From IMG/VR virus record IMGVR_UViG_3300044993_000167, positions 1 to 35,738 of that record: a stretch of DNA of 35,738 bases; one strand, written 5' to 3'. Source of the stretch: a virus. A model generated the notes under the pieces. The model ran no database searches and was not told where the DNA came from. It was given only the letters and a program-made list of their open reading frames with translations. The position numbers and the translations under genes were made by a program. Every line of letters begins with the position of its first letter. Position 1 is the stretch's first letter. Positions 1 to 35,738 of this stretch are shown one piece after another.

Positions 1-127
1 TCTGACCAAAAAAGTTAGAAAAAGAAGCGTTTGTAGCACCTTGCCCGGCAGACCTGCCTAAAAAGTTGGAGCGTTGCGCATTTGTTGCGTCAGTTCCTGA
101 TAGATAACCTAAAAAATTTGAATTATT
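1..127. repeat. Left copy of 127-bp terminal direct repeat (circular overlap)
   Basis: The first 127 bases are identical to 35612-35738. A perfect overlap of this length is what an assembler leaves when it closes a circular or circularly permuted contig, so it is best read as the same DNA shown twice, not a biological terminal repeat. The gene crossing it stays open and in register (35611 mod 3 is 1, and both sides use the matching frame), which supports the join. The junction lies inside a 51-bp coding repeat array, so array copy number could still be wrong. Confidence 0.9.
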
Positions 128-379
128 TGCATTTGTTGCATTAGCTCCCGCAAAACCGCCAAAAAAATTTGAACCATTAGCTGATGCTGCATCTTTGCCT
201 GCTTGGTCACCAAAGAAATTTGAGCCGGCTGCGCTTGATGAATTTTGACCTGCAAATCTTCCAAAAAAATTAGAGTGGGATGCGTTCGTTGCATCACGCC
301 CCGCATTAATACCAAAGAAGTTGGAATTACTGGCATTTGTTGCATTTTGCCCAGCATTTTGCCCAAACCAAAATCTGTT
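1..379 (-). repeat. Coding tandem repeat array 2, 51-bp units (continues at 35545-35611)
   Basis: About nine 51-bp units encode 17-residue repeats with consensus SNFFGxxAGxxATNAxx. SNFFG or SNFLG, the AG pair and ATNA are best conserved, while the two residues after FFG and those before SNF vary. The array crosses the circular junction and continues at 35545-35611. Confidence 0.85.
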
Positions 380-2311
380 ATCAGACCCAAAATATCCTAC
401 TCTTACATTGTTTCTTCTTATTGAAAAATCAACATCATCGGTCGTGCCAATAAAATTTGTATCCGCATTTGTCCCAGCATTGCCTGTAAGCGACCAAGAC
501 AGATTAGCATTAGCTGGCACCCATGTAGTGCCGTTGAAAAATTCAATTTGATTTGTAGTCGTATTATACACCTGCAAACCTGTTGCAGGGCTTGTAATAG
601 CATCACGCTGCGTGGCTGTCATCCGAGGCAACAATACGCCTCTGTTTGTGCTTGTAATATCAAGTATTGATGAAGCGTCTGGTGTTACTACTCCTATTCC
701 TATGCGCCCATTCGTAGCGGGTACAATTGACGGGTTGCCTGATACATTTGAATGTGTCCCAGTGCCGAATAAAACACCGCCGATATTGATAGCATTTGAT
801 GTAGCATCCGGCAATGATATATTAGTCCCGATTATAATATTATTTGAACCTATATTATTACCTGTGAATGTCCGCCCTGCATTTCGACCGATTAAAGTTG
901 AGTTGCTGGCATTGGTTGCCTGAAAGCCCGCATTAATACCTATGAAGTTTGAATTGTTTGCATTGGTTGCACCATCGCCTGCATTATTGCCCAAGAAGTT
1001 AGATTGGTTGGCGGCAGTTGCTTCACGGCCCGCATTTTGACCGATGAAATTTGAACCGCCTGCGTTTGTTGCATTTTGACCAGCAAAAGACCCAAAAAAG
1101 TTGGAGCTGCCGGCATTTGTTGCATTTTGACCTGCAAATTGTCCTAAGAAGTGGGAATTGTTGACATTTGTTGCGCTATTGCCTGCATTTAGTCCTATAA
1201 ATACGTTTGGCCCCCCAGCTACGCTATTACCCGCATTTTGACCGAAAAACAGCCTGTTATTTGAACCAAAAAAACCTACTCTTACATTATTCCTTCGTAT
1301 CGAAAAATCAACATCATCGGTCGTGCCTATAAAGTTGTTGTTAGCATTTGTCCCCGCATTACCTGTCAAACTCCATCCTACACTGTCTCTTAGCGCAAAT
1401 GTAGTACCGTTACCTCGAGTAAAGTAAATGCTGTCAACACCGGACAAACGGTAAGCGTTGCGCAAATAATTTGCAACTATTGACGCAGTGTCTGATATAT
1501 TGAGTTTTAAATTAATGCGATTGCTCAAGCTGGTTGTATCAATACCGCTGCCTGCAAGTACTAAAGTGTCTTGTGTGCCATTGGCCCGCTGGAATATCGC
1601 CGTGCTGTCATTGAGCCTAACAAGCTGTCTATAAGCCCCGCTGTCAACCGTTGGGGGGGTTGGTGTAGCATTACCATCAGCAACGTAGAATGTGCTTAAA
1701 ACGACCGTATTAGCGGGCTGTGCAGGTATCTGTGGGACTTGTGCCGGGGTACCTTTTATTAGGCCCAAATTGCCGGGTAACGTGCCAGGAATATACAACA
1801 AGTCGTAACGAGGCAATGGGTCTGCAGGGTCAAGCGTCACACTTACTCCGCCGCCTATTTCTCTGCCTAAAGGCGTTTGTGCGTGGCCAAAAGAAACATT
1901 GAAAGTATAAGGAGGACTTAGTGAAGTTACGGCCAACCCGAATAATATGCCGACCCTAAAATCTTTGGCATAAAACAAAGTTGACTGCCCATTTTTCCAG
2001 TAGTAAAAATATTCTAATTCGTCTACTACATCTGTGGTTACGCTGTCAACACCACCGCTGCTTATGTTTTTCCAACGCTGCCCAACCTTTGCCCATAATG
2101 TGCTATCAGATGTGCGCAAAAATAAAGCACCATTTACCGCCTCCTTCCATTTAGGGTTAGATAGCATAGGCGTATCTACACCGGAAGGCACAACAAGTAC
2201 GCTGTCAGCCTTTACACCTACAAACTTAAAAGGTGTGTTGTTTACCTGAAACACCTGCCCAAATGCGGCAAAACATATTAAAGTAAATAGTAATGTAAGT
2301 CTTATTTGCAT
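1..2311 (-). CDS. Large fibre-like repeat protein with signal peptide, N-terminal 770 residues (gene wraps to 35187)
   Basis: This gene starts with ATG at 2311-2309 and runs off base 1, continuing at 35611 to a TAA at 35187; the whole product is 911 aa. Residues 1-19 look like a Sec signal peptide (MQIRLTLLF..., hydrophobic, ending AFGQ). About 290 residues of non-repetitive sequence follow, then a module made twice. Each module contains a GNAGTNA and TTDDVDFSIRRNNVRVG lead, an array of 17-residue repeats of the type SNFFGxxAGxxATNAxx, and a cap with GRIGIGVVTP. Between the modules lies the Bacteroidota surface-protein motif GVLLPRMTATQRDA. The repeats resemble YadA-type beta-roll adhesin heads. 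Position after the connector genes suggests a tail fibre or receptor-binding protein, but the export signal is odd for a virion part. It overlaps the preceding gene by 10 bp. The ORF and frame are certain; the role is inferred. Confidence 0.8.
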   Translation of the reverse strand, partial: MQIRLTLLFTLICFAAFGQVFQVNNTPFKFVGVKADSVLVVPSGVDTPMLSNPKWKEAVNGALFLRTSDSTLWAKVGQRWKNISSGGVDSVTTDVVDELEYFYYWKNGQSTLFYAKDFRVGILFGLAVTSLSPPYTFNVSFGHAQTPLGREIGGGVSVTLDPADPLPRYDLLYIPGTLPGNLGLIKGTPAQVPQIPAQPANTVVLSTFYVADGNATPTPPTVDSGAYRQLVRLNDSTAIFQRANGTQDTLVLAGSGIDTTSLSNRINLKLNISDTASIVANYLRNAYRLSGVDSIYFTRGNGTTFALRDSVGWSLTGNAGTNANNNFIGTTDDVDFSIRRNNVRVGFFGSNNRLFFGQNAGNSVAGGPNVFIGLNAGNSATNVNNSHFLGQFAGQNATNAGSSNFFGSFAGQNATNAGGSNFIGQNAGREATAANQSNFLGNNAGDGATNANNSNFIGINAGFQATNASNSTLIGRNAGRTFTGNNIGSNNIIIGTNISLPDATSNAINIGGVLFGTGTHSNVSGNPSIVPATNGRIGIGVVTPDASSILDITSTNRGVLLPRMTATQRDAITSPATGLQVYNTTTNQIEFFNGTTWVPANANLSWSLTGNAGTNADTNFIGTTDDVDFSIRRNNVRVGYFGSDNRFWFGQNAGQNATNASNSNFFGINAGRDATNASHSNFFGRFAGQNSSSAAGSNFFGDQAGKDAASANGSNFFGGFAGANATNANNSNFLGYLSGTDATNAQRSNFLGRSAGQGATNASFSNFFGQ
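870..1256 (-). repeat. Coding tandem repeat array 1, 51-bp units
   Basis: Seven to eight 51-bp units encode 17-residue repeats of the same family as the array at the window ends (for example SNFIGQNAGREATAANQ). The units differ at many synonymous sites, so this is an old array under protein-level selection and not a fresh slippage product. Confidence 0.85.
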
Positions 2312-3039
2312 ATTATAGTTATTACTGTTCCAGTGAATAATATATTGTCAGGCGACCATGTTAGCGTGCCTGTTGTTGAATCAAAAGTATATTCCAACTG
2401 GTCAGCAGGGTTGCTTGCGACCTGCTTCTGCGGTTGCGTATCCCGCCAAATGCCCAATATTTCTTTATTAATAAGCGAAGCCAATGTGAATGTGTTCGAG
2501 TTTGTTTGCATAGTAAACTGTACCCAAGTCCAGTCCGCCTTAGTCGTTATTATTTCTATCGTATCGGCAGGCAATGCAGTTGCGGGCACATTACATCTGT
2601 CGCTGAGGAAGAAGGAGCTTATATCTAAGCTAAAGGCAACACCTGCCAGATAATCTACTGTCTGGTCAACAAGGAATGATACTGGACTCTCGCTTCCAAT
2701 GAACCAAGTGCCAAAATATGCAGGGTCTCGAAATAATGCGATCAGGTCTTCCGCAACACCGAACATGTCGCTCAATACTTCCTGTTCGTTTTCGTCTGCA
2801 TTGCCTACCCTGCTAACCAAATCTAACACATAGAACCGAAAGTTATGTGTAGACAAATGCTGTGTGCTGCTTATTGCGCCGGTATTGTGCTCGGCAATAA
2901 CGATAGGATAATCAACTTTTTTTCCTGCGCTCTGAACATAATTTACTGCGCTGTTTACATAGGCGAATGTTCTCACCTGCTTGTGAGCCCCGACTATGTC
3001 TGACAGCCGCTGTATAATCTGATTTAAAGTCATTGTCAT
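2302..3039 (-). CDS. Putative tail completion / head-tail joining protein
   Basis: The product is 245 aa from the ATG at 3039 (MTMTLNQII...); an upstream TTG at 3048 and an ATG at 3033 are alternatives. The N-terminal 120 residues begin with a helix and continue with a mixed alpha/beta stretch (YPIVIAEHN, NFRFYVLDLV), the pattern of tail-completion proteins that follow connector genes in Bacteroidota phages. The C-terminal half (from about residue 145) looks like a separate beta-rich appendage ending TGTVITIICK. It lies 50 bp after the connector gene and overlaps the start of the 911-aa repeat protein by 10 bp, so the two are probably translated together. Role is inferred mainly from position and general appearance; no catalytic motif is seen. 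Confidence 0.5.
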   Translation of the reverse strand: MTMTLNQIIQRLSDIVGAHKQVRTFAYVNSAVNYVQSAGKKVDYPIVIAEHNTGAISSTQHLSTHNFRFYVLDLVSRVGNADENEQEVLSDMFGVAEDLIALFRDPAYFGTWFIGSESPVSFLVDQTVDYLAGVAFSLDISSFFLSDRCNVPATALPADTIEIITTKADWTWVQFTMQTNSNTFTLASLINKEILGIWRDTQPQKQVASNPADQLEYTFDSTTGTLTWSPDNILFTGTVITIICK

Positions 3040-3089
3040 GGAGCGCAATTTTTAATTTTTCCAAATTTTTTTTTGAAGCCACCTTCATG

Positions 3090-3668
3090 TTATCTGCATT
3101 TACTTATGTACTCTCTATGTTCCCAGCCTTTTTTTTCGTAGCAATCACCTTCACCCAAATAAATAGGCAATGTAAACGTGCCCCCGTAAGGAAACACGGT
3201 ATCTGCCGTACTGCCGGGATTAATATATTCGGGAAAATTACCTTTCGAGCTTTCCTCTATCAGATACCTTTTAGTCCGCTCTGCATACCATTCTGCCCGT
3301 CTCTTATAGCGTTCGCTAATCGCTAAATTCTCTTCCGGGCTCAATACTTCGCCATCTGCGCTGGATGCACGTACAACGCCCTTGTTGAACATTTGAAAGC
3401 TTATCGTTGTCGGTAGCTCCATCATAGTATAATTTATCAGCGTGTCTACTATGTAGTCATCTACCAATGTCTTGTACATCCCGCTCAATGTTCCGGCTTC
3501 AATGTCTAATTGCAATTTGTTGAACAAAGCCGACCCAAGCAGCGGCAAAATGTACATATCCTGCGCAACTTTTATTTCAGGATATAGCAACTTAGGGTCA
3601 ATATTGCCGTGCACCGTTGTGCGCTCAATCAGAATAGCATCCGATATAAATAATACGTTTTTACTCAT
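3090..3668 (-). CDS. Head-tail connector-like protein (DUF6712-like)
   Basis: This 192-aa product begins MSKNVLFISDAILIERTTVHG and contains QDMYILPLLGSALFNKLQ near residues 36-53, followed by long helices (YKTLVDDYIVDTLINYTMMELP). That sequence resembles a small, mostly helical connector family common in Bacteroidota siphophages, which joins portal to tail. The C-terminus is rich in Tyr and Gly and less helical. Its ATG shares one base with the stop of the upstream gene, implying coupled translation. It sits three genes after the portal, counting along the transcript through the 204-aa gene, which fits. The family label is from memory and not from a search. Confidence 0.6.
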   Translation of the reverse strand: MSKNVLFISDAILIERTTVHGNIDPKLLYPEIKVAQDMYILPLLGSALFNKLQLDIEAGTLSGMYKTLVDDYIVDTLINYTMMELPTTISFQMFNKGVVRASSADGEVLSPEENLAISERYKRRAEWYAERTKRYLIEESSKGNFPEYINPGSTADTVFPYGGTFTLPIYLGEGDCYEKKGWEHREYISKCR

Positions 3669-4282
3669 TATGATTTTTTTATAAGTATTTCAGTCATCCA
3701 GTAATGCCTGCAATGAATTTTCACCTCGCCTTTGTCATTCCAAAACCCGCCAGTTCTTTCAAATACACTATATCCAAGCCGTGCCGATATTTGCTCTATG
3801 TCCGCTCTGCTATACACCCTGCCTCGCTCGCTTAAAGCCATCATTTTTCTGCAGAAAGGCCTTGTTGTAGGTATTACTGCGGGGCCTTCTACGCCAGGCC
3901 TCAACTGGTAGGAATACCTAAGTAATATGTCTGTTGTGCTCGGCGGTGGTAGCTTTTCCAGTATCTCATCAGCACCGGGCAAACGCTCAAAGACAGGTTG
4001 CCCTAAGTCGTCGTATGTCTTTTGCAATGCACCAGCCTTTACAAGGGCCGCAATGCTGGCCGATACTTTAGCCCTGTCAACATTCAATATATTAGCAATA
4101 TTTTCTATACTTATTCGTTTATCCTTGCTAATTAAATTTAATATGTCCGATTTACGAAGGTCTGTTTCCTCTGAAAATTTACCGCTGAAAGGGAAAGCGT
4201 CAAAGGTTTCATAACCTTTTCTGTTATGACCGACAGACTCGAACATGTCCGCTAACTGATATTCGCCAATATTATAACACAT
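3668..4282 (-). CDS. Possible minor head protein with winged-helix segment
   Basis: This 204-aa product has two parts. Residues about 40-95 (SDILNLISKDKRISIENIAN... DRAKVSASIAALVKAGAL) read like a winged helix-turn-helix. Residues about 120-204 contain RPFCRKMMAL, then YSRADIEQIS, GGFW and CRHYW. This spaced Cys/His pattern recalls the C-terminal part of Mu gpF / SPP1 gp7-type minor head proteins, where similar residues probably bind metal. The start overlaps the portal stop by 11 bp, and minor head genes usually follow the portal. Combining a DNA-binding-like domain with this tail is unusual. Both assignments come from pattern reading only. Confidence 0.45.
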   Translation of the reverse strand: MCYNIGEYQLADMFESVGHNRKGYETFDAFPFSGKFSEETDLRKSDILNLISKDKRISIENIANILNVDRAKVSASIAALVKAGALQKTYDDLGQPVFERLPGADEILEKLPPPSTTDILLRYSYQLRPGVEGPAVIPTTRPFCRKMMALSERGRVYSRADIEQISARLGYSVFERTGGFWNDKGEVKIHCRHYWMTEILIKKS

Positions 4283-5663
4283 TGCCCCCGTCCTCCATGT
4301 CCGGTGTTATTCCCAGCATAATATCCTGCTGCTCCCTCGACAGCCCAAAACTATTTTCAAGCATTAACCTTGCTTGCTCTAAGGTTAGTTCGCCCTTGCT
4401 ATATTTTCTCACGATCCGCATCAATCCCTGCATTTGCTTACCTGTCATGTTCTTTAGGTTTTCATTCACCGATAGTTGTTGCTCTGGCGGTGCTTCCGGT
4501 AGCTGGGTTGTTTTGGACAGCTCAATGCCCGCCTGCTCAAGTAGCCATTCCTTAGGTGCGATCTGCAGGAGTGCCGCTTCGCTTAGCGTGAAACCTATTG
4601 GGTCAACACCAACAAACCGGTATTCATTTGCTACGCCCATGTATCGAGTAAGATAATTTATAAACCGCTCGAACTGAATTTGCTTTACTTCTACATAAGT
4701 CTTCTTAAATATTTCGTAGCCCTCCTTAAGCTGGTTGGTCTCACCTAACTTGCCTGCCGTCATTACACCGAAAAGCGAAGGTGTTGTGATGCCATGCCCG
4801 GAAAATACCTCTTGTTGTACTGTTTCATTTAGTATAGTAAACTGCTTGTCAAGCTCCGTTGCTGATAGGTCGTCAATACGTACAGCCTTTGCGGGGTCGT
4901 TGCCAAACATTAACATAATGCCGCCCGCATTTTCACTTCCTGCAAATTTGCTTTTAAAAGCCCTCTCCAGCTTGCCTTTTCCTTCCTCTGTTGGCTCGCC
5001 ATTAAAGAACTGTATTAGCTTGGAAGGAAACATCCCGTTGGTTATCGCACTAAGATGATATTGCGAAATTTTTACATCCGTTTCAATGTAATTTGCAGAG
5101 CCAATATATCCGGGCAATGGGTAGTAATCACAATCAGGCCGATATTCTTTATAAGCTAATATTTGCTCCGTCTTTACTTCTGCATTGGGGTTGAATTCGT
5201 CTATAATAATCGGTTTTGTTCTGTCGAACCTGTCGGCCCAGTTGTCTTTGAAAAAATATTTGCCGTCAATGCCTACCCTTATCTTATGGAAAGGAATATG
5301 ATACAGCTCCGCAATTTCGCCGCCAATATTATAGACTACCTTAATGTAAGCACCGCCGAAAATTTCTACGTCAATAATACACTTATAGACAATGTCATTA
5401 AGAGTTTCCGCATAACTATTTACTTTATTCAGCAACTCCAGCCCTTTTGCATCGCCTTCGATAGTCAGTCCTTTACCATAGACATAAACAACCTTTCCAT
5501 TTATTATGGCATTGTGCTTGCTGCTTTTGTTATACAAATAAAGTAAGTAGTTAGGGTAATCGTTATTTTCGCCAAACATAACAAAGCCCTTACCTTTCGA
5601 GGTCTTAAACTCCGGTATCTTCGAGTCGGCGAATTTGATAAAAATCACCGGCTCGTTACCCAT
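4272..5663 (-). CDS. Portal protein
   Basis: From the ATG at 5663 the product is 463 aa (MGNEPVIFIKFADSK...); an upstream ATG at 5708 would add 15 residues and overlap the preceding gene by 53 bp instead of 8, so 5663 is preferred. Visible portal traits are the N-terminal YPNYLLYLYNKSSKHNAIIN segment, the wing-like stretch with VDVEIFGGAYIKVVYN-type strands, FHKIRVG, and a long helical stem ending in an acidic tail. Portals form the dodecameric ring through which DNA is packaged and to which the tail attaches. It is unusual here in lying far downstream of the terminase genes, after the capsid gene and a terminator. Confidence 0.75.
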   Translation of the reverse strand: MGNEPVIFIKFADSKIPEFKTSKGKGFVMFGENNDYPNYLLYLYNKSSKHNAIINGKVVYVYGKGLTIEGDAKGLELLNKVNSYAETLNDIVYKCIIDVEIFGGAYIKVVYNIGGEIAELYHIPFHKIRVGIDGKYFFKDNWADRFDRTKPIIIDEFNPNAEVKTEQILAYKEYRPDCDYYPLPGYIGSANYIETDVKISQYHLSAITNGMFPSKLIQFFNGEPTEEGKGKLERAFKSKFAGSENAGGIMLMFGNDPAKAVRIDDLSATELDKQFTILNETVQQEVFSGHGITTPSLFGVMTAGKLGETNQLKEGYEIFKKTYVEVKQIQFERFINYLTRYMGVANEYRFVGVDPIGFTLSEAALLQIAPKEWLLEQAGIELSKTTQLPEAPPEQQLSVNENLKNMTGKQMQGLMRIVRKYSKGELTLEQARLMLENSFGLSREQQDIMLGITPDMEDGGNVL

Positions 5664-6033
5664 TGTATTGCTTGTATGTTGTGGCTGTCTCATATTTCTC
5701 ATATTCAAATTCTGTTGAAGGCACCAGCATCATAATACCTACCTCTAATATTCCTAAAACTTCATTAGCCTGAGTGTCTTTCTCCTTCACTTCATAATGC
5801 CATAGCCCGACGGGGTAACTGTTGAAAACGACAGATGTGTTTATGGTAAATTCATTGTACCGCTCCGGATAGGTGCTAATATCTTGCCCTGCTTGTTTCT
5901 CAAAGGTAACAACTTGCTTAGTAACAGAATGTGTAAAAGTAAACACGTATGAATAATTATCCTCAAGTGTTAGTTTCTCATGCAGAGTTAACACTATGGT
6001 ATCATTCGTTGCGCCTTTCGTTAATTTCAGCAT
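5656..6033 (-). CDS. Small beta-rich structural protein, unknown role
   Basis: This 125-aa protein begins MLKLTKGATNDTIVLTLHEK. It alternates short hydrophobic and polar stretches (YSYVFTFTHSV, VGLWHYEVKEK, VLGILEVGIMML), suggesting a beta-sandwich of the kind found in small decoration or head-tail proteins. The C-terminus is Tyr/Glu rich (STEFEYEKYETATTY). It is the first gene after the terminator at 6041-6064, so it and the portal are presumably expressed at a lower level than the capsid gene. It overlaps the portal start by 8 bp. I do not recognise the family with confidence. Confidence 0.6.
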   Translation of the reverse strand: MLKLTKGATNDTIVLTLHEKLTLEDNYSYVFTFTHSVTKQVVTFEKQAGQDISTYPERYNEFTINTSVVFNSYPVGLWHYEVKEKDTQANEVLGILEVGIMMLVPSTEFEYEKYETATTYKQYNG

Positions 6034-6040
6034 ATAAAAA

Positions 6041-6064
6041 AACCCTGCCCTGAATAAGGCAGGG
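6041..6064 (-). terminator. Intrinsic terminator after capsid and tail-tube-like genes
   Basis: Perfect 7-bp arms (CCCTGCC at 6043-6049, GGCAGGG at 6058-6064) enclose an 8-base loop. Read on the minus strand, the hairpin is followed directly by a run of seven T. It lies between two co-directional late genes with no promoter visible after it, so it probably acts as a partial terminator that lowers expression of portal and downstream genes. Confidence 0.85.
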
Positions 6065-6092
6065 CTACCCCTTATACCCCCATTAAAAAATG

Positions 6093-6611
6093 TTAGCCTG
6101 GTGTTGTGAGTGTGGCAAGTGTGGCGGCGTTGACTTCAAACGCCGGTTCTCTTTCAGCGCCAGTCAATGTAAGCCCATAACCGTTACGGTCTCCATACGC
6201 TTTACCGCTTGTTCCGCTTCCGGAATTTAATGCAAGGCCTAATACCGCTCCATACATGAACGCTTTACCGTTCCTGTCAACCGTTACCGCAACCAATCTG
6301 TTCTGCCCTAATAGCTTTACTTGATTGCGTATGCTTGCCTGCATCTTATTGAGGAATAATTCAATAGTTTGCGCATAGAAAATCGTGCCATTCTCGTCAC
6401 TGCCTGTTATTTCTTCCGTTGCTTGTGCTGTCTGCGGTAGTTGTTCAAACTTGTGAAACTTTTTGCCGCTTGCTTTAGTTATGCCAGTTACCACACCACT
6501 TGCCTCGGCAAATGATGTTATGCCTGAAAGTTCTATAAGATAAATCTCTTTCAAGCCGCCCATACTGTCCCGGCAATCCAGTGTATAACCCGCCGTTAAT
6601 GCACATGACAT
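6093..6611 (-). CDS. Structural protein, candidate tail tube protein
   Basis: The product is 172 aa (MSCALTAGYTLDCRDS...GGLKEIYLIEL). Size, lack of helices, many Gly/Thr/Ser and alternating strands (GTIFYAQTIELFLNK, RLVAVTVDRNGKAFMYGAVLGL) fit a major tail tube or similar beta-barrel structural protein. It follows the major capsid gene by 11 bp and ends just before a strong terminator, so the two would be made at comparable high levels, as expected for capsid and tube subunits. A head decoration protein is the main alternative. No signature residue settles it. Confidence 0.5.
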   Translation of the reverse strand: MSCALTAGYTLDCRDSMGGLKEIYLIELSGITSFAEASGVVTGITKASGKKFHKFEQLPQTAQATEEITGSDENGTIFYAQTIELFLNKMQASIRNQVKLLGQNRLVAVTVDRNGKAFMYGAVLGLALNSGSGTSGKAYGDRNGYGLTLTGAEREPAFEVNAATLATLTTPG

Positions 6612-6622
6612 ATTAATATTTT

Positions 6623-7588
6623 TTAAATTATGAAGTTGACAATCTCAGCAGGGAATGCGAAGTTTACACCCATCTTTAGAGCTACGTGTAGCTTATTCAC
6701 TCTATCATCCTGCGAGTACCAAATCTCAAATGAGTTTTCCTCGCCCGACAAGTCCGTGCCGATATACAGGTTTGATGTCCTTGTAGCTACCAACCTATTT
6801 GTTCCATCCAGCCCGTGTACCGCTGTAAGTCGGTAGTTTGTGCCAGGAATAATCACTTCTCCGTTAGGTGCATTTTCGCCGCTTGTAGGTGCGAAGTTGA
6901 ACAAGTTCTGATCCCTGTAAGCTCTTAAAAATGTATTATAGGTGTCGTACCCTGCGAAAATCCTAATATCATTTTTGCCTTGTATAGAAGCCGGCAGAGC
7001 AACCCACATTGCATCTACAATAGCCTTCACATTGGCGGTCGTAATGCTGCCTGTTATAGGTGCCTGACCTAAATAAGTATTAGTGTTTGCCTGAATAACA
7101 GTACCGGAAACTGCATTGATTAGCTTTAGAAGCCCATCGAATTTATTTAGGTTCTGGTCGGTGCTGTTAGTATCGCCCTGCCAAATTGCCTTTTCCAGCT
7201 GCTCGGCAATAACTGCGGCAATCTCTTCGGTTATTTTTTGTTCAAACGCAAACTCTGTATTAGAGCTGCCAGCCCTCAAAGCTTCTTGTGTGTACTTAGC
7301 CTCAAGGTCTTTAGTACAGAATTGTTGCTCAACCTTTATTTTGCCTACGGTAACAACACGTTGAGTGATAGTAGTGGTGCCGTTAGCATTGAAGCCGCAA
7401 CCGGTGTCGATCTGAAAAGGTGCATTTGTAGCGATGATGTTTATTGTTTCGCTCGACTTTACCCTTGTCATTACGTTACCCTCGTTGAGGATAATCTGTT
7501 GCGTCTTAGCATCAAAGTGTGATGCCATTGTTAGGCTGTCTGCATTCTGCCGTGTATAGTCTGCCAGTGCGGCTACGTTGAAACCCAT
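6623..7588 (-). CDS. Major capsid protein
   Basis: This 321-aa protein is the best major capsid candidate. It follows a protease-like and a scaffold-like gene in the canonical order, has the usual length for a short HK97-fold subunit, and is followed by a strong terminator. Visible segments include a long helix (FAFEQKITEEIAAVIAEQLE, about residues 112-131) that would be the spine helix, and a later IRIFAGYDTYNTFLRAY segment typical of the A-domain. A conserved-looking acid-rich end (SFEIWYSQDDRVNKLHVALK) precedes a hydrophobic C-terminus. The subunit would polymerise into the icosahedral head. No obvious N-terminal delta domain is present, consistent with a separate scaffold. Confidence 0.75.
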   Translation of the reverse strand: MGFNVAALADYTRQNADSLTMASHFDAKTQQIILNEGNVMTRVKSSETINIIATNAPFQIDTGCGFNANGTTTITQRVVTVGKIKVEQQFCTKDLEAKYTQEALRAGSSNTEFAFEQKITEEIAAVIAEQLEKAIWQGDTNSTDQNLNKFDGLLKLINAVSGTVIQANTNTYLGQAPITGSITTANVKAIVDAMWVALPASIQGKNDIRIFAGYDTYNTFLRAYRDQNLFNFAPTSGENAPNGEVIIPGTNYRLTAVHGLDGTNRLVATRTSNLYIGTDLSGEENSFEIWYSQDDRVNKLHVALKMGVNFAFPAEIVNFII

Positions 7589-7594
7589 TTTATA

Positions 7595-8125
7595 TTAGTT
7601 TTTAATTTTTTCTAATGCTTTTTTCAAATTTGCAAAACGTTCAGTCTTACTCAACGGCTGCGCAGCTGCAAATGGTTGTTGTGGCGCCTGTGTTGATGCG
7701 GCCGGAGTATTGAGTATGTCCGAAATCAAAGCGATTATTTTTGCGTTCGCTTCTTTCTGAACTGATAATCTCGCTTCTATGCTGTCCGTCTTTTCTTTTA
7801 GCATCTCGGCAACAATCTTTCTTACCATCTCCTCGGTAAGGCCTGCGGGTTGTTGCGGCTCTTGCACTTGCTCTTGCGCTTCAACTTGCGAAGGTTTTAT
7901 GTTAGTTATTACGCCGTTCTCATCAACGGTTATCACAGTGCCGTCCGATAGCTCATGTTCACCTACCGGCGCCTTAGCGTCCCCCACCATTACGGTTCCG
8001 CCTAACTCAAGCGCAGATATAGTTACTGGCGTGCCGTCTTTAAGTGTGTATGTTGGCGATGCGGGCTGAGGGTCTTCAAGCCCTAACAGCACCTTGATAT
8101 TTTTCAGTATAGATATTTTGTCCAT
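7595..8125 (-). CDS. Scaffold-like protein upstream of capsid gene
   Basis: This 176-aa protein has an N-terminal domain with repeated beta turns (YTLKDGTPVTISALELGG, HELSDGTVITVDENG), a Gln/Pro/Glu-rich linker (EAQEQVQEPQQP), a helix likely to form a coiled coil (LTEEMVRKIVAEMLKEK onward), an Ala/Pro/Gln linker and a basic C-terminal helix (FANLKKALEKIK). A helical protein with a basic C-terminal end just before the capsid gene matches phage scaffolds, which use that end to bind the capsid subunit. It is 6 bp from the capsid start. The charged XkdF-like gene directly upstream supports a head-assembly role. Confidence 0.65.
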   Translation of the reverse strand: MDKISILKNIKVLLGLEDPQPASPTYTLKDGTPVTISALELGGTVMVGDAKAPVGEHELSDGTVITVDENGVITNIKPSQVEAQEQVQEPQQPAGLTEEMVRKIVAEMLKEKTDSIEARLSVQKEANAKIIALISDILNTPAASTQAPQQPFAAAQPLSKTERFANLKKALEKIKN

Positions 8126-8158
8126 GCTATAAATAAGTAGATTGTAGTGCTTTAGGTA

Positions 8159-8734
8159 TCACAACTGCGACAATAATTTTTCTATTTGCTCGAAAATCTG
8201 TTGTGCGCTAAGCTTCTGCCGCTTAGCTCTGAAAAATCCGTCCACGCTCCAGCCTTTCAATGTGCCGTCCTTTATCTTAGCCCAAACTTCATCGTTCTCA
8301 ACTTTTGCACCGACAAACCAAGTACCGTCCGGGTACTTGTCGCCCATACCCAGTAATCCCTTAGTGCTGTCTTGTATAAATGATTGATAAATGGTGACGC
8401 CCGGCGCCTTTTCGCCGTTGTGCATCAGGTCAACGTTCTTTTGATAGCCCTTTTTAAAGAATTTTTGCGCTATGGTTTCTATCGTTTCCCGGGAAAACTT
8501 TACATAGAACTCTCCCATACCGGGCTCGTTTCGATAGATAAGCATGTCGGGTATCATGGCAGGGCCCACTACGATTCGTTTTTCATCATCTGCAAAAAGG
8601 CCTCTGTAATTTTTGAAAGCGAAATAATTTTCTTTAATAGCAGGGCTATCAACCATGCTAACGAATGACACTTCGCATTCGCCGTCGGTTGATTCATCTA
8701 CTTGAAGGTCGTAAATAGGCAAATCCTGGCTCAT
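8159..8734 (-). CDS. XkdF-like prohead protease (Peptidase S78_2 type)
   Basis: The product is 191 aa. It carries the features of the XkdF group: an N-terminal DLPIYDLQVDES strand, an EVSFVSMVDSPAI segment, VVGPAMIPDMLIYR, a VDLMHNGEKAPG stretch holding the likely catalytic His, and a GTLKGWSVDGFF segment holding the likely Ser. These belong to the herpes-protease-like fold used to mature proheads. It sits directly upstream of scaffold and capsid genes, as expected for a maturation protease. The protein is complete in length for the family. Catalytic assignments are from family knowledge and have not been aligned. Confidence 0.7.
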   Translation of the reverse strand: MSQDLPIYDLQVDESTDGECEVSFVSMVDSPAIKENYFAFKNYRGLFADDEKRIVVGPAMIPDMLIYRNEPGMGEFYVKFSRETIETIAQKFFKKGYQKNVDLMHNGEKAPGVTIYQSFIQDSTKGLLGMGDKYPDGTWFVGAKVENDEVWAKIKDGTLKGWSVDGFFRAKRQKLSAQQIFEQIEKLLSQL

Positions 8735-8772
8735 AAATCCTTAAAGTAGGTATTTACCTTGCAGGTACAACT

Positions 8773-10668
8773 TTAGGTTAGCCTTGCGGCTCTATTGAGC
8801 CGTCTTATACGTTCCTGCGAGCTGCTTACATCGCTTTCAACGACAAACGCACGGGTAGTAGCATTTCCGATTTGGTTAAGGCTATTCTGGTCGAGTTGTG
8901 TAGTAGCTCGTTGGGGTTCCGGTATAGGTGGCGCTTGAAATGATGGCACCTGCCCGACGGGGGCGCCGCCGCCTTTGCCGGGTATTTTGGTCGCAATTAT
9001 TTTGCGCACATTGGCAAGCGTCGCAGCTCCTACGGTTGCAGCTGCTATGAAGTTGAACGGAGGCGGTGCGCTCGCTAATGCCTTTTGTACCGCCAAAAAA
9101 CCGTCAATGGTAGCTTGGGCAACAGCCAGCGCCTTGCCTGCTACTGTCTCCCTGCCAACGAGTTCTGATAGTGCTTCCAGGGCGTTGGATATTATCTGTA
9201 TCCTGCCTTCCTGCAAGGCTCTTTCGTTGGCTAACCGCTCGTCTGCTGCCTGCTTGTCAAGCTCCGCCTTCTTTTTTCTGTATTGCTCCTCAACTTCAAA
9301 CAACAGCAACGAATTGTCGCCGGCTATTTTCAGCCGTTCCTGATATTCATCAAAAATCTTCTGCCGCTCCAGCGCAATGCCGCTTAATCGCTCAAGCTGC
9401 AATGTCTTGAAAAGTTCGGTCTGCTGCTTCTGTTGCTCCGCTGCTTTCGCCTCCGCTTCTGCTTGCAGCCTCAACATCTCTTTGTTGAACTTCTCTATAT
9501 CATCAAGCTCTTTTGACCGGAATAAAAAATTATCTTTAGCCTTCTGTTCATTCGCCTTCTTATTGCTTTGAACAATCGCTTTGTCAGCATTCCGTTGCGC
9601 AAGTATCAGGCCCGCTCTGTCATTCTCCAGCTTTAGTAATTCATCCTGCCTTGCTTTAGCGTCTTCCTCACCCTTGCGCCTCGTTTCCTCGGGGTCAAAT
9701 ATTAGCTTAGCTAAAAAGCCAGTACTTTGATCTACAAAATCGCCGTTTATTTTTAGAGGTATATCAATGCCGGGTATTTTGTTTATAAGGCCTATCAGTC
9801 CGTTTATTGCGTCTATGCCTAATTTGGTTATGGCTCGTATAGGAAGGCTGACTAAGTCAAGATAGCCTTTAAGAAAATCAAAGTTCCTTTGTGCTGCTGC
9901 TTCCTGCAACTTTCTCGTTATCTCTCCATTCCTTATTACTTCTTTGGTTGCGGCAATGGTGGCATCAATTTGCTTTATTTTTATCTGTAATATTTCAGCC
10001 TCACTTTTGCCTTGCAGCTTCAAAATATTATCTTGACTGCTTATGGATGACAACTTTTCTTTCTGTAAGTTAAGATTTGCTTCGCTGGCTTGGTTCAGCT
10101 TGTTTTGCTCGGCTGTAACGCCATTCACCAAGGCTTTAATATCTTCCCAATATGCTACTATTGTGCCAATAGCGACTGCGAATAAACCTATACCTGTTGC
10201 GGCTATGCCTGCTTTGATGCCTTTAAGTGCATCGAGAGCAACAACTTTCAACCGCTCGAAATATTTGCCGGCATCTGCGATAGCGCTAAGGCCTTGACTG
10301 AGAGCAAGCGCAGCCTGAACCTTTACCAGCGTCTTTTGCAAGTCTTCGCTTTCGGCTCCGAATAATGCGGCTGCCCCTGTTAATGCGGTGAAGCCACCGG
10401 CGGCGGCACTGAGTGCATCGGAAAAAGCACCAAATTTTTTTGCAGGATTAAAAAGCTCTATCCTTTCATTTGCATCTGCTATACGGTCTCTTAGCTCAGC
10501 CACACGCTTTGCTGCTTGTAATGCTTGCGGTGAAAGTTCGCCGAACTCCTCGCTAATGCTTATAACTTCTCTTTGTGCCTCTCTCAGTTGCCGCCTAATA
10601 TCACCCACGCTCTTTACCGCTTGCTCACCATTAGCACGTATTTCTAAGCCTACTACTTGGTCTGCCAT
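8773..10668 (-). CDS. Tape measure protein
   Basis: From the ATG at 10668 (MADQVVGLEIRANG) the protein is 631 aa and begins one base after the previous stop; an ATG at 10686 is a weaker alternative. It is a long, Ala-rich helical protein with coiled-coil heptads at both ends, an Ala/Gly-rich amphipathic part (residues about 85-140), and one hydrophobic stretch around 151-174 (GIAATGIGLFAVAIGTIVAYW). These are the marks of tape measure proteins that set siphovirus tail length and help DNA cross the envelope. At about 1.5 angstrom per residue the tail would be roughly 95 nm. It lies downstream of the other tail genes, which is unusual. Confidence 0.8.
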   Translation of the reverse strand: MADQVVGLEIRANGEQAVKSVGDIRRQLREAQREVISISEEFGELSPQALQAAKRVAELRDRIADANERIELFNPAKKFGAFSDALSAAAGGFTALTGAAALFGAESEDLQKTLVKVQAALALSQGLSAIADAGKYFERLKVVALDALKGIKAGIAATGIGLFAVAIGTIVAYWEDIKALVNGVTAEQNKLNQASEANLNLQKEKLSSISSQDNILKLQGKSEAEILQIKIKQIDATIAATKEVIRNGEITRKLQEAAAQRNFDFLKGYLDLVSLPIRAITKLGIDAINGLIGLINKIPGIDIPLKINGDFVDQSTGFLAKLIFDPEETRRKGEEDAKARQDELLKLENDRAGLILAQRNADKAIVQSNKKANEQKAKDNFLFRSKELDDIEKFNKEMLRLQAEAEAKAAEQQKQQTELFKTLQLERLSGIALERQKIFDEYQERLKIAGDNSLLLFEVEEQYRKKKAELDKQAADERLANERALQEGRIQIISNALEALSELVGRETVAGKALAVAQATIDGFLAVQKALASAPPPFNFIAAATVGAATLANVRKIIATKIPGKGGGAPVGQVPSFQAPPIPEPQRATTQLDQNSLNQIGNATTRAFVVESDVSSSQERIRRLNRAARLT

Positions 10669-10669
10669 A

Positions 10670-12664
10670 TTAGTAAATTTTTTCAATTACTTTCAATAAC
10701 TCAACTTCGCAAACGTCCGGCTCACTCATATTGTAATCAATAATCTTCACGAGCCGCCACAATGCGCCGTCTATCCAGATAAGTTTTGAAAAGTCAAGAT
10801 TAAAAATATCTGTAATATTTAACTTCATCTTACACTTAAGTAACCTGCTGTCTTTATCTGTTATTTCTGCCATGTAGGATGAATGGTACACGTTGAATTG
10901 GTGATTAGACAAGTTGCCGCTTGTCACTGTGAAAAACAGTTCTGCGGGTACACCGAAATGTATGTCATTGCTCGGAGCGTCCGGGTCATCGTAGTGCCCT
11001 GCATAACCGTAGGACGTTAGCCCGCTAACTTGCCCTGTAATATTCCACGCCGTTACTCCGGTAACATGCAAGGCTTGCAGAATGCGTATGTTGCTGTCTG
11101 TCTGCGATTCGATGTTATTTTCCAGCTTCAATATAGTACTGTACACCTTATCCTCACCATCATAACCTACTAATGGCGTCGGCGAAAATATTACTTCTAA
11201 TGTCTCCCTGTTGTCCTCGAAGTCAAAGGTTGAATCTAATGTATATTGGCCATAGGTCTGATTGTACCTTTTCTTATACAATTCATTGTAATAGTCTGAA
11301 TCATCCTTGAACTTGAAATCGTAAAAACGACTGGTAAGAAAAGCCATCGGCGTTATCCTTATAGGCTGCGACCTATCTACTTTATCACTCCAGTTTACCG
11401 TCTCTGGATTGCTGTAAAAATCAACATATGGTGAAATTTTTACATGTCTTTCTTTTTCAGGGTCTTCATAGATGTATAAGTTGAACAACTTCATAATGCT
11501 ACTTAAAAAATCCCGCTGCAAAATGTTTGAGGGTATAGTGTCATTCATCTTCACAGTGTCACCTACGGCAACGGGCGTCGGTACTGCTGTATCGCTTACT
11601 ATCATGCAAGTTGCGGACAAAGTAATAACGTTTAGCGGGGTTATGCCTGATATAAACAACGATATTGTGTCATTTGCGTTTAGCGTAACATTGCCTGATA
11701 TTGAGTTCTCGCCAATGTTGTTTACATTAGCTGTGAATTGAGTTACTCCGCTTTTTATGAACGAAAATTGAACCGGCAATGTACCGGTATAAGAAAACAC
11801 ATTTATTACTATGGTAACGCTTGCAGATACTGCTGTGCCTGTGTAATTGAAAAATTTGTCATCAGCTGTTGTAAAAGCGCCTATCGAACCGGAGTTTAAA
11901 AAAATAGTAAAGTCCACGTCGTCTATGTTATTGCTTTGAGCTATACCTGCTCTGTTGAAAATAGTCTTGTTTTGCGCCGTCAATATTTTTTTGTTGTGTG
12001 GAACTATAAGGCGCTTGAACCTTTGCGTATTGAACAAAGGCGCATCGTATGTATAGCCTGCATTCGCAAATATTTTCTCCAAATATTGCTTCACAAATAA
12101 AGCGGGGCGAAAGGTTCCGATATTCCAGTTGTGCTTATCAACGGAATAGTTGCCGTAATCAATAAGCGGGTAGTAGTATCCTGCGCCTGCATTGTAGTTA
12201 GCCCAGCTGTTTTGTATGTTTGTAACATTAAAGTTGTGGTCGTATGCGCTAAAATCCAAGTCTTCCAGCTTTGCCCTACCAATACCGGCGACAAGGCCGT
12301 AAAGCTCGCCAAATACGGCGACTTCGTATTCAATGCTACCATTATCTATTATGATATTTAGAAGCCTTAAATCGCCTTTAAAGGCTTGAATATTGTTCTG
12401 GAAAATAAAGCATCTTGCACGCTTCGCAGGGTTGAAGTTTATATTCACGTTAGGCAATGCGTCATTGTATGGGTTGCTTTGCGACACGTCGAATATTGAA
12501 CCGAAAATTTTGTTATTGTTTGCAGTGCCGGGCAAAACAATAGTCTTGCTAAAGGACGTGGAGCGTGCGCCAAAGTCTTTTACATCATCAATTGACAATG
12601 TCAGAAGTGCGCTTATACCTTTGTCTATATCGGCCCGCTTTTTTTCTATAAATAACTCTGTCAT
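10670..12664 (-). CDS. Large tail/baseplate protein
   Basis: The product is 664 aa. The N-terminal region contains STSFSKTIVLPGTANNNKIF (about residues 36-55), a segment I associate with large tail proteins of Bacteroidota phages. The middle (about 280-370) is Ser/Thr/Val-rich and looks like an inserted beta-sandwich (TGTAVSASVTIVINVFSY). The C-terminal third has alternating charged and aromatic strands ending in VCEVELLKVIEKIY. It overlaps the upstream gene by 4 bp and ends one base before the tape measure start. A role at the tail tip or baseplate, perhaps as tail-associated hub, is inferred from size and position. Confidence 0.55.
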   Translation of the reverse strand: MTELFIEKKRADIDKGISALLTLSIDDVKDFGARSTSFSKTIVLPGTANNNKIFGSIFDVSQSNPYNDALPNVNINFNPAKRARCFIFQNNIQAFKGDLRLLNIIIDNGSIEYEVAVFGELYGLVAGIGRAKLEDLDFSAYDHNFNVTNIQNSWANYNAGAGYYYPLIDYGNYSVDKHNWNIGTFRPALFVKQYLEKIFANAGYTYDAPLFNTQRFKRLIVPHNKKILTAQNKTIFNRAGIAQSNNIDDVDFTIFLNSGSIGAFTTADDKFFNYTGTAVSASVTIVINVFSYTGTLPVQFSFIKSGVTQFTANVNNIGENSISGNVTLNANDTISLFISGITPLNVITLSATCMIVSDTAVPTPVAVGDTVKMNDTIPSNILQRDFLSSIMKLFNLYIYEDPEKERHVKISPYVDFYSNPETVNWSDKVDRSQPIRITPMAFLTSRFYDFKFKDDSDYYNELYKKRYNQTYGQYTLDSTFDFEDNRETLEVIFSPTPLVGYDGEDKVYSTILKLENNIESQTDSNIRILQALHVTGVTAWNITGQVSGLTSYGYAGHYDDPDAPSNDIHFGVPAELFFTVTSGNLSNHQFNVYHSSYMAEITDKDSRLLKCKMKLNITDIFNLDFSKLIWIDGALWRLVKIIDYNMSEPDVCEVELLKVIEKIY

Positions 12665-13755
12665 CTGTATTGCGTGTTGTAGTCTCCTGTAAGTCTTATG
12701 TTCAGCTCAAGTACAGTCAATCTATTGGCTGCATGTGTCTTATACTCGTACTCTGTTGCTTGAACCTGCACGGGTATCCAGTAGCCATCATCGTACAAAT
12801 ACACTTCAGGGCTTTGCACCAATTCGCCGAGCCATCGGTACATGTCATCATCTAAATAATCGCTTGTTACTGTCATGCTTTGCTCGCTACGTGTGGCATA
12901 CACTTGCCTACCTGTATGGTACACGTTGCTGTTCTGATAACTAATAACACCCGAAGCTGCAAGCCTGTACGAACTTCGCTCATATTCTTTGCGCTTTATA
13001 TTTATTCGCTCTTTACTTATTAAAGTAAAATCATATGTTTCATAACCACCATACGAATTAAGAAACGCTAATGTCCTTGTGGGGAATCTATTCTCACACT
13101 TGAACTTTATTATTTTGGTCTGCCCATTCACCACTAACGTTGCCTTATTGCCGCCAGTATTCGCATGGCTCAAATTGAAGTGAACAATGCCGGAAGGATT
13201 AAGAACTGACACGCTGCCATTAACTCCGTTTATAGAATAATTTAGCGTTCCGGTTGATGCTGCTATGTAAGGCACAAGCTGAAACAATCCTGCTTCTATG
13301 CCTTCCACTGTTTCCGGGCGGTTCGTAGCAAATGCGTTTGGGGTTACGACTGCCGTTGACAAATACGGGCCTGCCTTGTATGTGTCAAAGTAATTACGTG
13401 TTACATCTGTTATCAGATTGGTGTAAATAGTTGCATTATATTCCTGACCAAATTTTACTTGCACCGAAATATAAGGCTTGTATTGGTTGCCGGTTACGCC
13501 TGTTGACGGCGCAAATTTGCTTTCAAAGTAATTTCGTATCACAGGCCCTATATCGAAAACACCAGCCAATGTTACCGGCTCTGGGAATACCTTCAGTCTC
13601 GCAACAAGCACTGCATTAATGTAAACATCTGCCAGATATTTAAAATTTTCGTAATTTGTTTCATCTTGTGGTTTCACGTTATCGTAGACCGTGAAGTATA
13701 TCGGCATGTGTGCGCTACTCAATGCAGGCGGCGAAGTTATTATTTGGTATGCCAT
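12661..13755 (-). CDS. Tail protein, unknown subunit
   Basis: This 364-aa protein begins MAYQIITSPPALSSAHMPIYF and is made mostly of predicted beta strands with many Tyr, Asn and Val. It has conserved-looking blocks such as LAGVFDIGPVIRNYFESKF and NRLTVLELNIRLTGDYNTQ at the C-terminus. It shares one base with the upstream gene and 4 bp with the next one, so three tail genes form a tightly coupled cluster. The architecture recalls distal tail proteins, but no definitive motif is visible. I call it tail protein from its place between the gp10-like and large baseplate-like genes. Confidence 0.5.
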   Translation of the reverse strand: MAYQIITSPPALSSAHMPIYFTVYDNVKPQDETNYENFKYLADVYINAVLVARLKVFPEPVTLAGVFDIGPVIRNYFESKFAPSTGVTGNQYKPYISVQVKFGQEYNATIYTNLITDVTRNYFDTYKAGPYLSTAVVTPNAFATNRPETVEGIEAGLFQLVPYIAASTGTLNYSINGVNGSVSVLNPSGIVHFNLSHANTGGNKATLVVNGQTKIIKFKCENRFPTRTLAFLNSYGGYETYDFTLISKERINIKRKEYERSSYRLAASGVISYQNSNVYHTGRQVYATRSEQSMTVTSDYLDDDMYRWLGELVQSPEVYLYDDGYWIPVQVQATEYEYKTHAANRLTVLELNIRLTGDYNTQYR

Positions 13756-14378
13756 TACATTTTAGTTTTTTCTATTACATCAATTTTTAATGCGTTCGCT
13801 ATTCCTGTGGCAATGTCTTTTTCAAGTTCGTTTATCGCATCGCTCCAGAAGTTGGATGCAGGCAGCCCGTATCGCTTTATTAATACACTTTTGCCTATTG
13901 CCGCCTTTCTACTTGCAGGAATTTGTTTTGCTCGCTTCATTTCTCGAGGCGTTACCGCTACTTTTGTATTTGCAAATGCTTTGCCTTCGTTTATAAGGTA
14001 CCGCTCTATGCTGTCAATCATGTTTTGCGAGGGAAAAGTTTTTTTGAATTTATATCCTTTCCTACTCTGGCCTGACTGCCAGCCGGCGACACCTGCATCT
14101 ACGAATTTGTAATAGTAGTTGACAAAAATTTCTATAACTGTAACGCCGTTACCGAACTGCTTCAAGCGGGGCACAATGCTTTTTTCAAGCGCTCCGGATG
14201 CTATTCTGTTACTCCTTTGCAGATTATCCCTTGCGTCTTGTACGAACTTGGCGGCGGCCTTTATTATTGCCGCATCTGTCTTGCTAAGGCTCACACCAAC
14301 ATCATCCCGCTGCTGGCCTAAATTTTCCAGAAAACCGCTATCAAGCGCCGCTTGCGCTTGTGCAAAACTTATTGCCAT
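13755..14378 (-). CDS. HK97 gp10-like head-tail / tail terminator-type protein
   Basis: This 207-aa protein starts with helices (MAISFAQAQAALDSGFLENL), followed by SLSKTDAAIIKAAAKFVQDARDNLQ, the helical lead of gp10-like proteins. Next comes a beta segment with ITVIEIFVNYYYKFVDAGVAGWQ-type composition (strand pair plus DAGVAG turn) and a basic region (SRKGYKFKKTF). This helix-then-beta layout with a Tyr/Phe-Val-Gly turn is typical for HK97 gp10 family proteins at the head-tail interface. It is the first gene after the terminator at 14427-14450 and is coupled to the next tail gene by a one-base overlap. Family assignment is moderately sure. Confidence 0.5.
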   Translation of the reverse strand: MAISFAQAQAALDSGFLENLGQQRDDVGVSLSKTDAAIIKAAAKFVQDARDNLQRSNRIASGALEKSIVPRLKQFGNGVTVIEIFVNYYYKFVDAGVAGWQSGQSRKGYKFKKTFPSQNMIDSIERYLINEGKAFANTKVAVTPREMKRAKQIPASRKAAIGKSVLIKRYGLPASNFWSDAINELEKDIATGIANALKIDVIEKTKM

Positions 14379-14426
14379 ACTTTATAGAGTAGGTTTTGCA
14401 GAGCAAGGGTTTTTTTTAAGACAAAA

Positions 14427-14450
14427 CCCCTCCGGTGGAAACCGGACGGG
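14427..14450 (-). terminator. Intrinsic terminator after tail chaperone gene
   Basis: Arms at 14427-14436 and 14441-14450 pair over 10 positions with one mismatch around a GGAA (plus strand) tetraloop. On the minus strand the stem is followed by TTTTGTCTT. It separates the frameshifted chaperone from the tail genes, again without a clear promoter after it, so readthrough is likely. Confidence 0.65.
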
Positions 14451-14466
14451 AAAACAAAACCGCATA

Positions 14467-15164
14467 CTACTTATATTTTTTCGCCCTTCTTACCTCCCAT
14501 TCTGCCTTATGGCCTAAGTAAGTCATGGCGTTGATAAATTCAAGACAGGGTAGTTTGTACGCCTCCTGCAAGCTCACACGCTGGTACTCTGCGAAACGCT
14601 CGGCATGAAGCAGCCAACCAAATGATTTTTCAAAAGCATCAACTGGGGCAGTATGTTCTCCGGTATCTTGTTGCTCTCCTTCACTACTTCTATTACTGTG
14701 CTTGTGAATATTTCGCAAAAAAAAAGAAGGCTTGAATAAACATGTATAAATGGCATCTGCTTTACATCGCTTGCGTATTTTTCGTGATTTGTAGGGTCGT
14801 ATTTGCCCCAGCGAGGCTTTATTATGCACGCCGCTAAATTGTGCAAATTTGATACAAAATCCTGCTGCAAAAAATACTGTATTGATATGTACCTGCCTGT
14901 ATTTATTTTTCTTATGTCATAAATGAACGAGTACCCTCTGCATCGCTTTACGGGTTTGGTGTTCGGCGGCGTGCTATACACAAAGCTAACCTTTTTCTTT
15001 AGCTCTATAAATTCATCCCATTGCATAGCTTCTATATCCGTCGGTGTCTTACCTGCAAGTAATGCGCAAACCTGTATTTCTTTGTCCAAGTCTTGCAAGT
15101 CGCTGTTGACGTACCCCATCAACGTCTGGTATTCCTCAACAGTCAATGTAAACCAATTTTTCAT
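14467..15164 (-). CDS. Tail assembly chaperone GT fusion made by -1 frameshift
   Basis: If ribosomes slip back one base at the T run at 14725-14717, residues 1-149 of the upstream frame are joined to 83 residues of the -1 frame, giving a 232-aa product ending at 14467. The -1 part has coding character (FGWLLHAERFAE, LPCLEFINAMTYLGHKAEWE) and no start codon of its own that would give a sensible protein. This is the standard gpG/gpGT layout of siphophage tail chaperones, where the fusion recruits tape measure and tail tube. It is unusual that the tape measure gene is not next but four genes on. The frame and slippery site are seen; the event is inferred. Confidence 0.75.
14574..15164 (-). CDS. 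Tail assembly chaperone G (unshifted product)
   Basis: The zero-frame product is 196 aa (MKNWFTLTVEEYQTLMGYV...). The N-terminus is helical and acidic (DLDKEIQVCALLAGKTPTDIE), followed by YSFIYDIRKINTGRYISIQYF and a helix NLHNLAACIIKP, a pattern found in tail-chaperone G proteins of Bacteroidota phages. The last 47 residues after the slippery site are low-quality coding and probably just the default ending. It is 12 bp downstream of the large terminase gene. The protein would act in the cytoplasm during tail assembly and not be in the virion. Confidence 0.7.
   Translation of the reverse strand: MKNWFTLTVEEYQTLMGYVNSDLQDLDKEIQVCALLAGKTPTDIEAMQWDEFIELKKKVSFVYSTPPNTKPVKRCRGYSFIYDIRKINTGRYISIQYFLQQDFVSNLHNLAACIIKPRWGKYDPTNHEKYASDVKQMPFIHVYSSLLFFCEIFTSTVIEVVKESNKIPENILPQLMLLKNHLVGCFMPSVSQSTSV
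14717..14725 (-). promoter_or_regulatory. -1 programmed frameshift site, T_TTT_TTT in a T9 run
   Basis: On the minus strand nine T residues follow CTTC. Read in the chaperone zero frame they contain T_TTT_TTT (14724-14718), which permits full tRNA re-pairing after a one-base slip. Slipping leads into the 83-codon -1 frame ending at 14467. No clear downstream pseudoknot was worked out by eye. Confidence 0.75.
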
Positions 15165-15176
15165 AATATTTCTTTA

Positions 15177-16379
15177 TCAGATAAACGAATAATTGCCGCT
15201 GCCACCAGCTCTCCATTTTTTCAATGCCAGTGCCAATGCACACACCGCATCATCATGCATCCCGGCAGGTGCAGAGTATCGTACGCCGGTTCTGGTGTAC
15301 TCATATTCAAAATTGTTTAATTCATCCGTTATTACTCCCTCGGGAAAAGCTATCCTTCGCTGCTGTATAGCAAGGCTAAGTGCTTCCATTAGTTGCTGCT
15401 TGCTGTGCTGCGTGAATATCACGATCTCAACATCCTTTAGCCGTGCCACTTCCTCGCCAATAGGACTGCCTACGCCTGTGCCATCAATAGCGATAGGCAC
15501 GTTGGGCAGGTTAAGTATTGCTTGCGTGGTTTGTCTCCAATCTCTTTGGAAGCGGTCAAGATAGCATACCTGGCAGTTCTTATCGAGGCCTATTATCACG
15601 GTAAAGTCGTTAGACCTTGCGACGTCAACACCGTAACAAATAGCCGGCTCGTTACTCATCGGATAGGTGCATTGCTGAATAAATGACAAGCCAAAAGGGT
15701 TCGCCGCATCATCGCTTGGCTCTGCGAGGTATAATTCCTTGAAAACGTAATCGGGCAAGTCTCGCTTCGCTTGCTCTATCTCTTCGATGAAAGGGCGCCC
15801 GTCTTTTGTCAACATACCCGCCTCGGCTGCATCGTATGCCGTTATCTTGAAGTATGCATGATTGGGCTCACCGTGCTTTGCCCGTTGCGCTAATTTGTAG
15901 CCCCAGTTCTTCTTACCTTTTACGTTCCCGATAAACTTGCATGGGCCGCCGGTGCTTGATAGCGTCGAGCGAAGGGCAAACCACGCTTCCTCCCGGCTAC
16001 GTGTGAACTCGTCAAATACCGCTGCGTAAACATCATCCCCGTATAAGTTGTCTGGCTTTTCGGCAGACTTGAAAACAATTATAGAACCGTGAGGCAATGT
16101 GAGAGTTAATTCGCTTTCGTTTGCTTTGAAAAAGTTTTTCGCCGTCACTTGCAGCTTCATGCGGCTAAAGGCGATTTTGGCTTGCGCATAAACCGGAGCT
16201 ACCCACCACACTGACTGCCCTTTTTTGCACCGCAATGCTTGCTCCAGTAGCCAAACGATATGGCTGGCAGTCTTGCCGACCTTAGTACTTGCTTCTGTGA
16301 CGGTGAACCTTGCCGAGCTGTCAATGATTGCAGCTTGGTAAGGAAACAATTTTGGTCTCGTGTAATTAATTTTACTCAT
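15177..16379 (-). CDS. terL: Terminase large subunit
   Basis: This 400-aa protein is the packaging motor. It has a deviant Walker A ASTKVGKT (residues 30-37), a Walker B ending VFDE (121-124), and the RNase H-like nuclease acids in YGVDVARSNDFT (249-260), AIDG (297-300) and HDDAVCALALA (375-385). The ATPase translocates DNA through the portal and the nuclease cuts the concatemer. Length is short but normal for compact terminases. It overlaps the small subunit gene by 8 bp. With no cohesive or direct terminal repeat visible, headful cutting is the simpler guess, which would give circularly permuted genomes and explain the circular assembly. Confidence 0.9.
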   Translation of the reverse strand: MSKINYTRPKLFPYQAAIIDSSARFTVTEASTKVGKTASHIVWLLEQALRCKKGQSVWWVAPVYAQAKIAFSRMKLQVTAKNFFKANESELTLTLPHGSIIVFKSAEKPDNLYGDDVYAAVFDEFTRSREEAWFALRSTLSSTGGPCKFIGNVKGKKNWGYKLAQRAKHGEPNHAYFKITAYDAAEAGMLTKDGRPFIEEIEQAKRDLPDYVFKELYLAEPSDDAANPFGLSFIQQCTYPMSNEPAICYGVDVARSNDFTVIIGLDKNCQVCYLDRFQRDWRQTTQAILNLPNVPIAIDGTGVGSPIGEEVARLKDVEIVIFTQHSKQQLMEALSLAIQQRRIAFPEGVITDELNNFEYEYTRTGVRYSAPAGMHDDAVCALALALKKWRAGGSGNYSFI

Positions 16380-16716
16380 TCAAATTTAGTGTTATATCAA
16401 AACCGCTTACGTTTAGGTCTTGCTCAATCTTTTGTTGCGGTCTTCCTTCCATTCTATCCAATAGCTCTTTAAAGGCCGTAGTGTCGCCTTTACGGGCCTT
16501 TTCAAGTTGCTTTAGTGTTATTATATCCAACTGTGTAAGTGCCTCTATTTGGCCCGTTATGGGGTTCTTTGCCTTCTCTATTGCTTCGAGCCATCGGCGG
16601 ATGACTGTCTTAGATGACAACGAACCTGGCGGCCTACCCTTAGCATTCGGTGAAGGGTCGCCCTTTTCCGGTACCTTAAGCATGCCGCCATTCCTTCCTT
16701 TTACGTACCTGGCCAT
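16372..16716 (-). CDS. Terminase small subunit-like protein
   Basis: The protein is 114 aa and basic at the N-terminus, with PSPNAKGRPPGSLSSKTVIR (about 21-40). This GRPPG-type motif resembles the DUF5681-like front of small terminase proteins. Helices follow (LTQLDIITLKQLEKARKGDTTAFKELLDRM), then a C-terminal beta end. Small terminase subunits bind the packaging site and load the motor. It directly precedes and overlaps terL. The assignment rests on the motif plus position. Confidence 0.7.
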   Translation of the reverse strand: MARYVKGRNGGMLKVPEKGDPSPNAKGRPPGSLSSKTVIRRWLEAIEKAKNPITGQIEALTQLDIITLKQLEKARKGDTTAFKELLDRMEGRPQQKIEQDLNVSGFDITLNLNE

Positions 16717-16725
16717 AAAATTAGT

Positions 16726-18225
16726 TTACGTTGTTGTTACTTTGTTTCTTTCGTATGGTTGCCCATTACGTTTTATCTTAATTTTTGGGTCAAGGTTCAG
16801 CATTCTGTCAATAATAACTTGGCAGTATTTTGGTTCGAGCTCCATCCCGTAACATTTGCGTTTTAGTTGGTGGGCTGCTACCATTGTTGAGCCTGAACCG
16901 AGGAAAAAGTCAATTACAAGTCCATTTTCAGGACAGCTTGACTTAATTACTCTCTCACAGAGTGCAATTGGTTTTGGTGTTGCGTGGCCTCCTTCTTCTC
17001 CTGTTTTTTGGTGCCTCTCAAAATGCCAAACATTGTTGAAATTGTCGTGCGTGTTGTCGAAATAAGCTCTTGTTTTATAAAATTCTTTTTTGAGTTCGTC
17101 GTATTCTTTTTTGAGTTCGTCGTATTCTTTTTTGAATGCGTCTATTTTTTTTTGTTCGCAGTAGGTTTGAAAACTCTTGTAAACTTTTTCTGTTGGCATA
17201 TTCCATTGGCTTTTAGAAGTCCAGTGGTCTCTACTTAAATCACTATGCCCAGCAATTTTTTTCATTGTTGGTATATCCCAACCTGCTTTTAATCTTTGCT
17301 CAAGTAAATATTTCCTAATCGGTTCCCAACCCTCATAATAATTATCAGCATTATTATTAAATCCTTGTACTCCACACATTACAAATAAACACTTCTCATC
17401 TGCTATGGCATAGCTTCTGGTATTCTCTGATTTTTGCCCTTGCCCGTGTCCTTTATCCCATGTTATTAAATTTCTGAATGTTGCTTTTTGTTCTTTTATC
17501 AAAGGCTTTAAAATGTTTGAGTAAATATCCATTAAAGGCTCATCTATTCCCCAGCAATACCAACTACCGTTTTGTTTAAGGTGTGTAAACTGCAAAGGTA
17601 TCCAGGAACGATTAAAATCTAACAAGTCATCATAATTCAGGTTATCATTCACAACTCCCTCGTTTTCTTTTTTCATTCCATAAGGCGGGTCGTTGTGTGC
17701 TAAATCTGCCTTCTCACCATTCATCAATTTTTCGACTTGGTCTGCATCAGTGCTATCCCCACAAATCAAACGATGCGGGCCAATCTCGAAAAGGTCACCT
17801 AATACAATGTCGGTTTCAATAGTCTCCGGTATATCATAATCATCCTCCACTGCCTCGTCATTTTCATTTGAAAACTCCGGCACCTCCAGGCCCCAGTCAT
17901 TTAACAGCTCGCTGTCCCATTCGTTAGCTATCATCTCCCAGTCCCATTCGCCGTAGCCTAAATTGTCTTTAATGATAAACTCCCGTTGCTTATCCTCCGG
18001 CCAATCTACAACCTCCACAGGCGCCTCCTTCCAGCCTGCTTCCTTCATAGCCCTGAGCCTCATGTTGCCGCCCAGCACTACCATGTCCTTGTTCACCACA
18101 ATAGGCCGCACCGATGCCATCTCAGGAAAGTTACGAAGGCTATCTACAAGCTTTTTAAACTTATCATCCCTTATTACTCTGGGATTTTTTGGATTTGATT
18201 TTATTTGTGAAATTTTGACTATCAT
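16726..18225 (-). CDS. ParB-domain / DNA methyltransferase fusion
   Basis: The 499-aa protein has an N-terminal ParB/sulfiredoxin-like domain (NPKNPRVIR at 11-19, GGNMRLRAMKEAGW at 52-65) joined to an N4/N6 amino-methyltransferase. The catalytic motif DPPY is at 179-182, and the AdoMet motif DFFLGSGST lies near the C-terminus, so the order is the beta class. Between them is a charged coiled-coil insertion with a perfect 21-bp tandem repeat. No restriction enzyme is adjacent, so it is an orphan methylase, most likely for self-protection against host restriction or for regulating packaging or transcription. It overlaps the upstream gene by 62 bp; the ATG at 18225 is chosen because the ParB fold begins there. 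Confidence 0.85.
   Translation of the reverse strand: MIVKISQIKSNPKNPRVIRDDKFKKLVDSLRNFPEMASVRPIVVNKDMVVLGGNMRLRAMKEAGWKEAPVEVVDWPEDKQREFIIKDNLGYGEWDWEMIANEWDSELLNDWGLEVPEFSNENDEAVEDDYDIPETIETDIVLGDLFEIGPHRLICGDSTDADQVEKLMNGEKADLAHNDPPYGMKKENEGVVNDNLNYDDLLDFNRSWIPLQFTHLKQNGSWYCWGIDEPLMDIYSNILKPLIKEQKATFRNLITWDKGHGQGQKSENTRSYAIADEKCLFVMCGVQGFNNNADNYYEGWEPIRKYLLEQRLKAGWDIPTMKKIAGHSDLSRDHWTSKSQWNMPTEKVYKSFQTYCEQKKIDAFKKEYDELKKEYDELKKEFYKTRAYFDNTHDNFNNVWHFERHQKTGEEGGHATPKPIALCERVIKSSCPENGLVIDFFLGSGSTMVAAHQLKRKCYGMELEPKYCQVIIDRMLNLDPKIKIKRNGQPYERNKVTTT
17091..17132 (-). repeat. 21-bp tandem repeat in methyltransferase gene
   Basis: Two exact 21-bp copies sit head to tail, with degenerate partial copies on both sides, encoding repeats of KKEYDEL. 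It is a length-variable site in the coiled-coil insertion and keeps the frame. Confidence 0.85.
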
Positions 18226-18451
18226 ATTCCTTTATTGTCGCATTGTACAAATTTACTATTTGTTTCAACATATCTACTACGCAATTACCGCACCAGCTAT
18301 TATCAGGTTGTGCCGGGTTTATTTCATCCCGGTATATTCTGAGTATTTCGTGCCGCTCGTTGTAGTTTAAGTCCAAGACCTGAGTAATAACAAATTCCTC
18401 GTAATACGGCTTATATTTTTGCTCGATAATTATTCTGTTATCATTGCGCAT
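18164..18451 (-). CDS. Hypothetical protein with CxxC
   Basis: This 95-aa protein (MRNDNRIIIEQKYKPYYEEF...) is helical and charged, has one CGNC motif near residue 55, and ends in a Lys/Ser-rich tail (NKIKSKKSQSNKG). Only two Cys are present, so a single zinc site would need a partner. It overlaps the glycosyltransferase by 22 bp and the methyltransferase by 62 bp, a degree of packing that suggests co-translation. I do not recognise the family; helical parts around the CxxC suggest an adaptor or small regulator. Confidence 0.6.
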   Translation of the reverse strand: MRNDNRIIIEQKYKPYYEEFVITQVLDLNYNERHEILRIYRDEINPAQPDNSWCGNCVVDMLKQIVNLYNATIKEYDSQNFTNKIKSKKSQSNKG

Positions 18452-19428
18452 CGTGCTTCATTTATTTTGTCAAAATTATAAACTTGCTTGCAATAATCTT
18501 TAAGAGCTCGTCCTTGCTCTATTCTAAAATCCTCGTATCGTACCAAATGGCGCACGTATTTGTACCAGTCCGTTTGCGAATCTACATAGTTAACAATTTC
18601 AGGCGGGAAACCTTTGTATGGGTGAACATTACTGACTACTACCGGCACGCCAATGTTGGCCGCCTCTAAAATTTTTAAATTGGATTTAAAACTATTGAAG
18701 CGGCTTTGCTGCAACGGAACTAAACAAATGTCGGCATATTGATATAAAGAGTAATATTCATTTACTTCCTTCCCGTTCAAGATAACCCCCGGCATTTTAA
18801 AGCCATTTGTAAAAGATGTTACCATACGTTTCCAAGGCTCATATCCTTCAACGTAGCCCCCCATTACTACCATTGAGCGGTGTGTTAGGTATGTATCTGC
18901 CGAAATTCGTTTCATAGGATTGCGCAAAATAGCAATGTCATGCTCATGTGTAATGCCACCGGCCCAGAAAAGACGCACCTTTTCGCCTAGTGTATGTTGC
19001 TGCTGGAATTGTGGGTGCTGGTCATCAATAGCATTAGGTAGTATCCAAATGTTACGATTATAAGGTAGTACCGCATCGGCCAGCCTTTCGTGAGTTACGC
19101 TTACAGCATCTGATGATATTACTGACTGTAATATGTAGTTACTAAGATTTGTTTTTTTGTAATATGTAAAAAGAGCGTGATTAGGGTCTAAGTCCCAATG
19201 GTCGTCCAAGTCACATATTAATTTAAAACCATATTTATGTTTCCATCGCAATATTTCGGACAGCTTATTTGTGGGGAAAATTCTATTGAAGTAAATAGCA
19301 CTGCATTTTGCTGCATCTTCTTCTATGACGTGGTTGGTAAACTTTACCTGCAAATCAGGTATAGCCGAAAGCGGCACAAATATTCTGTGGTAGCACGGGC
19401 CTGTATTGTTGTATATCGCTATTACCAT
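18430..19428 (-). CDS. Glycosyltransferase, GT4-like
   Basis: This 332-aa protein has the two-domain GT-B look. The C-terminal half contains LFWAGG (about 153-158) and the donor-binding stretch NLKILEAANIGVPVVVSN (250-267) with its conserved Glu, the typical EX7E-like region of GT4 retaining enzymes. The N-terminal half has LICDLDDHWDL (70-80). It would transfer a sugar from a nucleotide donor in the cytoplasm. Targets could be phage DNA bases, virion protein or host surface glycans; no base-modification enzymes are seen nearby, so virion or host surface modification is a little more likely. It overlaps the sigma-like gene by 7 bp. Confidence 0.8.
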   Translation of the reverse strand: MVIAIYNNTGPCYHRIFVPLSAIPDLQVKFTNHVIEEDAAKCSAIYFNRIFPTNKLSEILRWKHKYGFKLICDLDDHWDLDPNHALFTYYKKTNLSNYILQSVISSDAVSVTHERLADAVLPYNRNIWILPNAIDDQHPQFQQQHTLGEKVRLFWAGGITHEHDIAILRNPMKRISADTYLTHRSMVVMGGYVEGYEPWKRMVTSFTNGFKMPGVILNGKEVNEYYSLYQYADICLVPLQQSRFNSFKSNLKILEAANIGVPVVVSNVHPYKGFPPEIVNYVDSQTDWYKYVRHLVRYEDFRIEQGRALKDYCKQVYNFDKINEARCAMITE

Positions 19429-19889
19429 AATTTTTTTGCTTCGATTTTTGCCTGCCTTATTGCGTGCTTTACTGATTGAAGCGGTATCTTCGTTTTTTCG
19501 CTAACTGCCTTCAAGGTTCCCAGTTCACAGTATAGCCGCAGAAGTCCGGCGTAGTACCAATGTATTTTTTGCAGCACTGCATTTACGTCTGGCTCTGGTT
19601 CGGGCTCCGGCATCAATTCCAAATTTTTTGGGAGCTCGTCAAAAGACTTATATAGGCTTATCTTCTTAGCAATTTTCCCATACTTTTGTTTTTTGAGGTT
19701 TATTATTATGCGGCAAATGTATGCTTTAAGCTCTCCTTTGTCTTGCTTCGCCTTGAGGTCGCCTGGCGGGATTTTAAGCAGTATTTCGAAAAGGTCTTGC
19801 CGCACATCTTCGAGACAGTGGTCGCCGTGGTAGACCCGTATTGTGCGGGCTATAAACTCGGCGTTATACATCTCGGTCAGCAAGTCCAC
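19422..19889 (-). CDS. Sigma-70 family-like factor, first gene of late block
   Basis: The gene begins with GTG at 19889 (ATG at 19871 is possible) and encodes 155 aa. Residues about 20-75 (CLEDVRQDLFEILLKI... LKAYICRIIINLKKQKYGK) resemble sigma region 2, a Pro/Glu linker PEPEPEPD follows, and the end (LGTLKAVSEKTKIPLQSVKHAIRQAKIE) reads as a region 4 helix-turn-helix. Region 2 melts the -10 DNA and region 4 contacts the upstream element, so it could recruit polymerase to late promoters. It is the first gene of the long minus-strand late block, diverging from the plus operon at 20008. A plain HTH regulator is the alternative. Confidence 0.65.
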   Translation of the reverse strand: MDLLTEMYNAEFIARTIRVYHGDHCLEDVRQDLFEILLKIPPGDLKAKQDKGELKAYICRIIINLKKQKYGKIAKKISLYKSFDELPKNLELMPEPEPEPDVNAVLQKIHWYYAGLLRLYCELGTLKAVSEKTKIPLQSVKHAIRQAKIEAKKLW

Positions 19890-19942
19890 AACGTAAAGGT
19901 ATAATACGAAAATGTTAAAATTTTGTTAATGGGGTAAAAAAA

Positions 19943-19974
19943 TTTGGATAGTACTGTTTAAAGTACTATGTTTG
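19943..19974 (+). promoter_or_regulatory. Bacteroidota-type promoter for the 20008 operon
   Basis: TTTG at 19943-19946 and TATGTTTG at 19967-19974 are separated by 20 bases, matching the Bacteroidota housekeeping consensus (TTTG, then TAnnTTTG). The start codon at 20008 lies 34 bases downstream. Confidence 0.8.
19948..19969. promoter_or_regulatory. Dyad operator inside the promoter
   Basis: ATAGTACT (19948-19955) and AGTACTAT (19962-19969) form a perfect 8-bp inverted repeat with a 6-base gap. It fills the promoter spacer and overlaps the -7 box, so a dimeric repressor bound here would block polymerase. The HTH protein encoded in the same operon is the obvious candidate. Confidence 0.7.
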
Positions 19975-20007
19975 CATCATAATTGTTAACCAATAAAATT
20001 TACTACT

Positions 20008-20265
20008 ATGACAACAGTAATTAAAATTTCGGGTGGTGTTTCCGGGAACATTAGATTGAGAAACGCAATAACATCCGTATCCTACTGCGACGTGTACAAC
20101 TCGGAGTTCTGGGGCTTTGAGCTACATTTTTCAACAAAAAAAGAGGCTCGGAAAGCTCTATGGGAAGCTTATAAACAAATGCGAAAGGATGATAAAGACG
20201 TAGATTATAGAAAAGAAGGCGTCCTATACTATGATGCTTCAAAAGCAATGATTATTAACCACTAA
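20008..20265 (+). CDS. Small early protein, unknown
   Basis: The first gene of the plus early operon encodes 85 aa (MTTVIKISGGVSGNIRLRNA...). An N-terminal beta stretch is followed by FHFSTKKEARKALWEAYKQM-like helix and RKEGVLYYDASKAM. The pattern recalls small phage proteins with one helix packed on a sheet. It begins 34 bases after the promoter -7 box, so it should be among the earliest transcripts. I do not recognise a family; early anti-host or regulatory functions are common for such genes. Confidence 0.65.
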   Translation: MTTVIKISGGVSGNIRLRNAITSVSYCDVYNSEFWGFELHFSTKKEARKALWEAYKQMRKDDKDVDYRKEGVLYYDASKAMIINH

Positions 20266-20276
20266 AACACAAACCC

Positions 20277-20294
20277 GCCGCCCCGTAAGGCGGC
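20277..20294 (+). other. GC-rich hairpin between early genes 1 and 2
   Basis: GCCGCC (20277-20282) pairs with GGCGGC (20289-20294) over a CCGTAA loop. No T run follows on the plus strand, so it is more likely an RNA processing or attenuation element than a terminator. Confidence 0.5.
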
Positions 20295-20309
20295 ACAAAT
20301 TAAAATAGC

Positions 20310-20525
20310 ATGAATTTGGTACCACCTCAAGACATTGGGGCATATTTAAAAAAGCTCCGCAAGGAGGCAAGGTTATCCCTGACCGACCTCGAGCGGGGCC
20401 TGCCCATTCGCAGGGCAACAATCTGCGAAATCGAGCAGGGAAAATATGTGCCCTGCTACGGTACTGTTTATGAAATTGTTTCATTTATAAAAACAAAACA
20501 AAACAAAAATGAAAATCAAAATTAA
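20310..20525 (+). CDS. Xre-family HTH regulator
   Basis: This 71-aa protein is almost only a helix-turn-helix domain: IGAYLKKLRKEARLSLTDLE (9-28), then RATICEIEQGKYVPCYGTVY. The second helix and following turn match Xre/Cro-type proteins. It would bind DNA as a dimer; the dyad at 19948-19969 in its own promoter is a likely site, giving autorepression. There is no integrase, so control of early genes and not lysogeny is the safer reading. Its last codons overlap the next start (20509) by 17 bases. Part of its 3' end is duplicated at 20813. Confidence 0.8.
   Translation: MNLVPPQDIGAYLKKLRKEARLSLTDLERGLPIRRATICEIEQGKYVPCYGTVYEIVSFIKTKQNKNENQN
20433..20464 (+). repeat. Duplicated hairpin element, copy 1 (within HTH gene)
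   Basis: The 32-base element contains AGCAGGG (20434-20440), a 10-base loop and CCCTGCT (20451-20457). It lies 45 bases before the start at 20509. It matches 20813-20844 at 31 of 32 positions. Confidence 0.85.
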
Positions 20526-20814
20526 CCAAATTGTAGAGCGCGAAATTGAAGCGCAGGTGGGAGACACTTTCAAATATGGCGAATATTTTTTCGCCAAAAT
20601 TATTAGTGAAAAAAAGGTTATCATTGTCTTCGATGGTGAAAGTATAGCCATAAAAGGTTATATAACACACAACGATTGGCAGCCATGCGAAGCATCGTTA
20701 TTCAACAAGGCATACGCGCGAACATTTGCTGAGATAATGAAACTCGCCCCCACAGAAATTAAAGAGGTTTTTAATAGGACTATTTGGCGCTTATTTGCAA
20801 ACAGTTCAAATTGA
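20509..20814 (+). CDS. Small early protein, paralogue A
   Basis: The product is 101 aa (MKIKINQIVEREIEAQVGDT...). Its second half, DWQPCEASLFNKAYARTF near residues 64-81, can be laid over DWEQCSAEEFYKAFQNAQ of the gene at 20886, and both share a VGDT/VGSY-type start followed by a strand-rich region. So the two are distant paralogues made by tandem duplication. The ATG follows an A-rich leader (AAAACAAAACAAAA). The last stop TGA lies inside the second copy of the hairpin element. Function unknown. Confidence 0.7.
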   Translation: MKIKINQIVEREIEAQVGDTFKYGEYFFAKIISEKKVIIVFDGESIAIKGYITHNDWQPCEASLFNKAYARTFAEIMKLAPTEIKEVFNRTIWRLFANSSN

Positions 20815-20844
20815 GCAGGGAAAATATATGCCCTGCTACGGTAC
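20813..20844 (+). repeat. Duplicated hairpin element, copy 2 (intergenic)
   Basis: This copy differs from 20433-20464 by one base, in the loop (ATATGTG to ATATATG). Both stem arms AGCAGGG (20814-20820) and CCCTGCT (20831-20837) are intact although it no longer codes for HTH protein. The next start follows at 20886. Confidence 0.85.
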
Positions 20845-20885
20845 GATATACGAATATTTTATTTTATTACCAAAAACCAAAAAAA

Positions 20886-21161
20886 ATGATAAATTTTAAA
20901 AACATAATGAATGATGGTGAGCTACCAGTAGGTAGTTATGTAAAGTCGGGAAACTCCTACTGGGGCGCAGTAGTGGCAACTCCTAACGGCGAGCGATTCA
21001 TAGAGGTTTATCTTTATGAATCAATTAATACCGCACAGATTAATTTGCTTGCCTCTATCCCATATTTAGATTGGGAGCAATGCAGTGCCGAGGAGTTTTA
21101 CAAAGCATTTCAAAACGCCCAAAACACCATAACAAATGCTCTACCACCCGAGCTTTTATAA
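20886..21161 (+). CDS. Small early protein, paralogue B
   Basis: From the ATG at 20886 the product is 91 aa (MINFKNIMNDGELPVGSYVK...); a second ATG at 20907 is possible. It resembles the gene at 20509 in the DW.x.C...F.KA block and overall size but is otherwise diverged. It is the last gene of the operon and is followed 29 bases later by a strong terminator. An upstream in-frame extension exists but lies in the duplicated hairpin and is not favoured. Function unknown. Confidence 0.65.
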   Translation: MINFKNIMNDGELPVGSYVKSGNSYWGAVVATPNGERFIEVYLYESINTAQINLLASIPYLDWEQCSAEEFYKAFQNAQNTITNALPPELL

Positions 21162-21190
21162 AACGATTAAAAAACATGCTTTCTACACCC

Positions 21191-21216
21191 CCCGGCAATT
21201 AGCCGGGTTTTTTTTT
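21191..21216 (+). terminator. Strong intrinsic terminator of the early operon
   Basis: CCCGGC (21191-21196), AATTA loop, GCCGGG (21202-21207) and then nine T (21208-21216). It ends the plus transcript of 20008-21161 and shields the AT-rich region behind it. Confidence 0.9.
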
Positions 21217-21254
21217 CAGATCGATTTTACAACATTTTGCCCCCTATATTGCTT

Positions 21255-21386
21255 GGGGGGGGTATATATATTATATATATTATATATATATTTTACCCCC
21301 CCCTATAAAAAGTAAAAAAATCAATCATTTAATACATTTTATTGTAACTAATTGTTTTACAACAAATTGTAAAGGATTGATTTTTT
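21255..21386. other. Candidate replication origin: AT-rich region with nested inverted repeats
   Basis: The region has three layers. First, G8 (21255-21262) and C8 (21296-21303) flank 33 bases of nearly pure TA. Second, a perfect 12-bp inverted repeat sits at 21315-21326 and 21375-21386. Third, between those arms TTGTAA occurs at 21342 and 21367, with its complement TTACAA at 21357, like short iterons. It lies between a terminator and the 3' end of the primase-helicase gene and codes for nothing visible. These are typical origin traits, but no initiator has been shown. Confidence 0.5.
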
Positions 21387-21391
21387 AGCAC

Positions 21392-21420
21392 TTTTCCGCA
21401 AACTTTATTTTTGCGGAAAA
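21392..21420 (-). other. 11-bp hairpin at the end of the primase-helicase gene
   Basis: TTTTCCGCAAA (21392-21402) pairs perfectly with TTTGCGGAAAA (21410-21420) over a 7-base loop that contains the TAA of the gene (21405-21407). No T run follows, so it may protect the transcript's 3' end or belong to the neighbouring origin structure. Confidence 0.6.
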
Positions 21421-23876
21421 AACAGTTCTTTCTTGCCATTATGCTGGTGGTTTTTCCGCTCCTGCAAACAAATGCCAAACAAATCACAATAAGTTTCTAT
21501 ACCTGATTTTAGTCTTTTTTGCGAATATTCTCTCCGCTCAATGTTGGCGAAGGAAAGGAACTCGTTATACAAATCACTAAACAAATACCATTGCCCGGAT
21601 ACCTTCATGCTTTCGGATGTGCTTTCTACCCAATCCAGAAACTCCTCCGTGTAATTTAATTTAATTTGCTTTCGCTTCATGCTTTCGCTGGAATAAGTCT
21701 CACTAATGCCATTCTTAAGGTAATGTTGTACGCACTCAAACATCACGTTGTAAAATCGGTTCCACTCATCCGCATCCCAATCGTCGAAAAGGTTATGTCC
21801 AAAGTAATCATAAGGGGTATTCCTGGGATGGAAAAAATTGCCGAACTCTACAACTTTAGCCCGGCGCTTGGCATGGTTACCGGTTAATTGTATGCTGTAA
21901 TTAGTGGTAAACCCGAATTTTGGAGAGTCTGCATAGGGAATGTAAAGTTCGTCTTTGTTCTTTTTCTCGAGGGTAAGCCCCTCGGTGATGCCTGAGTAAA
22001 AAGCTTCAAAGTCAACATTCTTACGGCAGTCCTCAATAACAACAAGTTGTGTGTCGAGACTAACACGTTGGAAGGCAAAAGACTTGTCCATTTTAAAATT
22101 TTTGCCGTCGACAAAAATTACATTAAGAAGTTTACTAATTGCTTTAAAGTACAAGCCTTTACCCGTTCCACCGCCTTCTTTTTCATTATCTACTTCCTCT
22201 CCCAATATGACTGCATATGGTCTTGTTGGCGACTTGTACTTGTGTAGCAAGTACCCTGTAATGCTAAATAAATATTCAATTCGCTGAATATCGTCCATGC
22301 ACACCTTCTGCATGAACCTGACAAAGTCGGTGTTGAGCAAGTCCACGCTTTCGTCTATATCAATGTTAAAAGGTATAACCTGCGAACGCCACACGTGGGC
22401 GTTGGCTTCTTTGTAGGTCAATAACTCGAATTTGTCACGGGTAATTTTTACGACACCATTTTGAAAGCAAAAATGTGCCGCATCGGGAGTGTCTTTAAGC
22501 AGGTTTAACTTTATACGTGGTAAAAATTCAAGAAAAGATTTACTGAAGTAGGTATCAGCACCTTTATACAACACTTCCAGCAGTTCCGCTCCGGTGATGC
22601 CGTCAAAGCTATCCGGCAATCCGTGTACATAATTCTGGACAAACTTCTTTATTTGCTCTGTAGATACCTCCTCGACAAATCCGTCCACAATTTGTATAAG
22701 CTTATAGATAGTAGAATTTTTGTCATAGTAGTATATTCCAAAGCCGCCATTTTCTGCCAAAAAGTTGACTAACTTATAGCGTACTATTGATATGGCTCCT
22801 TTTTCATTCACTTCCCAAAATGTGCATACCCTTTTGCCCCATTGCGCCTCCAGTTGCGCTACAATTTTTTGGGATTCATCCGCTGGGATATTATGACGTT
22901 TGGCTACAAAATTGGCAATTTCATCCGATGTTGCCCCTTCTTCTTTTTTTCGGAAAACGTCCCGCATAATTTTGGTGCTGGCCGCCGTCCGGCGTTCACC
23001 ATATCCTTTTTCCAGCAAAAGGCGGGCGCAAGCTGACCAATCATCATTACACAGCAGCTTGCAGATGACCGCTGCGGGCTTATAGGCCTTTCCCGGCTCA
23101 AATTGTGTCGAGGTAGTAAAGACGCTAAACCACCCTTTTTCATGCCAAAAATCGCCGCTGCTACTGCTCGTTGTATGCCCTGGCCTTTTAAGAATTGTCC
23201 GCCCATTACGATCAGCAACATGCTTCCATCCTGCCTTGTACAACTCTTGGAGCATATCATCCACACCCCTTGCGTTGTAGTCCTCGAAGGGACTGATATG
23301 GAAGCCGTCAGCAGCAACGGTTTGCCGTTCGTCTTTTTCCACTTCAAAAACCATATTGAACGACCTGCAATAATCGAGCAAGCATTCCCGCTCCGCAGGC
23401 GTGATAGGTTGCGGTTCGGTGCCTTGCAGCACGGTGTATCCCGGAGTAGGTGGAGCCACTACATAGCCACCTTCGCCACGGGTTTCAATCAATACCCGCA
23501 CTTTATCGTTGGGATTAGCAGCACGTTCCTCGGCTGTGGTGTGTCGCTGCGCTAACTTTAAGTTGCCAGCAATCTCGGTGCAGGAGTAGTACAAGTGCAT
23601 CCCGCCGGACTTTGTTGTGACAATGTATAGCTTGGCCAAAAGCTCGGCGGGTATGCCCGCCAAAAACACCTTGTTAAAATCGGGCGTGAGGCTATACTTG
23701 GTATCAACATCAATAACTTCAATATTGCCACTGATGGCACCGCAAATAACAGCTACACCGAATGCCCTACTATCAGCTTGTTGTGCCTGAAATTCTTCGG
23801 GAGTGATGAGCCGTGACTGATATTGCTTCCACGGCCTTATTGCCCGCTTGTTGGCGTCAACTACAATTTTATTCAT
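21405..23876 (-). CDS. Primase-polymerase / SF3 helicase replication protein
   Basis: This 823-aa protein combines an N-terminal primase-polymerase domain (catalytic acids in EVIDVD at 53-58, SGGMHLYY at 90-97) with a C-terminal D5-like superfamily 3 helicase. The helicase has a Walker A GGGTGKG near residue 565 and a following FVDGKNF and VVIEDCRK segment (Walker B). Such proteins make primers and unwind the origin. A middle region (FWHEKGWFSVFTTSTQF) looks like the DUF3987/PriCT linker. It overlaps the VRR-NUC gene by 4 bp (ATGA). It ends beside the best origin candidate. The domain assignments are strong. Confidence 0.85.
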   Translation of the reverse strand: MNKIVVDANKRAIRPWKQYQSRLITPEEFQAQQADSRAFGVAVICGAISGNIEVIDVDTKYSLTPDFNKVFLAGIPAELLAKLYIVTTKSGGMHLYYSCTEIAGNLKLAQRHTTAEERAANPNDKVRVLIETRGEGGYVVAPPTPGYTVLQGTEPQPITPAERECLLDYCRSFNMVFEVEKDERQTVAADGFHISPFEDYNARGVDDMLQELYKAGWKHVADRNGRTILKRPGHTTSSSSGDFWHEKGWFSVFTTSTQFEPGKAYKPAAVICKLLCNDDWSACARLLLEKGYGERRTAASTKIMRDVFRKKEEGATSDEIANFVAKRHNIPADESQKIVAQLEAQWGKRVCTFWEVNEKGAISIVRYKLVNFLAENGGFGIYYYDKNSTIYKLIQIVDGFVEEVSTEQIKKFVQNYVHGLPDSFDGITGAELLEVLYKGADTYFSKSFLEFLPRIKLNLLKDTPDAAHFCFQNGVVKITRDKFELLTYKEANAHVWRSQVIPFNIDIDESVDLLNTDFVRFMQKVCMDDIQRIEYLFSITGYLLHKYKSPTRPYAVILGEEVDNEKEGGGTGKGLYFKAISKLLNVIFVDGKNFKMDKSFAFQRVSLDTQLVVIEDCRKNVDFEAFYSGITEGLTLEKKNKDELYIPYADSPKFGFTTNYSIQLTGNHAKRRAKVVEFGNFFHPRNTPYDYFGHNLFDDWDADEWNRFYNVMFECVQHYLKNGISETYSSESMKRKQIKLNYTEEFLDWVESTSESMKVSGQWYLFSDLYNEFLSFANIERREYSQKRLKSGIETYCDLFGICLQERKNHQHNGKKELFFPQK

Positions 23877-24124
23877 AAAGAAAAATTCTCATCTGATGTA
23901 ATATAAGTTTCAATCCCCTTAATGGCTAAATCAGCATGACGCATAAGCTGCAGGGGTGTAGGCTTTTTGCCAGGGCTTTTTACTTCAATGCATACGGCTT
24001 TGCCGTCTTTGAACGCCATAAGGTCTGGCCAGCCGTTCTTATTGGTTTGAATAATCTTTACCACCAGCCAGCCCGTGGCTTCGAGGCTGGCTATTATTTT
24101 ACATTGGATTTTTGCCTCTTTCAT
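23873..24124 (-). CDS. VRR-NUC nuclease
   Basis: The protein is 83 aa and complete for this small nuclease fold. It shows the PD-(D/E)xK pattern: an early acidic/helix part (MKEAKIQCKIIASLEATG), NGWPDL with the catalytic Asp, and CIEVKSPGKK with the Glu-x-Lys. Phage VRR-NUC proteins cut branched DNA and probably resolve replication junctions. Its start overlaps the tiny basic gene by 26 bp, and its stop overlaps the primase-helicase ATG by 4 bp. The context supports a role in replication or recombination. Confidence 0.85.
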   Translation of the reverse strand: MKEAKIQCKIIASLEATGWLVVKIIQTNKNGWPDLMAFKDGKAVCIEVKSPGKKPTPLQLMRHADLAIKGIETYITSDENFSL

Positions 24125-24242
24125 TGGCTAAATTTTTAAAAATTTTTCGTAAACGAGACCTGTCTTTTTGATGTACCATTACAGTTAATGGCACTTTTTT
24201 TTGTTCTTTAGGCAACTTTGGCCTTCCTACTTTCTTTTTCAT
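24099..24242 (-). CDS. Tiny basic protein with GRPKLP motif
   Basis: This 47-aa ORF begins with ATG at 24242 and ends with TAA at 24099. The sequence starts MKKKVGRPKLPKEQKKVPLT and continues with VMVHQKDRSRLRKIF. The front resembles an AT-hook (GRP core), and the following VPLTVMV then a basic helix is the pattern of ribbon-helix-helix-type small proteins. It is first in the minus replication operon, just downstream of a -7 box at 24264-24271. It may bind AT-rich DNA such as the nearby origin. Coding is supported by position, base composition and motif, but it is short. Confidence 0.6.
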   Translation of the reverse strand: MKKKVGRPKLPKEQKKVPLTVMVHQKDRSRLRKIFKNLANERGKNPM

Positions 24243-24263
24243 TTTCAATATTTTGGTGCGGGG

Positions 24264-24271
24264 CAAATATA
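24264..24271 (-). promoter_or_regulatory. Minus-strand -7 box for the replication operon
   Basis: Read on the minus strand this is TATATTTG, an exact TAnnTTTG -7 box, 22 bases upstream of the ATG at 24242. No good -33 TTTG is found at the usual spacing, so activation by a factor may be needed. Confidence 0.55.
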
Positions 24272-24299
24272 GGGCTTTTTAATTTTAATAAAAATTTTT

Positions 24300-24329
24300 T
24301 TTGTTATTTAAATAAAAGCATTATGTTTG
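24300..24329 (+). promoter_or_regulatory. Plus-strand promoter for the SSB operon
   Basis: TTTG at 24300-24303 and TATGTTTG at 24322-24329 are 18 bases apart. The box covers an upstream ATG at 24327, which therefore cannot be the translation start; the ATG at 24363 is used instead. Confidence 0.75.
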
Positions 24330-24362
24330 CACTGCAAGACAAAAAACACTTGCTTATTTATT

Positions 24363-24947
24363 ATGGCACTACAAACTAATGCTGCGGCAGGAATATACCT
24401 GAGTATCGCAGACGGAAAAATCGTGCGGACCTACAAAGAAGCACAGCCTGGTACCACGCCACGGGTAACCAAAACGGGCAAAACCGTGCATGAGCAGAGG
24501 TTTGACACAATAACAGGATTCATAGTCGGATTATCCGTAAGGGAAAACGACTACGGCAAGCAGTGGCAACTCACCATGCAGGACGGGGACGAAAAGTATA
24601 TTGTTTCCATGCCCTACTCATCGCGCTACTCTACAAGCTTTTTAAAAAGCTTGCCAAATATTGACTTGTCAAAAATTGTCAAGTTGATGCCGTGGAGTAT
24701 GACCGACAAAAACGATGCAAGCAAAAAAGTGAACGGCATAACCATGTGGCAGGATGGAGTAAAGATTATGCCAGCATTCACCAAAGACAACCCCAACGGC
24801 TTGCCGCCTATGGTGCAGGTAAAGGTAAAGGGAACAATTGTCTGGGACGACACGGATATGATGTCGTTCCTTGAAGAAAAGGCAATGGCTATTTTTTCAA
24901 AGGTCGCTCCCGCATCAAATCAAAGCGATGAAGACCTTCCTTTTTAA
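24363..24947 (+). CDS. Single-stranded DNA-binding-like protein
   Basis: From the ATG at 24363 (MALQTNAAAG...) the product is 194 aa. The core has OB-fold-like strands (FDTITGFIVGLSVREN, QWQLTMQDGDEKYIVSMPY), and a long linker is followed by an acidic tip SDEDLPF, the classic SSB C-terminal peptide that binds replication partners. It would coat single-stranded DNA at forks. It is first in the plus replication/recombination operon, followed 21 bases later by the nuclease gene. The acidic tip is the strongest evidence; the fold is inferred. Confidence 0.75.
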   Translation: MALQTNAAAGIYLSIADGKIVRTYKEAQPGTTPRVTKTGKTVHEQRFDTITGFIVGLSVRENDYGKQWQLTMQDGDEKYIVSMPYSSRYSTSFLKSLPNIDLSKIVKLMPWSMTDKNDASKKVNGITMWQDGVKIMPAFTKDNPNGLPPMVQVKVKGTIVWDDTDMMSFLEEKAMAIFSKVAPASNQSDEDLPF

Positions 24948-24968
24948 TAACCCAGTAAAAAAAATACC

Positions 24969-25697
24969 ATGTTAAAGCCATCAATTACAGGCGACCAAAT
25001 CACATTCCTTGACCAACGATTCTACTACGTTGGCGGGCAGTTCGTGCCATCAGTAACTACAATTTTGGAAGCATACCCAAAAGATGCCGCCTACTTAAAG
25101 TGGTTAAAGGAAGTGGGCAGCGATGCGGATACTATCCGCGATGCGGCGGGTGAGCGAGGAAGTAACGTCCACCACATGACGGAGATGCTCGACAATGGTC
25201 TTGAGGTTAGCCTCCTCGATGCCGATAATGCGCAGCAATGGAGCTTGCAGGAGTGGGCAATGCTGGCCCGGTATGTAGATTTTCGCCAGCGGTTTCCGAT
25301 AGATATTGAGGCCATAGAGATGCAACTTGTAAGCACCAATTTAGGCTTTGCCGGCACTGTTGACCGATTAATCGTAATGAACGGCAAGCGGTACATTATA
25401 GACATTAAGACCAGCAACGCAATTTATGAGAGCTACTGGTTGCAAGTTGCCGCATATCAAAAGCTGTTCGATGAATTGGGCGAACATATTGACGGCGTTG
25501 GTATCTTATGGCTCAATGCTAAGACCCGCACGAATGGCAGCAAAGGAGCCATTCAAGGCGAAGGTTGGCAGCTGCTATTGAAGGAGGATACGGCCCAAGA
25601 CTGGGAGTTATTCCTTCACACAAAAGCTTTGTGGGAAGCAAAGAACAAGGGCGTAAAGCCCAAAAATATTACGTACAAGTTAAAACAAAAGTTATGA
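24969..25697 (+). CDS. RecB/Cas4-like PD-(D/E)xK exonuclease
   Basis: This 242-aa protein shows the PD-(D/E)xK nuclease signature: a catalytic HH in VHHMTEM (near 67-73), IEAIEMQL (112-120), GTVD (129-132), DIKTS (145-149) and the QVAAYQ helix (159-164). These are the motifs of RecB C-terminal / Cas4-type nucleases. It probably degrades DNA ends in phage recombination, together with the SSB-like protein upstream and the helicase downstream. It lacks the three extra Cys typical of Cas4 iron-sulfur clusters in the C-terminus. Its stop overlaps a 13-codon ATG ORF by 4 bp. Confidence 0.8.
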   Translation: MLKPSITGDQITFLDQRFYYVGGQFVPSVTTILEAYPKDAAYLKWLKEVGSDADTIRDAAGERGSNVHHMTEMLDNGLEVSLLDADNAQQWSLQEWAMLARYVDFRQRFPIDIEAIEMQLVSTNLGFAGTVDRLIVMNGKRYIIDIKTSNAIYESYWLQVAAYQKLFDELGEHIDGVGILWLNAKTRTNGSKGAIQGEGWQLLLKEDTAQDWELFLHTKALWEAKNKGVKPKNITYKLKQKL

Positions 25698-25768
25698 AAG
25701 CCTATAAGGAATACTTAAAAGCGCTGCCCCCGTAGGTGAAAGTAATTGCAGAAGATGGCGAATTGTAA
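25694..25768 (+). pseudogene. Short ORF interrupted by in-frame TAG
   Basis: An ATG overlapping the nuclease stop (ATGA) begins MKAYKEYLKALPP, then reaches TAG at 25733-25735. The same frame continues as VKVIAEDGEL to TAA at 25766-25768. It may be a remnant of a broken small gene, a coupled leader peptide or chance. TAG also ends normal genes here (28308, 28769), so general stop recoding is not supported. Confidence 0.35.
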
Positions 25769-25833
25769 TTTATTTTATACCTGTTTACACGCCTGAAGGT
25801 CAAAATTTATTTATCACTTTAAAATAAAAATTT

Positions 25834-26235
25834 ATGTCTCTACTAAAACAATTTGGCTTAACGCCTATAGAAAAAAAGTCGTTAAAAAGCGGCCATACAA
25901 ATAAACCGTATTTTTCTGTTTCAATTAAAGGCGGCAAAACTTATTCATTTAGCCTGTACACCCTTTTTAAAGAGGGGCTAATAGATTGGGACGGAATAGA
26001 CATAGCCTTTAGCAAACAGCACGGTGGTTTGTTCGTTGCAAAAGGGAATACTTTTAAATTTCAAGATAAAAAAGATCGGCCTGGCAGAATTGATTCGGTT
26101 GATATTTATAACTTGATTTGGAAATCTTTTTGCTTAAAAAAACCCGAAACAAAGGCAAGAGTAATTTTTTCGTATGAAAAATTTTCTGAAGATGTTTATA
26201 TTTTAAAGGTCGAAAAAATAGATTACAATTATTAA
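25834..26235 (+). CDS. Hypothetical protein upstream of SNF2 helicase
   Basis: The protein is 133 aa (MSLLKQFGLTPIEKKSLKSG...). It is basic with alternating strands and turns (YFSVSIKGGKTYSFSLYTLF, GGLFVAKGNTFKFQDK) and ends with ILKVEKIDYNY. Its TAA is directly followed by the ATG of the helicase, so the two are probably co-translated and may act together. No family is recognised. A small beta-rich nucleic-acid-binding partner is plausible but unproven. About 98 bases of leader before it (25736-25833) hold only the ORF remnant and AT-rich sequence. Confidence 0.65.
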   Translation: MSLLKQFGLTPIEKKSLKSGHTNKPYFSVSIKGGKTYSFSLYTLFKEGLIDWDGIDIAFSKQHGGLFVAKGNTFKFQDKKDRPGRIDSVDIYNLIWKSFCLKKPETKARVIFSYEKFSEDVYILKVEKIDYNY

Positions 26236-27465
26236 ATGCAACTTCGTGACTACCAAATCGAAATAAGCAACCGTGCCGCAGCCATACTTGCTCGGCACGG
26301 GCTTGTATACCTTGCTATGGAAGTAAGGACAGGCAAGACCATAACAGCTCTACAAACGGCTATAAATTTGAATTGCAGTCAAATTCTTTTCGTAACGAAA
26401 AAGAAAGCAATTAGCAGCATAGACAAAGATGCCATATCCATGCAAATGGAGGGCAAAATGGTGATAACAAATTTTGAGCAATTGTATAAAATTGACCCAG
26501 GGTTTGATTTGGTAATTGTGGACGAAGCACATTCAATAGGTGCCTTCCCAGTACCATCTAATAGAGCTAAAGAATTAAAAAGAATTTGCTCCAATGGATG
26601 CAAAGTCATTTTCCTTTCCGGCACGCCAACTCCCGAAAGTTACAGCCAGTTTTACCATCAGTTGTACATAACAGAGTATAGCCCGTGGAACGCCTACGTA
26701 AATTTTTACAAATGGGCAAAGGATTATGTACAAGTAAAGTCATTGTACGTTTATAATCGTGAACTAAAAGACTATTCTGATGCAGATGAAGATCGAATAA
26801 GGCAGGATATTGATGAAATATTTATTTCATTCACGCAAATCGAGAGCGGTTTTAATCAGGTTGTTGAGGATGAAGTATTACCGGTTCCAATGCCGGATGT
26901 TGTAAAAAAGTCTTTGTTTTTATTAAAGCGTGATAGGCTAATAAATACAAAATCAGGCGGTGTAATCCTTGCAGATACAGCTGTGAAGTACATGCAGAAA
27001 GTCCATCAAATTTGCAGCGGTTCGGTGTTGGATGAAGATGGTAATTTGCATCTTATAAGCGATTTTAAAGCACAATTTATTAAGGAGCATTTTTCGGGAA
27101 AAAAGATAGCGGTGTTTTACAAATTTGTCGGCGAACGGCGGCTTATTACAAATGTTTTTCCTAACTTCACAGAAAGCCCCGAAACGTTTAATAGCTCGGC
27201 AGATTTGGTTTTTATATCTCAAATCCAATCAGGCCGCGAAGGTTTAGACCTTTCAACCGCTGATTGCTTGGTGATGTATAACATTGATTTCAGTGCGGTA
27301 AGCTATTGGCAAGCCCGCGCCAGGCTGCAAAGCAAGGACAGGCAAGATGCTGCGAAGGTTTACTGGGTAATATCGGAAGGAGGTATTGAAATAGAAATAT
27401 ATAAAACAGTTCAGCGGAAAAAAGATTTTACTTTGAGCCATTTCAGAAAATCGAGTTTGTATTAA
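26236..27465 (+). CDS. SNF2-type superfamily 2 helicase
   Basis: The 409-aa protein has clear SF2 motifs: Q-like MQLRDYQIEI at the start, Walker A MEVRTGKT (28-35), DEAH (96-99), SGTPTPES (motif III region, about 127-134), and YWQARARLQSKDRQ (motif VI, about 356-369). It is short but contains both RecA lobes, as usual for phage SNF2-like proteins. It would use ATP to move along or remodel DNA in replication, recombination or transcription. Its start abuts the upstream 133-aa gene with no gap. Good confidence in the enzyme class; the role in this phage is unknown. Confidence 0.85.
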   Translation: MQLRDYQIEISNRAAAILARHGLVYLAMEVRTGKTITALQTAINLNCSQILFVTKKKAISSIDKDAISMQMEGKMVITNFEQLYKIDPGFDLVIVDEAHSIGAFPVPSNRAKELKRICSNGCKVIFLSGTPTPESYSQFYHQLYITEYSPWNAYVNFYKWAKDYVQVKSLYVYNRELKDYSDADEDRIRQDIDEIFISFTQIESGFNQVVEDEVLPVPMPDVVKKSLFLLKRDRLINTKSGGVILADTAVKYMQKVHQICSGSVLDEDGNLHLISDFKAQFIKEHFSGKKIAVFYKFVGERRLITNVFPNFTESPETFNSSADLVFISQIQSGREGLDLSTADCLVMYNIDFSAVSYWQARARLQSKDRQDAAKVYWVISEGGIEIEIYKTVQRKKDFTLSHFRKSSLY

Positions 27466-27520
27466 TGTTTTATACAACTTAATGTAGTCTAAATTTTATA
27501 ACAAAAAAAACAAATATGTT

Positions 27521-27934
27521 ATGATTAACAACGAAAACAAAATCGGAAGCATGCTACTAAATAACGAGGTAGCCAATATTATGCAGGAATTAAATTACGA
27601 AAAGTATTTACCAGAGGGGCAAGTTGTTTTTCTAAACAACGATCCTTGCGGGCCGAAAAGGGTTGTTATAGATTTGCGAGGCAGAGTAAGAATAACATTT
27701 CAGCTCTGGAATGATGAGGAGTTGGCCCCCCGGTGGCACACTGAATTCGTGGCGGAAATGTCCGCTTATGAGTTTGCAAAAATAACGCTTTCGGAATGGG
27801 CTATGATGCTGCACTTAGGCAGGCAGGTAAGTTTTGGGTCAATATCTAAAATGGCGGGATTGAATTTTGATATGAAAAACGAAAGTGCAGTTAACAACAT
27901 TACTTGCCAGGCAGATTATCAACATAAAATTTAA
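27521..27934 (+). CDS. Hypothetical protein, 137 aa
   Basis: This protein (MINNENKIGSMLLNNEVANI...) has an N-terminal helix, a beta stretch with QVVFLNNDPCGPKRVVIDL and VRITFQLWNDEEL, and a helix AYEFAKITLSEWAMMLH. The composition fits a soluble two-layer fold. It lies between the helicase and the DUF3307 membrane protein, 11 bases from the latter, so it may be the soluble partner of that membrane protein. I recognise no motif or family. Confidence 0.6.
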   Translation: MINNENKIGSMLLNNEVANIMQELNYEKYLPEGQVVFLNNDPCGPKRVVIDLRGRVRITFQLWNDEELAPRWHTEFVAEMSAYEFAKITLSEWAMMLHLGRQVSFGSISKMAGLNFDMKNESAVNNITCQADYQHKI

Positions 27935-27945
27935 TTGTAAAAAAA

Positions 27946-28308
27946 ATGCAAACAACAATTTTAATCGGGTTATTTATCTGCCATTTTTTAGCAGATTACA
28001 AACTAACAACTGCTCGGATGCTTGACGCAAAGCGATTAGGCAAACCATTGATTTTCATTTTAGCTCACGCAATGGTGTATACTTTACTGATGGGAGCATA
28101 TTTAGTATGGTTGGGAATTAAAAACACAATTATACTAATGGTTTTTCAGTTAATTACTCACTTATTAATTGATGTATTGAAAGGTAGAATGAATGTTTGG
28201 TTTCCATCACTGCAATCACCTGCTAATAAATGGCATTGGATTGTTTTTGGATTTGACAAATTATTGCACGCTGTTGTTATTACTGTAATTTTATTAGATG
28301 GAGCGTAG
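27946..28308 (+). CDS. DUF3307-like membrane protein
   Basis: The 120-aa protein has three or four membrane helices. Polar signature residues sit in or next to them: HFLADY (about 13-18), HLLIDVLK (about 66-73) and DKLLHAVVI at the end. These His/Asp positions match the DUF3307 family as I remember it. Conserved His and Asp within the membrane suggest metal binding or an unknown enzymatic step. The family occurs in phages and bacterial accessory regions with no settled function. It precedes the Acb2-like gene by 119 bases, so a role in host takeover or defence evasion is possible but is inference. Confidence 0.75.
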   Translation: MQTTILIGLFICHFLADYKLTTARMLDAKRLGKPLIFILAHAMVYTLLMGAYLVWLGIKNTIILMVFQLITHLLIDVLKGRMNVWFPSLQSPANKWHWIVFGFDKLLHAVVITVILLDGA

Positions 28309-28427
28309 CCTTGCAGGTAACGTATCGGGTATTGCCGCAGTAGCGGATTAACAAATATAAACTTTATACAAAAGAAATTTAAAATAAAAGCCTTGGGCGG
28401 GCTTCGTAAAACCCACAAATAAATAAT
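28309..28427 (+). other. Intergenic leader before the Acb2-like gene
   Basis: These 119 bases hold no ORF. They contain CCGC-AGTA-GCGG near 28337 and a GGGCGGGCTTCGTAAAACCC stretch near 28396 that can fold weakly, in an AT-rich setting. No consensus promoter is seen. Confidence 0.35.
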
Positions 28428-28769
28428 ATGCGACACGTAGAAAAAGCGTTGAACAAATTGAAGGAACAACAACCTTTGAGAGATTTTGATTCTTTCATTC
28501 AAATTGAAAATGCCGAAGATGTAAAAGGCGTTGCTCCAATTGTAAAATTTATAATTCAAAGCGACCCAATCGGTGAAGTAGGAATAAACGGTGTGCAAGC
28601 CTTAGATATGCTTGAATACACTAAATGTTTATTTCAAAGCCTTAATGAGGCTTTCCCTTGCAGAGAAAACGCCTTGACAATTACAAAGATTGAAGAGGCT
28701 ATCCATTGGCAAGAAGCAAGAACTAAAGACCGTTTAAGACGTGGGGTTGAAGGAAGCAATAAGGCTTAG
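28428..28769 (+). CDS. acb2: Acb2/Tad1-hairpin family protein, probable cyclic-nucleotide sponge
   Basis: The 113-aa protein has a diverged helical front (residues 1-40). The rest, about 48-110, matches the pattern of the Acb2/Tad1 hairpin family: IGEVGINGVQ (48-57), then a helix, RENALTITKIEEAIHW (79-94), ARTKDRLRRGVEG (97-109). The spaced NG, RE.AL..TK.EEA..W and RGVEG elements are typical of small phage proteins in this family. Members characterised so far bind cyclic oligonucleotides or NAD-derived signals and so block CBASS, and in some cases Thoeris, defence. It would act in the cytoplasm early in infection. It ends with TAG and is followed by a large hairpin. Function is inferred from the pattern, with no search run. 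Confidence 0.75.
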   Translation: MRHVEKALNKLKEQQPLRDFDSFIQIENAEDVKGVAPIVKFIIQSDPIGEVGINGVQALDMLEYTKCLFQSLNEAFPCRENALTITKIEEAIHWQEARTKDRLRRGVEGSNKA

Positions 28770-28794
28770 CAGTTACCAAATTTCTGATAGTGCT

Positions 28795-28842
28795 GTTTGG
28801 TGCTATTTAGCCTTCCGCAGGTTGGGCCAAATAGCACCAAAC
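28795..28842 (+). other. Large perfect hairpin downstream of the Acb2-like gene
   Basis: GTTTGGTGCTATTT (28795-28808) and AAATAGCACCAAAC (28829-28842) are perfectly complementary over 14 bp, with three more pairs after one mismatch. No T run follows, so it is not a simple terminator. It lies 15 bases before the next start, where it could control translation or stabilise the mRNA. Confidence 0.75.
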
Positions 28843-28857
28843 TTAATAAAAAAAACA

Positions 28858-29202
28858 ATGGATAATTTAAATGAAAAACTTTCAAACGGAGTACAAAGCA
28901 AGCCATCTTGTTTAGGTGCTATTAATGGCCGCACCATTCCAGATATTATGGCATATATTGCTAATAAAATGGCAGAGGCGGAAGAAAACTGCATTAAGGA
29001 AGTGTTGATGCAAATGCTTAAGCGTGAACCAACTTTAGAAGATTTGAAAGATTTACACAAGCTTCAAAAAGAAGGCAAATTTGATAAATACTGTTTAGTT
29101 TACAAAAATTTTAAGTTGGGAATGGTTTACAGGATTTTTAATTTGGAGGAAAGCAAGGTGCGCTGCGATTTTATTCCATTTGAAACAAATAATTTTTTAT
29201 AA
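28858..29202 (+). CDS. Hypothetical protein, 114 aa
   Basis: The ATG at 28858 follows an AAAAAAACA leader and gives 114 aa (MDNLNEKLSNGVQ...); an upstream GTG at 28741 would overlap the Acb2-like gene and the hairpin and is not favoured. It is helical in the middle (AYIANKMAEAEENCIKEVL, TLEDLKDLHKLQKEG) and ends with strands (YKNFKLGMVYRIFNL, VRCDFIPF). It sits between the Acb2-like and small basic genes in the accessory operon. I do not recognise it. Confidence 0.6.
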   Translation: MDNLNEKLSNGVQSKPSCLGAINGRTIPDIMAYIANKMAEAEENCIKEVLMQMLKREPTLEDLKDLHKLQKEGKFDKYCLVYKNFKLGMVYRIFNLEESKVRCDFIPFETNNFL

Positions 29203-29212
29203 AAAAAGACTA

Positions 29213-29386
29213 ATGGTTACCGCAAACATATGGATAGGAGAAATTACAGAATATCAGCTGATGACGCTCTTAAGATGTTACGTCATGAAATGGCTGAACG
29301 AAATCGGCGAAAGAATGCCGAGCCGAGAATCTGGGCAAGACGAAGCCCTGAGAAGGTACGCAAGCCTGGCAGAGTATCTAAATTGA
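29213..29386 (+). CDS. Small ORF, 57 aa (competes with the overlapping frame)
   Basis: The ATG at 29213 has an A-rich leader (AAAAAAAGACTA) and gives a 57-aa protein rich in Glu, Leu and Arg with one hydrophobic stretch (YQLMTLLRCYVMKWLNEIG). The frame at 29230-29427 overlaps it almost fully. Only one may be used, or both. Base usage does not decide; its start context is better than that of the rival. Confidence 0.4.
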   Translation: MVTANIWIGEITEYQLMTLLRCYVMKWLNEIGERMPSRESGQDEALRRYASLAEYLN

Positions 29387-29427
29387 CGCTGTTGTTTAAC
29401 CGCATTAAAAATTTTTTATGGATGTAA
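29230..29427 (+). CDS. Small basic ORF, 65 aa (overlaps 29213-29386)
   Basis: This 65-aa frame (MDRRNYRISADDALKML...) is strongly basic (NRRKNAEPRIWARRSPEKVRK) with an ADDALKMLRHEMAER helix, a plausible small DNA-binding protein. Its TAA at 29425-29427 lies 10 bases inside the next gene, which would couple their translation. The start context is poorer than that of the rival at 29213. Continuity with the next gene slightly favours it. Confidence 0.45.
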   Translation: MDRRNYRISADDALKMLRHEMAERNRRKNAEPRIWARRSPEKVRKPGRVSKLTLLFNRIKNFLWM

Positions 29428-29942
29428 ACAAATTGGCACAAATAGTCTACAAACACGTTGATGAAAAGTGCATCAACATCTACACCAATGATAACAACGC
29501 CAAAATACCTGAACATATTTGGCTGAAAGGGCCGAATGTTTTTTGGCATAAAACAAGGATTAGGAAAGTATCCTTTGGCCGCTTTATAATGATGTATGTA
29601 ATGAGAAAAGCCGGCATGCCTTACAATGAAATCGCAAAAATTTTTAGAGTTGATAGAACATCTATTTATCACGCAATCGGCGAAATTGAAAAGTATTCGA
29701 CTTACGACTGTATAGAGCGGGACACAATAAATGCAGTACTTTCAGATGATGTTGTAGATAATTTTTTCCAAACATGCAAGCCTCGCTTAAGCGCTTACGA
29801 ATTACGTACATTACAGTTGTGCGAAAATGTGGTTAAATATTATCAGGAAAAGGTTGGCTGCAATGGAAACGCAGACCCCAGTTTGAATGCACTTTATAAT
29901 TTGGCCAAGCAAATAAAAAACGACGCAAAAAGTGTATTTTAA
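29418..29942 (+). CDS. DnaA domain IV-like DNA-binding protein
   Basis: The 174-aa protein carries a DnaA domain IV-like block at about 51-90: RKVSFGRFIMMYVMRKAGMP then YNEIAKIFRVDRTSIYHAIG. The helix-turn-helix and following basic region match the DnaA box-binding pattern (R.I.MYL... IG..F..R..ST..HA). There is no ATPase domain, so it cannot be a full initiator. It could bind DnaA boxes in the host or phage origin, or act as a regulator. The C-terminal 80 residues are helical and unknown. It begins within the last codons of the small basic gene. Confidence 0.7.
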   Translation: MDVNKLAQIVYKHVDEKCINIYTNDNNAKIPEHIWLKGPNVFWHKTRIRKVSFGRFIMMYVMRKAGMPYNEIAKIFRVDRTSIYHAIGEIEKYSTYDCIERDTINAVLSDDVVDNFFQTCKPRLSAYELRTLQLCENVVKYYQEKVGCNGNADPSLNALYNLAKQIKNDAKSVF

Positions 29943-29965
29943 ATATAACTTTAAAAAGTAATGGA

Positions 29966-31321
29966 ATGGATACAAAAGAAAAAAAGGAAAGGTATAACGG
30001 TGTCCATATTATTACCAATGGACAGGTATTTAGCTACCAATTTGACCAAGGCGAAATACCGGAATATCTTATTTATGATTACAAAAAATGGTTTCGCTTT
30101 ATCCCCAAAATACCATTTACTGATGCAGCCCTAAGACAATGGGAAACAGATTACAAATATTTCCTTGACAGGAGGCCAGACCTTCGTGCACTTTTGTTGG
30201 CAAAAGGGATTGAATACGCTGAAATTTGTTTGCGCCATTGCCAGCAGCACGAGCCTACGGATTTGCATCAAATAAACAACTTTGAACGCCGTATTGATGC
30301 GGCTAAAAAGATGGCAGCTATTGGAAAGAGCAAAAAAAACAATATAAAATGTATGAAAACACTTAATGAACTCAAAGAGCAATCGTACAAGTACTTTGAT
30401 GAGATAACGGCTTTGGAGGCTGTCAGAAAAGATGGGGAAAATTTAAAATATGTAAAGCACCAAACGCCCAAGATTTTTCTGGAGGCACTCAAGCAGTGTC
30501 CAACTGCTCTGGAATACTTGCGCAACAAGACAGAAGATTTGTGCCTTGAAGCCGTAAAGCGAAACGGGTGGGCGCTGGAGTTTGTTCGCAAACAAACGCC
30601 CGAGATATGCCTTGAAGCAGTAAAGAATAAAGGTTGTGCTTTACGATATGTTCGCAAACAAACTCACGAAATATGCCTTGAAGCCGTGAAGCAAAACGGT
30701 TTGGCTCTGCAATATGTGCGCAAACAAACTCCCGAAATCTGCCTTAAAGCAGTGAAAAAAAACGCTGAATCCCTGCGATATGTACACAAACAAACGCCAG
30801 AGATATGCCTTGAAGCAGTTAAACAGAACGGTTTGGCTCTGCAATTTGTTAGGAAACAAACGCCAGAGATATGCCTTGAAGCAGTTAAACAAGACTTAGA
30901 AGCCTTGCAATTTGTTCGCAAACAAACTCCCGAAATCTGCCTTGAAGCCGTAAAACAGAATGGGTGGGAGCTGGAGTTTGTGCGCAAACAAACGTCAGAG
31001 ATATGCCTCGAAGCAGTAAAGCAGAACGGTTGGGCTCTGCTATATGTTCGCAAACAAACGCCGGAGATATGCCTTGAGGCAGTTAAACAGAATGGTTTGG
31101 CTCTGGAAATTGTTCGCAAACAAACGCCTGAGATATGCCTTGAAGCAGTAAAGAATAAAGGTTGTGCTTTACGATATGTTCGCAAACAAACTCACGAAAT
31201 ATGCCTTGAAGCCGTGAAGCAGAATGGGTTGGCGCTGGTGTTTGTGCGCAAACAAACGCCAGAAATATGTTTAGCGGCAGTTAGTCAAGATCCGGATGCG
31301 ATATATTACGTAAATATTTAA
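29966..31321 (+). CDS. DUF4116-like solenoid repeat protein, 451 aa
   Basis: Residues 1-128 form a non-repeat domain (MDTKEKKERYNGVHIITNGQ... with FIPKIPFTDAALRQWE). After a Lys-rich linker, an internal ATG at 30353 in an A-rich context could be a second start, as if two genes had fused. Then come about 14 units of 22 residues with consensus QTPEICLEAVKQNGLALQFV, like the DUF4116 helical repeats seen in amoeba-associated bacteria and giant viruses. The nearly identical pairs at 30583 and 31111 show recent recombination in register. A helical solenoid for protein binding is likely. Its target is unknown; it is next to another solenoid gene. Confidence 0.8.
   Translation: MDTKEKKERYNGVHIITNGQVFSYQFDQGEIPEYLIYDYKKWFRFIPKIPFTDAALRQWETDYKYFLDRRPDLRALLLAKGIEYAEICLRHCQQHEPTDLHQINNFERRIDAAKKMAAIGKSKKNNIKCMKTLNELKEQSYKYFDEITALEAVRKDGENLKYVKHQTPKIFLEALKQCPTALEYLRNKTEDLCLEAVKRNGWALEFVRKQTPEICLEAVKNKGCALRYVRKQTHEICLEAVKQNGLALQYVRKQTPEICLKAVKKNAESLRYVHKQTPEICLEAVKQNGLALQFVRKQTPEICLEAVKQDLEALQFVRKQTPEICLEAVKQNGWELEFVRKQTSEICLEAVKQNGWALLYVRKQTPEICLEAVKQNGLALEIVRKQTPEICLEAVKNKGCALRYVRKQTHEICLEAVKQNGLALVFVRKQTPEICLAAVSQDPDAIYYVNI
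30435..31318 (+). repeat. 66-bp coding repeat array
   Basis: About 13 to 14 tandem 66-bp units encode 22-residue helical repeats. Two stretches of about 110 bp, at 30583 and 31111, are nearly identical and lie exactly 528 bp (8 units) apart, evidence of recombination between units. Confidence 0.85.
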
Positions 31322-31375
31322 ATTGTAAAGTTTAGTAAAATGTTTATTTATAAAAAAACCAAAAAACAAATAATT

Positions 31376-32164
31376 ATGAAAGCTCCAAAATTGATAATTA
31401 GCAAAAGCGATTTGTTGGAAAAGCCATGCCCAAGATACGACGATTTTCCGGATAAGTTTGATGCTATCGAGGAGATAGAAAAAAAAGGAAACGATAGCGC
31501 AGATGTAGGCTGGTTGATAGCCAATTGTAAGAAAGCACAAAATAAAAAAATACTTGATTACTACAAATCACTTAATCCCAGCTATAAAAGTGTGAGTTGG
31601 TTAATCAAAAAATGCGAATTTGCGCAGACGCAAGCCATGTTGGAGTTTTATAAATCATTGCAGCCCGAATACATAAATGTTCGCTTCTTTATTACTGAAT
31701 GCAAATTCGCACAAACAAAAGATATGATAGATTTCTATAAATTGTTGAAACCTGATTACAAGGATGTTAGTTGGTTTATAGTTACTTGCAAAATTGCGCA
31801 AACGAAAGATATTATAGATTTTTACAAATCATTGAAACCTAATTACACAGATGTTAGCTGTCTTATAGCTAATTGCGAAATTGCGCAAACAGCAGATATG
31901 ACAGATTTTTATAAATCATTGGAACCTGACTACAAGAATGTTAGCTGGCTTATAACGAATTGCGAATTTGCGCAAACTAAAGATATGATAGATTTTTATA
32001 AGTCGTTGAAGCCTAATCACAAGGATGTTGGTTATCTTATAATGAATTGCGAATTCGCTCAAACAAAAGATATGTTAGATTTTTATATTAGCCTTAAACC
32101 AGGAAAATCCTATTTATCATATTTTAAAAAGCATTGCGATTTTGCACGGAAAAATTTAAAATAA
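31376..32164 (+). CDS. Second solenoid repeat protein, 29-aa units
   Basis: The ATG at 31376 follows an A-rich leader and gives 262 aa (MKAPKLIISKSDLLEK...); an upstream ATG at 31340 is weaker. After about 40 residues comes an array of seven to eight 29-residue units, consensus DMIDFYKSLKPDYKDVSWLI then CEFAQTK. The units are probably two-helix repeats with conserved Cys and Trp. They bear no resemblance to the 22-residue units next door, so two unrelated solenoids stand side by side. No catalytic motif is seen. Binding to a host protein or to phage structure is possible. The gene follows the DUF4116-like gene by 54 bases. Confidence 0.75.
   Translation: MKAPKLIISKSDLLEKPCPRYDDFPDKFDAIEEIEKKGNDSADVGWLIANCKKAQNKKILDYYKSLNPSYKSVSWLIKKCEFAQTQAMLEFYKSLQPEYINVRFFITECKFAQTKDMIDFYKLLKPDYKDVSWFIVTCKIAQTKDIIDFYKSLKPNYTDVSCLIANCEIAQTADMTDFYKSLEPDYKNVSWLITNCEFAQTKDMIDFYKSLKPNHKDVGYLIMNCEFAQTKDMLDFYISLKPGKSYLSYFKKHCDFARKNLK
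31532..32155 (+). repeat. 87-bp coding repeat array
   Basis: About seven 87-bp units encode 29-residue repeats (DFYKSLKPDY...NCEFAQTK). Units are 70 to 90 percent alike at the protein level by eye, the last ones being more degenerate. Confidence 0.8.
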
Positions 32165-32170
32165 ATAATT

Positions 32171-32494
32171 ATGCACGAAAACGAATTGTGCTCAGCCGTT
32201 ATTCAAGTTCTTAAACAATGGCATGACAGGAATCGAGTGCTTTGGCATGGGTATTGCTCTCTCTTAGAAGATGTTGCCGAAATAAAAAGCAATGTTACGC
32301 TTCCTGAAATTAAAAAAGCATTGCGCCAGCTATACAAGCAAGGCTATGTTACCGTGGAGCCTGTCTATAACCCCAGCAATGGAATGCTTAATGGCCGGGC
32401 ATATTTTTATAACCCCGATTTTGCTTCCTCCGAAAAAACGCAGCAAATGCAACAACTCCCACAAGACAAGCCAGTAACGCAGCACACCAATTAA
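32171..32494 (+). CDS. Small winged-helix-like protein, end of plus operon
   Basis: The protein is 107 aa (MHENELCSAVIQVLKQWHDR...). The central part (LPEIKKALRQLYKQGYVTVEPVYN) reads like the recognition helix and wing of a winged helix-turn-helix. The last 40 residues are Gln-rich and low complexity and overlap the spanin gene on the other strand by 107 bp. It is the last gene of the plus operon. A regulator role is inferred. The overlap means the two 3' ends cannot vary freely. Confidence 0.55.
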   Translation: MHENELCSAVIQVLKQWHDRNRVLWHGYCSLLEDVAEIKSNVTLPEIKKALRQLYKQGYVTVEPVYNPSNGMLNGRAYFYNPDFASSEKTQQMQQLPQDKPVTQHTN

Positions 32495-32930
32495 GGCGCT
32501 TGCGGGCCTTATTACGCCACTTTGCAGCTTCGTTTTGGGAATTAGTAAGCTCGCTATTTAAGCTAAAAATAGTGCGCTCCAGAGAGGCTTTATGCGCAGT
32601 ATTTTCCACAGTCATTACTACTGTATCTACTACTCGGAACGACGGCGGGCATTTCACAACCTTAGAGGGTTTAAATTTTTCTAACCACAGTGTATCAATT
32701 GTATGCAGCTGCCTTGCTCTCCACCATGCCTCGTACTCTGCTGACACGCTATCGCAGTCCACAACAACACCTGGCAATGTATCCACTCTACCAGGTATTC
32801 GTACCGTGTCTGTCTTTATTGGGAAAGCCTTTGCACAATCAGCAGGGAATTTACTGCTCGCCTTGTAGCGCTCAACAGCCTTGCAGCTGAATAGAAACAT
32901 TAGCAAAATAATACATAAGTAATTTTTCAT
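32388..32930 (-). CDS. Unimolecular spanin-like lipoprotein
   Basis: This 180-aa protein begins with a lipoprotein signal (MKNYLCIILLMFLFSC, lipobox LFSC with Cys16). It continues as a periplasmic domain with a helical, charged region (residues about 115-145), and ends with a membrane helix (148-166, CAALLACLVGVVAFAAFF) and a basic cytoplasmic tail RRKQNRGYK. An N-terminal lipid anchor plus a C-terminal transmembrane helix is the topology of one-protein spanins (as in phage T1 gp11), which fuse outer and inner membranes in the last step of lysis. It is last in the minus lysis cassette and overlaps the gene before it by 4 bp (ATGA). Lengths and topology support it; no sequence family is claimed. 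Confidence 0.75.
   Translation of the reverse strand: MKNYLCIILLMFLFSCKAVERYKASSKFPADCAKAFPIKTDTVRIPGRVDTLPGVVVDCDSVSAEYEAWWRARQLHTIDTLWLEKFKPSKVVKCPPSFRVVDTVVMTVENTAHKASLERTIFSLNSELTNSQNEAAKWRNKARKRLNWCAALLACLVGVVAFAAFFRRKQNRGYKNMPGH
32492..32511 (+). terminator. Weak candidate terminator at the end of the plus operon
   Basis: TAAGGC (32492-32497) pairs with GCCTTA (32506-32511) over an 8-base loop, starting at the last stop codon. The T run is poor (TTACG follows), so any termination is probably weak. Confidence 0.3.
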
Positions 32931-33268
32931 ATAAATTTATATTTATAAATAACTAATATATTGCACGGTGCTTTTGCTTCACCGCCGTGATACGGTCTGA
33001 GTATGTAGCCAGCTTTGCATCCATTTTTAACATGCAGAATAAATGAGTGAATAGTGCCTACCTTGACATTGCGAACTATTACGCTGAAGCTGCGAGAGCC
33101 ATTGCAATACGAATATCTTACTAATGACAATGTACCGTCCTTATGCACCAGCCAACCTATCCGCTCGCTATTGACGTGGTGGCTGCCCCTGCTATACCCG
33201 ACAATCTTATGCACCATCTCTGGTGTGGCGGTGAACATGGACGGCGTCACCTTCACTGTAACCTCCAT
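32927..33268 (-). CDS. Hypothetical protein in lysis region
   Basis: The ATG at 33268 (MEVTVKVTPSMFTATPEMVH...) gives 113 aa; upstream starts at 33355 or 33391 would overlap the previous gene. It is basic and Val/Lys/Tyr rich, with a strand-heavy pattern (GTLSLVRYSYCNGSRSFSVI, HSFILHVKNGCKAGYILRPY). There is no signal peptide or membrane helix. Its stop overlaps the spanin start by 4 bp. Position suggests a lysis helper, but the sequence gives no proof. Confidence 0.55.
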   Translation of the reverse strand: MEVTVKVTPSMFTATPEMVHKIVGYSRGSHHVNSERIGWLVHKDGTLSLVRYSYCNGSRSFSVIVRNVKVGTIHSFILHVKNGCKAGYILRPYHGGEAKAPCNILVIYKYKFI

Positions 33269-33311
33269 TTTGCGGTCGCCTTTAAAATGAAGCAAAGGCA
33301 GCCGGAATGGT

Positions 33312-33542
33312 TTATGTGTGCCCTTCCTCAGTATCGTTCTTTTCCACTCTCCCATATCGTGGGTCTTTCGGATTGTAGTAATTGTAAGCAACTATAAGCA
33401 AGGATATTACTACCCCGGTAATAAGCGACCGCCAATCGAGCGAAAATATATCCTTACCCTCGATAGCTACTTGGTTTAGAACCAGCGGCACGGTAGCCGT
33501 AATAAGCAAGCGGACAAAGCTGTCTAACATTCTTTTATTCAT
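33312..33542 (-). CDS. Small membrane protein, holin candidate
   Basis: From the ATG at 33542 (MNKRMLDSFVR) the product is 76 aa; an upstream start at 33581 overlaps the previous gene more. It has two hydrophobic stretches (LLITATVPLVLNQVA and SLITGVVISLLIVAYNYY) and a charged C-terminal tail (PRYGRVEKNDTEEG). Two membrane segments plus a charged tail fit a class II holin. Three candidate membrane proteins compete for this role in the cassette. It overlaps the previous stop by 8 bases. Confidence 0.55.
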   Translation of the reverse strand: MNKRMLDSFVRLLITATVPLVLNQVAIEGKDIFSLDWRSLITGVVISLLIVAYNYYNPKDPRYGRVEKNDTEEGHT

Positions 33543-33813
33543 AGCCAATTTTTTTTTTAGGTTTCGGCAATTCGATTTCATCAGGCTTTCTGTAATAATT
33601 GATAATTAAAGGCTCAATTCTATTTAATCTTGCTTCCATTGCTTCAATATCTTTAACGGCAGAAAATATTTTTGTTTCGTTGTTTTCCAACTTGCTCAAG
33701 CGCCTATCTATGCTGTCTAATTTATCTTTGATAAGCCAGCCTAAAACAAACGTCAGAAAAGGAAACACCCAAATTGCTGCATGTTCGCCGAATGTCTTGT
33801 TGTCCATTTTCAT
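33535..33813 (-). CDS. Small membrane-anchored coiled-coil protein
   Basis: The product is 92 aa (MKMDNKTFGEHAAIWVF...; an ATG at 33807 is an alternative). It has one membrane helix (AAIWVFPFLTFVLGWLI) and then a coiled-coil rich in Lys/Glu/Ile (DKLDSIDRRLSKLENNETKI) and a basic tail (KPKKKIGYE). The topology matches holin-associated or antiholin-like proteins, such as those in small phage lysis cassettes. It starts 18 bases after the holin-like gene and overlaps the next one. Role from position and topology. Confidence 0.5.
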   Translation of the reverse strand: MKMDNKTFGEHAAIWVFPFLTFVLGWLIKDKLDSIDRRLSKLENNETKIFSAVKDIEAMEARLNRIEPLIINYYRKPDEIELPKPKKKIGYE

Positions 33814-33830
33814 TGAGCCGTGTAAATAAT

Positions 33831-34088
33831 TTATAACCCGTTGAAGAATATTTGTGCCAGCGCAAATATTACAGGCAAAGCCCATACAGGCCATAAGTTG
33901 GATAGACTTACACCCAGCTTTTTGTGACTGTAAAAATACCCGACAAGGTAAGTACATACAATCATCGCAGCCGAAATAATGCCCTCGTTTTTGTCAACAA
34001 AATCCGCATCAGGTATTGAGTAACCAAAAATCACGAACAAGGCTGTTACTACGAACGGCACACCATAAGATAATAGAACTTTTTTCAT
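33831..34088 (-). CDS. Holin-like membrane protein
   Basis: This 85-aa protein has three hydrophobic segments: VPFVVTALFVIFGYSI, ISAAMIVCTYLVGYFY and LWPVWALPVIFALAQIFF. There is a short charged loop (ADFVDKNEG) between the first two and a basic one (SHKKLG) after the second. Three membrane segments with short loops is the class I holin layout. It directly follows the endolysin by 12 bases. The other membrane proteins may modulate it. Confidence 0.55.
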   Translation of the reverse strand: MKKVLLSYGVPFVVTALFVIFGYSIPDADFVDKNEGIISAAMIVCTYLVGYFYSHKKLGVSLSNLWPVWALPVIFALAQIFFNGL

Positions 34089-34100
34089 AACATTTAATTT

Positions 34101-34673
34101 TTATTTATTATATTTATTCATCCAATCTTTAGGCGGGTTTAGTATGAGCTCTCCGGTTAGAAACAATATAGCCTCACTCGTGCGCCTTCTTACTAATCCC
34201 GGCAATACCCTGCCGTTAGCAGTAATAACGCTATTAGCCCAGTAATCGGCAAGCTGGTTGTTACTCATTGCCTTGTCCAGCCATCGGGTTACGTTGGCAT
34301 ACAAACGGTAAGGCGGGCGGCCTGTGCCGCAATTGTAAGTAAACGAAATAATGGCTCCTCGTTGGTCATCGTTTAGCCTATCCCATACCTGTTGGCCCAA
34401 TTGCCTACGTGCAGGTATTTCGCCAAGCCGCAACACGTCTTGCATCAATGCTGCATCCGCTTCCTCGATTGTACGTATAGTTGACAGCTGTAAAGCACGC
34501 TGCCTATTGTGTGCTCCACGCAAATGCCCCCTTGTAGCCGGGTCAATCATTGCCCGGCCCCATCCTTCCGTCCACACGCCTGCGGGACACATTTTAGGCT
34601 GCAAGCCTACTTGATGCAAGTTACCATCATGCAGGCCTTCAAAATGTTTTATTAGTTCAATATACTTACTCAT
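34101..34673 (-). CDS. GH24-type endolysin (lysozyme)
   Basis: The product is 190 aa. It has the T4-lysozyme-like start IKHFEG with the catalytic Glu at residue 12 and the following CPAGVWTEGWGR (29-40) with the Thr at 35, a pattern used by GH24 muramidases. The T4-type Asp is not clearly present between them. The C-terminal helices (AIISFTYNCGTG, RRTSEAILFLTG) also fit. It cuts the glycan backbone of peptidoglycan. It has no signal peptide, so it must wait for a holin. It sits 11 bases after the exported 153-aa gene. Confidence 0.85.
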   Translation of the reverse strand: MSKYIELIKHFEGLHDGNLHQVGLQPKMCPAGVWTEGWGRAMIDPATRGHLRGAHNRQRALQLSTIRTIEEADAALMQDVLRLGEIPARRQLGQQVWDRLNDDQRGAIISFTYNCGTGRPPYRLYANVTRWLDKAMSNNQLADYWANSVITANGRVLPGLVRRRTSEAILFLTGELILNPPKDWMNKYNK

Positions 34674-34684
34674 TGCGAATTACT

Positions 34685-35146
34685 TTAATCTTTCCAACGT
34701 CCGGGCCTTAGTGCTGCTTGAATAATTAACTGGTTAATCGTCGCATTGTTAGGCCCTGTGCCTCGGTTGGCAATCATTTTGTAAAAATCTATTTCAGATA
34801 TAAATAACCCTGTATATCCCGTTGTGTCAATAATGTTTCCATTCATATCCACAAAGGTAAAGGCATCTGCTATTTGTTCCCTGTCCTCGTGTGATTTTCC
34901 GAAAATAAGCACCGGCTCGCCTTCTTTGTAATACCTCAAGCGCCACCTGAGGGCCAAGGTGTTTGTTTCTAAGTTGTAGAAAAACCCTTGAAACGTTGCC
35001 GTTCGCTGCAAGCCAAATTTAGGCTCAAGGGGTACCGTAATAACGGTATCGTAATGCAAGCGGTTAGGCTGCACACTGTCTGTGGTTAGTTGCGCAAAAG
35101 CTGTGCCTGTTACGAGCAAAAGCAAGGTAAAAAGTAACTGTTTCAT
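34685..35146 (-). CDS. Second exported protein, 153 aa
   Basis: The ATG at 35146 (MKQLLFTLLLLVTGTAFAQ) gives 153 aa with a clear Sec signal peptide ending in AFAQ; an upstream TTG at 35152 is not preferred. The mature part is beta-rich (TTDSVQPNRLHYDTVITVPL, TNTLALRWRLRYYKEGEPVL, ending AALRPGRWKD). It lies between the 911-aa repeat protein and the endolysin. Two exported proteins in a row in the late block suggest delivery to the envelope, for example to change the host surface. The mature part is not recognised. Confidence 0.7.
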   Translation of the reverse strand: MKQLLFTLLLLVTGTAFAQLTTDSVQPNRLHYDTVITVPLEPKFGLQRTATFQGFFYNLETNTLALRWRLRYYKEGEPVLIFGKSHEDREQIADAFTFVDMNGNIIDTTGYTGLFISEIDFYKMIANRGTGPNNATINQLIIQAALRPGRWKD

Positions 35147-35186
35147 ATTCAATTTTTATTTAAAGCGTTTTGTATTGCAAAAAACA

Positions 35187-35738
35187 TTAATTTATTTGAA
35201 TGGTTCTCGTTACGCCGTTTATTCTTATTTTTAGTCCTGTATCTGTATTGCTTTCCAGCCAAATATCTCCATCGTTCGGATTAGTAGGTGCTGGGCCAAC
35301 TTTCAAGTTAATTACAGCCTCAAGTGTAGTGCTTGCCCTCAGGTCTAAAACTGCCGCAGGCGTAACCACGCCAATGCCTATACGTCCGTTTGATGTTGGT
35401 ACTATTGAAGGATCGCCCGATACAATGGAATGTGTCCCGGTACCGAATAGTACGCCTCCGATATTGATAGCATTTGATGTAGCGTTTGGCAGTGATATGT
35501 TAGTGCCGATTATGATGTTATTAGAACCAATGTTATTGCCATCGAATGTTCGACCAACATTTCGACCAAATAAATTTGAATTACTGGCATTTGTTGCATT
35601 TTGCCCAGCATTCTGACCAAAAAAGTTAGAAAAAGAAGCGTTTGTAGCACCTTGCCCGGCAGACCTGCCTAAAAAGTTGGAGCGTTGCGCATTTGTTGCG
35701 TCAGTTCCTGATAGATAACCTAAAAAATTTGAATTATT
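35187..35738 (-). CDS. C-terminal part of the 911-aa repeat protein (continues at 1-2311)
   Basis: This is the end of the gene whose start is at 2311; bases 35612-35738 repeat 1-127. It completes the second 17-residue repeat array (last units SNFFGQNAGQNATNASN, SNLFGRNVGRT) and the cap with NNIIIGTNIS and GRIGIGVVTP. A final domain follows (PTNPNDGDIWLESNTDTGLK) before TAA at 35187. It replaces the GVLLPRM domain that closes the first module. Together with 1-2311 it makes 912 codons including the stop. The gene lies 40 bp before the exported 153-aa protein. Confidence 0.85.
   Translation of the reverse strand, partial: NNSNFLGYLSGTDATNAQRSNFLGRSAGQGATNASFSNFFGQNAGQNATNASNSNLFGRNVGRTFDGNNIGSNNIIIGTNISLPNATSNAINIGGVLFGTGTHSIVSGDPSIVPTSNGRIGIGVVTPAAVLDLRASTTLEAVINLKVGPAPTNPNDGDIWLESNTDTGLKIRINGVTRTIQIN
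35545..35611 (-). repeat. End of coding repeat array 2
   Basis: These bases hold the last units of the 51-bp array that starts at 1-379. The periodicity is kept across the join at 35611/1. Confidence 0.8.
35612..35738. repeat. Right copy of the 127-bp terminal overlap
   Basis: Identical to 1-127. It is the second showing of the same DNA where the circular map closes. Confidence 0.9.

Follow-up and report, generated by a model that had tools for sequence, protein, structure and literature searches.

A conserved signal peptide on a long phage fibre, and a possible route of that fibre through the periplasm to the virion

The window analysed here, i.e., the whole 35,738-nucleotide stretch of viral DNA, is a circular siphophage genome that encodes a fibre-like protein of 911 residues beginning with a Bacteroidota-type signal peptide. 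That this protein is exported we hold to be highly probable. We propose further that it is the phage's long receptor-binding fibre, which would be exported by Sec, mature in the periplasm and dock on virions at lysis; for this full mechanism we see the chances as about even. The argument is comparative and draws on the conservation of the signal peptide and its Q, on an enrichment of O-glycosylation sequons, on bodies of modular fibre type, on synteny and on a leaderless orthologue.

An exact 127-bp repeat at both window ends indicates a circular genome of 35,611 bp. The fibre ORF lies on the minus strand, running from position 2311 to position 1, across the junction, and from the other end down to position 35187; once joined, it encodes exactly 911 aa. 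Positions 1–2311 cover just 770 of the 911 residues (1–770), and the C-terminal part with the stop codon occupies 35187–35738, the last 127 bases of which are the repeat of 1–127. The fibre ATG overlaps the stop of the upstream tail terminator gene (ATGCAAATAA). This overlap, together with the signal peptides found at the same place in relatives, makes the start codon credible. The gene just downstream (34685–35152, minus strand) encodes a second exported protein of 155 aa, with the leader MKQLLFTLLLLVTGTAFA ending in AFA before a Q, and with three O-glycosylation sequons. It is followed by the phage lysozyme of the lysis cassette (34101–34673, minus strand; PF00959). Thus, the fibre is placed in the late operon, in the interval between tail and lysis genes, and its position beside tail genes is one mark of a tail fibre. 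The portal, capsid, protease, tape measure and terminase are recognisable in the genome, and no other long fibre gene was found in the window.

The N-terminus of the fibre, MQIRLTLLFTLICFAAFG followed by QVFQVNN, is a typical signal peptide with n, h and c regions. The leader comprises residues 1–18 (2258–2311, minus strand), has a small residue at −1 and Q at +1, and so has the features of a Bacteroidota SPI substrate under the Q-rule. A preliminary description had the leader end in AFGQ. Under the Q-rule, the cut is instead expected after AFG, with Q19 as the new first residue. The leader has no lipobox with Cys at +1: its sole Cys is preceded by T-L-I, and it was scored as SPI, not LIPO, by our own scorer, which made all of the signal peptide calls. 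A second start behind the leader, as in dual targeting, was considered and rejected, the next ATG not being at a conserved place. The 911-aa fibre has no Pfam match; that is, neither a T9SS C-terminal sorting domain nor a YadA-type C-terminal beta-barrel anchor was found in it. In the absence of these domains and of a lipobox, nothing recognised would take the fibre past the periplasm before lysis. The surface display on the infected cell that had been suggested earlier is not supported by these features.

With its first 320 residues as query, the fibre found no relatives among viral contigs or isolate phages. The N-terminal domain of a relative matched no isolate phage, and a search with a relative's capsid protein found no related isolate either. 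Relatives were gathered with the major capsid protein, which identified 18 viral contigs; its alignment found 267, of which 80 were kept. A capsid search of cellular genomes gave nine contigs, from Mucilaginibacter, Chitinophaga, other Chitinophagaceae and Flavobacterium. At 53 loci, the terminator is followed by a gene that could be read. At 39 of these 53, this first gene carries an SPI-type signal peptide. The same scorer calls one in just 1 of the 522 ORFs that serve as background, which lie at or before the terminator and have 150 aa or more. The leader is therefore beyond chance, and its identification as a standard Bacteroidota signal peptide, made previously from the one sequence, is confirmed. 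When terminators are clustered at 80% identity, 21 of the 27 clusters have an exported gene in first or second place. Q is at +1 in all 39 leaders with a scorer that favours Q when choosing the cut, and in 27 of 39 when that preference is removed. The Q-favouring scorer finds Q in 33 of 53 proteins of one Chitinophaga contig; across the phylum, a mean of 71% has been published (PMC5837995). Q19 is invariant in 11 aligned relatives and nearly invariant in 28, despite differing leaders. These comparisons point to a signal conserved across a wide phage family and to a protein that very probably leaves the cytoplasm.

Sequon content supplies independent support. Extracytoplasmic proteins of Bacteroidota are O-glycosylated where D-S/T precedes A, I, L, V, M or T (PMC8550257; PMC12871550). 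This sequon, D-S/T-[AILVMT], occurs 350 times in a set of 43 non-redundant exported fibres, versus 126 expected from shuffles, a 2.78-fold enrichment (bootstrap interval 2.46–3.11); a shared linker, SDTASML, inflates the counts somewhat, and the 350 sites include 310 distinct eight-residue contexts. The enrichment is 2.34 when the first 90 residues are left out, and the reversed motif occurs 159 times. The window fibre has nine sequons versus 2.4 expected. The sequon is below expectation (0.76) in 21 non-exported fibres, with the caveat that exported and non-exported fibres may stem from different host groups. It is near expectation (0.93) in structural proteins of the same phages, the leaderless fibre of locus L055 has 3 sequons versus 5 expected, and the ratio in host exported proteins of one Chitinophaga contig is 1.36. 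Because the enrichment is seen in exported fibres and is absent from non-exported fibres and structural proteins, passage of the fibre through the periplasm is very likely. The same enrichment predicts that the fibres are glycosylated.

The body of the protein is repeat-rich and modular, and in this respect the preliminary description was accurate. A conserved N-terminal domain of about 65 residues stands behind the leader in most members of the family; in the window fibre it is residues 19–86 (2054–2257, minus strand), as defined by the family alignment and an HMM, and it is a candidate virion-docking domain. A 17-residue unit, N-F-[FLI]-G-x-x-A-G-x-x-A-T-N-A-x-x-S, is present in 17 copies, arranged as blocks of eight and nine inside a long stretch that is duplicated within the protein (66% identity over 261 columns). 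The first block, with eight repeats, spans residues 313–546 (674–1375, minus strand). The second, with nine, starts at residue 612 and lies on the minus strand at 1–478, ending across the junction at 35403. Between the blocks, residues 547–606 (494–673, minus strand) form a VGIG..LLPRMT..GLQVYNT..FFNGTTW module, which resembles a module of exported chromosomal Bacteroidia proteins. PHROGs gave one weak match for the fibre, to a virion structural protein (E 0.01), and a PDB sequence search with the fibre found nothing useful. An AF2 model of residues 1–330 has a mean pLDDT of 55 and is confident solely in the leader helix and in a short beta stretch near residues 60–84; owing to this low confidence, it was set aside as a query for fold searches.

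In the relative L055, a sequence left out when the domain model was built, the conserved N-terminal domain is present (E 3e-13) with no leader, and the start codon comes straight after the terminator stop. In other relatives the slot holds unrelated, non-exported fibres (L029, with an S74 domain; L026/L009; L014; L050; L063). The comparable interval of Nonlabens phage P12024L has a gene that its depositors annotated as resembling a putative tail fibre protein and that is also without a leader. The window fibre and that of L008 have in common only residues 1–98 and rearranged modules, whereas the hub, terminator and capsid align over their full lengths at 55–64%. A conserved N-terminal module joined to variable, swapping bodies is a second mark of a tail fibre, and shuffling of the body against a colinear hub, terminator and capsid is what would be expected of receptor-binding fibres. 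The bodies of exported members find matches among the virion structural or tail proteins of phages from other phyla, the exported fibre of L084 carries S74, and a repeat from the L055 body is present in both exported and non-exported fibres. It had been argued that an export signal speaks against a tail fibre. The fibre very probably does leave the cytoplasm; the premise that this disqualifies it is weakened by the slot beside the terminator, by the ordinary fibres in that slot in relatives, by L055 and by the lack of another long fibre gene.

The upstream gene (2302–3048, minus strand) encodes a tail terminator of gpU fold. Its AlphaFold model matches phage λ gpU and the terminators of Mu, Milano and others among PDB entries. 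The protein has an extra C-terminal beta domain (about 2305–2535), which, given its distribution, is a candidate dock. The extra domain is found on most terminators preceding an exported fibre, or as a separate gene (about 110–130 aa) after the hub gene. Within a group of close relatives, the L063 terminator (8021–8467) is 88% identical to those of L080/L096 over 149 residues; it is without the extra domain, and L063 has non-exported fibres in place of the exported one. This pattern suggests co-inheritance of the extra domain and the fibre, which is what one would expect of a dock and the fibre that it bears. The idea of a universal dock was rejected: the domain was not detected in Chitinophaga members, and it is present in L014 with another fibre. 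The case for the domain as fibre dock is thus suggestive. The putative tail hub (10670–12664, minus strand) is of the same length class in phages with and without an exported fibre. The hub and a 364-aa tail protein (12661–13755, minus strand) both have conserved ends and a variable centre across relatives, as if each held a binding insert, and these centres could bind the receptor. They weaken the argument that nothing else in the virion can do so.

The proposed mechanism is as follows. The long fibre, product of the receptor-binding locus, would be made late along with the tail and lysis genes and sent by Sec into the periplasm, where signal peptidase I would cleave off residues 1–18, the new N-terminal Q19 would cyclise to pyroglutamate, and the host would O-glycosylate exposed D-S/T-hydrophobic sites. 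The folded fibre would wait in the periplasm until the lysis proteins open the cell, and it would then meet released virions and dock on them via the conserved domain at its N-terminus; the partner on the virion may be the extra C-terminal domain that the terminator carries. Glycosylation, virion attachment, timing and docking site are what we infer from the comparisons above. A fibre of the virion is favoured by the synteny with ordinary fibres, the leaderless orthologue, the bodies in common with tail proteins, the near-isogenic swap of the terminator domain and the lack of another fibre gene. Finished particles of T4 and P22 can acquire their tail fibres and tailspikes, respectively, in extracts, which makes late docking chemically plausible. 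More tentatively, and at somewhat less than an even chance, we extend the proposal to a broad family of Bacteroidota siphophages, whose fibres would be Sec-exported, pyroglutamate-capped and host-O-glycosylated and would join the virion only at lysis, i.e., a two-compartment assembly.

The main rival to a virion fibre is a secreted decoy. Here, the exported protein would be a non-virion copy of the receptor-binding fibre, secreted or envelope-associated, that masks receptors on the infected cell, debris or neighbours (for exclusion, aid in release, or aggregation), and the virion would bind its receptor by the hub or the 364-aa protein. The real export signal and the sequon enrichment fit such a protein. 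Three further observations favour it and at the same time count against our mechanism: the variable centres of the hub and 364-aa protein, the module in common with exported chromosomal proteins, and a T9SS sorting domain on the third exported gene in L017 and L024, which speaks in favour of one or more products of the locus being truly secreted. Our mechanism is burdened also by the terminator domain that goes undetected in Chitinophaga members and by the need for fibre and virion to meet at lysis. The window fibre, however, has no outer-membrane anchor or T9SS domain, its gene is late and coupled to the terminator, and the same slot in relatives holds ordinary fibres and a leaderless orthologue. 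Moreover, hub lengths are similar with and without an exported fibre, which offers no obvious replacement for the fibre in phages that export it. On balance we regard the decoy as less likely than the virion fibre.

Less probable still is an adhesin of the lysogenic-conversion or moron type, derived from a surface protein of a host and with no part in the virion cycle. The VGIG/LLPRMT module common to exported chromosomal proteins would fit such an origin, as would the relatives that are prophages in Chitinophaga and Mucilaginibacter contigs. Against it, the start codon overlaps the terminator gene with no separate transcription unit evident, the same structural slot is used across 21 of 27 clusters, and there is no integrase among the families found in the scanned window proteins, so the phage may not be temperate. 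Finally, the leader might not serve export at all, the hydrophobic N-terminus being a structural part of a fibre assembled in the cytoplasm or being removed by a phage protease. A precedent of sorts exists, in that major capsid proteins of Porphyromonas gingivalis phages get signal-peptide predictions that the authors ascribe to prohead protease processing (PMC10367356). Yet both the Q at the cleavage site and the excess of sequons behind it are characteristic of Bacteroidota proteins located outside the cytoplasm (PMC5837995; PMC12871550), and the non-exported fibres of related phages have neither. We consider this last explanation very improbable.

As for known systems, the closest precedent is that of the P. 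gingivalis phages (proposed Nixviridae; Matrishin et al. 2023, PMC10367356), which have five genes of unknown function with Q-rule leaders; the report was taken up in PMC10653852. Like the window fibre, these proteins are phage-encoded with SPI leaders exposing Q, and use of a host secretion system is inferred by the authors. Unlike it, they are not linked, in the text consulted, to a fibre slot, tail-fibre domains or an O-glycosylation sequon; they are set apart by description, not by sequence. The open literature searched held no report that ties phage Q-rule proteins to any of these three, though others could exist outside it, and no relevant paper joining signal peptide and tail fibre in Bacteroidota phages. 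Ordinary fibres of the same slot (L029, with S74; P12024L gp10) are likewise long modular proteins located between terminator or neck genes and lysis genes, but are without signal peptide or sequon enrichment. YadA-type trimeric autotransporter adhesins share the signal peptide, and the fibre's short N-x-F-G-x-x-A-G-like repeats may resemble YadA head repeats; in contrast to these adhesins, the window fibre has no membrane anchor detected by Pfam. Exported chromosomal Bacteroidia proteins (VGIGT..PDPSA..LIPR..GLLIY..YYDGT.W) share a Q-type leader and a module like residues 547–606, and differ in that most bear the module right behind the leader and are chromosomal matches. Chromosomal matches of the N-terminal model are mostly weak, and several rest on the leader and the general module. 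Exported Bacteroidia proteins with Q-type leaders and a VGIGT..LIPR..GLLIY..YYDGT.W module are present at L166, L185, L192, L193 and similar loci.

If the fibre is virion-bound, it would break the rule of wholly cytoplasmic assembly of tailed-phage virions. It would further predict tail fibres glycosylated by the host, with a glycan that varies with the host in which the phage last grew, and it would account for part of the Q-rule signal peptides that Bacteroidota phages encode. If it is not virion-bound, many Bacteroidota phages would have a conserved exported decoy or exclusion module.

Some additional features of these loci and of the window may be recorded. The third exported gene of the fibre loci in L017 (18658–20319) and L024 (19002–20654) encodes a PKD domain and then a terminal T9SS type A sorting domain. 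Within fibre loci, the sorting domain is confined to this gene, the product of which is a candidate phage-encoded T9SS cargo. Exported fibre-locus proteins at L013:9254–9784, L025:11486–14161, L057:11288–15151, L022:16743–19976 and L027:15012–16976 have polysaccharide lyase, sialate-esterase-like (SASA), beta-helix and GDSL domains. These are modules of the depolymerase type, placed after a Sec leader. In the window, the product of the minus-strand gene at 32388–32930 is reminiscent of a one-piece spanin, with a lipobox-like motif (LFSC) at its start and a hydrophobic segment close to its end. Also on the minus strand, and immediately upstream of the genes for terminase, a group 1 glycosyltransferase is found beside a fusion of ParB_N and N6_N4 DNA methylase (18430–19428 and 16726–18225, respectively). 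Two adjacent repeat proteins are encoded on the plus strand, the first (29966–31321) with twelve DUF4116 repeats and the second (31340–32164) with repeats of type KSLKPDYKDVSWLI.
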